A DNA stretch of 42,308 nt from Desulfuromonas sp. GTDB lineage: Bacteria > Desulfobacterota > Desulfuromonadia > Desulfuromonadales > Geothermobacteraceae. Numbering within the stretch: the first letter of the stretch is position 1; each line of letters starts with the position of its first letter. Below are positions 1 through 42,308 of the stretch, piece after piece. The stretch is taken from positions 1-42,308 of the forward strand of contig PKUA01000072.1 of assembly GCA_002868905.1 (NCBI GenBank), written 5' to 3'. The notes beneath the pieces were generated by a model, which was not told the origin of the DNA, ran no database searches, and was given only the letters and a program-made list of their open reading frames with translations. The translations under genes and the position numbers were made by a program.

Positions 1-171
1 AACTCTCCGTTGTAAATAGTCGTACACGATTGGTTGATGGCCTGGTTATTCCAAGGCGGGCCGCCGGATTGCCGAAGAGAGTAGATATTTCCATTAAGTA
101 GAGTGGCAGGGGGAATGTTTACGTCTGTTTTCGGTTACGGAAATGGGCGTTTATTGTTTATAGAGGTGAGA

Positions 172-1704
172 ATGAAAGAAGGCTTTAAAAAACATCTGAC
201 ACGCAGGAAGTTTTTAAAAGGGTCACTTCTTTTCGGCGTGTCAATAAACTGCGGCAGTCTTCTCGCCGCCTGTGGTGGAGGCGGCGGCGGTGGCGGTAGT
301 TCAAAAACCAGCGGGCCATATACCTCCAACCAGGGGCTTGGCATCATAGACGCCCACTCCCACATCGGAAAATTTTACCGTGAGGAGTTCCGCACCTATT
401 CCCCTGAATATGCGGCCCTGCTGAATTCTGATTTCTGCGTCACGTGTCTGTCGGCTACCGGCGATCACTTGTTTCAGGGCTTTCAAGTCGAAGGGCTGGA
501 CGAAACCGGCCACACCACGGAATCGTTCGCGCGCGCCCATGAGCTGGTGGATGCGGGAATCGCCCAGTTCATCCTGACGCCTGATGACCTGGAGGCGGTT
601 TGCTCAGGTAACCAGCCCCCGGGATTTATCCTGACCATGGAGGGCGCGGATCCCCTGGCCGGAAACCTTGATTATCTTGATCGCTTCTATGAAATGGGGA
701 TACGGTCCATAACTCTGATCCACTATCATAATAATGAACTCGGGGATGTGCAGACGGTCTGGAGAGGGGACTCCGGTCCCTTTATAGGGGGGCTGACCGA
801 ATTCGGGCAGCAGGTGATCCAGCGCATGGAGCAACTCGGCATGCTGGTCGATGTGACCCATGCGAGCAGCGACACCCTTGCCGGGATCCTCGACGTGGTC
901 ACAAAGCCGATTATCGACACCCACACCGGGCCCCGCTACAGCTCGAATTTGCCTCGACTGCGAACCTGGGACGAACTTGAAGCGATTGCGGCCACGGGTG
1001 GCCTTGTTGGTTCATGGCCTATCAAAATGGACAACCTTCAGCGACAGACGATTGATGACTGGGGTGACGAAATCCTCGATATGGTTGATCGTCTCGGTGT
1101 TGATCATGTCTGTGTCGGCACAGATGCAGATGGTCTCCCCAGTCTGGTCGATGGTTACGAATCGATCTCAGATCTTTATAAACTGGGGAATTATCTAATC
1201 AATGGAGGACTGACCGAAGTTGACGTGCTTGCCATCTTCGGCGGAAACCTGCAAAGACTCTATGCGGACATCCTGTCCCCGGTAAATCCGGGCATTAATA
1301 ACCTGTGCAAAATCAGAATCAGAATTCAGTCAAACTCGGATTTCGCTTTGCTCTTTTTGGTCGAAGGAGGACGCTGGTTCAGGGCCGAGGAGATATCGGC
1401 CAGTCCATCTGCTTCCGAAATAAGGATTGTACAGGAAGAGCAACTCACTCAGATCAACCAGAATATTGATCTGGCAAACCAGAAGAATGAAGTTGAATTG
1501 ATTGTCGATGTGCGCCTCGCACGATTCAATGCCGATCCCGAGGTTGTCTTTAGACTGGAAAAAGGTGGAATCGGTGATATGACCGTCGAGATAGTTAATG
1601 GGGCAGGCCAGGTAGTTGATGCTTTGACCTGGTTTGAAGGTGATCCTGGAGTTGATGATGCAAAGCTTTTTGCCGTGGCGACGAACAATTTGTTGCGATG
1701 CTGA
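172..1704 (+). CDS. Tat-exported M19 (renal dipeptidase-like) lipoprotein
   Basis: Probable extracytoplasmic metallo-dipeptidase or amidohydrolase of family M19, 510 aa. I start at ATG 172, preceded by GAGGTGAG; an in-frame start at 103 would only bury the signal. Residues 10-17 read TRRKFLKG (twin-arginine), followed by a hydrophobic stretch and LAAC at 31-34, a lipobox, then eight glycines (35-42) as a linker. M19 landmarks follow in order: DAHSH (60-64), TMEGADPL, a LIH histidine, VDVTH, a downstream DTHTGPR and GTDADG. Family members usually have His-x-Asp at the first metal site; here it is His-x-His. About 135 residues after the catalytic domain are not explained by M19 and I do not recognise them. 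No close plus-strand neighbour; a terminator follows. The M19 fold is well supported; the substrate is unknown. Confidence 0.82.
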   Translation: MKEGFKKHLTRRKFLKGSLLFGVSINCGSLLAACGGGGGGGGSSKTSGPYTSNQGLGIIDAHSHIGKFYREEFRTYSPEYAALLNSDFCVTCLSATGDHLFQGFQVEGLDETGHTTESFARAHELVDAGIAQFILTPDDLEAVCSGNQPPGFILTMEGADPLAGNLDYLDRFYEMGIRSITLIHYHNNELGDVQTVWRGDSGPFIGGLTEFGQQVIQRMEQLGMLVDVTHASSDTLAGILDVVTKPIIDTHTGPRYSSNLPRLRTWDELEAIAATGGLVGSWPIKMDNLQRQTIDDWGDEILDMVDRLGVDHVCVGTDADGLPSLVDGYESISDLYKLGNYLINGGLTEVDVLAIFGGNLQRLYADILSPVNPGINNLCKIRIRIQSNSDFALLFLVEGGRWFRAEEISASPSASEIRIVQEEQLTQINQNIDLANQKNEVELIVDVRLARFNADPEVVFRLEKGGIGDMTVEIVNGAGQVVDALTWFEGDPGVDDAKLFAVATNNLLRC

Positions 1705-1789
1705 TCCCGCCCGACTCAGCTCCTCGGCGGATGCCGTGATGGTCCTTAGCTTCGGTAAATTGAAACCACAATCTATATAGCCACACATG

Positions 1790-1815
1790 GCCCATCCTTC
1801 GGGATGGGCTTTTTT
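1790..1815 (+). terminator. Rho-independent terminator after the M19 gene
   Basis: Perfect 8-bp stem GCCCATCC / GGATGGGC with a TTCG tetraloop, directly followed by six T. It lies 86 bp beyond the stop codon of the dipeptidase-like gene. Confidence 0.9.
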
Positions 1816-2198
1816 ATGGCAGAAGTGTCGATCCGAATCCTGCCGCAAGAACAAACGTTCTGAATAGGAGGTGCCCTTCTTAGGTTAACAGTCATGGGTC
1901 ATTTCCTTTTGGGCACTGGTTGCATTCCATTGAAAATAGGGTTCCTAAGACAATTTGAGGCGATATTTTCTTGGATTTCGTTTAAACGATTGGAAATTTA
2001 TTAGAATTTTTGCTTAAATAGAGCCCGTGATTGGGAGGTCGGTCGTTTGGACTTGCACACGGGGGAGGCTTGCTTTCAGACCGTGAGAACAGATATTTTA
2101 CGGGGAGTTCGACGGTCGCAGGGAAAAACGGGTGCCGGTCAAGATCATCGTCGAGTGATCCGGTTGAGTCGCAGGCGGCCCTAGGCGGGGAGAGAACC
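1816..2198. other. Noncoding gap before the ferritin-like operon
   Basis: I see no convincing gene here. The stretch 1975-2020 is AT-rich and could hold a promoter (for example TTGGAA at 1990 with TAAATA at 2015, but the spacing of 19 is poor). GAAC-N4-GTTC at 1849-1860 and a CCCGTG/CACGGG repeat around 2023-2065 are the only symmetric elements I noted. About 180 nt of GC-richer leader separate the AT-rich part from the next start codon. Confidence 0.4.
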
Positions 2199-2363
2199 AT
2201 GGAGACCATCAAGACGGCAAGCTTCGAATATCTGGTTGATCTGGCCAAGGAGAAAGACGAGGGAGGATACCTTTTCACCCTTGACGGCTCCGACTACCAT
2301 ATCAACGATGTCCTGGAAATATCCAAAATTGCCGAGCGGCATGGTTATATCGTAATTTACTGA
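2199..2363 (+). CDS. Small acidic protein (54 aa) ahead of the ferritin-like gene
   Basis: A 54-residue protein starting METIKTASFEYL. I chose ATG 2199 because of the purine-rich GGGGAGAGA just upstream; the reading frame is open further upstream but without convincing coding character. It is rich in Asp, Glu, Tyr and Ile, has no cysteine, no membrane segment and no signal peptide. Its stop is 12 bp before the ferritin-like gene's ATG, with that gene's AAAGGAG in the gap, so the two are almost certainly one transcript. I do not recognise the family. The tight coupling suggests a partner or regulator of the diiron protein, which is inference. Confidence 0.68.
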   Translation: METIKTASFEYLVDLAKEKDEGGYLFTLDGSDYHINDVLEISKIAERHGYIVIY

Positions 2364-2375
2364 AAAGGAGAGATC

Positions 2376-2852
2376 ATGAGCGACGAATCAGCAGTCTGTT
2401 ATACCTATGAAGCGGCCCTGGAACTGGCGATTGAAATGGAGAACGAGGGCTTCCGGCACTATCTGGACGGCATCAAGAAACTCAAGGACAAGGACGCCAA
2501 GGAATTGATGCGGGAGATGGCTCTGGAAGAGCTGGAGCATAAGCACGCGCTGGAGAAGGCGTTGCTCGGTGGTTACATGGGAGGAGGGCACGCCCTCGAT
2601 AAGGAGGTGCCGACCATGAACCTCGATTACGTGTTCCATAAGGAAGAACTCAGCCCGGAAGCCAGCATGCAGGATGCCGTCGCTTATGCCATCCATCAGG
2701 AGAAAATGGCGCTTTATTTCTACAAGCGGATGGGGAAGGGGTGTGAAGGCGCGCCGATGGGGAACCTGTTCGAACGTCTCGCCAACGACGAGTCGCGCCA
2801 CATGCAGAAGCTTGAGGACCTTTACGAACGGATGTTCATGCCGGAGAACTGA
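2376..2852 (+). CDS. Ferritin-like (rubrerythrin-type) diiron protein
   Basis: A 158-aa four-helix protein of the rubrerythrin/COG1633 ferritin-like group. It carries the diiron pattern: Glu22 in helix 1 (IEMENEGF), EELEH with Glu52 and His55 in helix 2, a Glu in helix 3 (IHQEKMALYFY), and DESRH in helix 4. There is no C-terminal rubredoxin domain, so it is an erythrin-only form. Such proteins are associated with peroxide handling or iron oxidation in anaerobes; the exact reaction here is not visible. Start ATG 2376 has AAAGGAG at 2364-2370. It is the second gene of a two-gene unit and ends in a strong terminator. Confidence 0.9.
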   Translation: MSDESAVCYTYEAALELAIEMENEGFRHYLDGIKKLKDKDAKELMREMALEELEHKHALEKALLGGYMGGGHALDKEVPTMNLDYVFHKEELSPEASMQDAVAYAIHQEKMALYFYKRMGKGCEGAPMGNLFERLANDESRHMQKLEDLYERMFMPEN

Positions 2853-2879
2853 TCTGCGGGTAAGTTGTTAATTGGTTTA

Positions 2880-2912
2880 ACAAAAGGCACCGGTTTTCGG
2901 TGCCTTTTGTCG
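2880..2912 (+). terminator. Terminator after the ferritin-like gene
   Basis: Perfect 13-bp stem (2880-2892 with 2898-2910) around a 5-nt loop. The stem begins ACAAAAGG and closes CCTTTTGT, so it supplies A-rich and T-rich flanks for both directions. It lies 27 bp after the stop codon. Confidence 0.88.
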
Positions 2913-2979
2913 TTTATAAATCTTGAGAAAGTCAGATGTTTGAGGTCCGGCTTCTGTTCCGGATTCGGGTTCTGGGGGC

Positions 2980-2985
2980 TATAAT
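2980..2985 (+). promoter_or_regulatory. Candidate sigma-70 -10 box for srkA
   Basis: A perfect TATAAT hexamer stands between the preceding terminator and srkA. The -35 region at the right distance (TTCCGG at 2957-2962) is poor. It would give a leader of roughly 125 nt. Confidence 0.4.
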
Positions 2986-3115
2986 CTTCCCTGCGCGTGC
3001 CGCAACCTGAACCGTGCGTTTAACAGGTCTGGTCCTGGGGCGTCCTGGAAAATTCCGATTGTCCGGCCCGGGTTGAAAGCGTATGCTGCAACGAGGAAAG
3101 GATGAATGATCCGAC

Positions 3116-4102
3116 ATGGAACAGTCTCACCCGTTTGATAAGTTGACACCCGATTTCGTCATGGATGCCGTCGAGGCATGCGGCTACCAATGCGATTGCC
3201 GCACCTTCGCTCTGAACAGTTATGAGAACCGTGTTTACCAGGTCGGGGTTGAAGACCACGAACCGTTGATCGCCAAATTTTACCGGCCCGATCGTTGGTC
3301 TGTCGAGCAGATTTTGGAGGAACACCAGTTCTGTTTCGACCTGGTCGAACAGGAACTCCCGGTGGTTGCGCCCTGGCGTAACGGAACCGGCGAGAGCCTG
3401 TTTGTTTACGGCCCATTCCATTACGCGCTGTTCCCACGCCGTGGCGGTCATGCCCCTGAGTTTGACAACCTCGACAATTTGCTGGTCCTCGGCCGGTTTA
3501 TGGGGCGTATTCATCTTCAGGGGAGGCGGCGCGATTATCGACATCGGCCCAGGCTTGATTGCAACAGTTTCGGCAGGGTCCCGGTGGACCTGATCCGGGA
3601 GCAGTTCATCCCGTCCGAATACCGCGACAATTATGCGGCCTCGACCGAAGCGCTGCTGTCCAGGATGGAGCAGATTGTTGGTGATATCCCTGATTTAAAG
3701 TACATCCGTGGGCATGGCGACTGTCACAGCGGCAACATTCTCTGGCGGCACGACTCCCTCTGGTTCGTCGATTTTGATGATACCCGCATGGCCCCCGCCA
3801 TCCAGGACCTCTGGATGCTGTTGTCCGGAGATCGCCCGCGTCAGGAGGCACAGTTGCAGAAAATCCTCGAAGGTTACATGCAGTTCTGCGACTTCGACCT
3901 GCGCGAACTCAGACTGATCGAGGTACTGCGGACCCTTCGAATGCTGCACTACTCGGCCTGGTTGGCCTCTCGTTGGGACGACCCGGCTTTTCCTGCCAGT
4001 TTCCCCTGGTTCAACACCATGACCTACTGGGGCCAGCACCTGCTTGAGCTGCGGGAACAACTCGCCGCATTGCACGATGAACCCTTGGCTCTGCAGGTTT
4101 GA
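3116..4102 (+). CDS. srkA: Stress response kinase SrkA (YihE/RdoA)
   Basis: Ser/Thr protein kinase of the aminoglycoside-phosphotransferase-like fold, 328 aa, the same length I recall for Escherichia coli SrkA. The catalytic loop reads RGHGDCHSGN with Asp202, and the metal-binding motif VDFDD has its first Asp at 219. The N-terminal NSYENRVYQVG is the nucleotide-binding region. In E. coli the protein acts in the Cpx/stress response and counters MazF-linked killing; that role is carried over by homology only. Start ATG 3116 follows GAGGAAAGG, at slightly long spacing. ArfB begins 9 bp after the stop, so they are probably co-transcribed. Confidence 0.92.
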   Translation: MEQSHPFDKLTPDFVMDAVEACGYQCDCRTFALNSYENRVYQVGVEDHEPLIAKFYRPDRWSVEQILEEHQFCFDLVEQELPVVAPWRNGTGESLFVYGPFHYALFPRRGGHAPEFDNLDNLLVLGRFMGRIHLQGRRRDYRHRPRLDCNSFGRVPVDLIREQFIPSEYRDNYAASTEALLSRMEQIVGDIPDLKYIRGHGDCHSGNILWRHDSLWFVDFDDTRMAPAIQDLWMLLSGDRPRQEAQLQKILEGYMQFCDFDLRELRLIEVLRTLRMLHYSAWLASRWDDPAFPASFPWFNTMTYWGQHLLELREQLAALHDEPLALQV

Positions 4103-4111
4103 CGAGGCTGG

Positions 4112-4537
4112 ATGATGTCTGAGGGATTGCGAATTGATCGCCATAACCGGATCTGCCCGGCCGAATTAAGCTGGCAGGTGATGACCGCCCAGGGGAGCGG
4201 CGGGCAGAACGTCAACAAGGTGGCGACCGCTGTGCAGCTCAGGTTCGACATCCGGGCATCTTCCCTGCCGGAAGGGTGGAAGCAGCGGCTGCTCCGCCTG
4301 CCGGACCAGCGGATCACCCGAGATGGCGTGGTGGTTATCAGGGCTCAGCAGCACAGGACCCAGCAACGGAACCGGCAGGACGCCCTCCAGCGACTGAAGG
4401 AGCTTGTCCTCCGGGCGAAAGAGGAACCGAAGCGACGGACGGCGACCCGGCCGACCAGGGCGGCGAAGGAAAAAAGACTCGAGAAGAAAGCACAGCGCAG
4501 CCGAGTCAAGTCATTACGGAGACGTGTCGACGATTGA
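4112..4537 (+). CDS. arfB: Alternative ribosome-rescue factor / peptidyl-tRNA hydrolase ArfB (YaeJ)
   Basis: Release-factor-like hydrolase of 141 aa that frees ribosomes stalled without a stop codon by cleaving peptidyl-tRNA. The diagnostic GSGGQNVNK has the GGQ at residues 30-32. The C-terminal tail from about residue 100 is very rich in Arg and Lys, matching the basic tail that enters the empty mRNA channel in ArfB. No codon-recognition domain is present, which separates it from RF1/RF2. Two adjacent ATGs (4112 and 4115) make the exact start uncertain by one residue; GAGG lies upstream. Located 9 bp after srkA. Confidence 0.93.
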   Translation: MMSEGLRIDRHNRICPAELSWQVMTAQGSGGQNVNKVATAVQLRFDIRASSLPEGWKQRLLRLPDQRITRDGVVVIRAQQHRTQQRNRQDALQRLKELVLRAKEEPKRRTATRPTRAAKEKRLEKKAQRSRVKSLRRRVDD

Positions 4538-4562
4538 GCGGTGCAGCTTCGGTCCGCCGGGT

Positions 4563-4568
4563 TATAAT
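4563..4568 (+). promoter_or_regulatory. Candidate -10 box before the GFA-like gene
   Basis: TATAAT stands about 65 bp before the next start codon. No good -35 is seen at 16-18 bp (TTGAGC at 4534 is 23 bp away). Confidence 0.3.
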
Positions 4569-4631
4569 TGAAGCCAGTGATTCATCCGGTTGCCGCGAAT
4601 CAATCCTTAAACCACATAAGAGGGTGAGCAA

Positions 4632-5072
4632 ATGGGCCACTTCCACACCTTGAAGGGCAGCTGTCATTGCGGCAATGTCCGCTACGATTACGATTCCCCG
4701 GTCCCTTCCGCGGACATCAATATCAGGAGATGCGATTGCACCTTCTGCCAGAAACAGGGGGCATTTTATACATCCCACCCCGATGGTCGATTGCGTGTCA
4801 CCGTCAAGGACCAGGGAATGATTCGAAAATACCGCTTTGCGTCCTTGACCAGCGAAACCTGGGTCTGCACCAAGTGCGGGGTCTTCCCGTTTTTCACCTG
4901 TGATCTTGAAGGGCGGCTCTACGCCGTCCTCAACGTGAACACACTAGACGATTTTCAATTCAATCGCATGACCGTACCGACCCTCTCTCTTGGCGATGAC
5001 CCGGTGGAAAAACGACTCGCCAGAAGAGTTCGCGCCTGGATTGGTGATGTCCGGATCGAATTCGAAAATTAG
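4632..5072 (+). CDS. GFA/CENP-V-type zinc protein
   Basis: A 146-aa protein with the cysteine layout of the GFA family (glutathione-dependent formaldehyde-activating enzyme and relatives). It has CHCG near residue 11, CDCTFC near 34-39, and CTKCG near 80, enough for the two zinc sites of the fold. Many GFA-family members are not true glutathione/formaldehyde enzymes, so no reaction should be assumed. The start is ATG 4632 with GAGGGTGAG upstream. The last 26 bp overlap the proposed start of the DCC-family pseudogene, suggesting the two were translationally coupled. Confidence 0.85.
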   Translation: MGHFHTLKGSCHCGNVRYDYDSPVPSADINIRRCDCTFCQKQGAFYTSHPDGRLRVTVKDQGMIRKYRFASLTSETWVCTKCGVFPFFTCDLEGRLYAVLNVNTLDDFQFNRMTVPTLSLGDDPVEKRLARRVRAWIGDVRIEFEN

Positions 5073-5442
5073 TCGAGATTACTCTCTCACGATCTATTAT
5101 GACGGGGGATGCAGAGTCTGTCATGCCGAGATGGGGCACTATCGGCGACTCAACCCGGACGGGAGGTTTCAATTCGTTGATTTCTCCCATGCGGATTTCA
5201 TGCCTGACGACAGCACCTCCGAGCCGGAGGCGCTGCGCCGGGCGTTGCATGTCCGGGACGCGGCCTGAGAAACCTACACCGGTGTGGACGATTTTTTGCA
5301 GATCTGGAGCGCCTTTCCCTCGACCAGCCGCTACCCGACATTGGCACGGATTGTCAGCCTGCCGGTTGTCTACCCGCTCTCCAGACTCGGGTACGCCCTG
5401 TTCGCCCGTTATCGACCTCTTCTGCCGCGACGACGCTGTTGA
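5047..5442 (+). pseudogene. DCC-family thiol-disulfide oxidoreductase (DUF393), interrupted by TGA
   Basis: The first 73 codons encode the N-terminal half of a DCC-family protein, with YYDGGCRVC supplying the hallmark Asp and CxxC. TGA at 5266-5268 stops the frame. Immediately after it the same frame stays open to 5442 and reads the missing C-terminal half (GVDDFLQIWSAFP, then LPVVYPLSRLGYALFARYRP), including the Gly-Val-Asp-x-Phe and aromatic/Arg pattern of the family. The whole, about 131 codons, is full family length. A single substitution in a glycine codon (GGA to TGA) would explain it. It may be a true pseudogene or a base-calling error. Confidence 0.8.
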
Positions 5443-5548
5443 CTTGTATGGATCGTATTTTGCAATCGTTTAACTTGGAATGTTCTCGTGATACCAGAAG
5501 TTTTAGCTTGATATTGACAATAAACTATCCGCCAGGGAGGGCTTCGCT

Positions 5549-7084
5549 ATGCAGGAAAAGCTGACCTACAATGTTTTCTGTCAGCAGGTCGCCGCGAAAA
5601 CGCCGCTTATTTTCATAACCACGGACAATGAAAGTCGCACCGAGGCCCTGATCACCCGCGCCGCGCTGCAGGGGATCAAGGGGATGCCCGGTCCGATGGA
5701 GTGGAATTGCACCACCGGTTTTCCAGGGATCGACGGGACGGTCGACCCGCAGCAGGCTTTGCGATACGTTCTGGAGCACGAGGGGCACGGCATATTTCTT
5801 TTCAAGGACATGACCTGGTTCTGGGAGGACAACCCGTTCCTGCAGCGGATGTTGAAGGATTTCGCCGCCATAAAACGACAGGCGACCAAGGTTATGGTCT
5901 TTGTCGCCGCAGAAATTTCGATCCCTGCGACGCTCAGAGAAGACTTCCTGATCCTGCATCACGCGCTTCCCGACCGGGAGGAAATCCACGCCCATCTCCA
6001 GACCAAGCGACAGAAGGATACCTTTCTCAAGGACCTGCTGGATGATGACGACAAACTCGCAGCGTTGACGGTTGCCGGTCAGGGCCTTGATATCGCCGAC
6101 ATCGACCGCGCCCTGCGCCTGGCGCGGGTCGCCAAGGACATGACCCTGGAGCGGGTCAATAACAATCTTCTCCAGGTCAAGCAGCAGATTCTGAACAAGA
6201 GCGGGATCATGGAGTTCGTCGACAACGATGTCAAATCGAACCAGGTCGGCGGACTGCAGGCGCTCAAGGCCTGGATGGCCAAGCGTGAATCGGCCTTCGG
6301 CCTCAAAGAACTTAACAGCGGTCGCAACCTGCCCAAAGGCGTGCTGATGATGGGGATCAGCGGATGTGGAAAAAGCCTGTTCGTCAAGGCGATCGCCGAC
6401 CGATGGAGGTTGCCGCTGATTCGTCTCGACATGGCGACAGTCTATTCCGGCGCTTACGGTTCGCCTGAGAGCAGTCTGCGCAAGGCGTGTCAGACGGCCG
6501 AGGCATTGTCTCCCTGTGTCCTCTGGATCGATGAAATCGAAGCGGGGATCAGCTCGCAGGGTTTCAAGGCTGAAGGGGGAGCCGCCTCTCGCGTGCTCGG
6601 GTATTTCCTGACCTGGATGCAGGAGAAGCGTCATCCGGTTTTCGTTGCCGCCACCGCCAACGCTATCGAGTTGCTTCCGGCCGAGGTGCTCCGCAAGGGA
6701 CGCTTTGACGAGATCTTTTACGTGACCCTGCCCGGTGTGGTCGAGAGGGAAGATATTTTCCGGATACACTTGAAAAAACGCAGCTTCGATCCGGAAAAAT
6801 TCAATGTATCAATCCTCTCTCACTCGAGTAAGGGGTTTTCCGGGGCGGAAATAGAGCAGGCTGTCGCCAGCGCCTCGTTCGAAGCGATGGCCGACAAAAG
6901 GGAGATGGAACAGAAGGACCTGACCGAGGCGATCAGCTCAACGGTTCCGCTTTCCGTTACCATGGCGGAGCAGATCAAGAAGATCGAGGCGTGGGCGTTC
7001 AAGCGGGCCGTTCCGGCCAGCGGTGTCGAAACCGCAAAGAGTCCGGTCGCGCCTGAACCGGAGGAGGGGGTCAGTCAAGTTTGA
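5549..7084 (+). CDS. AAA ATPase of the Ycf46 type
   Basis: A 511-aa protein with an N-terminal domain of about 230 residues that I associate with Ycf46-like proteins, then one AAA module. Walker A is GISGCGKS at 269-276; Walker B is LWIDEIE with Asp328-Glu329. A later segment (FVAATANAIELLP, then RKGRFDEIFYV) matches sensor 1 and the arginine-finger region of the AAA clade close to FtsH and CDC48. There is no protease or transmembrane domain. Ycf46 has been linked to photosynthesis regulation in cyanobacteria; the role here is unknown. AGGGAGGG precedes ATG 5549. Its 3' end overlaps rlmI by 14 bp, tail to tail. Confidence 0.85.
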   Translation: MQEKLTYNVFCQQVAAKTPLIFITTDNESRTEALITRAALQGIKGMPGPMEWNCTTGFPGIDGTVDPQQALRYVLEHEGHGIFLFKDMTWFWEDNPFLQRMLKDFAAIKRQATKVMVFVAAEISIPATLREDFLILHHALPDREEIHAHLQTKRQKDTFLKDLLDDDDKLAALTVAGQGLDIADIDRALRLARVAKDMTLERVNNNLLQVKQQILNKSGIMEFVDNDVKSNQVGGLQALKAWMAKRESAFGLKELNSGRNLPKGVLMMGISGCGKSLFVKAIADRWRLPLIRLDMATVYSGAYGSPESSLRKACQTAEALSPCVLWIDEIEAGISSQGFKAEGGAASRVLGYFLTWMQEKRHPVFVAATANAIELLPAEVLRKGRFDEIFYVTLPGVVEREDIFRIHLKKRSFDPEKFNVSILSHSSKGFSGAEIEQAVASASFEAMADKREMEQKDLTEAISSTVPLSVTMAEQIKKIEAWAFKRAVPASGVETAKSPVAPEPEEGVSQV

Positions 7085-8246
7085 GCACGGCGCATTTGAG
7101 GTAGTCGGTTTCAGGGCAGCTCAAAAGGACCGGGTGGTCAAAGGACTGGCCGCGCACTTCCAGCAGTGTCGCCCGGCGACCGGCTTGCCGGGCAGCCTTG
7201 CGCAGTAATTCGAGAAATGCATCGCGCTGCATGTGATGTGAGCAGGAGCAGGAGAAGATATAACCCCCAGGTTCGATAAGCTCCATTGCCCGCCGGTTGA
7301 TGGTCAGGTAACCACGCATCGCTTCGACGAGTTTCTTTTTGCTTTTGACGAAGGCTGGTGGGTCGAGCACAACGGTGCCGAACCGTTGCTTCCGTTTCTG
7401 CAGGTTACGCAGCAGGTCAAAGACGTCGGCCTGTTCAAACTGGCAGAGATGGTCGAGGTAGTTGGCTGAGGCATTCTCCTGCGCAAGTTCGATCGCGTCG
7501 GGTGAAATGTCGATCCCGGTCACTTCTGTCGCACCGAAACGGCCGGCATGGACCGACCAGCTTCCCGAGTAACAAAAAAGATCGAGGACTTTTCGTCCCT
7601 CGACCCGCCCCTTGAGGGCGAGATGGTTCTCTTTCTGGTCAAGGAAGTGGCCGGTTTTCTGGCCGCCGACCACGTCGATTTTAAACCGTAGGCCATGTTC
7701 GGTGATGGCCAGGGTTTCCGGCAGGGTCCCATAGAGGAGTTCCACCGCCTGCGGTAAGCCCTCGAGACCCCTGACGGCAACGTCGTTGCGGGCGAGAATC
7801 GCCTTCGGTTTCAACAGTTCGACCAGGGCCTGGACAATCAAATCCCGTCGCAGGTCCATGCCGAGGGTCAGCAATTGCACCACCAGCACGTCCTCAAACA
7901 GGTCGACCACTAACCCCGGGAGCCCGTCACTCTCTCCGAAAACAAGACGCAATGCCCGACAGCCGGGATAGAGCTGACTTCGATACTCCAGGGCCGTTTC
8001 GAGGCGCGAATGAAAAAAATCGACGTGGTCGATCGATTCACCGGGGGGAGCGAGAATCCGCGCCGCGATCAGAGAGTGCGGGTTGTAGTATGCCACGCCG
8101 AAACGGTTGCCGGAGGGGGAACAGACCTCCAGAGTGCAGCCGGGTTCGACATCGCCGACAATCTCTTGGATTTCGTTACTGAAGATCCACGGGTGTCCAC
8201 CCTGGACACGACGGATGTGCCCAGGCTTGAGAACGAGGCGGGTCAT
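7071..8246 (-). CDS. rlmI: 23S rRNA (cytosine-C5) methyltransferase, RlmI-like
   Basis: SAM-dependent RNA methyltransferase of 391 aa. The N-terminal PUA-like domain includes GHPWIFSNEI. The Rossmann domain has DLFCYSGSWS as the SAM motif I, TGIDISPDAI as motif II, and VLDPPAF followed by a SCSCSH motif, the pair of features used by RNA m5C enzymes of the RlmI/RlmO group. E. coli RlmI modifies C1962 of 23S rRNA; position specificity here is by homology. The start codon overlaps the ArsR gene's stop as ATGA (8243-8246), so expression is coupled to that regulator. The last 14 bp overlap the AAA ATPase gene on the other strand. Confidence 0.9.
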   Translation of the reverse strand: MTRLVLKPGHIRRVQGGHPWIFSNEIQEIVGDVEPGCTLEVCSPSGNRFGVAYYNPHSLIAARILAPPGESIDHVDFFHSRLETALEYRSQLYPGCRALRLVFGESDGLPGLVVDLFEDVLVVQLLTLGMDLRRDLIVQALVELLKPKAILARNDVAVRGLEGLPQAVELLYGTLPETLAITEHGLRFKIDVVGGQKTGHFLDQKENHLALKGRVEGRKVLDLFCYSGSWSVHAGRFGATEVTGIDISPDAIELAQENASANYLDHLCQFEQADVFDLLRNLQKRKQRFGTVVLDPPAFVKSKKKLVEAMRGYLTINRRAMELIEPGGYIFSCSCSHHMQRDAFLELLRKAARQAGRRATLLEVRGQSFDHPVLLSCPETDYLKCAVLKLD

Positions 8247-8545
8247 GACTCCGTTGGATGAACGAATAGTGCGGAAACGATCCTGAGAGCTTCTTTGGAA
8301 GTGACACTGTAAAAGACTTCGACACCTTCTCTTTTACCGGTGATGATCCCTTTGTTTTTCAGCAGGGCGAGGTGTTGCGACACGGTTGCCTGTGGCAGCC
8401 CGAGGCATTCCCATATCTTTTTGACATTGCAGGTTTCAGTGCTGAGACCGGCAATGATTTTGAGCCGGACGGGGTGACCGAGAACCTTGAGAATTTCCGC
8501 TTCCCGATCGTAGTCCTGCTGTTTGTCAAAGGCGAGGCGTTCCAT
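8243..8545 (-). CDS. ArsR-family winged-helix regulator
   Basis: A 100-aa DNA-binding protein. LKVLGHPVRLKII and LGLPQATVSQHLALLKNKGI are the classic ArsR helix-turn-helix, followed by the wing (GKREGVEVFYSV). In place of the metal-binding ELCVCDL of ArsR/SmtB it has ETCNVKKIWEC, with Cys39 and Cys47 as the only cysteines, so it could sense a thiol-reactive signal or a metal through an unusual site, or neither. Start ATG 8545 has GGATA upstream. It overlaps rlmI by 4 bp and diverges from the Ca2+/Na+ antiporter gene. Confidence 0.88.
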   Translation of the reverse strand: MERLAFDKQQDYDREAEILKVLGHPVRLKIIAGLSTETCNVKKIWECLGLPQATVSQHLALLKNKGIITGKREGVEVFYSVTSKEALRIVSALFVHPTES

Positions 8546-8587
8546 AAAGGTATCCTTATCTCTAGATTACATGGAATAATTGAATAT

Positions 8588-8599
8588 ATTAATATTAAT
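8588..8599. promoter_or_regulatory. AT-rich palindrome in the arsR/antiporter divergent region
   Basis: Perfect 12-bp palindrome ATTAATATTAAT, 42 bp from the ArsR-family start codon and about 110 bp from the antiporter start. It sits where an ArsR operator would be expected. AT-rich palindromes also occur by chance in promoter DNA, so confidence is low. Confidence 0.35.
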
Positions 8600-8706
8600 G
8601 CGCTTTGGAATCGAGGTCAAGAAAATCCTTGCCATGGTAAGGTAATTTGGTAGAGTGCAGAACCTTACGGAACGAGGTTTGCGCTCCAATCATTCGGATT
8701 CAGTTT

Positions 8707-9642
8707 ATGCTTTTCTCTGCACTTCTATTTATAGCCGGACTGCTGTTGCTTTACTATGGCGCAGAGTATCTCGTCAGCGGGAGTTCCCGGCTCGCCCTGT
8801 CGTTCGGAATCCGTCCCCTGGTTGTCGGAATGACGGTGGTCGCTTTTGCGACCAGCATGCCGGAATTGCTCGTTTCGTTGTTCGCTTCGGTACGGGGTTC
8901 GTCCGATATAGCCGCCGGGAACATCATCGGGTCGAATATCGCCAATATCGGCCTGATCCTGGGGGCTGCGGCGATGCTTCGTCCGCTCGAAGTCGGGCAG
9001 AGCACTCTGCGACGGGAATTGCCGGCCATGCTGTTCGGTTCGGTGCTTTTTTATGGTCTCTGCATCGATCATGTGGTCGGCAGGATCGACGGAGTGATAC
9101 AGCTCGGGTTATTGATCGCTTTCATCATTTACTGCATCCGGACCGCCCGCGACGGCAGCGAGTTGAAATGTAACGAGGTGGTCGCAGCTTACACGACCCG
9201 AAATCGGGACATTGTTCTCGTCATCGTCGGAATTATCGGTCTCGCAATCGGTGCCGAACTGATGGTTCGATCCGCGGTCTCCATCGCTCGTGGTTTCGGT
9301 GTTTCCGAGTTGGTCATCGGCGTGACCATCGTGGCGATCGGGACCAGTCTGCCGGAGTTGGCGGCGTCGATGGTGAGTGCCTGGAAGGGGGAGATGGAGC
9401 TTTCAATCGGTAATGTTATCGGCAGCAATATTTTCAACCTCCAGTTCGTCCTCGGTCTCAGCCCGATCATTAAGCCTCTACCGGTCGCCCCGGGGGTTCT
9501 TTTCTTCGAACTCCCGGTGATGTTGATTTTCGCCTTCGGACTGTTCGCCATGTTGTTTTTCGGTCGGCGCCTGGGCCGTTCTCACGGTGTCGCGCTGCTG
9601 GGATGCTATTCCGTCCTGATGCTGGCAATGGTGTTTCGATGA
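8707..9642 (+). CDS. Calcium/sodium antiporter (CaCA family, YrbG-like)
   Basis: A 311-aa membrane protein of about ten helices with the two inverted alpha-repeats of cation/Ca2+ exchangers. Repeat 1: VAFATSMPELLVSL and GNIIGSNIANIGLILG. Repeat 2: VAIGTSLPELAASM and GNVIGSNIFNLQFVLG. The paired Glu and Asn residues in these motifs form the ion site in the family. I start at ATG 8707, where the hydrophobic first helix begins (MLFSALLFIAG). No clear ribosome site precedes it; a TTG at 8647 is the alternative. Its stop overlaps the next start as ATGA. Confidence 0.9.
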   Translation: MLFSALLFIAGLLLLYYGAEYLVSGSSRLALSFGIRPLVVGMTVVAFATSMPELLVSLFASVRGSSDIAAGNIIGSNIANIGLILGAAAMLRPLEVGQSTLRRELPAMLFGSVLFYGLCIDHVVGRIDGVIQLGLLIAFIIYCIRTARDGSELKCNEVVAAYTTRNRDIVLVIVGIIGLAIGAELMVRSAVSIARGFGVSELVIGVTIVAIGTSLPELAASMVSAWKGEMELSIGNVIGSNIFNLQFVLGLSPIIKPLPVAPGVLFFELPVMLIFAFGLFAMLFFGRRLGRSHGVALLGCYSVLMLAMVFR

Positions 9643-10448
9643 ACAGGGTGCTGACCTGGACACTCTTTGTCTTCCTGATTGCCGTTTTCCCTGCAAGTGC
9701 ATCATCGAGGACGGAGGCTCAATCACCTTCAGCGGAATTTCTCGCTGGTGAAGAGCTTCTTTACGACATCTCATTTCTTTGGTTTGATCGTCTCGCAACC
9801 GGTTTTCTCAAGGTCGAGCCGGCCGGAGAGCCGGACACCTGGAGAGTCGAGCTATCCGCTCGGACTCTCGGTATCGCGGCATGGCTGACCCGCGATCGCG
9901 AGCAGAGCTATGTTTCGATCATGCGCCGGGAACGGGATGGGAGAATGCGCGCCCTGGAACATTCGTCGAGCCTGTTCAAGGGGACTGGTAAAAGCAGGGA
10001 GGGGCGGGTCAAGCGTTACCGCTTCGACTATGCGAACGGCAAAGTCGATATCCTGGTGGAACGTCCGGGGACAGAGACCAAGCTGAGCATGCTTGATATT
10101 GACGGTGGCGACCTCCCGAATGACATCCTGACGGCCTATATGAACCTGCGGCTTGGGGCGCTCGGACCCTTGACCCCGGGGCGAGTCATCAAGGTACCGA
10201 CTCTGACCCGTAAGGGAAGAAAGGAGATGGTGATCGAAATACTGAGCGAGGAAGATCAGCCGAAACAGGGATTTTTCCCGAAAGGTGGCGTCCTCTGCAA
10301 GGTCACGGTCGATCAGGAGGTGTTCCGGACCGGTGGTGGGTATATCTACACCTGGTTTGATCCCGGCGGAAAACCGCGGCGCGGTGTTGTCGAGAATGTT
10401 CTCGGGATGGGAGATGTCAGGGGAGTTCCGAGGTACCAGGAGGATTGA
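9639..10448 (+). CDS. DUF3108 periplasmic protein
   Basis: A secreted protein of 269 aa. The Sec signal peptide is MNRVLTWTLFVFLIAVFPAS followed by ASS. The mature part opens with GEELLYDISFLWFDRLATGF, the usual beginning of DUF3108, and is mostly beta strand (alternating hydrophobics, RVELSARTLG, KRYRFDYANGKVDI). Function is unknown for the family; an envelope role is inferred from export. It begins 3 bp inside the antiporter gene (ATGA overlap) and is followed after 13 bp by the MazG-like gene, so four genes appear to form one operon. Confidence 0.85.
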   Translation: MNRVLTWTLFVFLIAVFPASASSRTEAQSPSAEFLAGEELLYDISFLWFDRLATGFLKVEPAGEPDTWRVELSARTLGIAAWLTRDREQSYVSIMRRERDGRMRALEHSSSLFKGTGKSREGRVKRYRFDYANGKVDILVERPGTETKLSMLDIDGGDLPNDILTAYMNLRLGALGPLTPGRVIKVPTLTRKGRKEMVIEILSEEDQPKQGFFPKGGVLCKVTVDQEVFRTGGGYIYTWFDPGGKPRRGVVENVLGMGDVRGVPRYQED

Positions 10449-10461
10449 GAGAGGTCTGTTT

Positions 10462-10785
10462 ATGGCTGCAAAGTTGAAGCCGGGCGCCGAGCTTTATCGG
10501 GCAACCCTGGAGAAATGGGGCGAAGAGGCGCAATATGACCAGGCCGTAGAAGAGTGTGCCGAATTGATCGCGTGCCTGAAACATTTCAAGCGAAACAAAG
10601 TAGGTGACGACAGAATTGTCGATGAACTGGCCGATGTGACGCTGATGGTTGGCCAGTTGACCTGGATGTTCGGTCCGGACCGGGTCGAACAGGCGATTGA
10701 ACGGAAACTCGAAAAATTGCGGAATCTTCTCGACGAGCCTGTGCTCGACGAATATCCACTGTCGAAAGAAGAGGAGGAAACATGA
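10462..10785 (+). CDS. MazG-like nucleotide pyrophosphohydrolase-fold protein
   Basis: A small all-alpha protein of 107 aa with the metal-binding pattern of MazG/HisE/dUTPase-like enzymes: EKWGEEAQYDQAVEECAELI supplies the ExxE pair and DELADVTLM the downstream ExxD. Such enzymes hydrolyse NTPs to NMP and PPi, often as house-cleaning; the substrate is not predictable here. Start ATG 10462 follows GAGAGGT. Its stop overlaps the next start as ATGA. Confidence 0.82.
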   Translation: MAAKLKPGAELYRATLEKWGEEAQYDQAVEECAELIACLKHFKRNKVGDDRIVDELADVTLMVGQLTWMFGPDRVEQAIERKLEKLRNLLDEPVLDEYPLSKEEEET

Positions 10786-11351
10786 GCGGGATTGATAAAT
10801 TTCAGATCGACCGACACCAGGCAGTTCTGCTGGTTGTTGACGTGCAGCAGAAACTGGTTCCGGCCTTCCCCGAGTCGGTTTACTCCAAGACCCTGCAGTC
10901 GATCGATATCCTGGTCAAAGGGGCCAAAGAGCTGAAAATACCGACGGCTGTCACGGAGCAGTACCCCAAAGGGCTCGGCAACACTGTGCCGGAATTAGCC
11001 GACGCCAGCAGTGACACTGTCATTGAAAAGATGAGTTTCGGCTGTTGCGGCGAACTGACCTTCATGGAGCGCCTGCATCAACTCGGCCGCAGTGAAATCA
11101 TTGTCACCGGCGTGGAAGCGCATGTCTGTGTTTATCAGACGGTCCTTGGTCTGCTCGATGCCGGTTACCGGGTCCACCTGGTTCGTGATGCCATCTGCTC
11201 CCGCCACAAACAGGACTTCCTGAACGCCGTGGAGCTCGCCCGCTCTGCCGGAGCCGTGGTGTCGACCGCCGAAACTGTTCTGTTCCAGCTGCTTCAGACT
11301 GCTGCCGCCCCTGAATTCAAGGCAATTTCAAAGTTGATTCGAAGTCGCTGA
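10782..11351 (+). CDS. Isochorismatase-family hydrolase
   Basis: A cysteine hydrolase of 189 aa. The catalytic triad of the family is visible: Asp in LLVVDVQQKL, Lys in VIEKMSFGC, and Cys in TGVEAHVCVYQT, preceded by the expected non-proline cis-peptide region (GVEAH). It resembles the YcaC/nicotinamidase-like branch rather than a menaquinone or siderophore isochorismatase, and no such pathway gene is nearby. It is last in the antiporter-DUF3108-MazG unit (4-bp overlap) and stops 23 bp from the convergent rhomboid gene. Confidence 0.88.
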   Translation: MSGIDKFQIDRHQAVLLVVDVQQKLVPAFPESVYSKTLQSIDILVKGAKELKIPTAVTEQYPKGLGNTVPELADASSDTVIEKMSFGCCGELTFMERLHQLGRSEIIVTGVEAHVCVYQTVLGLLDAGYRVHLVRDAICSRHKQDFLNAVELARSAGAVVSTAETVLFQLLQTAAAPEFKAISKLIRSR

Positions 11352-11374
11352 CAACTGGAGGGAACCGCGACGGT

Positions 11375-12340
11375 TCAGGTCAGGGCAGCATACCAGCTGC
11401 CGAGGAGCAGAGCGCCGGCGCCGGCGGCGAAAAAGAGGTTCGGGAGTGGCCCCGGGCGTCCGTATCGTTTGAGAAAGAGGGCGGTCAACACTCCCAATCC
11501 GCCACCGCAGAAAAACCCCCAGAGGTGAGCGCCGAGATCGGTCCTCTCTCCGCCGACGCCGAGCAATGCCACCAGACCACAGGCCGCAGCAATTGGCAGG
11601 GGCCAGCGCTTCCAGAGAGGTTTGCGGTAGCGCACCAGGCTGAGGAGCGAGAAGAGCCCGATGATGCCGAAGACGGCGGTCGAGGCACCGACGGCGCGGT
11701 GATCCGGGTGCTGCAGCCAGGCGTTGACCAGATTGCCGGTCGCTCCCGCGGCGAGCAGCAGAAACCAGGCGAGTCCCGACCCGAGTTCTCTTGCCAATCT
11801 CACCATGAAAACTCCCCCGAACACCAGGTTGCCCAGCAGGTGCAGCAAGTCCGCGTGCAGGGTGAGGGCTGTGACCACGCGCCACCATTCACCATCCAGG
11901 ATTTTCCCGGCATGGGCGTTCCCCTGGTTAATCCAGTCGTCTGGATTCGGCATCCCCGCGCCGAAATCAAACTGGGTGATGTTATGAAAAGTGGCGAGCA
12001 GGAAGAGAAGACAGAGAGTGTTGAGAGTATTGTCATGAAGGGGGGCGGTTTCCGGCAACGGAGGCGGCCAGTTGCGGTTCTCCTTCTCGAATAGCCGGAT
12101 CTGGTCGAGTGCATCCTGAAGGTTGTCCGCCGGGACCATGATCCGGGTCCCTGACGGAATTTTCTCAAGCCGGAAGGGAATTTTCCGAGCTGCCAACACC
12201 AATGTCCAGGACTTGATTTTCGCTTTTCCGGGCTTGGTCGCCCGGCCTGAAGCAGGTTCGGTCAGGGACAGCAGGCGCCAATCGGTCGAAGGCATCTCCT
12301 CTTTATCTTCCATGGCCAAGACTGTTGCAGATGTTGGCAT
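11375..12340 (-). CDS. Rhomboid-family intramembrane serine protease
   Basis: A 321-aa membrane protease. The catalytic Ser220 lies in AVGASTAVFG and His272 in GAHLWGFFCGG; the oxyanion-side HADLLHLLGNLVFGG is also typical. A soluble N-terminal region of about 100 residues comes before the first helix and resembles the cytoplasmic domain position of GlpG. I prefer ATG 12340, which has AGGTG six bases upstream, over GTG 12349 or the internal ATG at 12304. The substrate is unknown. It converges on the isochorismatase-family gene and diverges from the MaoC-like gene. Confidence 0.88.
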   Translation of the reverse strand: MPTSATVLAMEDKEEMPSTDWRLLSLTEPASGRATKPGKAKIKSWTLVLAARKIPFRLEKIPSGTRIMVPADNLQDALDQIRLFEKENRNWPPPLPETAPLHDNTLNTLCLLFLLATFHNITQFDFGAGMPNPDDWINQGNAHAGKILDGEWWRVVTALTLHADLLHLLGNLVFGGVFMVRLARELGSGLAWFLLLAAGATGNLVNAWLQHPDHRAVGASTAVFGIIGLFSLLSLVRYRKPLWKRWPLPIAAACGLVALLGVGGERTDLGAHLWGFFCGGGLGVLTALFLKRYGRPGPLPNLFFAAGAGALLLGSWYAALT

Positions 12341-12438
12341 CCGTGTCACCTGTTTTCTGACCGTTCCTCGGAGTGAATCACCGATGCTACCGGATATAAC
12401 GAGGATTTCCCGTGGAATTTCAAGTGAAAAATGTTATC

Positions 12439-12469
12439 TTGACTCTCATTAAATGAATCTGGTTATCAT
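12439..12469 (+). promoter_or_regulatory. Candidate promoter for the MaoC-like operon
   Basis: TTGACT at 12439-12444 and TATCAT at 12464-12469 each match consensus in five of six bases, but the spacer is 19 bp. The predicted start would be about 30 bp before the gene. A 19-bp inverted repeat (12452-12470) covers the -10. Confidence 0.42.
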
Positions 12470-12505
12470 TCGACCGTGATCGGCGGCTGCCGGTCGGGAG
12501 GCGCA

Positions 12506-12982
12506 ATGAATCCTCGTCGTAAGCTCCTGGAAATGCTGAGGGAGAGGGAGGGACGCGAGATCGATGTTGGAGCCTGGCTCTTAATAGACCAGGAGCGGAT
12601 CGACCGTTTCGCCGAGGTGACCGGTGACCTGCAATGGATCCACACCGACCCGGACCGGGCTGCCGAGGAATCCCCCTACGGGTCAACCGTTGCCCACGGA
12701 TTTTTGACCCTCTCGCTGCTCCCTCAGTTGACCAAGAGTAACCACCCCGATTATTTCTCAACCAACTACCCGGGAATGCGTTACCGGGTGAATTACGGGT
12801 TGAACCGTGTCCGGTTTCCAGCGCCGGTGCTACCCGGTGACAGGATTCGGGCCAGAACGGTTTTGAAAAATGCTGCAGCAGTTGATTCGGGGCTGGAAAT
12901 CATTTACCTTCTGACCGTGGAGATTGACGGGAAAAACAAGCCGGCGTGCGTCGCGGAGCAGGTGGTGCGGGTTTTCCCCTGA
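12506..12982 (+). CDS. MaoC-like (R)-enoyl-CoA hydratase / NodN-type protein
   Basis: A hot-dog-fold dehydratase of 158 aa. The hydratase-2 signature is present: DLQWIHTDPDRA supplies the catalytic Asp and His, and YGSTVAHGFLTLSLLP follows as in NodN and MaoC proteins. The family hydrates or dehydrates 2-enoyl-CoA; the actual chain is not predictable. Start ATG 12506 has GGGAGG upstream. Followed after 34 bp by the REC-PilZ gene on the same strand. Confidence 0.88.
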   Translation: MNPRRKLLEMLREREGREIDVGAWLLIDQERIDRFAEVTGDLQWIHTDPDRAAEESPYGSTVAHGFLTLSLLPQLTKSNHPDYFSTNYPGMRYRVNYGLNRVRFPAPVLPGDRIRARTVLKNAAAVDSGLEIIYLLTVEIDGKNKPACVAEQVVRVFP

Positions 12983-13016
12983 CGTTGTTTTCGGTGGTGT
13001 AAGGAGGAATCGCCTG

Positions 13017-13766
13017 ATGAGTGATCTGAAAGTACTGGTTGTCGATGATGTCGACTTCTTTCGGGACATTATGGCCCGTTATCTCCGGCGTACTCCGGCA
13101 GAGCTTCTGTTTGCCGCGAGCGGTGAGGAGGCACTGGAAGTTGTTCGGCGTGAAAGACCGAATCTGGTCTATATGGATGTCGGCCTGCCGGGGATGTCCG
13201 GAATCAATTGCTGCCAGGAAATGAAAGGCGACCCGAATCTGGGGGAAATTCCGGTTGTCATGATTTTTACGCCGGGTCGGGATGCTGACCAGGCCGAGGT
13301 TGTCGCCTCAGGTTGCGACGGTTACCTGCTCAAGCCGTTTGGCCGCGAGGACTTTCTCAACCTCGGGCATAAGTTCCTGTTCCCCGTCGAGAGACGGGAA
13401 CCGCGCGTCTCGTGTCAGATGACGGTCGATTTTACCCTCGCCGGGAAGGTGTTTCGGGGGCGGGGATACGACCTGAGCCGAAGCGGTATGTATATCGAAT
13501 GTCGTGACGAGCTGCCGCCGGAAAACCAGGTCCGCTTGCAGTTTCTTCTCCCGACGATCAGTTCCACAATGGTCAGGGCTCATGGACGTATCACCTGGGT
13601 GAACCAGGGGTTCCCACGCAAAAACCTGAAACTGCCCCAGGGTTTCGGACTCTCATTTACCCTGATCGGTAAAGAATCGAACGAAATCGTCCTTGAATTT
13701 CTCAAGGAACATGGTGGGCTGGTGGATGATGTCGAGCCTTTCGAGGAGTTCCCCGATGTTGAATGA
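13017..13766 (+). CDS. Response regulator with PilZ output domain
   Basis: A two-domain regulator of 249 aa. The receiver (1-120) has the acidic pair Asp10-Asp11, phospho-acceptor Asp54 (YMDVGLPGMSG) and Lys in LLKPFG. The PilZ domain (from about 123) has RREPR, giving RxxxR, and DLSRSGMYIE, giving DxSxxG, the two motifs that bind c-di-GMP in this family. It should therefore be able to read both phosphorylation and c-di-GMP. No histidine kinase is adjacent. AAGGAGG at 13001-13007 is the best ribosome site in the neighbourhood and fixes ATG 13017. It overlaps the nitroreductase gene by 11 bp. Confidence 0.92.
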   Translation: MSDLKVLVVDDVDFFRDIMARYLRRTPAELLFAASGEEALEVVRRERPNLVYMDVGLPGMSGINCCQEMKGDPNLGEIPVVMIFTPGRDADQAEVVASGCDGYLLKPFGREDFLNLGHKFLFPVERREPRVSCQMTVDFTLAGKVFRGRGYDLSRSGMYIECRDELPPENQVRLQFLLPTISSTMVRAHGRITWVNQGFPRKNLKLPQGFGLSFTLIGKESNEIVLEFLKEHGGLVDDVEPFEEFPDVE

Positions 13767-14286
13767 ATTGTTAAGCCAACGGCGCAGTATCCGTAAGTTT
13801 GAATCTCGAGCCGTTTCGAAGGAACAGGTTGAGTTGTTGGCGGAAGCTCTTCTGCGGGCGCCTTCGTCACGAAACAGGCAGCCCTGGGAGTTCGTTATCA
13901 TCGACGACCCGGAGAAACTGCAGCGCCTCGGTGCTGCGAAACAGCACGGCTCAGCTTTTCTCGAAGGAGCGCCATTGGCGGTCGTAGTGGCCGCCGATCC
14001 CGATATTTGCGATGTCTGGATCGAGGATTGCAGTATCGCCGCGATCCTTGTCCAGATTGCAGCCGAAGCTCTCGGGCTGAAAAGCTGCTGGGTGCAGATT
14101 CGTTTACGCAAAACGGACCATGGCCGCAACGCGGAGGATGAAGTCCGTGAGATCGTCGGACTGCCTGACCGTTTTCGGGTTGACTGCATCGTCGGGATCG
14201 GCCACCCGGACGAGAACAAAGAGGGCCATGCACGGGCGGATCTTTCCTGGTCGAAGATTCACCGGAATGTTTTCGAGGAGTCGTGA
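13756..14286 (+). CDS. Nitroreductase-family flavoprotein
   Basis: An FMN-dependent oxidoreductase of 176 aa. RRSIRKFESRAVSKEQVE and APSSRNRQPWEFVII are the N-terminal FMN-binding signatures, and CSIAAILVQIAAEALGLKSCW is typical of the middle. The natural substrate is unknown. The start ATG 13756 lies inside the end of the REC-PilZ gene, with GAGGAG upstream, so translation is coupled. It converges on the AsmA-like gene with a 22-bp gap. Confidence 0.88.
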   Translation: MLNELLSQRRSIRKFESRAVSKEQVELLAEALLRAPSSRNRQPWEFVIIDDPEKLQRLGAAKQHGSAFLEGAPLAVVVAADPDICDVWIEDCSIAAILVQIAAEALGLKSCWVQIRLRKTDHGRNAEDEVREIVGLPDRFRVDCIVGIGHPDENKEGHARADLSWSKIHRNVFEES

Positions 14287-14308
14287 TTTGGCCGACGCGG
14301 AATCAGGC

Positions 14309-17300
14309 CTAGCGTTTTGGTTGTGCTGCGGGGGGGACCAGAACTTCTCCCGGGTCGAGGATCACTTTCCCCGGCAGTTGCAGGACCCGTTTGAAAATAT
14401 CGAACACCTTCCTTGAAACCGAAGTGATCGGGACCGCCGTCACTTTGGGATCTTTGGCTTCTCCTGAAATCTGGAAATGCGCCGTGACGAGCGAACGCTC
14501 TTCACCGGCAAGTAGCCAACCGGCGATCGGCAGGTTCGTGATGATTTTGTCGACTGTTTTAAGCGGTTTAATGCCGAGCAGGGCATCAATCCGATGGTTG
14601 TTGATGTTGTAATTCCCAACCAGGGACATGTCCATCGCCTCGCTGTGAATCCAGAGGTCTTCCCCCTGCAGCAACCCCGCTTCGAGTTTCATGGTTCCGG
14701 TTATCTTCTGGAACGGCATTCCCTCTTTTGCCATATCGGGAACGTTGAAAGTCAGAATCTGGGACACGTTGAGGAGTGAAAAAACCTTGGAGAGGGTGTT
14801 GAAACGGCGCAGGACGCCATGATGGATTTCCATGGCAAACCCGCCAAGCGTTGTTTCGAGAAACGCCTCGCCCGCCAGGCCGGTCAGGTAAAAATCCCCT
14901 CGCATTGTGCCGGTTATCAGACTTCTCTGTTCCAGAACATCCCGATAGATCGAATCTGCAGGAAAGTCTTCGAGATGACCGGAGATGTGTAGACGGGTCG
15001 GTCCGGACTCTCGGCTGTCGGCCAGGACTTGCGCCATGCCGAATCCCTCTTTGTGGTCGAATTTGATCGGATGGATGCGCAGGAGACCGTTACCGTCGTG
15101 GGAAAGGTGGGTTGTCGCGTTGGTAAAAGTCAACGGACCGATTTTCCCGGCTTCCGCATTGATGTCGATATCGACCGTTACCGGCTTCTTCTCATGTGTT
15201 TCTGACGAGATTTCCCTTGCGGGGCCGTCGGTCCAGAGGGCGATCACCTCATCAATATTGCCGTATGTGGAAGTGATATCCAACTTGACCTCGGGGCTTT
15301 GCCAGCCCTGCATTCGACCGTCGACGACGGCCTTGGTTCCTCCCTCCAGCGATACGCTGATCTGCTTGAATTGAATTCCCTGCGGATCGATAACGACATG
15401 ACCATCGACATTCCGCAAAGTAGCTTTTGTCGAGGGGAAGATCAGGTCGTTGGAGCGAATCGCCTTGCCCTGGACATGAACATCGACCTGGAAGGGGTTA
15501 GTCAGCTTAACATCGGCCTGCAGGGAGGCGGGAGATGAGCCGATTTGGCCTTTGAGAGGAAGGGTGTTGCCTCCGGCCTCTGTCAACAGGACCGTGCCGT
15601 TGAGTTTGTTGATGTCGCCAATGACACGCGTAAGATGAGCGCCGGCATCTCTCAGGTTGAGTCGGCCGTGGCGTTGCCTGATTTCACTGTTGTCACCTTC
15701 AAGGTGATAGTTCAAGCTGGTCGTTCCCCGTAGTTGAAACCTTTCAAGGGGAGGAAAAAAATTGGAAAGCGTTGCCAGATCAATGGAAGGCGAGTCAATG
15801 TCAATGGCGAACGACCCCTTTGGGTTCAGGGGGAGGGAGCCGGTCATGTTAAGTTTGGTCGGTCCCAGGTCGAGGGTGGCGGCAGTCAGGACCGGCGCAG
15901 GCCTCATGTCTCCCTGCAAAGTCAACGCCCCTCGGGTTTCAGGAGGTTTGTGCAGTCCGTGGGGGCCCTGGAATTGCAGCTGGTCGAGGTTTGCGGTCAG
16001 GGAGAACTTCGGGTCAGCGAAAGAATTTGATATCCGCGCTTCAAGGTGAAGCGGTCCTTGCAGGGAGATGTCAGGCGGGAGGTCTACGGAGAAGGTTTTA
16101 AGCAACGTTTCCACTTTGGTCGCTATGTCTCCGTCGAGTTCACACCGAGGGCTCCCAGTCAGGTCCTCGATTCTGCCGCTGATCAGGATCGAGAAATCTT
16201 GCCACGTTCCGGTCAGGCGGGAAAGTTGCAGGTCCCCATTGGCAAGTTTCGCTTGGCCTGCAATGGAGGAAATCGCCTCTTTCTCCGATAATACCAATAG
16301 CAAATCGTTCAGTTGGATGTCGGCACTGATTCGTTCCGTCAGGGCAGCAGGGTCTTTAAACAGGGCAAGGGGGGCCTGAAAGTTTATGTGACGCAATGCA
16401 ACGGTGCCCGCGGTGATGGACCAGCGGGATGATTGTGGAAGCAGGTGGGACATGCTTTGTGCCCCTGCGGTCATTTGAAGCGTAAAATCACCCTGAAGAT
16501 TGAGTTCGGCTCCGTCTCTCAACAGGGGGAGTTCGACTGAACCGGAAAATCTTGCGGGTCCCGATTCAAGAAAGACATCAGAAAACTTCAGAATGGAGGG
16601 GTGGGAGCGGACGGTTGTGGAGATTTGCACTCTGGGGAAAACGGCCCCGAAGTCGGGGATGCCGGATAGACCGATTTTGCTGCAGTCGAAATTTCCCGTA
16701 ACCTTGATTCCTGTTTCTGGTTTGCCTTCGAGTTGAAGGGTGGCGGCAAGGCCTCCAGGGACGGCGGGGAGGGACAGATCGTCGGCATCCAGGGTCAGTT
16801 TTAGTCCGCTTTTCTTCCAGGAGAGTCCGTGATCAAGCGTGACATGCCCTGAGATTGAAAGCCGGGCCGGAGTCTTCTCCTGACGGAAAAGGGTCCGGGC
16901 ATTGATACTGAAGCGACTCGAGCCCTCTTCACGTAACAGAGTCAGGTTGGTGCTGTTAAGCTCAATCTCCGGGACAGCCTGCTTGTCTTGCGAATGGATA
17001 AGCAGATGACCGTCAATAATTTCAATTTTTCTTATGTTTTCCTGGTTCGGCAGGCTGCCCAAGGCCTCGGCCGTATCTATCTGATCGATGCCGTTTTTCT
17101 CCTGCCCGTCGGGCAGAGTCAGACGTAAATCGGGCCGGACGAGGAAAAGGCCGGTCCAGACGAGTTCCCCTTGCAACAGGTGCTGAAACGAGAGTGACAG
17201 GATCAGGTTGTCGGCGGTCAGACGTGTTCCGCTGTCATCCTTGACAAAAACATTCTCGCAGTTCAGGGCAAGACCATCTTTGAAGCTGAAGTGGACTTTG

Positions 17301-17458
17301 CCGAGGCGCACATCACGGTTGAGGCTTTGACTCAGTGAATAGTCGATCTCCGAGCGGAAGAATTCGAGGTCGAAATTAGCCAGCATCATGACGACACCGG
17401 CAAAGATAACGATAATAAACAGCAGGCAGAGCCTGGCAGGGCTGAGGGGACGGCGCAT
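14309..17458 (-). CDS. AsmA-like envelope protein (AsmA/TamB superfamily)
   Basis: A 1049-aa inner-membrane-anchored, mainly periplasmic protein. A single hydrophobic segment lies at about residues 9-27 (ARLCLLFIIVIFAGVVMMLA), followed by a long repetitive beta-rich region with many short ISGHV, LQGDF and TGSLPLNP-type strands, as expected for the beta-groove of bridge-like AsmA proteins. The C-terminal 250 residues (HGVLRRFNTLSKVFSLLNVSQ, LVGNYNINNHRIDALLGI) match the conserved AsmA C-terminal domain. Family members are implicated in phospholipid transport to the outer membrane. I use ATG 17458 rather than TTG 17470. It lies 36 bp after the NtrC-type regulator gene. Confidence 0.85.
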   Translation of the reverse strand: MRRPLSPARLCLLFIIVIFAGVVMMLANFDLEFFRSEIDYSLSQSLNRDVRLGKVHFSFKDGLALNCENVFVKDDSGTRLTADNLILSLSFQHLLQGELVWTGLFLVRPDLRLTLPDGQEKNGIDQIDTAEALGSLPNQENIRKIEIIDGHLLIHSQDKQAVPEIELNSTNLTLLREEGSSRFSINARTLFRQEKTPARLSISGHVTLDHGLSWKKSGLKLTLDADDLSLPAVPGGLAATLQLEGKPETGIKVTGNFDCSKIGLSGIPDFGAVFPRVQISTTVRSHPSILKFSDVFLESGPARFSGSVELPLLRDGAELNLQGDFTLQMTAGAQSMSHLLPQSSRWSITAGTVALRHINFQAPLALFKDPAALTERISADIQLNDLLLVLSEKEAISSIAGQAKLANGDLQLSRLTGTWQDFSILISGRIEDLTGSPRCELDGDIATKVETLLKTFSVDLPPDISLQGPLHLEARISNSFADPKFSLTANLDQLQFQGPHGLHKPPETRGALTLQGDMRPAPVLTAATLDLGPTKLNMTGSLPLNPKGSFAIDIDSPSIDLATLSNFFPPLERFQLRGTTSLNYHLEGDNSEIRQRHGRLNLRDAGAHLTRVIGDINKLNGTVLLTEAGGNTLPLKGQIGSSPASLQADVKLTNPFQVDVHVQGKAIRSNDLIFPSTKATLRNVDGHVVIDPQGIQFKQISVSLEGGTKAVVDGRMQGWQSPEVKLDITSTYGNIDEVIALWTDGPAREISSETHEKKPVTVDIDINAEAGKIGPLTFTNATTHLSHDGNGLLRIHPIKFDHKEGFGMAQVLADSRESGPTRLHISGHLEDFPADSIYRDVLEQRSLITGTMRGDFYLTGLAGEAFLETTLGGFAMEIHHGVLRRFNTLSKVFSLLNVSQILTFNVPDMAKEGMPFQKITGTMKLEAGLLQGEDLWIHSEAMDMSLVGNYNINNHRIDALLGIKPLKTVDKIITNLPIAGWLLAGEERSLVTAHFQISGEAKDPKVTAVPITSVSRKVFDIFKRVLQLPGKVILDPGEVLVPPAAQPKR

Positions 17459-17494
17459 CAGTTTAACCAATCTTCGAGATCCGTGTCAGACGGG

Positions 17495-18907
17495 TCATGA
17501 ATGATCCGCCTTGGGAGAATCGGCGTCAGAGAGGTTGAGACGTTTGATTTTTTCCACAAGCGTGGTGCGATTGATTCTCAGCAGGTCGGCAGCTCTCGCC
17601 TTGACACCGCCGGTCAACTCCAACGCTTCGCAGATCATGTTCCGTTCGATCTCCTCGATCGTTCTGACCATGTCGATTCCCTCCTCGGTGACTCTGGGGC
17701 GAAGTATGGCTGCCATGGAATCGTCAAGGTCGGTTGCAATGTGAGGCGGGAGATCTCCGGGTTCTATATGGTCCCCGTCGGTCAGGGCAACGGTGCGCTC
17801 GATAATGTTTTCCATCTCGCGCACGTTCCCGGGCCAGTCATAGAGCTCAAGGGCACGCATGGCGGGAGGAGACAAGGCCATAAGCGGGCGCTGCATCTCG
17901 TTGCAGGTCTTTTGCAGGAAATGGCGTAAAAGGACCGGGATATCTTCCAGTCGCTCCCGCAGCGGAGGGAGCTGAATCGGGATGACGTTCAGGCGATAGT
18001 AGAGATCTTCGCGAAACCTTCCCTTTTTGACATCCTGTTCGAGATCCGCGTTGGTTGCGGAGATGATCCGGACATTCAATTTGATCTGGCGGCTGCCGCC
18101 GACCCGTTCGATCTCCTGTTCCTGAAGAACGCGCAGGATTTTCATCTGCAGATGTGACGGCATGGTGCCGATTTCATCCAGGAAGACGGTCCCGCCATCG
18201 GCGAGTTCGAATTTTCCAAGTTTGTCGCTGACCGCCCCGGTGAAGGAGCCGCGCACATGGCCGAACAGTTCGCTTTCCAACAGTTCGGCAGGGATGGCGC
18301 CGCAATTGATGGCGATAAACGGTTTGTCGCGCCGGGGGCCGTTGAAATGGATCGCCCTGGCGATTAACTCCTTGCCTGTCCCGGATTCGCCGAGAATAAG
18401 GATGGTCGAGTCGGTGTTGACGATTTTCTCAAGACGGGCGAACACTTTCTGCATGGCCGGGCCGTTGCCGACGATATTGTCGAACAGGTAGCGTCCCCGG
18501 AGCTGTTGCCTGAGGTAGAGGTTCTCGGCGACTAGGCGGCTTTTCTCGATCGCCTTGGCGACGAGGATTTTCAACTTGCCGAAATCGATCGGCTTGGTGA
18601 CGTAATCGAAGGCGCCTTCCTTCATCGCTTCGACGGCTGTCTCGGCTGAGGCGTGGCCGGTTATGAGAATAACGTTGGTATAAGGGGAGTCGACTTTTAT
18701 CCGTTTGAGGATGTCAATGCCGTCGGCGCCGGGCAGGCGCAAGTCGGTGACGACGACGGCGTATGGTGTCTGTTGCAGGATTTCCAGTGCGGCTTCCCCG
18801 GTCGGGACCGCATCGACCTGGTAGCCGGACTGTTGAAGCAGCCGCTGCAGTGCTTCACGGCTGCTGGTTTCATCGTCGATGAGAAGAACTTCGGCCAGAT
18901 TTTTCAT
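17495..18907 (-). CDS. NtrC-family sigma-54-dependent response regulator (GSFTGA variant)
   Basis: A complete 470-aa enhancer-binding protein. The receiver has Asp11-Asp12, phospho-acceptor Asp55 and Lys105. The AAA+ domain has Walker A GESGTGKE (173-180), the sigma-54 contact loop at 220-225, Walker B (GTVFLDEIG) and RFREDLYYRLNV. The C-terminal Fis-type helix-turn-helix is ALELTGGVKARAADLLRINR. The contact loop reads GSFTGA instead of the usual GAFTGA. No histidine kinase is next to it, so it is an orphan. It is transcribed ahead of the AsmA-like gene, which may be its target or just a co-transcribed gene. Confidence 0.93.
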   Translation of the reverse strand: MKNLAEVLLIDDETSSREALQRLLQQSGYQVDAVPTGEAALEILQQTPYAVVVTDLRLPGADGIDILKRIKVDSPYTNVILITGHASAETAVEAMKEGAFDYVTKPIDFGKLKILVAKAIEKSRLVAENLYLRQQLRGRYLFDNIVGNGPAMQKVFARLEKIVNTDSTILILGESGTGKELIARAIHFNGPRRDKPFIAINCGAIPAELLESELFGHVRGSFTGAVSDKLGKFELADGGTVFLDEIGTMPSHLQMKILRVLQEQEIERVGGSRQIKLNVRIISATNADLEQDVKKGRFREDLYYRLNVIPIQLPPLRERLEDIPVLLRHFLQKTCNEMQRPLMALSPPAMRALELYDWPGNVREMENIIERTVALTDGDHIEPGDLPPHIATDLDDSMAAILRPRVTEEGIDMVRTIEEIERNMICEALELTGGVKARAADLLRINRTTLVEKIKRLNLSDADSPKADHS

Positions 18908-19028
18908 TTTGGCTCCGGCGTCATTTGGTTGACGCTCAAATCTAGCATGAAATCATTTTTAACTACAACAGTTGATAGCAGATAGATGCCTCGATTGACA
19001 CGGTTAACCCCCTTGCTAAGCTTGGGAT

Positions 19029-20387
19029 ATGAAACGAAAATTTTATCTCGAGCGCCTGGTGATCATTCTCGGACTGCTTCTGTCCGGCATTTTTTGTTGT
19101 CTGCCGACGGCCTCGCAGGCAGCAGAAGACCTGGTGCGAGTGCGGTACGCCGGAAGTATCAATCCGGTGGTCGCAGAGTTTCTGCGCAAGGAGATTGCCA
19201 CCGCCAATCAGGGTGGTGCTGCCGCGTTTCTGTTGCAACTCGATACGCCGGGCGGGCTGGATACCGCCATGCGCACTATTATTCAGGCTTTGCTCGGTTC
19301 GGAAGCTCCGACCATCGTCCAGGTTTATCCAGCCGGTGCGCGCGCTGCGTCTGCCGGTGCGTTGATCACTCTCGCGGCGGATTTCGCCGTCATGGCTCCC
19401 GGCACCAATATCGGAGCAGCTCACCCGGTCTCCATCGGAGCTCCCGGTGGGGACGATGATGGTGGAAAAAATGTCATGCAGGAAAAGGTTTTAAATGACG
19501 CCGTCGCTTACGCGCGCAGCATTGCGGAGCAGAGGGGCAGAAACGCGGACTGGGCTGAGAGAATTGTTCGGGAGAGTCATTCGGAGTCGGCCAGTCAAGC
19601 GCTTGAAAAAGGTGTTGTCGATCTGCTGGCGACTGAGATTCCCGAACTCATTGAGCACCTCGACGGCCGCACCTACCGACGCGGCGGTTCGGAAAGAATT
19701 CTTCAGCTGGGTGAGGTTCATGTTGTCGAAAGGGAGATGGACTGGCGACAGCAGTTACTTAATGCACTCAGTAACCCGAATGTCGCGTACCTGCTTATGA
19801 TGCTAGGTATCGTCGGAATATTTTTCGAAATCTCCCAGCCGGGCGTCATCCTGCCGGGTGTTATCGGGACCCTGGCCATCCTCCTCGCACTTTTCGCCTT
19901 CCAGGCTTTGCCGGTCAATTTCGTCGGAGTGGCTTTAATCCTGTTGGGTATCGTGCTTTTCGTCCTTGAAGTCAAGGTGACGTCCTACGGCATGTTGAGC
20001 CTTGGCGGGATCATCGCTTTCGCTTTCGGCTCGATGATGCTGCTTGAGACCGATAATCCCGCCATACAAATTTCTCCGGCCGTCATCGCCGCGACCGTCC
20101 TGCTCAGCAGCACTTTGATTATTGGCTGCATGATCTTTGTCATGCGCGCACAGCGGGGAAGAATCCATGGGGGAAAAGAGGGAATGCCGGGACGACGTGG
20201 GGTAGCTGTGAACGATTTCGACGGCAGGGGCCGCATTTTTATTAGCGGGGAATACTGGGATGCGGAAACCGACGTCCCGATTCGTGAAGGGGAGGGGGTT
20301 GAGGTCGTCAGCATGGAAGGGAATCTGTTGTTGAAGGTCAGGCCGCTCGAAAAAAGGCCTGTTTCGGATCCGGAGAAGCAAAAGTAA
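19029..20387 (+). CDS. nfeD: NfeD-type membrane serine protease (ClpP fold)
   Basis: A membrane protease of 452 aa. Signal sequence at 1-31, then a ClpP-like domain with catalytic Ser108 in [12 protein letters not shown] and Lys153 in NVMQEKVL, matching the Ser-Lys dyad of long NfeD proteins such as Pyrococcus PH1510. Four to five membrane helices follow (about 230-370), then the soluble OB-fold NfeD domain ([10 protein letters not shown] to the end). It is 11 bp ahead of the slipin gene, its known genomic and functional partner; PH1510 cleaves its stomatin. The ribosome site is weak. Confidence 0.93.
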
Positions 20388-20398
20388 AGGAGATTACC

Positions 20399-21178
20399 AT
20401 GATCCCTGTCGGTTTGATCGGTTGGGCAATACTGATTGCCGCTGTCCTCCTGCTGGTCGGGAGCGCCGTCCGTATCCTGCTCGAGTATGAGCGGGGAGTT
20501 CTGTTTCGTCTCGGGCGGTTTACAATGGTCAAGGGGCCGGGACTGCGGTTTATCATCCCGGTGGTTGACAAGATGATCAAGGTCAGCCTCAGGACCGTGG
20601 CCATGGATGTCCCGCCCCAGGATGTCATCACCCGGGACAATGTCTCGGTCAAGGTGAACGCGGTGATCTATTTCAGGGTTCTCGAACCGGAAAAGGCCTT
20701 GATTGAGGTGGAGAATTACCTTTACGCCACCAGCCAACTGGCTCAGACGACCCTCAGGAGCGTATTGGGGCAGTCCGAACTGGATGAACTTCTGACCCAC
20801 AGGGATAAGATCAACCAGGAACTGCAGACGATTCTCGACCGCCACACGGATGCCTGGGGAGTCAAGGTGTCGAACGTGGAGGTCAAACATATCGATCTTC
20901 CGGTCGAAATGCAGCGGGCTATGGCGCGTCAGGCTGAAGCGGAGCGGGAACGTCGTTCCAAGGTGATACATGCCGAGGGGGAATTTCAGGCATCCGAAAA
21001 ATTGGCCGCTGCGGCAGGGGTGATTTCCACTCAGGCCGGAGCGTTGCAGCTCCGATACCTGCAGACCTTGACGGAGGTCGCAGCCGAGAAAAATTCGACC
21101 ATACTGTTTCCGTTGCCGATCGAATTGGTGAAGCCGTTTATTGACCGAGAACATCGGCGGGAAGAGGAAAAAACATAG
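20399..21178 (+). CDS. Slipin (stomatin/SPFH-domain membrane protein)
   Basis: A 259-aa SPFH protein with one N-terminal membrane segment ([20 protein letters not shown]), then the band-7 domain ([54 protein letters not shown]) and a C-terminal coiled region rich in Ala, Glu and Arg ([19 protein letters not shown]). Such proteins form large membrane-microdomain rings. Encoded right after NfeD with AAAGGAG in the gap. It is the slipin class that pairs with long NfeD proteases. Confidence 0.94.
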
Positions 21179-21193
21179 TTTTTACAAGGGGAT

Positions 21194-21227
21194 GGCATAG
21201 ACGTCCTGTAGCCTGAAACCCTATGCC
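21194..21227 (+). other. Imperfect hairpin downstream of the slipin gene
   Basis: GGCATAG (21194-21200) can pair with CTATGCC (21221-21227) around a 20-nt loop. There is no T tract, so it is at best a weak stabilising or terminating structure. Confidence 0.3.
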
Positions 21228-21278
21228 CTGTCCAGACCAGATATGTAAAATTTAGAGAAATGATACAAAAATGCGACA

Positions 21279-21297
21279 AATGAGAATTATTGCCATT
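21279..21297. promoter_or_regulatory. Fur-box-like inverted repeat
   Basis: The 19 bases AATGAGAATTATTGCCATT fit the 9-1-9 pattern AATGA-N-AAT-N-ATT-N-TCATT at all specified positions but one. The site is 101 bp after the slipin stop and 58 bp upstream of the -35 of the pyruvate carboxylase promoter. That is far for direct repression of that promoter, so the target is unclear. Confidence 0.5.
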
Positions 21298-21354
21298 GGC
21301 GGTAATCAAACCGGAGCAATATCAATCACTTAGTAAATCAAACAGTTTTTTATC

Positions 21355-21383
21355 TTGACACGTTAATTCCCTCCTGATTAGAT
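21355..21383 (+). promoter_or_regulatory. Sigma-70 promoter for pyruvate carboxylase
   Basis: Perfect TTGACA at 21355-21360, a 17-bp spacer, and TTAGAT at 21378-21383 (four of six). The start would be near 21390, leaving an AT-rich leader of about 130 nt with no obvious structure before GGAGGAGG and the gene. Confidence 0.7.
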
Positions 21384-21520
21384 GCCATCTATGATTGTGA
21401 CTCAGTAAGTGGTTATTATTGCAGCACAAAATTTAGTTTTACTTAAAATTTCAGTTTGGGTTAATCGTTATATTTTGGGGAAATTATTCACGCTTTAGGG
21501 GACACTCTGGAGGAGGTTCA

Positions 21521-24500
21521 ATGGCTGTACGCAAGTTTAAGAGAATCATGGCGGCGAATCGGGGTGAAATTGCAATCCGGATTTTCCGTGCCTGTACCGA
21601 ACTCGGCATTTCAACCATAGCGCTCTACTCCGAGCAGGATCGACTCTCGCTGCATCGCTACAAGGCTGACGAGGCTTACCTGATCGGCAAGGGGAAGGGA
21701 CCGATCGACGCCTACCTCGGTATCGACGAAATCGTTGATCTGGCCCGGCGCAAGGAGGTTGACGCGATCCATCCCGGATACGGTTTCCTCTCGGAGAACC
21801 CGGAGTTTGCCGAGGCGTGCGATCGTGCGGGAATCGTCTTCATCGGTCCGACGGCCGACATCCAACGCCGCCTGGGAGACAAGATAGCCGGTCGGGAGGT
21901 CGCCATTGAGGCCGGGGTCCCGATCGTTCCCGGAACACCGAAACCGATCCAGTCCGAGGAAGAGGCGTTATTGTTTGCCAAGGAGTCCGGTTACCCGATC
22001 ATCGTCAAGGCGTCGGCCGGTGGCGGTGGTCGCGGCATGCGGGTGGTTTACAATCAACAGGAACTGCGCGAGGGGCTGCGATCGGCCGCTTCGGAGGCCG
22101 AAGCCGCATTTGGCAACGCCTCGATTTTCCTTGAGAAATTTATCGAGAAGCCGAAGCACATCGAGGTACAACTCCTCGGTGATACCCATGGCAATCTGGT
22201 TCATTTCTACGAGCGTGACTGTTCCATCCAGCGTCGCCATCAGAAAGTGATCGAGGTTGCCCCGGCCCTCAGCCTGACCAAGAAACAACGGGATGAGCTC
22301 TGCGACTATGCCCTCCGACTCGGTAAGGCTGTTGATTATATCAACGCCGGAACGGTCGAGTTTCTCATGGACGGGCAGGGGAAATTCTATTTCATCGAGG
22401 TCAACCCGCGCATCCAGGTCGAGCATACGGTGACCGAACTCGTAACGATGCGCAACCTGGTGCAGGCCCAGATCCAGGTCGCCCAGGGGCATAAGCTCTC
22501 CGACCCGGAGATCGGCATCAAGTCGCAGAAGGATATCGAACTGCGGGGTGCCGCTGTTCAGTGCCGGATCACGACGGAGGATCCGACCAACAACTTCGCT
22601 CCCGACTTCGGGACGCTGAAAGTCTACCGCTCGGCGGCCGGTCTCGGAGTACGACTCGATGCCGGTAGTGCTTATGCCGGCGCCGAGATAACCCCCCATT
22701 ACGACTCCATGCTGACCAAAGTCACCACCTTCGGTCGATCGCTGGAGATGGCGGCTCGTACCATGAACCGGGCTCTGCAGGAGTTCCGCATCAGGGGGGT
22801 GAAGACCAACATCGGATTCCTCGAGAAGGTCGTGACTCATCCCGATTTTCTCAGCGGGAATTATGACACCTCCTTCCTCGAGACCCATCCTGAAGTGTTT
22901 GAACTGCCGATCAAGCAGGACAGGGCCAACAAGTTGCTATCTTTTATCGGACACACCTCTGTCAACGGATACCCCGGAATCAGCCCGGAGAAGGCGCTGA
23001 AGTTCAGGAACCTCAGGGAACCAGAAGTTCCGGCGATTCCGCACGGTCAGCCTCATCCGCGCGGCTCCCGGGATATCCTGCGTGAGAAAGGTCCTGAGGG
23101 GCTTGCTGAATGGGCACGCAAGAACCGGCAGTTGCTGGTCACCGACACGACCATGCGGGATGCCCACCAGTCGTTGATGGCGACACGCTTCCGGACCTAT
23201 GACCTTGACCGTATCGCCGAAGCGACGGCCCATCTCGGCGGCGGACTTTTCTCCCTTGAAATGTGGGGTGGAGCGACATTCGATGTCTCCATGCGTTTCC
23301 TGCGCGAGGACCCGTGGGAACGACTTGATCGTTTGCGGGAGAAGATCCCCAATATCCTGTTCCAGATGTTGTTGCGAGGTTCCAATGCCGTCGGCTATAC
23401 CAACTATCCTGACAACGTCGTACGCGAATTCGTCGCCAAGGCGGCTGAGAGCGGCATCGACGTTTTCAGGGTGTTTGACTCCCTGAACTGGTCCAAGGGG
23501 ATGCAGGTCGCTATGGAGGCCGTGCAGAAAAGCGGCGCAGTCTGTGAAGCGGCCATGTGTTACACCGGAGACATCCTCGATCCGAAACGGGACAAGTATC
23601 CCCTGAATTATTACGTGGAGCTCGCCAAGGAGTTGGAGAAGATGGGAGCCCACATCCTCGCCATCAAAGACATGGCGGGCCTGCTCAAACCGTTTGCCGC
23701 AGAAAAGCTGGTCAAGGCGCTGAAGAATGAAATCGGCATTCCGGTGCATCTGCACACTCATGATACATCCAGCAACGGCGGGTCGATGTTGATGGTTGCC
23801 GCTCAGGCGGGGGTCGATATCGTTGACGCGGCACTCTCCTCCGTATCCGGTCTGACCGCCCAGCCGAATATGAACGCTCTGCTTTCAGCCCTCGAAGGCA
23901 CGATCTGGGATCCGAAACTCGACCAGGAAGGTCTGCAGAAACTCGCCAACTATTGGGAAACCTGTCGAACCTATTATGCGCCGTTCGAGTCGGAGCTCCG
24001 CTCAGGGACAGCCCAGGTCTATTACCATGAAATTCCTGGCGGTCAGTATTCCAATTACAAACCTCAGGTGGAAGGACTCGGGCTCGGACACCGCTGGGAG
24101 GAGTGCAAGGAGATGTACCGCAAGGTCAACGACATGTTCGGTGACCTGGTCAAGGTGACCCCTTCGTCGAAGATTGTCGGTGACATGGCGATGTTCATGG
24201 TGCAGAACAACCTCGAACCGGAGGATGTATACGAGCGCGGAGACGATCTCGCCTTCCCGCAGGGAGTTGTCGATTTCTTCAAGGGGATGATCGGTCAACC
24301 CCATGGCGGGTTCCCGGAAAAACTGCAGAAAATCATTCTCAAGGGGGAAGAACCGTTGACCTGCCGACCGGGCGAATTGCTCGAGCCGGTTGATTTCGAT
24401 GCCAAAAAGCAGGAGCTCGAAGCCAAGCTCGAACATCCTGTCTCGGACCGGGATGTTCTCTCTGCCGTTCTCTACCCCGGAGTTTTCGAAGAATTTGACC

Positions 24501-24973
24501 GTCATCGCCAGGAACATTCCGACACCTCTGTATTGCCGACCCCGGTGTTTTTCTATGGGCTCGATGTAAATGACGAAGTGACGATCGAAATCCAGGAAGG
24601 GAAAACGCTGATCATCAAGCTCAATGCGATCGGCAGGGTACATACGGACGGGACCCGAAACATTTACTTTGAGCTTAACGGGATGCCGCGCAGCGCCACG
24701 GTCAAGGACCTCTCGGTGGAAAGCGATGAAGATTCCAGGGTCAAGGCGGAAGCGGGCAACACCAAGCAGGTAGGTGCTCCGATGCCTGGCAAGGTCCTCA
24801 AATTGCTGGTGGCCGAGGGGGATGACGTCGAAGAGGGCGACATTGTTCTTTCGACGGAGGCGATGAAGATGGAAACGAATGTGCGTAGCAAGCAAGCCGG
24901 GAAGGTTTCCGAAATCCTGGTGAAGGAGGGAGACCAGGTGCAGCAGGGGGATCTTCTGGTTGCACTGGCATAG
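21521..24973 (+). CDS. pyc: Pyruvate carboxylase
   Basis: Full-length single-chain biotin enzyme, 1150 aa, which carboxylates pyruvate to oxaloacetate for anaplerosis and gluconeogenesis. Order: biotin carboxylase with ATP-grasp (about 1-455; GYGFLSENPEFA, glycine-rich SAGGGGRGMRVV, FYFIEVNPRIQVEHTVTE); carboxyltransferase (about 530-830; TTMRDAHQSLMATR, VHLHTHDTSSNG); tetramerisation/allosteric linker; and biotinyl domain at the C terminus with STEAMKMET, biotin on Lys1116. Nothing is missing. GGAGGAGG precedes ATG 21521. It is a single-gene unit with its own promoter and a strong terminator. In Desulfuromonadales this enzyme supplies oxaloacetate during growth on acetate. Confidence 0.98.
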   Translation: MAVRKFKRIMAANRGEIAIRIFRACTELGISTIALYSEQDRLSLHRYKADEAYLIGKGKGPIDAYLGIDEIVDLARRKEVDAIHPGYGFLSENPEFAEACDRAGIVFIGPTADIQRRLGDKIAGREVAIEAGVPIVPGTPKPIQSEEEALLFAKESGYPIIVKASAGGGGRGMRVVYNQQELREGLRSAASEAEAAFGNASIFLEKFIEKPKHIEVQLLGDTHGNLVHFYERDCSIQRRHQKVIEVAPALSLTKKQRDELCDYALRLGKAVDYINAGTVEFLMDGQGKFYFIEVNPRIQVEHTVTELVTMRNLVQAQIQVAQGHKLSDPEIGIKSQKDIELRGAAVQCRITTEDPTNNFAPDFGTLKVYRSAAGLGVRLDAGSAYAGAEITPHYDSMLTKVTTFGRSLEMAARTMNRALQEFRIRGVKTNIGFLEKVVTHPDFLSGNYDTSFLETHPEVFELPIKQDRANKLLSFIGHTSVNGYPGISPEKALKFRNLREPEVPAIPHGQPHPRGSRDILREKGPEGLAEWARKNRQLLVTDTTMRDAHQSLMATRFRTYDLDRIAEATAHLGGGLFSLEMWGGATFDVSMRFLREDPWERLDRLREKIPNILFQMLLRGSNAVGYTNYPDNVVREFVAKAAESGIDVFRVFDSLNWSKGMQVAMEAVQKSGAVCEAAMCYTGDILDPKRDKYPLNYYVELAKELEKMGAHILAIKDMAGLLKPFAAEKLVKALKNEIGIPVHLHTHDTSSNGGSMLMVAAQAGVDIVDAALSSVSGLTAQPNMNALLSALEGTIWDPKLDQEGLQKLANYWETCRTYYAPFESELRSGTAQVYYHEIPGGQYSNYKPQVEGLGLGHRWEECKEMYRKVNDMFGDLVKVTPSSKIVGDMAMFMVQNNLEPEDVYERGDDLAFPQGVVDFFKGMIGQPHGGFPEKLQKIILKGEEPLTCRPGELLEPVDFDAKKQELEAKLEHPVSDRDVLSAVLYPGVFEEFDRHRQEHSDTSVLPTPVFFYGLDVNDEVTIEIQEGKTLIIKLNAIGRVHTDGTRNIYFELNGMPRSATVKDLSVESDEDSRVKAEAGNTKQVGAPMPGKVLKLLVAEGDDVEEGDIVLSTEAMKMETNVRSKQAGKVSEILVKEGDQVQQGDLLVALA

Positions 24974-24997
24974 CCAATCGGCAGGAAAATTGCGCTG

Positions 24998-25035
24998 AAA
25001 ATCCGCGAACGGAAAATCGTTCGCGGATTTTTTTT
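24998..25035 (+). terminator. Terminator after pyc
   Basis: Perfect 14-bp stem: 24998-25011 (ending CCGCGAACG) pairs with 25018-25031 around a 6-nt loop, followed by a further run of T. It is 24 bp beyond the stop codon. Confidence 0.93.
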
Positions 25036-25080
25036 GCCGGCATAACTTTGCAGTAGCTTAAGAAGTCAGCGTACGATCTG

Positions 25081-25126
25081 CTTGAAAACAAGAGGGGTTG
25101 CTCCCCCCCATTGAAGTGTTTTCAAG
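25081..25126. repeat. Nested hairpin element
   Basis: Perfect 10-bp inverted repeat CTTGAAAACA (25081-25090) / TGTTTTCAAG (25117-25126). Inside it GGGG and CCCC flank TTGCT and can form a second stem. No T tract follows in either direction, so it does not look like a simple terminator. It lies between the pyc terminator and the 3' end of the small zinc-ribbon gene. Confidence 0.55.
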
Positions 25127-25229
25127 AGATAACCAACGTTTATCGTTTTTGGATTAGCGAAGTCAGGTGAGGCTGACTGGGAAAATTCGAGTCGGAAAAC
25201 AGGGGGTAACACTGCGACCGTTTGGTTTC

Positions 25230-25442
25230 TCAACCTTGCCACAGAGTCCAGGCCAGGTCGTTTTTACTGCTGCTCTGGGTGAACTTGGCCTCGCAGATCA
25301 GGCACTTGAAGTCCTGTTCTTCATATCCTCGGGGTGGAGCCCCGGTAAAGATGCGCGGTTCATCAACCTTGATTAAGTCCTGGTGAGGCTTTCCCCTGTG
25401 GGTTTTTTTGACCTGTTCTTGACAATGACTGCAGATTCCCAT
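25230..25442 (-). CDS. Small zinc-ribbon protein (70 aa)
   Basis: The 70-aa protein starts MGICSHCQEQ and has two CxxC pairs, Cys4/Cys7 and Cys47/Cys50, spaced as a zinc ribbon. The middle (VDEPRIFTG, EEQDFKCLICEAKFTQSSSKNDLAWTLWQG, ending the protein) has the composition of a real conserved protein, not random frame. GAAAGAGA lies upstream of ATG 25442. It stands alone in an otherwise noncoding stretch. I do not know the family or function; a nucleic-acid or protein-binding role is the usual guess for such ribbons. Confidence 0.68.
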   Translation of the reverse strand: MGICSHCQEQVKKTHRGKPHQDLIKVDEPRIFTGAPPRGYEEQDFKCLICEAKFTQSSSKNDLAWTLWQG

Positions 25443-25885
25443 GGTTGTCTCTTTCAGTTGCCTGTGTATGGCTGTAAACTTTTTTCAGGTAAGAGATGTT
25501 AATCGTAACTATTTTACACCCTCCTTTCAGATTAAGATACGGTGATCTGTGCCTTTCATAGCTTGCAAACACAATCTATTGCTCCAGTGAATAAATATCC
25601 AAATCCTGAATTGGTAGTGGCGCCGCTTGCCGCGCCCCAGGGCGGAGCAAGCGCCGCCCCTACAGTTCGATGTTTAATCACCGAAGCAATAACAATGGAG
25701 ATGTTTGAGAGGGTTCTCGGATTCCCCAGGGATGTTTAGACCATTACGGGCATAGGATGAAGCAAAACGCTATCTGTTAGGTGACGTCCATACTATCTCA
25801 GATGGAGTGATCACCCTGTCGATTGCCCTTGATCGGTCACTCATTCCAATAGTTAGCGATTCATGTCATGGGAATCGAGGGCAAA
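25443..25885. other. Noncoding region holding a REP-like hairpin
   Basis: No convincing gene. An open frame at 25542-25739 crosses the repeat and has no ribosome site. TAAAAT near 25516-25521 (read on the minus strand) could be the -10 for the zinc-ribbon gene. Apart from the repeat at 25621 I see only weak symmetry around 25807-25843. Confidence 0.4.
25621..25665. repeat. GC-rich REP-like palindromic element
   Basis: GGCGCCGCTTGC and GCAAGCGCCGCC form a 12-bp stem with one mismatch across about 18 bp, and the unit ends in CCCCTAC. Read on the minus strand it begins GTAGGGGCGGCGCTTGC, a form I recall for dispersed intergenic repeats in several bacteria. There is no second copy in this window. 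Confidence 0.5.
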
Positions 25886-27019
25886 TCAGGCGGTTCTGAT
25901 GACCTCGACCAGCAGCTCGGTAACCTTGGTAAGATCTGCCACTGAGACCGATTCTTCACTTGTGTGGACATTCTCCATTCCGGAAGAGAGTATGACAGTT
26001 TCAATGCCGGAATCGTTGAAGATGTTGGCATCGGAACCTCCACCGGCCATGGAGACTTTAAGCGGTTGTCCAAGTGTAGTCGCCGCTGCAGAGATGAGCT
26101 GAATGACAGGGGCATCCTTTTTGACATGCATGATCGGATAATCGGCAGTAACCTCGGTCGTGATGACAGGTTTGATCGTTTTCCCGTCTATCACTTTTGT
26201 CATCTCCCTGGCGGCAGCCTCCAGACTATGCAGAATATGATCGGTCTGCATCTGCAACTTTTCCCCATCGTGACTTCGCACTTCCCCTGCCAAGACAACC
26301 TGGCGGGGGACGATGTTGGATGCCTGGCCGCCTTCAATCAGGCCGATATTGGCCGTTGTTTCCTCGTCGATACGACCGAGACGCATCCGTGAAATCGCTC
26401 TCGCGGCAGTTTCAATCGCGGAGACTCCTTTTTCCGGCGCCATGCCTGCATGGGCCTCCAAGCCGGTGATGGTGATGCGGAACTTGTTGGCACCGGGGGC
26501 GCGGTAGATCAGCTTTCCGGTACCGTTGGTGTCGAGAGCAATCCCTCTCTTCGATTCGAGGCGATCGCAGTCGAAATGTTTAGCTCCGAGCAGGCCGACC
26601 TCTTCACAGACCGTGATGAGAATTTCGAGGGGAGGGTGGTCGATCCCCTGTTCCCTGACGATTTCCAGGGTCTCGATGATTTCGGTGATCCCGGCCTTGT
26701 CATCGGCTCCGAGGACGGTTTCGCCCGCACTGCGGAAAACACCGTCCACCAGTATGGGCTCGACGCCGAGACAAGGGGTGACAGTGTCCATATGGACCGA
26801 TAGAAGCAGTGGTTCCCCCGGTCGGGTACCCGGGATCTTGATCAGGAGGTTGCCGCTCTCACCGTTAAGCCGCGACGCCGTGTCATCAAATTCGATTGAG
26901 TTGCTGAAGGCCCTGAAACGTTCTGCGAGGTAGTCTGCCATTTCCCCTTCCTGGAAGGGAGGGCTGGCGATACTCGCCTGACGCAGAAATTCTTTGCACA
27001 GCCGTTCTGTATTGACCAT
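25886..27019 (-). CDS. M20-family peptidase, PepT-like
   Basis: A dizinc aminopeptidase of 377 aa related to tripeptidase T. Metal-ligand motifs are in order: SVHMDTV (His and Asp), GADDKAG (bridging Asp), TVCEEVGLLGA (catalytic and ligand Glu), and ALDTNG. A final His is in MENVHTSEESV. The dimerisation (lid) domain starts at about LEAHAGMAPEKG. I start at ATG 27019, which has AAGGGGA upstream; an upstream in-frame codon at 27055 lacks one. It is divergent from the M23 gene, with 228 bp between. Confidence 0.9.
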   Translation of the reverse strand: MVNTERLCKEFLRQASIASPPFQEGEMADYLAERFRAFSNSIEFDDTASRLNGESGNLLIKIPGTRPGEPLLLSVHMDTVTPCLGVEPILVDGVFRSAGETVLGADDKAGITEIIETLEIVREQGIDHPPLEILITVCEEVGLLGAKHFDCDRLESKRGIALDTNGTGKLIYRAPGANKFRITITGLEAHAGMAPEKGVSAIETAARAISRMRLGRIDEETTANIGLIEGGQASNIVPRQVVLAGEVRSHDGEKLQMQTDHILHSLEAAAREMTKVIDGKTIKPVITTEVTADYPIMHVKKDAPVIQLISAAATTLGQPLKVSMAGGGSDANIFNDSGIETVILSSGMENVHTSEESVSVADLTKVTELLVEVIRTA

Positions 27020-27247
27020 TGTATTCCCCTTGGCCGTCCTGTTTGAATCCGTCACCGGCGGTGGGAATCATGGCACGCGGGTGCGGTTCACGGGACGGTA
27101 GCGGAAAAAGCGGAGCAATGCAAGACTGGTTCTGGACAATCCTACCAATCTGTTGATAGCATACGGCGGCCAATCGGGGTTGGTGGTTAACCATTGACCT
27201 GCCCGAGGATTCCGAAAAATACAGCCAGGAAAGAATCGTCAGTAGTC

Positions 27248-28561
27248 GTGAATATTGATCTTTTACCGCCCCGTTCCGGACCTTCTTCCTCACGTCGAGG
27301 CCTTAATGTCAAGCTGTTGGTGTTGTTGACCATTCTGGCGACGGTGCTGGTTTGGTGGTTACTCCCCGCAGAACAACCCTCGGCACCTGTCGCGCAACTG
27401 CCAGCCGAACTTTCTTCCGGTCCGGTTGTGGTTGACCGCACCGTTATCGAAGAAGGTGAGATCGATGCCGGGGCCACCATGACATCTCTTCTCGGCCGTT
27501 TTTTGTCGCCGCAGGATATCTACCTGCTGGATAAACAGGCGAAACCGGTTTTCCCCCTGACCCGGCTCAAGGCAGGCCAGGCTTACCGCCTGAAGCACCT
27601 GGATGAGCAATTTGTTCAGTTCGCATATGATATCGACCAGGATGACATGTTGATTATTGATGCAACCGATGACGGGAGCTTCACGGTTGTTCGTGAACCG
27701 ATTCCTTACACGGTGAGGGTCGATCATATCAAGGGGACCATCCAGAGCAGCCTTTTCGAAGCTGTCACCAGTGTCGGAGAGGAGGCGGAACTTGCTCTCG
27801 CCCTGGCGGATATTTTTGCCTGGGACATCGATTTTATCCTCGACATCCGGGTCGGAGACAGCTTCCAGGCTTTGGTCGAGAAGCGGTTTCGTGATGGAGA
27901 GTGGGCCGGCTACGGGAAGATCCTCGCCGCCGAATTTGTCAACCGCGGCGAACCGTTCAACGCTTTCAGGTTCAAGGATGGCGATCGGTCGACAAGTTAT
28001 TACGATGAGGAGGGGAACAGCGTTCGCAAAGCGTTTTTGAAGGCGCCACTGGCATTTTCCCGCATCTCGAGCGGTTTCAGCATGAAGCGATTTCACCCCA
28101 TTACCAAGACTTGGAAAGCTCATCCCGCTATCGATTATGCGGCTCCGACCGGAACTCCGATCAAGGCCGTCGGTGACGGAACCATCAGCCGGATCGGCTA
28201 TACGCGAGGCAACGGCAACTTTATAGAAATCAGGCATAATAGCAGCTACAAGACGATTTATCTGCACATGAGCCGGTTTTCCAGGAAAATGAAAAAGGGG
28301 CGGCGGGTCGACCAGGGTCAGGTGATCGGATTTGTCGGCAGTACCGGGTTGGCAACCGGCCCCCATCTCTGTTTTAGAATGTATCGCAACGGCTCTCCGG
28401 TCAATCCGACCCGGATCAAATCACCTTCGGTCGCGCCGGTCTCCGGGGAGAACCGGGAGAAGTTTCTTGAGACAATCAGAGCATGGGTCGCCCGCTTCAG
28501 TGTTCCGACTCAGGAGGGACAGGCATCTGCTCAACAGCCGGAATCGGTTCATTTGAATTGA
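27248..28561 (+). CDS. M23-family peptidoglycan endopeptidase with His-x-Cys zinc site
   Basis: A membrane-anchored LytM-type hydrolase of about 437 aa. A single helix near the N terminus (VKLLVLLTILATVLVWWLL) is followed by an OapA/LysM-like region and the LytM domain. His292 and Asp296 (HPAIDYAAPTGTP) and His373 (GPHLCF) are the expected ligands, but the position of the second His of the HxH motif is Cys375. Cys can bind zinc, so activity is plausible; I recall a similar His-x-Cys in some other M23 proteins. The start is uncertain: GTG 27248 with AGGAAAG 13 bp upstream, or TTG 27194. Confidence 0.87.
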   Translation: MNIDLLPPRSGPSSSRRGLNVKLLVLLTILATVLVWWLLPAEQPSAPVAQLPAELSSGPVVVDRTVIEEGEIDAGATMTSLLGRFLSPQDIYLLDKQAKPVFPLTRLKAGQAYRLKHLDEQFVQFAYDIDQDDMLIIDATDDGSFTVVREPIPYTVRVDHIKGTIQSSLFEAVTSVGEEAELALALADIFAWDIDFILDIRVGDSFQALVEKRFRDGEWAGYGKILAAEFVNRGEPFNAFRFKDGDRSTSYYDEEGNSVRKAFLKAPLAFSRISSGFSMKRFHPITKTWKAHPAIDYAAPTGTPIKAVGDGTISRIGYTRGNGNFIEIRHNSSYKTIYLHMSRFSRKMKKGRRVDQGQVIGFVGSTGLATGPHLCFRMYRNGSPVNPTRIKSPSVAPVSGENREKFLETIRAWVARFSVPTQEGQASAQQPESVHLN

Positions 28562-28589
28562 GCGAATGTTGGTTGTAGTATTCAACTGA

Positions 28590-28622
28590 AAGTCAATATT
28601 CGGGGGTTGGCCATATTGACTT
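28590..28622. repeat. 10-bp inverted repeat between the M23 and MshEN genes
   Basis: AAGTCAATAT (28590-28599) and ATATTGACTT (28613-28622) are perfect complements around 13 nt containing GGGGGTTGGCC. No T tract follows, so it is not a standard terminator. It may be an operator or an RNA hairpin about 85 bp before the next gene. Confidence 0.5.
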
Positions 28623-28706
28623 GATGTGGGACAATTCATGCCTGCTGTCCAATGTTAATCAACCCTGTATGCTTGGTAAATCGATGGAGTTGGAGGGACC
28701 TCTTTC

Positions 28707-29834
28707 ATGGAGAAAATCGGGCAAGTTCTGCTGCGCGAAAAACTGATTACCAAAGACCACCTGAAAAAAGCGCTTGATCACCAGGCTCTATTCGGCGGGC
28801 GTATCGGGAGCCAGTTGGTTGAAATGGGAGCCCTCGAGGAGGAACAACTCGGGCAAGTTCTTGGAAAAAGATACCGAATCCCTTACGTGGTATCCAAACA
28901 ACTCGCGAAAGTCCCCGAAGATATATTGCCTTTGCTGTCGGTCGAGCTGGCTGCCAAGTATTCTGCCATTCCCCTGAAACTGCAAAAGCAGAAATTGTTT
29001 CTCGCCATGATCGACCCCACCGATTTTCGCGCGGCCGAGGAGATCGGTTTCCGGACCGGTTACGCCGTCAATCCTGTCGTCGCGCCGGAAACCGCCATGC
29101 TGACCCACCTGGAGAGGTATTACGATATTGCCAGGAAGAAGCTGGGTATCAGCATTTCCGATGTTCCGACGCCGGCTCTCCCCAAGGAAAAAGTTGAAGT
29201 CAAACCAAAAGAAGACAAGGCGGTCTGGCTCGGGGGTGAAGATTCGGACGAGGTGCTTGATGCGTGGGACAAAAAGCTGCTGGAGGAGCGGCTGCAGCAA
29301 ACACAAAAGGCAAAGCAGGAACGTCCGTCTGCCGAGGAGGCACCGCAGCCGACAACCATGGGGGGGCGTTTGTCCGCCTGCCCCGACAGGGATGCTGTCG
29401 CCGGGGTTGTGACCGACTATATTGCCAAAGAGTTTCGGCGTGGGGGGCTGTTTCTGATCCGGCGCAACGTAGCGTGCGGCTGGTCGGCAGTCTTCGAAGG
29501 GTCGCCGGTTCCCGAGTTTGAAAATTTTGAGGTCAACCTGTCCGAACCGTCTGTGCTGCAGACAGTAGCGATGTCCGGGCAGGTCTATTTCGGACCCGTT
29601 CCACCGTCGCCGGCCAACCAGCGGTTGTTCAAGATTCTTGGAGAAGATATGCCGGATATGGTCCTCGCTGCTCCGGTCATTGCCGGGCAGAAGGCCCTTG
29701 CCGTCATCGTTGTCGCCAACAGGAAGCTCAACCTGCAGGCCTACGTCGAGGAGATCGGCAAACTGTCCCACCTGCTCGCAATGTCGATCGAGATCCTTAT
29801 TCTACAGAACAAGCTGAGTTCGATGGACCTCTAG
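28707..29834 (+). CDS. Stand-alone MshEN (GspE N-terminal) protein with a GAF-like C terminus
   Basis: A 375-aa protein. Residues 2-56 carry two tandem MshEN motifs, KIGQVLLREKLITKDHLKK... and RIGSQLVEMGALEEEQLGQ..., separated by exactly five residues, the arrangement that binds c-di-GMP in MshE. The rest of the GspE N-terminal domain runs to about 150 (IPYVVSKQLAKVPEDILPLL, LAMIDPTDF). The T2SS/T4P ATPase that normally follows is absent. A charged linker (about 165-220) leads to a GAF-like domain (about 226-375, FLIRRNVACGWSAVF, AAPVIAGQKALAVIVVANR). GGAGG precedes ATG 28707; the DUF362 gene follows after 13 bp. Confidence 0.86.
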   Translation: MEKIGQVLLREKLITKDHLKKALDHQALFGGRIGSQLVEMGALEEEQLGQVLGKRYRIPYVVSKQLAKVPEDILPLLSVELAAKYSAIPLKLQKQKLFLAMIDPTDFRAAEEIGFRTGYAVNPVVAPETAMLTHLERYYDIARKKLGISISDVPTPALPKEKVEVKPKEDKAVWLGGEDSDEVLDAWDKKLLEERLQQTQKAKQERPSAEEAPQPTTMGGRLSACPDRDAVAGVVTDYIAKEFRRGGLFLIRRNVACGWSAVFEGSPVPEFENFEVNLSEPSVLQTVAMSGQVYFGPVPPSPANQRLFKILGEDMPDMVLAAPVIAGQKALAVIVVANRKLNLQAYVEEIGKLSHLLAMSIEILILQNKLSSMDL

Positions 29835-29847
29835 CCGGGGAACCCCG

Positions 29848-30690
29848 ATGCCGATTTCGTGTCACCTGGAACCTTTTTCCGATTATGCCACGGCCATTCC
29901 GAAAGCCCTGGACGCCATCGGTGCCGCAAAAATCCTGGCAGAGCAGTCTCGTATCCTGATTAAACCGAATTTGGTGAAGGATTCCCCGCCGCCGGTCACC
30001 ACGGCGCTGCCATGTGCCGCTGCCTTGATCCGTTATCTGCGCGATCGGACGAAGGCGCAGTTGATTCTTGCAGAGGGGAGCGGTGAAAATATGCTCTCGA
30101 CCATCCAGATCTTCGATCGCCAAGGCTATTTCGCCCTGGCAGAGGAATACGATCTCAAACTGATTGATCTGAACCAGGCGCCGTTGCTCAAGCTTGCCAG
30201 GGATGATTGCAAGGTTTTTCCGGAAATCTGGTTGCCGAAACTGGTGATGGAATCATTTATCATCTCTCTCGCTCCCCTTAAGGCGCACTCTCTTTCCGAG
30301 GTGACCCTCTCGATGAAAAACATGATCGGTTGCGCACCGCCGAGTCATTACCAGCGGGGGGGGCACTGGAAGAAGTCGGCCTTCCATCGCCAGATTCATC
30401 AATCGATTTTCGAACTGAACCTGCATCGAAAACCTGATCTGGCCATTGTCGATGCCAAGGATGGACTCAGTGAATATCATCTCGGGGGACCTCTGTGTGA
30501 TCCTCCTCCGAACCGAATCGTGGCCGGTTTCGACCCTGTGGCGGTCGATGCCGCAGGGGCAACCCTGCTGGGTCGTGACTGGCGGCAGGTCGAACATATC
30601 CAACTGGCCGACGGAGTGCTCGGTTCGGCTGCGGACGGAGAAAAAACCTGCGCCATGAACGGGAGTTCGCCGACCCGAAGTCTTCACTGA
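29848..30690 (+). CDS. DUF362-domain protein
   Basis: A 280-aa protein opening with the DUF362 pattern: ILIKPNLVKDSPPPVTT, LILAEGSGE, FIISLAPLKAHSLSEVTLSMKNMIG and VAGFDPVAVDAAGATLLG are all typical. The ferredoxin 4Fe-4S module often fused to DUF362 is absent here. No enzyme activity is established for the domain that I can state with confidence. It starts 13 bp after the MshEN-GAF gene with CGGGGA upstream and stops 1 bp before the AcpH gene's TTG start. Confidence 0.87.
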   Translation: MPISCHLEPFSDYATAIPKALDAIGAAKILAEQSRILIKPNLVKDSPPPVTTALPCAAALIRYLRDRTKAQLILAEGSGENMLSTIQIFDRQGYFALAEEYDLKLIDLNQAPLLKLARDDCKVFPEIWLPKLVMESFIISLAPLKAHSLSEVTLSMKNMIGCAPPSHYQRGGHWKKSAFHRQIHQSIFELNLHRKPDLAIVDAKDGLSEYHLGGPLCDPPPNRIVAGFDPVAVDAAGATLLGRDWRQVEHIQLADGVLGSAADGEKTCAMNGSSPTRSLH

Positions 30691-30691
30691 T

Positions 30692-31291
30692 TTGAATTAC
30701 CTCGTTCATCTCTACCTGTCTGATCCCGATCCGGAAGTCCGACTCGGCAACCTTGTCGGAGATTTTGTCAAAGGGCGCCTGGAGGGGAGAGGTTTCAGCG
30801 TCGGTTTTTTGCGCGGCCTGCGGCAGCATAGGGCCGTGGATTCCTTCTCCCACACCAGTCAGGCCGTTCGCAACAGCAAGCGGAGACTCCGGGCCCAATT
30901 CAGAATCTACAAGCCGATCCTTGTCGACATCTACTACGACCACCTGCTCGCAGCTCATTGGCAGGAGTTCCATCGTCAACCGCTTGTTGAGTTCGCTGCA
31001 GATACTTACCGTCTTTTCGAATTGTATGCGGATATCCTGCCTGTTGAGTTCAGGTTGGTGGCAAAACGGATGGCTTCCAGGGACTGGTTGTCATCTTATG
31101 CCGATCTCTCGGTTGTTCCGCTGGTTCTGCAACGAATTGGGGAACGGGTCAGGGGAGGGGAGATTTTGCGTAAAGGTGCTTGTGACCTGGAATGGCAGTA
31201 TCCGGAACTGCTTTCGGACTGCCGCCGGTTTCTCAAGGATGCACGAAGTTGGCTTGATGCCGAAATGGGAGTCGGTCAGGAAGAGCTATGA
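30692..31291 (+). CDS. acpH: Acyl-carrier-protein phosphodiesterase-like protein (AcpH/DUF479)
   Basis: A 199-aa protein of the AcpH family, which removes the phosphopantetheine arm from acyl carrier protein. MNYLVHLYLS, LGNLVGDFVKG, GLRQHRAVDSFSHT and IYYDHLLAAHW are the family signatures and give the HD-type metal ligands. The conserved first residues start at TTG 30692, one base after the DUF362 stop; no ATG fits, so I accept the rare start and infer translational coupling. The last 16 bp overlap the convergent FAD oxidoreductase gene. Confidence 0.88.
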   Translation: MNYLVHLYLSDPDPEVRLGNLVGDFVKGRLEGRGFSVGFLRGLRQHRAVDSFSHTSQAVRNSKRRLRAQFRIYKPILVDIYYDHLLAAHWQEFHRQPLVEFAADTYRLFELYADILPVEFRLVAKRMASRDWLSSYADLSVVPLVLQRIGERVRGGEILRKGACDLEWQYPELLSDCRRFLKDARSWLDAEMGVGQEEL

Positions 31292-32397
31292 GGCTGGTTC
31301 GTTTCTCCACATCGTTGGTACTCCTGCATGAAACGACGATCGATGTAGTCCTTGATTAAAAACGGGATTCGTCCCGACCAGGTCAGGCTGTGCCAGCGGA
31401 GCAGGCCTTGCTGTCGGCCCAGATTGAATATCAGCAGGAAGTGGTTTTGGGGTCGAAAAGGGGTTAATTGCTCTCCCTCAAGGGCCGCGAGCAGATTCCG
31501 GAGAAGAACCGGGCCTTGGCGGACCGCGTAAACCCCGACCCTGGCAAGGTGCCGGTCGGCGAAACTGATACAGTCCCCCCCGCCAAAAATCTCCGGATGA
31601 TCAATCGCCTGAAGAAAGCGGTTGACCAACAAACCGCCGTCCTGACCCGTAGGCAAGTCCGCTTCGGCAAACAGCAATGGAGGCGTAACTCCGGTCGCCA
31701 GCAGGGCACGGTCATAGGGGAGGGCCAGGCCCGATTCGAGGATGGCCTGTCCCCGTTCCAGTTTGGCCAGGCGTTCACCGGCATGCAGTCGGACCGGAAG
31801 GGCGTCCAGCGTACGCTCAACCCGATGACGGATTCCAGCCGGGAAATCGGCAAGAAAAACATTCCCGGCGATCAGGTCGACATGGGCCGAATGCCCGCTT
31901 CCTGACAACCAGCAACCGAGGTTGGCTGCGATTTCCGCTCCCGCCGCTCCCCCGCCAACGACCAGCAGGTTCCGGTCGGTTGCTTGGACACTGCGTCGAA
32001 ATTTGTCCAGGTTTTCAATCGGTTTGACCGTGAAAACCCGGTCTTTGTCAAACTCTCCGGTCGGTAGGCAGACCGACGAGCCAAGGTTGCAGCTGAGAAC
32101 ATCGTAATCGATCCATCCGGAATTTTCCGTGTGGACCTTTCGGGTTCCAGGGTCGATTCCCGTCACCCGATCCCGAACGAAAGTCCCTCCTCCGCGTCGC
32201 GTCAATGTGGCCACATCGAACCGGGTGTGCTCAGGTCGGTAATCTCCTGACAACAGGCCGGGGCCCATGCCGGAGTAGTAATGGAAGTCATCCGCTCCGA
32301 TGACCGTGACGCAATGGCCACGGCGGACAAATTCAGGAATGTTTGTCAGAATCGGCAGGTGGGCGTGACCGGCCCCTGCAAGAACGAGAGTTGCCAT
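31276..32397 (-). CDS. FAD-dependent NAD(P)H oxidoreductase, NDH-2-like
   Basis: A 373-aa two-dinucleotide-domain flavoprotein. The N terminus LVLAGAGHAHLPIL is the FAD GxGxxH variant typical of the oxidoreductases found alone or fused to SelD, rather than of respiratory NDH-2. The second nucleotide site is LLVVGGGAAGAEIA, and IFGGGDCISF is the C-terminal FAD contact. There is no redox-active CxxC and no membrane helix. It lies 60 bp after the radical SAM gene on the same strand. The electron acceptor is unknown. Confidence 0.86.
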   Translation of the reverse strand: MATLVLAGAGHAHLPILTNIPEFVRRGHCVTVIGADDFHYYSGMGPGLLSGDYRPEHTRFDVATLTRRGGGTFVRDRVTGIDPGTRKVHTENSGWIDYDVLSCNLGSSVCLPTGEFDKDRVFTVKPIENLDKFRRSVQATDRNLLVVGGGAAGAEIAANLGCWLSGSGHSAHVDLIAGNVFLADFPAGIRHRVERTLDALPVRLHAGERLAKLERGQAILESGLALPYDRALLATGVTPPLLFAEADLPTGQDGGLLVNRFLQAIDHPEIFGGGDCISFADRHLARVGVYAVRQGPVLLRNLLAALEGEQLTPFRPQNHFLLIFNLGRQQGLLRWHSLTWSGRIPFLIKDYIDRRFMQEYQRCGETNQPHSSS

Positions 32398-32457
32398 CGC
32401 AAAAGCATAGCTGATGAACCGGGGAGAGACAAGTCAGGTGCCGGCCCGGATCGACAT

Positions 32458-33798
32458 CTAGGATTCGACAGACTCCTGGATCGGCCAGTCGGTCTGATAG
32501 CCCTCGGGAAAGAAGTTGTCCCGGGTCCTGTTGAAGTAGCCGTATTGGATTCTCGGCACCCTCTGTTTCAGGGTCGTCAGCATGGCTGGGATGCCGATCC
32601 CACGGCCGTCAAGATGAAGGTGGTCCCAGTAGAGCTGGGGATCGAGGCTCAGGTTGCGCATCTGGATCAGGTCGATTTCGGCCGATTCCACCAGCGCGGT
32701 CAAGGCATCAAGCTCGTCTTGACGATCGGTTACACCGGGGAAGACCAGGTAGTTGAGCATGGTGAACAGGCCATTTCGTTTGGCACGATGCAGGGAATCG
32801 ATGACCTGTTCGAATCGGTAGCCCTGCGGTCGGTAGTAGCTGTTGTATCGATCTTCCAACACCGAATTCATCGATACCCGGATCGATTCGATTCCGGACT
32901 CGGCCAATTGGTCGATGGCTTCGGGGATCGATGCGTTGCTGTTGAAATTAATGGTGCCGCGTGCGGTTGTTTTGCGCATGGCTCTAACGGCGTCGCAGAT
33001 GCGATCGGCTTGCAGGATCGGATCCCCTTCACAACCCTGGCCGAAGGAGACAATTGCATTCTCTGCCTTTTCCAGGTGCGGTACGGCAACTTGGCACAGT
33101 TCTTCTATCGATGGGACAAAATTGAGTCGGTCCTGGCTGGCCGGACAACAATCAGATTCCTGCAGGGAAATGCATCCGATACAGCGGGAGTTGCAACTCG
33201 GTGAGGTCGGCAGGGGAGCTTCCCAGCGACCGAAGAATAGGTTCTTGGCAGCGAAACAGTGGTAGTCCAGGGCGCAGCGTGCCAGCTGTTCGTAGAGGCG
33301 GTTGTCGGGGAACCGGGCAAGACGTTTACGGACCAGGGGGTCGAGCTTTTGATCATCAAAATGCTCAGGTTGCCACTGGCGGTTGCGATCGACCTGGATG
33401 GCGGCGCAGTAAAATCTTTCTTCTTCGACGCACCAGCCGACAGCGGTGTACGACCAGAGAGGCAAGGTGACCTTTTTTTTCGAATAATCGGCTGCTGGAA
33501 GCAGGGTGCGGGTATAACCGGGGGTGAGAAAGGCCGAGACCGCATGCAGTGGCCCCCCGCCCCAGGAACGGGGCATCTGGTCTCGGCAGACCAGGTTGCC
33601 GCTTGCCGGATCGAATCCGAGCGGCGGTGTGTTCGGGATGGAAAAGAGCCGACTCCCTTCCGGTAGAGGGATCAGTTCAGCTGGCGCAGGGACACACGGG
33701 GTCGCACCGTTGAAGCCGGCCAACAACAAGTCGGGGTATTCAAATACTTCCCCCTGCTCGTCCGCGACGACCGCCAGGATGGTTCGTTGGTTACTCAT
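32458..33798 (-). CDS. Radical SAM protein with a long N-terminal domain
   Basis: A 446-aa enzyme. The 4Fe-4S motif is CNSRCIGC at residues 202-209, with SFGQGCEGDP and IRVSMNSVLEDRYNSYYRP downstream as the SAM-binding strand regions of the barrel. About 190 residues come before the cluster (LFSIPNTPPLGFDPASGNLV, VSAFLTPGYTRTLLPA), a domain I remember only from uncharacterised relatives in anaerobes. A Cys-Cys pair follows the cluster motif. No SPASM cluster is evident. The substrate is unknown. ATG 33798 is conservative; GTG 33816 has a better-placed AGGA. Probably co-transcribed with the FAD gene downstream. Confidence 0.85.
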   Translation of the reverse strand: MSNQRTILAVVADEQGEVFEYPDLLLAGFNGATPCVPAPAELIPLPEGSRLFSIPNTPPLGFDPASGNLVCRDQMPRSWGGGPLHAVSAFLTPGYTRTLLPAADYSKKKVTLPLWSYTAVGWCVEEERFYCAAIQVDRNRQWQPEHFDDQKLDPLVRKRLARFPDNRLYEQLARCALDYHCFAAKNLFFGRWEAPLPTSPSCNSRCIGCISLQESDCCPASQDRLNFVPSIEELCQVAVPHLEKAENAIVSFGQGCEGDPILQADRICDAVRAMRKTTARGTINFNSNASIPEAIDQLAESGIESIRVSMNSVLEDRYNSYYRPQGYRFEQVIDSLHRAKRNGLFTMLNYLVFPGVTDRQDELDALTALVESAEIDLIQMRNLSLDPQLYWDHLHLDGRGIGIPAMLTTLKQRVPRIQYGYFNRTRDNFFPEGYQTDWPIQESVES

Positions 33799-33900
33799 GG
33801 GAAGGAAAGATAGCACAGAGCCCAATCCTGAACAATTGTCATTGCGAATTGATCTGTGAACATCCGTTTTCGACCATCGGTAGGCGAGGATTCCGAAATC

Positions 33901-33915
33901 TGATATTATTAATCA
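33901..33915. promoter_or_regulatory. TGAT/ATCA repeat before the second ferritin-like gene
   Basis: TGATATTATTAATCA is an imperfect 7-1-7 repeat, agreeing with TGATAAT-N-ATTATCA at 11 of 14 positions. It lies 46 bp before the ATG of an iron-binding protein gene and overlaps a possible TATTAT -10. Confidence 0.3.
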
Positions 33916-33960
33916 CGAATTTCCGGGTGGGTTTCTATCAAATTGGTTCGGAGGGTTGTC

Positions 33961-34434
33961 ATGAATCTGCAAGGTTTCCTGAATGACTGTGCGGCAATCG
34001 AAGCGGTTGCCGAGCGCATCTATCTGCGGCTCGCGTCTTCGCCAAGTATCGAACCGTGGCTGCGGAGCGTGTTCCAACAGCTGGCCGAAGATGAATCGGG
34101 TCACAGCAGGCAGTTGAACTCAGCTGCGCTGGCATTTGAACAGACGGAATACGGTCTTAAAAGGATTGCCCACCACCGGGTCGTGGAACTGCTGGATGAG
34201 GCCGAAGCTTTACTGCAACGGGTCAAGGAAGATGCAGTCGGGGCCAAGGAAGCCCTGGCGTGCTCGATCGAACTGGAAAACAAGTTTAGAAAAATCCACC
34301 TGGATCAGGCGACCTTTTTCGACGATGAGCAGGTGATGAAAACCTTTAATTCTCTGGCGCGATCGGACGCGGAGCACCTCGCCACCCTCCAGGATGCGAT
34401 CGCGAAGTTCAAGCGTGGTGAAAAAAAGACTTAA
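33961..34434 (+). CDS. Second ferritin-like (rubrerythrin-type) protein
   Basis: A 157-aa four-helix protein with diiron-type residues: EAVAERIY in helix 1, EDESGHSRQL in helix 2, SIELENKFRKIH in helix 3 and SDAEHLATL in helix 4. It differs from the one at 2376 in sequence, so the two are distant paralogues rather than a duplication. Start ATG 33961 has CGGAGGG at 33949-33955. It stands alone and ends 18 bp from the convergent amrA gene. The function is probably iron or peroxide related. Confidence 0.83.
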   Translation: MNLQGFLNDCAAIEAVAERIYLRLASSPSIEPWLRSVFQQLAEDESGHSRQLNSAALAFEQTEYGLKRIAHHRVVELLDEAEALLQRVKEDAVGAKEALACSIELENKFRKIHLDQATFFDDEQVMKTFNSLARSDAEHLATLQDAIAKFKRGEKKT

Positions 34435-34452
34435 GCTGTTTGGTGGGAGTTT

Positions 34453-35010
34453 TCAGGCTTGTTTGTTGGAAAAAATCTGCGCGGAAAAAATGTAGATCTC
34501 GGCGTCTTCCGCCTGCCATGATTCCGTTGGTAGACCGGCCTTGATGCAGGTCTGCTTCAGGAAGTTCATCCTGTCCCATCCATGCTCTACCGCGACCTGT
34601 GGAAGCAGAACCCCACGATGGATACCTTTTTCGAGGTAAATCCCATGTTTCCCGACTTCGATCTCCTCGGTGTCTTCGATTTTTTCCAGCGGAGACAGGA
34701 CCGAGATTTCGAGATCAAAATCATCGAGTTCGTTTTCTTGCATCGGGTAGAAACGCGGGTCTTTCGTTGCCGAGTTGACCGCCATTTCCGCGACTTCCTT
34801 GAATAACGGCTGTTGGGACTGGAAATTGCCGATGCATCCCCGAAGCTCGCCCTGGCGCTTGATAGTGACGAAACAGCCGCCGCGAACATTGAGGCTTTTC
34901 TCTTCGCGCGGTTCCACGTCGTAACGCCCATCGCGAATGGTGGCGATGATAGCGTTGCGGGCGATCTCGAGGATAGCCTCCTGCTCTTTGGGCGTGAGAT
35001 CCTTATTCAT
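34453..35010 (-). CDS. amrA: AmmeMemoRadiSam system protein A (AMMECR1 family)
   Basis: A protein of 185 aa with the AMMECR1 signature: RGGCFVTIKRQGELRGCIGNF, then AVNSATKDPRFYP and ISVLSPLEKI, and HGIYLEKGIHRGVLLPQVAVEHGW. Start ATG 35010 has GAGGTGATG upstream. In many genomes it sits beside AmrB (MEMO) and a radical SAM AmrS; neither is adjacent here, and the radical SAM gene at 32458 does not look like AmrS. It lies 101 bp downstream of typA on the same strand. The biochemical role is unresolved in the family. Confidence 0.92.
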   Translation of the reverse strand: MNKDLTPKEQEAILEIARNAIIATIRDGRYDVEPREEKSLNVRGGCFVTIKRQGELRGCIGNFQSQQPLFKEVAEMAVNSATKDPRFYPMQENELDDFDLEISVLSPLEKIEDTEEIEVGKHGIYLEKGIHRGVLLPQVAVEHGWDRMNFLKQTCIKAGLPTESWQAEDAEIYIFSAQIFSNKQA

Positions 35011-35111
35011 GGCATCACCTCGGTGCGGCCTTGGGGTTTGTTGCGTCGGCCAGGATGCGCACATGATAAGGCTGTCGTGGCAGCATTTCAAGGCCTTTTC
35101 AAATTAGAGTC

Positions 35112-36926
35112 TCACATTGCCTTTTTCTGCTTCTCGAATTTCTTACGTTCGTTGGCATCAAGGTACTTTTTCCGGAGCCTGATGCTTTTCGGCGTAATTT
35201 CGACCAGTTCGTCGTCATCGATGAATTCGAGCGCCTGTTCCAGGGAAAGCAGACGCGGCGTGGTGATTCTGACTGCATCGTCAGAGCCCGAGGCACGGAC
35301 GTTGGTCAGTTTCTTTCCTTTGCCGACATTGACCACCAGGTCTTTCTCCTTATTGTTCTGGCCGAGAATCATTCCTTCATAGACCTTGATGCCTGTCCCG
35401 ACAAAGAAGATGCCACGATCCTGCAGATTCCAGATAGCGTATGCCACCGTTTCGGTGGCGTCCATCGAGACGAGTACTCCGTTTTTTCTGCCAGGGATCG
35501 GACCTTTGTAAGGAGCATAGCCGTGAAACACATGGTTCAATGTTCCGGTCCCACGCGTGTCAGTCATGAATTCGGTCCTGAAGCCGATCAGCCCACGCGC
35601 CGGGACAATAAATTCGAGCCTTACCACTCCTTCACGCGGTTGCATGGAAGTCATCTCGGCCTTGCGAGTACCGAGTTTCTCAATGACCGTTCCTTGAAAT
35701 TCTTCCGGCACGTCGATGACGAGATGTTCCATCGGTTCGGATGAGACACCGTCGATATCCCGGAAAATGACTTCCGGTTTGCTGACCGCCATCTCGTACC
35801 CTTCGCGGCGCATGTTTTCGATCAGGATCGACAAATGGAGCTCTCCGCGACCGGAGACGCGAAAGGTGTCGGTATTATCGGTTGTTTCGATGCGGAGGGA
35901 GACGTTAGTACGGAGCTCACGCTGCAGTCGCTCTCCAAGTTGTCGACTGGTGACGAATTTCCCTTCCTGACCGGCGAAAGGGGAGGAGTTGACCATGAAA
36001 TACATCGACAGGGTCGGCTCGTCGATGCTGACATATGGCAACGCCTCGGGGTGATTCGGGTCTGCAATTGTTTGGCCGATACTAATCGCTTCGATACCGG
36101 CAACACTGACGATATCACCCGCATTGGCCTGCTCAATCTCAACCTGTTTCAGGCCGGACAAACCGAGGAGTTTGCTGATACGCCCCGTGATCACTTCACC
36201 TCCCTGGCCAACGACCGCAACGTTCTGGCCGGAACGGAGGGTGCCGTTGAACAGTTTGCCGGTGGCGATGCGACCGAGATAGTCATTGTAGGCGATGCTG
36301 GCGACCAGCATTTGCAAAGGGGCGTCCATGTCGCCGGTCGGAGACGGGACATGGTCGCGGATTACATGAAACAGTGGGTCGAGGTTGTCGCCGAGGTTGT
36401 CGTGGTCGAGGGAGGCGTAGCCGAGCTTGGCGCTGGTATAGACGGTCGGGAATTCGAGTTGGTCGTCATTGGCGTCGAGTTCGCAGAAGAGATCGAACAC
36501 CAGATTGAGGACCTCTTCGGGGCGCGCTCCGGGACGATCGATTTTGTTAATCACGACAATCGGTTTCAAGCCGAGGTCGAGCGATTTTTTCAATACGAAA
36601 CGGGTCTGCGGCATTGGCCCGTCAAAAGCATCGACCAACAGCAGCACCGCATCGACCATTTTCAGGACCCGTTCGACTTCGCCGCCAAAGTCCGCATGCC
36701 CCGGGGTGTCGACCAGGTTGATCAGCATCCCGTCACGTTCGATGGCACAGTTTTTCGCGAGAATGGTGATGCCACGTTCCCGTTCCAGGTCATTGCTGTC
36801 CATGATGCGGTCGGCGACTTCCTGGTTGGCGCGAAAGACTCCCGATTGTTTCAACATGGCGTCCACCAGGGTGGTTTTGCCGTGGTCGACGTGGGCGATG
36901 ATAGCGATGTTCCTCAGATTCTGCAT
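35112..36926 (-). CDS. typA: Ribosome-associated GTPase TypA/BipA
   Basis: A translational GTPase of 604 aa. G1 is AHVDHGKTT, followed by RGITILAKN, DTPGHADFGGE (G3) and NKIDRPGA (G4). Then come the EF-G-like domains and the TypA-specific C-terminal domain (FVGTGIKVYEGMILGQ, KKLTNVRASGSDDA, TPRLLSLEQALEFIDDDELVEITP). It supports ribosome assembly and growth at low temperature or under stress. ATG 36926 follows GGAGAG; an upstream in-frame start at 36953 is less likely. A terminator-like hairpin lies 26 bp upstream of the start codon, in the transcribed leader if the promoter is beyond it. Confidence 0.97.
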   Translation of the reverse strand: MQNLRNIAIIAHVDHGKTTLVDAMLKQSGVFRANQEVADRIMDSNDLERERGITILAKNCAIERDGMLINLVDTPGHADFGGEVERVLKMVDAVLLLVDAFDGPMPQTRFVLKKSLDLGLKPIVVINKIDRPGARPEEVLNLVFDLFCELDANDDQLEFPTVYTSAKLGYASLDHDNLGDNLDPLFHVIRDHVPSPTGDMDAPLQMLVASIAYNDYLGRIATGKLFNGTLRSGQNVAVVGQGGEVITGRISKLLGLSGLKQVEIEQANAGDIVSVAGIEAISIGQTIADPNHPEALPYVSIDEPTLSMYFMVNSSPFAGQEGKFVTSRQLGERLQRELRTNVSLRIETTDNTDTFRVSGRGELHLSILIENMRREGYEMAVSKPEVIFRDIDGVSSEPMEHLVIDVPEEFQGTVIEKLGTRKAEMTSMQPREGVVRLEFIVPARGLIGFRTEFMTDTRGTGTLNHVFHGYAPYKGPIPGRKNGVLVSMDATETVAYAIWNLQDRGIFFVGTGIKVYEGMILGQNNKEKDLVVNVGKGKKLTNVRASGSDDAVRITTPRLLSLEQALEFIDDDELVEITPKSIRLRKKYLDANERKKFEKQKKAM

Positions 36927-36951
36927 GGTAACTACTCTCCGTTCCTCACGC

Positions 36952-37002
36952 AAAAACGCAAAGCCGTCGGCGATTATTCAATGCCACTGATCGGCTTTGC
37001 GT
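36952..37002 (-). promoter_or_regulatory. Attenuator-like hairpin in the typA leader
   Basis: On the minus strand ACGCAAAGCCG (37002-36992) pairs perfectly with CGGCTTTGCGT (36966-36956), followed by T to 36952 (five T in all). The 25-nt loop has an inner GGC/GCC pairing. The element ends 25 nt before the typA start codon. It has the form of an intrinsic terminator. It may instead end a short upstream minus-strand transcript. Confidence 0.55.
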
Positions 37003-37260
37003 CCTGGATGAGGTGTGGTTCAAAAAATTCGTTTTGGGCCAAGCGCAGCAACATACTCCCAAACTTCTTGAAAAGCCAGAGAAAAATGATGGTTTTTCAT
37101 TCATGAATGGTCGCCCTTTCGCTTGCGTTGGGCGGGAAAAACGCCTAATCTCTTTCTCGTTTGCCGGGACGTTGTGAAAATGCTGCCGGTTCAGGTCGGC
37201 AACTGTTCGCTGCAATTCCCGGAACCATCGACGTCGATCCCCGTATTTAGGATTGCTTTC
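37003..37260. other. Divergent intergenic region typA / M48 gene
   Basis: No gene I can support. A minus-strand frame starting at 37104 encodes a Cys-rich peptide (three consecutive Cys codons) but runs through the hairpin and lacks gene-like composition. ATTCATGAAT at 37099-37108 is a perfect 10-bp palindrome. I see no strong promoter on either strand. Confidence 0.4.
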
Positions 37261-38514
37261 ATGCCAACCTCCCTACGTCATCATAGCACGCTCCTGGTTC
37301 TGGTTGTCTGCGCGGCGCTTCTGCTGGGTGGCTGCGGGGCTATGCAGCGTCATTTCGAGACGACCAACCTGACCACGACAGAAATTACGCAGTTTTCCGG
37401 GGCGAGTTCTCGACTGATCGAACAGGTTTTTGGCGGGTCGTACCGGGATGAGGCATTGGAGCAGCGGCTCGATCAACTTGTCGTCAACCTGCAGTCAGCA
37501 ATCGATGGGAATGCCGAACCTGTCCGAGTTCGGATTGTCAATGATTCAATCCCCCGTTCCTATGCTGTCCCCGGCCAGATTCTTCTGAGCCGCGGCCTTG
37601 TCGCCACATTAAAACAGGATGGATTGCTGGCGGCCGTTCTCGCCCATGAACTCGGCCATCTCAGGGCAGGGCACTGGCAGCGCAGCCTGCGGGACAAGCC
37701 CTTCGCCCCGGTCCTGCTTGCTACCAACTTTTCTGAAGCGAAACCGTCACCGACAGACGTGATGCAGCGTCGGGCGGAAGATTATGTCTCTTTTTTATTG
37801 GAAGACGGATTCCCACGCGAAGATGAGAAAGAAGCTGAAGCGTTGGGCCGGGACATGTTGGCCAGGTCCGGCTACGACCCCGGTTTAGTAGTATTGTCAA
37901 GGAACCTCCTTGAAGGTGCAATGGCGGGAAGGGAAATTCTCGGTTGGCCCAGGACCCATCCCGATCGCGGATTGCGCAGTGGGCGAGACCGAACCGGGTT
38001 TCAGGTATCTCCGGAAGGAGCGCCCACCTATATGACCGACCTGCTTTCAATGCAGGCCGGTTACCGTTTGTTGGACAAAGCGCATTTGCTGGAGCGAGCG
38101 GGAAATGTCGTCGAAGCCATTCCGGTCTACATGGACGCGGCTACGCTTGCTCCCGAGCAGTCTCTGATCCTGACCGGGCTCGGCATGGCATACCTCCAGG
38201 TCGGCGAGCTGACTGCGGCCCACCTCAATTTGCGCCGAGCCATTCTGAATGATGGAGGATATTACCGAAGTCGTTTTGGTTATGGCTTCGTCCTTGACCG
38301 GATGGGGCGAAGCGATGAGGCAATCGTGCAGTTGCAAAGAAGCATAGAGCTGCTGCCGACGGTCAAAGCCGTTTTCCTGCTGGCTCGCTGCCATGCTCGT
38401 CGTGGTGATATCGACCAGGCCGTCAATCTCTTTCGACGGGTCGCTGCAGGAAAAGATACCGACCTGGCGAAGCAGGCTCATCAGGCCATTCGGGAGTTGA
38501 ATAAGGACGAATAA
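37261..38514 (+). CDS. M48 metalloprotease lipoprotein with TPR repeats (BepA-like)
   Basis: A 417-aa periplasmic lipoprotein. Lipobox LGGC at 22-25 follows a hydrophobic signal. HExxH is AHELGHLRAGHW with His129, Glu130 and His133; the third ligand is the Glu in DEKEAEALGRDML. From about residue 265 the protein is made of TPR-like helices (ERAGNVVEAIPVYMDAATLA, LGMAYLQVGELTAAHLNLRR, ARRGDIDQAVNLFRRVA). This layout matches BepA, which acts in outer-membrane protein quality control. AGGA lies upstream of ATG 37261. The next gene's ATG overlaps its stop (TAATG). Confidence 0.88.
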   Translation: MPTSLRHHSTLLVLVVCAALLLGGCGAMQRHFETTNLTTTEITQFSGASSRLIEQVFGGSYRDEALEQRLDQLVVNLQSAIDGNAEPVRVRIVNDSIPRSYAVPGQILLSRGLVATLKQDGLLAAVLAHELGHLRAGHWQRSLRDKPFAPVLLATNFSEAKPSPTDVMQRRAEDYVSFLLEDGFPREDEKEAEALGRDMLARSGYDPGLVVLSRNLLEGAMAGREILGWPRTHPDRGLRSGRDRTGFQVSPEGAPTYMTDLLSMQAGYRLLDKAHLLERAGNVVEAIPVYMDAATLAPEQSLILTGLGMAYLQVGELTAAHLNLRRAILNDGGYYRSRFGYGFVLDRMGRSDEAIVQLQRSIELLPTVKAVFLLARCHARRGDIDQAVNLFRRVAAGKDTDLAKQAHQAIRELNKDE

Positions 38515-39053
38515 TGGATTGGGAACCGTACATGGAGAAGGGGGAGAGGATCCGCTGGGAAGGGAAGCCGGCTCCGCGCTGCTTCACGTTTCGCAACTGG
38601 AAACATTCCCTGTTCGGGCTGCTATTGACCCTGTTTGCTGTCTGGTGGCAAGTAGTCGCAGTTCAACTCTCGGCAGTTTACGGTTTGTCTTATCTCGTTT
38701 GGATCCCGGTTCCCTTCTGGTTGGGCGGACTCCACCTCGCTTTTGGACACCTGGTCATTGCCAGGCTCGAGTGGGATAAAGTCGGTTACCTGGTAACCGA
38801 CCGGCGCATCATGATTCAGCGAGGATTCCGAAAGCCGATTTTCGAACATGCTCCTTTGTCCGAGGTTTGCTACTTTCGGCTTCATCGCTATGCCGCAGAA
38901 CTCGGTACTGTCCGGGTTTACTCATCCGATGCTACACGCCCGCTGAAATTGCTCTGCCTGGAATACCCGGGTCGATTAACCGACTTGCTGGAAAAGGAGA
39001 TGTTTGCTCGCGGCGTCCTGGCGGGGGAGGCCGAATCCGGCGAAAGCGTTTGA
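38514..39053 (+). CDS. PH-domain membrane protein (bPH2/YdbS type)
   Basis: A 179-aa protein with two membrane helices at about 31-75 (HSLFGLLLTLFAVWWQVV, LVWIPVPFWLGGLHLAFG), then a bacterial PH domain: YLVTDRRIMIQRGF, PLSEVCYFRLHRYAAELGTVRVYS and the C-terminal helix. The N-terminal GERIRWEGKPAP is typical. Function unknown. It is coupled to the M48 gene through a one-base stop/start overlap, which points to a shared envelope role. Confidence 0.84.
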   Translation: MDWEPYMEKGERIRWEGKPAPRCFTFRNWKHSLFGLLLTLFAVWWQVVAVQLSAVYGLSYLVWIPVPFWLGGLHLAFGHLVIARLEWDKVGYLVTDRRIMIQRGFRKPIFEHAPLSEVCYFRLHRYAAELGTVRVYSSDATRPLKLLCLEYPGRLTDLLEKEMFARGVLAGEAESGESV

Positions 39054-39183
39054 CCGGGAAGCCTGCGGGCGGCTAAAGTAAACAGTCCTATGGTTTGATG
39101 TTTCGAAGGTCGGTTTGGCGACGGGATGTCAGGCATGGTCATGCAATTTCTACCAAAAAGATACAGGGACGATAGAAAACAAG

Positions 39184-40542
39184 ATGGATAAACGGTTTTA
39201 CCTTGAAACATTCGGGTGTCAGATGAATGTCGTCGATTCAGAGCGAATCGTTGACCTGCTGCACCAGATTGGCTATAGGCAGATTGATAAACCCGATGCG
39301 GCCGACTTGATCCTGCTTAACACCTGCTCGGTGCGGGACAAGGCGGAACGCAAGGTGCGGGGTCACCTTGGCCGGTTCAAGCCGATTAAGGATAAACGCC
39401 CGGAATTGATTATCGGTGTCGGAGGATGTGTCGCGCAACAGGAAGGGGAGGCGTTTTTCGAATCGGTCCCCTATCTTGACCTGATCTTCGGGACGCACAA
39501 TATCCACAAACTCCCGGAGTTGGTCCTCGACCTGGAAAAACAGCGGGTCAAGAGGCACGCTGTTGAATTTCTCGACCGGGAGACCCGGTTGCAGCTTTTT
39601 CCGAAGAGAGTGGAGGGTGAAAGCGTTGCTCGTTATGTGACGGTGATGCAGGGGTGCGACAATTTTTGTTCCTACTGTGTCGTTCCACATGTTCGGGGTC
39701 GGGAAGTCAGCCGACCGAGTTCGGATATTGTCCTGGAAGTGACGGAATTGGTCACCGCCGGGGTCCGTGAAGTGACCCTGATCGGGCAGAACGTTAACTC
39801 CTACGGAACCAAGGAGGCCGGTGAGATCTCTTTTGCCGATCTGCTTCGGCAAATCCACCAGGTCGAGGGATTGGAGCGAATTCGTTTTACCACCTCGCAT
39901 CCGAAGGATTTATCAAACGAATTGATCGACTGTTTCGGGGAATTGCCGAAGCTCTGCAAGTCACTTCAACTGCCGGTTCAAAGTGGTTCGGATCGAATCC
40001 TGCATTTAATGAATCGAGGTTACAGTCAACAACAGTACCTGCAAAAGGTGGAACGATTGAAATCCGTTTGTCCGGACATTCGTTTGACAACCGACCTGAT
40101 CGTCGGCTTCCCGGGTGAAACCGAGAATGATTTTCTGCAGACCCTGGCTGTTGTGGAGCAGGTGAAATTTGCCGACGCCTATACATTTCTTTACTCCCCT
40201 CGACCCGGCACCGCGGCGACCGAACTCGAAGATGAAACACCGGCGGAGCTCAAACAGGAATGGTTCGACCGACTGCTGGAGGTTCAGGGCCGGATATCAC
40301 TCGACTGCTGGAAAGCCGATATCGGTCAGATTGTGCCGATTCTTGTCGAGGGGGAGAGTCGGCGGGGAGACGGACAACTTTTCGGCCGAAGCACATGGAA
40401 TCGGATCGTCAATTTTGCCGGGCCGAAAAGTTTAATTGGCAGGATCGTTCCGATCCGTATCACCGGTTCCTTTAAAAACTCCCAGGTCGGGGAACTGGTG
40501 GAGGCTCCAACCGGGGATCTGCCGCAGGCAAGCTGTCAATAA
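39184..40542 (+). CDS. miaB: tRNA-2-methylthio-N6-dimethylallyladenosine synthase MiaB
   Basis: Radical SAM methylthiotransferase of 452 aa that converts i6A37 to ms2i6A37 in tRNAs reading UNN codons. The N-terminal auxiliary-cluster domain has Cys12 (LETFGCQMN), NTCSVRDKAERK and GGCVAQQEG. The radical SAM motif is CDNFCSYC with Cys158, Cys162 and Cys165. The C-terminal TRAM domain runs to the end. ATG 39184 gives the family-typical MDKRFYLETFGC; an upstream in-frame TTG at 39115 is unlikely. The ribosome site is weak. 130 bp separate it from the PH-protein gene. Confidence 0.96.
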   Translation: MDKRFYLETFGCQMNVVDSERIVDLLHQIGYRQIDKPDAADLILLNTCSVRDKAERKVRGHLGRFKPIKDKRPELIIGVGGCVAQQEGEAFFESVPYLDLIFGTHNIHKLPELVLDLEKQRVKRHAVEFLDRETRLQLFPKRVEGESVARYVTVMQGCDNFCSYCVVPHVRGREVSRPSSDIVLEVTELVTAGVREVTLIGQNVNSYGTKEAGEISFADLLRQIHQVEGLERIRFTTSHPKDLSNELIDCFGELPKLCKSLQLPVQSGSDRILHLMNRGYSQQQYLQKVERLKSVCPDIRLTTDLIVGFPGETENDFLQTLAVVEQVKFADAYTFLYSPRPGTAATELEDETPAELKQEWFDRLLEVQGRISLDCWKADIGQIVPILVEGESRRGDGQLFGRSTWNRIVNFAGPKSLIGRIVPIRITGSFKNSQVGELVEAPTGDLPQASCQ

Positions 40543-40598
40543 CACACGTTTGATCGACTGATTACAACAGTGAGTTTTCACGCAAGGGACCTCAATGC

Positions 40599-42308
40599 AT
40601 GGCCAAAGGTCGGATTCTCGCCATAGACGATGAACTCTACTCCCGCCGGTTTTACGGCGAGGTGCTGAGCCCCGAGGGTTATCAGGTCAGGACCGCGAGT
40701 AAACCGCAGGAGGGTCTGGATATCCTGCAGCGGGAGGATTTCGATCTCGTCATTATTGATATGGATATGAGCGAGATGGGCGGTGTCGAGTTCGCGCAAA
40801 CGGTTCGACAGGACCACCCGGAGCAGGATATCATCGTCGTCACCAGCAAGGACGATGTCGAGCTTGCGGTCGAGGCGATGAAGTACGGCGTCTCCGAGTA
40901 CCTTCTCAAACCGCTGAATACTGACGAATTTCTCCTGGTTATCAGCCGACTTTTGTTCCGACAATCCCAGGGGCGAGAGCATCAGCAGCTGATGCAGGAG
41001 AATATCGAATTCGCCTCCATCCTCGGCTATTACCGTAAATGTCTCTCCTTGCTGCGTATCAACGACCTGGACCGCCTCGGGGACCTGATTCTCGATACGA
41101 TGATGGAGTTGCTCAGGGCGGAAGGGGCGCTGCTCTGGCTGGTCAGCTACGGCGGACGCAATTTTCGATTGCGTTGCCGCAGGGGACTGGCCCAGCCATT
41201 GGCCGGTGAGGATAACTGGTTGCCTGATGCGATGCAGTTGCGGCAACTGGAACTCGGCGAGCCGACCATCGATGAAAAGGGTGTGACTCTCTGGCTGCCG
41301 CTTGTGATGGACCATGAACCGCTGGCGGTCATCAGGGTTGAAACCCCCACCGGCCGCAAGCGCTTCGGGCGGCGCGATCTCAAGCTTGCCGAAGTTATCG
41401 GTGAATTTGCTTCCTGTGCCCTGGCCAACGTACTGAACCTGCGCAGGGTTGAGCACGGCAGCTTGCGGCAACCGAGCAGTGAAGCCTACCGGATGCCGAT
41501 TTTTCGTGACCACGTAGCGCGGGAATTACATAAAGCACGACGGTACGGCCGCAACCTGTCGGTTATCAAACTCACGATCGAAAATCATGCCGAGCTTGCC
41601 ACCCGATTTCGTGAACGGGAATTGAGCGATGCAATCCAGCGACTTGTCGGGACGGTGAATACCGTGCTGCGTGATGCCGATATCATGGGGCAGCCGGCAC
41701 CGGGGGATTTTTACATCCTGTTGCCTGAAACCGATTATTGGGGTTCTCTGGTGTTGCAACGCCGCATTCGACGTGCTCTGGTCGGACAGTTGACCGTCTG
41801 TGATCTCAAAAAAAGCTATCCGATTGAGATGCTGCTGAGATCGGCTTCTTTTCCGACGGATGGCGGCAATTTCGATCAGCTCGCCGAAGCGATTGAACGA
41901 CGCCTGGAGAGGCTGCACGACAGCTTGTATTACCGCACCAAGTTCGATGAATTGGAATTTTGGGATATCGTCGGAAATCTGTTCGGGTCACCGCAGGACT
42001 TTCGACTCGACGGCAGGATGTTACGAGTGGCCCCCCACCTCGCGAGCTACGAATCGTCACTGATCAGCCGCTATGTTCGCATGCCGGCCGAACGTTTCGG
42101 CGCCATCCTGCGTGCTTTCTGCCGCGAGGTCGTTGAATCGTCACGGATTCGTGGCATCATCTATCTGAGTTGTGCAAACTTCGACGAAGCTCGCCGCAAT
42201 CTACCCTATCTGCGTGAATTGGAGGAGAGCTCAACCACGGTTTTCCTGGTCGGAGGCGATCGCCGCGTCAGCTGGGATCTGAACAACATCATGCCGATTT
42301 TTATTGAT
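40599..42308 (+). CDS. Response regulator with GAF-like and degenerate GGDEF domains (partial, runs off the window)
   Basis: The frame is open from ATG 40599 to the last base (570 codons) without a stop, so the 3' end is missing. The receiver (1-120) has Asp10-Asp11, phospho-acceptor Asp54 (VIIDMDMSEMGG) and Lys in YLLKPLN. A GAF-like region spans about 145-285 (LLRAEGALLWLVSYGGR, LAEVIGEFASCALANVLNL). Then a GGDEF-like fold follows (about 300-440): ELHKARRYGRNLSVIKLTIE and VNTVLRDADIMGQPAPGDFYILLPETD, where the catalytic GGDEF is replaced by APGDF. The last 130 residues (FWDIVGNLFG, VFLVGGDRRVSW) form a further domain I do not recognise. AAGGGA is upstream. Confidence 0.85.
   Translation, partial: MAKGRILAIDDELYSRRFYGEVLSPEGYQVRTASKPQEGLDILQREDFDLVIIDMDMSEMGGVEFAQTVRQDHPEQDIIVVTSKDDVELAVEAMKYGVSEYLLKPLNTDEFLLVISRLLFRQSQGREHQQLMQENIEFASILGYYRKCLSLLRINDLDRLGDLILDTMMELLRAEGALLWLVSYGGRNFRLRCRRGLAQPLAGEDNWLPDAMQLRQLELGEPTIDEKGVTLWLPLVMDHEPLAVIRVETPTGRKRFGRRDLKLAEVIGEFASCALANVLNLRRVEHGSLRQPSSEAYRMPIFRDHVARELHKARRYGRNLSVIKLTIENHAELATRFRERELSDAIQRLVGTVNTVLRDADIMGQPAPGDFYILLPETDYWGSLVLQRRIRRALVGQLTVCDLKKSYPIEMLLRSASFPTDGGNFDQLAEAIERRLERLHDSLYYRTKFDELEFWDIVGNLFGSPQDFRLDGRMLRVAPHLASYESSLISRYVRMPAERFGAILRAFCREVVESSRIRGIIYLSCANFDEARRNLPYLRELEESSTTVFLVGGDRRVSWDLNNIMPIFID

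Follow-up and report, generated by a model that had tools for sequence, protein, structure and literature searches.

A candidate cyclic-dinucleotide adaptor combining MshEN and GAF-like domains in a gene unit with AcpH

The window, i.e., the whole 42,308-nucleotide stretch of Desulfuromonas sp. DNA that was analysed, encodes a 375-residue protein (28707..29834, + strand; open reading frame, PF05157, NF053729 and orthologs) in which an N-terminal MshEN domain is combined with a GAF-like C-terminal domain (MshEN-GAF). We put at about one in two the chance that it is a soluble adaptor of the cytoplasm that responds to a cyclic dinucleotide and acts on a partner encoded in an envelope and carrier-protein gene unit. 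We infer both ligand binding and the partner. The MshEN module would most likely still sense c-di-GMP, through an altered site with Lys or Arg for the second phosphate-binding Gln, and the linker and GAF-like domain would relay the bound state by protein-protein contact, with no ATPase being driven. The likeliest targets would be the unit partners, namely the M23 factor, reached through the membrane, or AcpH or DUF362 in the cytoplasm.

Domain architecture and known relatives

The preliminary description had placed two MshEN motifs with a five-residue spacing at the N terminus, and both were recovered. PF05157 matches with 65.7 bits (cut-off 23.1), and the MshE-type c-di-GMP motif NF053729 (NCBIfam) matches residues 3-54 with 49 bits (cut-off 38). 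The two 24-residue motifs span residues 3-26 (28713..28784, +) and 32-55 (28800..28871, +), separated by residues 27-31 and followed by the MshEN_C subdomain at residues 56-142 (28872..29132, +; PF05157 match). The absence of the T2SS/T4P ATPase, also proposed beforehand, holds: Pfam gave no match to the T2SSE ATPase domain (PF00437) in the protein, and the PilB model aligns to it over model positions 1-142 of 564 only. The proposed GAF-like C-terminus gives a weak signal in the window protein (GAF_2, E = 0.086, 13.5 bits against a cut-off of 28.6) and a better one in its orthologs, where at E ≤ 0.1 GAF_2 is matched in 15/25 and GAF in 9/25 (best E, 9.3e-7), with one ortholog (L057) reaching 22.5 bits for GAF against a cut-off of 22.4. 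Using these ortholog matches and the C-terminal profile A3, which matches 29349-29825 and contains the window protein as one of its own rows, we place the domain at approximately residues 215-374 (29349..29828, +). A PDB search with the C-terminal profile returned no GAF structure, its sole match (E 0.34) being taken as chance, and AlphaFold2 run on the single sequence of the window protein gave no usable model (pLDDT 36.8, pTM 0.23).

Proteins alignable over the whole length, at 31-39% identity, are present in 24 other genomes, and the architecture is therefore not a chance one. Orthologs were found across the order ("order" and "family" follow the grouping supplied with the searched genomes). 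A contig search for related loci yielded one relative, the MAG L039, which was left out of further analysis.

An MshEN domain free of the ATPase is not new, having already been published (Wang 2016, PMC5013675). The available part of that paper names MshEN proteins other than pilus or secretion ATPases, namely PA3740, M. xanthus FrgA and Bd2402, in which, as in the window protein, MshEN is joined to a different or uncharacterised domain. Bd2402, unlike the window protein, is a response regulator, and PA3740 and FrgA are likened to the window protein by description only. Thermus PilF, again unlike the window protein, has tandem MshEN-type domains on an ATPase (PMC11731258 and PMC12002112, in the portions available). 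No MshEN-GAF fusion appears in the available portions of PMC12943098 or PMC10519070. The same GAF-like C-terminus, matched by profile A3, occurs in DUF4388 proteins (C4 and C22 of genome G000), which differ from the window protein in their DUF4388 N-terminus and, in some, a receiver domain. We take DUF4388 to be PATAN.

The predicted c-di-GMP site

Vibrio cholerae MshE (5HTL; PMC5013675, available part) shares with the window protein the domain itself, the 24-residue motifs, the 5-residue spacer and most of the contacts, whereas the window protein differs from it in lacking the T2SS/T4P ATPase, in its GAF-like C-terminus and in R9K, G18K and Q61R. With MshE numbered after PMC5013675, in motif I K3, I4, G5, L19, L23 and Q26 lie at MshE R9, L10, G11, L25, L29 and Q32, with K12 where MshE has G18; in motif II, R32, I33, G34, G41, L48 and L52 lie at R38, L39, G40, G47, L54 and L58, and R55 replaces Q61. 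Of the two, motif II alone agrees with the relaxed motif as published. Among the 12 c-di-GMP contact positions (R9, L10, G11, L25, L29, Q32, R38, L39, G40, L54, L58 and Q61), 11 are kept or conservatively replaced, while Q61, which in MshE is one of a pair of Gln that contact phosphate, is Arg55 here. Judged from its sequence, c-di-GMP binding by the protein is plausible.

The aligned orthologs retain G11, L29, Q32, G40 and L58 in 25/25 rows and L25 in 24/25, with K/R at the R9 position in 24/25 and R/K at the R38 position in 25/25. The Q61 position is non-Gln in 26/29 aligned orthologs, the window protein included; Gln is found in three rows of one family and Lys or Arg in most rows. In a sister group that shares the C-terminus, R9, G11 and Q32 are lost in all eight rows (some of them near-copies), and the tree places these rows together in a single, well-supported clade. 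The conserved contacts, set against their loss in the sister group, suggest that the MshEN-GAF site is maintained by selection. These proteins provide a natural contrast series for MshEN binding, in which the Gln at Q61 is kept, is replaced by Lys or Arg, or the motif I contacts are lost. The PilB of this same genome (row L001) has Lys at the Gly18 place and Gln at Q61.

The sister group could also be read as a sign of decay, i.e., that MshEN in the window protein no longer binds c-di-GMP and now has a structural role or binds proteins, leaving sensing or dimerisation to the GAF-like domain. We consider this possible, though doubtful. The same architecture persists in the sister group without the motif I contacts, the branch leading to the window row is long (1.47), and K12 occupies the Gly18 turn. 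In addition, R55 at the second Gln is matched by the last motif II residue of Thermus PilF GSPII-A, a non-binding domain in which Arg to Gln was among the changes required for restored binding (PMC12002112, available part). The companion domain GSPII-B, however, remains a binder with 460 nM when its second Gln is changed to Glu (Q218E), and its motif I begins with Lys, as in the window protein, so that a Lys in place of R9 is consistent with binding as tight as 6 nM (PMC11731258, available part). Decay is likewise argued against by the hydrophobic contacts, the two contact Gly residues, Q26 and the basic residues that open the motifs, all kept or conservative.

The last residue is not the same in the two half-sites, and an altered, asymmetric site of this kind might prefer 3',3'-cGAMP over c-di-GMP, a preference that we regard as highly improbable. 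MshE binds cGAMP weakly, but the differing residue touches ribose and phosphate rather than the base (both from the available part of PMC5013675), and the Gly pair with its base-reading backbone is unchanged. Geobacter is a genus with described cGAMP signalling (PMC6456294 and PMC8835794, as available in part), to which the kinship of the window genome is a guess. As to c-di-GMP itself, the genome contains 16 GGDEF matches (two being pieces of one frame), and class-I c-di-GMP riboswitches are matched above the cut-off at 15 places.

The gene unit around AcpH

MshEN-GAF is followed by a DUF362 protein of 280 residues (29848..30690, +; PF04015, 137 bits, cut-off 24) and by AcpH, a 199-residue member of the ACP phosphodiesterase family with a TTG start (30692..31291, +; PF04336, 184.8 bits). 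The gaps between the three reading frames are 13 bp and 1 bp, confirming the tight linkage reported at the outset. Upstream lie an M23/LytM-type protein (ShyC/MepM-like; 27194..28561, +; PF01551, 107.1 bits) and a divergent M20-family peptidase (PepT-like; 25886..27055, −; TIGR01883, 317.8 bits, cut-off 274.25), and downstream two convergent neighbours, a pyridine nucleotide-disulphide oxidoreductase (31276..32397, −; PF07992, 81.4 bits) and a radical SAM protein (32458..33825, −; PF04055, 50.8 bits). Rfam gave no RNA in the window at gathering score, and promoter-like sites (3, against 2.2 in shuffles) and terminator-like sites (4, against 5.7) were not clearly over chance.

Across related genomes, the fixed order is M23, MshEN-GAF, lipoprotein, DUF362, TPR and AcpH. 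All six genes are found in only one genome, G047, whose assembly has 7% contamination, and the window genome has M23, MshEN-GAF, DUF362 and AcpH. Of the 49 AcpH-bearing genomes, 36 have M23 upstream of AcpH and 30 have MshEN-GAF upstream of it on the same strand, with at most 100 bp between the match ends of MshEN-GAF and AcpH in 15 of these 30. M23 and MshEN-GAF are about 1.2 to 3.5 kb apart in G002, G004, G012, G020, G034, G042 and G045. Another unit gene is present at 43 of the 49 AcpH loci, and the order is violated in none of them. The trio of MshEN-GAF, DUF362 and AcpH, which had been pointed out as a combination not known from a described system, did not prove to be a conserved unit: neighbourhood analysis found it in just 6/49 AcpH-bearing genomes (families f1, f5 and f17), and with no further detected gene between its members in three genomes (G000, G034 and G042). 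It looks like the remnant of the longer fixed-order unit, which is probably ancestral in the bacterial order, with members lost lineage by lineage. We infer that the unit was once whole and then eroded rather than being assembled piece by piece, and its genes are presumably co-transcribed. Ten genomes (G001, G007, G010, G021, G024, G027, G043, G052, G053 and G056) have M23 upstream of AcpH but lack a match to MshEN-GAF within the available stretch, and the other members of the unit are thus not dependent on MshEN-GAF. A conserved order that includes an MshEN-type sensor offers a testable context for AcpH and DUF362.

Neighbours outside the unit are conserved as well, the divergent M20 peptidase at 41/49 AcpH loci, radical SAM at 18/49 and the oxidoreductase at 8/49 (the latter two including this locus), with one or other of these two at 23/49, so that simple synteny may account for some of the linkage. 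Taken to its limit, this would make the region a chromosomal block of common descent whose genes share no function, a reading we hold as a tentative alternative. Conservation of the opposite-strand genes and the coming and going of unit members would fit such a block, whereas the shared strand, the gaps of 13 and 1 bp here, the distance of at most 100 bp from MshEN-GAF to AcpH in half of the linked genomes, the absence of order violations and the presence, in three families, of DUF362 in the interval from MshEN-GAF to AcpH speak against it.

MshEN is typical of T2SS/T4P ATPases, and MshEN-GAF might accordingly regulate type II secretion or type IV pili, as other MshEN proteins do, which we judge unlikely. 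An MshEN-GAF protein from outside the bacterial order (L092) does lie behind a GspL-like gene (GspL_C, E 0.0005, under the Pfam cut-off), and in G018 a GspD gene is found about 3 kb downstream of AcpH. However, the nine proteins around the present locus include no pil or gsp gene, and in the genomes with the best GspN match on the contig of the AcpH-linked MshEN-GAF (G016, G017, G022, G023, G036 and G041), more than 140 kb separate the two. As the GspN search shows no general linkage, a T2SS link was rejected as the main reading.

Extending the adaptor reading, MshEN-GAF, as an apparently undescribed kind of adaptor, might link c-di-GMP (or cGAMP) to a dedicated order-wide unit that has an atypical HxC LytM factor on its wall side and AcpH on its carrier-protein side, and thereby keep remodelling of the wall in step with turnover of the ACP prosthetic group; we give this extended role, which would place AcpH in a signalling context, little credence. 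A protein with c-di-GMP-type domains is paired with an M23/LytM protein in RgsP-RgsM of Rhizobiales (PMC6107284), but RgsP is a membrane GGDEF-EAL protein and not an MshEN protein, so that the pair is a precedent only, with no homology claimed. Our literature search found no paper joining any two of MshEN, AcpH, M23 and DUF362.

The M23, DUF362 and AcpH proteins

The M23 protein, which heads the conserved unit, has an N-terminal hydrophobic stretch and an uncertain TTG start. Its HxxxD motif is present (HPAID), and the HxH motif is absent, with HxC (GPHLCF) instead. Among the 35 M23 copies listed, 31 have GPHLCF and 4 have GPHLDF, i.e., HxC or HxD stands for HxH in all of them.

DUF362 orthologs with at least 47% identity occur in 17 of 58 genomes, in 7 of these upstream of AcpH. 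Selenocysteine was considered for DUF362 and rejected, the in-match stops (G011, G013, G042 and G054) being terminal stops. DUF362 belongs to the Pfam clan of DUF2088/LarA (PMC11770544, available part), and no assigned function was met in the portions of the literature searched. Neither DUF362 nor AcpH matched anything in the PDB at E ≤ 10.

AcpH is not essential in E. coli and its cellular role is described as unclear (PMC8557913, available part); no mention of AcpH, GspE or the peptidase was found in a Geobacter Tn-seq paper (PMC5585712). The PF04336 match of the window AcpH is near full-length (model positions 1-182 of 183), and the aligned AcpH rows begin at the same Asn as the protein read from the TTG start. 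D24, H46, D50, D79, D83 and H84 (D24, H45, D49, D78, D82 and H83 in E. coli numbering) are invariant across 25 aligned rows and E. coli AcpH.

The MshEN protein and its C-terminal domain

Three forward-strand genes lie at 28707-29834, 29848-30690 and 30692-31291 with intergenic gaps of 13 and 1 bp, just as the preliminary description had it. It had also read the first, 375-aa protein as an MshEN domain lacking its ATPase, and our Pfam/NCBIfam scan bore this out, returning the MshEN domain (PF05157, 65.7 bits; NF053729, 49 bits, residues 3-54) and no ATPase domain. A phmmer search of the PDB with residues 1-150 matched PilF, PilB and MshE over the MshEN domain (5htl, MshE, E 9.2e-13). The second protein is a DUF362 protein (137 bits) and the third is AcpH (184.8 bits). 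Six His/Asp residues are invariant across 25 aligned AcpH rows, which comprise E. coli, the window and 23 out of 48 further AcpH genomes but not the truncated copies from relatives G006 and G026, and the AcpH of the window therefore looks intact.

Across 25 aligned MshEN-GAF proteins, residues R228, G258, W259, F271, L278, S282, L284, G296, N304, P323, L364 and K369 (window numbering) of the C-terminal domain are invariant. At E≤0.1, GAF_2 was matched by 15 of the 25 and GAF by 9 of the 25 (best 9.3e-7), and one of ten scored C-terminal-domain proteins (locus L057) narrowly exceeded the Pfam cut-off; a PDB profile search with this domain returned no GAF structure. We term the domain GAF-like. 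It was also matched on DUF4388 proteins in the window's own genome and others, so by these matches it is a shared module, and it occurs in 23 of 197 genomes of a phylum sample. Two such DUF4388 proteins of the window's own genome lie at L106:6287-8104 and L107:5489-7219, one of them adjoining a T2SSE-family ATPase.

The candidate c-di-GMP site

We mapped the MshE contact residues using the numbering in an excerpt of PMC5013675. In motif I, window residues K3, I4, G5, K12, L19, L23 and Q26 correspond to MshE R9, L10, G11, G18, L25, L29 and Q32; in motif II, R32, I33, G34, G41, L48, L52 and R55 correspond to R38, L39, G40, G47, L54, L58 and Q61. At 11 of 12 contact positions the residue is retained or conservatively substituted, and Q61 is lost. 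G11, L29, Q32, G40 and L58 are invariant in the 25-protein alignment, in which the Q61 position holds Lys (16), Arg (3), Gln (3), Leu (2) or Ala (1). In a 29-row set, Gln stands there in none of the 23 AcpH-linked rows and in three of the six unlinked rows; these three form one clade, so their Gln perhaps reflects a single event. PilB of the same genome (L001), included as a control, has Gln at this position. Among published precedents, the 6 nM binder PilF GSPII-B carries Lys at the R9 position and retained 460 nM binding after its second Gln was changed to Glu (Q218E; excerpt of PMC11731258), and the non-binder PilF GSPII-A has Arg as the last residue of motif II (excerpt of PMC12002112). 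Taken with the 11 contacts and the lost Q61, these precedents make c-di-GMP binding by the window MshEN domain plausible, but it cannot be claimed.

In a sister group that shares this C-terminus, T, L and R stand at R9, G11 and Q32 in all eight rows, some of which are near-copies. One copy belongs to the window's own genome (L004). These paralogs, at own-genome locus L105:4221-5270 and seven further loci, offer a natural series of site loss.

Gene order at AcpH loci

AcpH is present in 49 of 58 genomes (the window's own, G000, and 57 relatives). Among the matches listed, at least 30 of the 49 have MshEN-GAF no more than 2.3 kb 5' of AcpH and on its strand, and at least 15 of those 30 leave ≤100 bp between match ends. 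Tabulating tblastn matches separately at these 49 loci (7 kb upstream, same strand, DUF362 identity ≥45%) gave M23 at 36, MshEN-GAF at 30, TPR at 13, the lipoprotein at 12 and DUF362 at 7. The small putative lipoprotein, labelled from a lipobox-like N-terminal sequence read by eye, has no Pfam match. Six AcpH loci (G005, G029, G035, G037, G038, G046) lack any other unit gene, and the remaining 43 contain no violation of the order M23 > MshEN-GAF > lipoprotein > DUF362 > TPR > AcpH; contigs end close 5' of AcpH at three loci (G015, G029, G044). The MshEN-GAF locus is real and conserved.

The trio had been proposed as the unit, a view that gives way to this longer M23-to-AcpH order, in which trio members come and go. 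All three occur jointly in G000, G002, G004 (family f1), G047 (f5), G034 and G042 (f17), with the lipoprotein interspersed in G002 and G004 and the lipoprotein and TPR in G047. G047 has the whole order, with its AcpH cut off by the contig end; its assembly shows 7% contamination and contains three AcpH matches. G001, which belongs to the same family as the window, lacks MshEN-GAF at this locus but has M23, the lipoprotein, DUF362 and AcpH, and M23 is followed by AcpH in G007, G027, G043, G052 and G053. M23 and MshEN-GAF are 1.2-3.5 kb apart in G002, G004, G012, G020, G034, G042 and G045. DUF362 orthologs (identity ≥47%) occur in 17 of 58 genomes and lie 5' of AcpH in 7. We infer that the window trio is an eroded remnant of the longer unit, which may instead have been built up piece by piece. 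In family f3, truncated AcpH copies directly 3' of MshEN-GAF (L111:5930-6076, G006; L114:4516-4671, G026) are an apparent loss in progress. On an MshEN-GAF tree of 46 rows, covering 23 of the 30 AcpH-linked genomes and with 12 of 43 inner forks open, the AcpH-linked label requires 6 changes (label shuffles mean 15.6, as low in 0 of 500); the window row has a long branch (1.47).

An M20 gene on the other strand neighbours AcpH at 41 of the 49 loci, and a radical SAM or oxidoreductase gene at 23. The radical SAM protein at 32458-33825 shares ~64-72% identity with counterparts at other AcpH loci and matched no NCBIfam model above cut-off; in 18 of the 49 loci such a gene sits close to AcpH in convergent orientation.

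The M23 protein and a possible adaptor role

The second His of the HxH motif is a zinc ligand in LytM. At this position, where GPHLH[FYW] is expected, 35 M23 copies (the window at 27194-28561, forward strand, and 34 other AcpH loci, leaving out a weak G021 match) read GPHLCF in 31 and GPHLDF in 4 (G007, G043, G052, G053); the HxxxD motif is intact. Three other M23 proteins of the same genome have HxH, and two more were not readable by the motif pattern. Instead of acting as a conventional endopeptidase, the unit M23 protein may have a regulatory role, or it may be an enzyme in which Cys serves as zinc ligand.

MshEN domains relay the c-di-GMP state to another module, either an attached one or a partner. 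Beside the observed architecture, gene order and conservation, we infer that MshEN-GAF would be an adaptor acting on a partner within its unit. A precedent, without implied homology, is RgsP-RgsM of Rhizobiales, in which a GGDEF-EAL protein works with an M23 protein (excerpt of PMC6107284). AcpH strips phosphopantetheine off carrier proteins, its cellular role being described as unclear (excerpt of PMC8557913). MshEN without an ATPase is itself no novelty, MshEN outside pilus and secretion ATPases having been in print since 2016 (excerpt of PMC5013675); the part that looks new is an MshEN-GAF architecture placed in a unit of fixed order alongside M23 and AcpH. Among the open-access papers searched, none mentions any two of the family names MshEN, peptidase M23, DUF362 and acyl carrier protein phosphodiesterase.

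The window holds no match to the class-I c-di-GMP (GEMM-I) riboswitch. Its genome has 15 above the gathering score (e.g., C65:254-330 and C17:11616-12549), three of them inside 1 kb on contig C17, and part of the 15 could be cGAMP-type.
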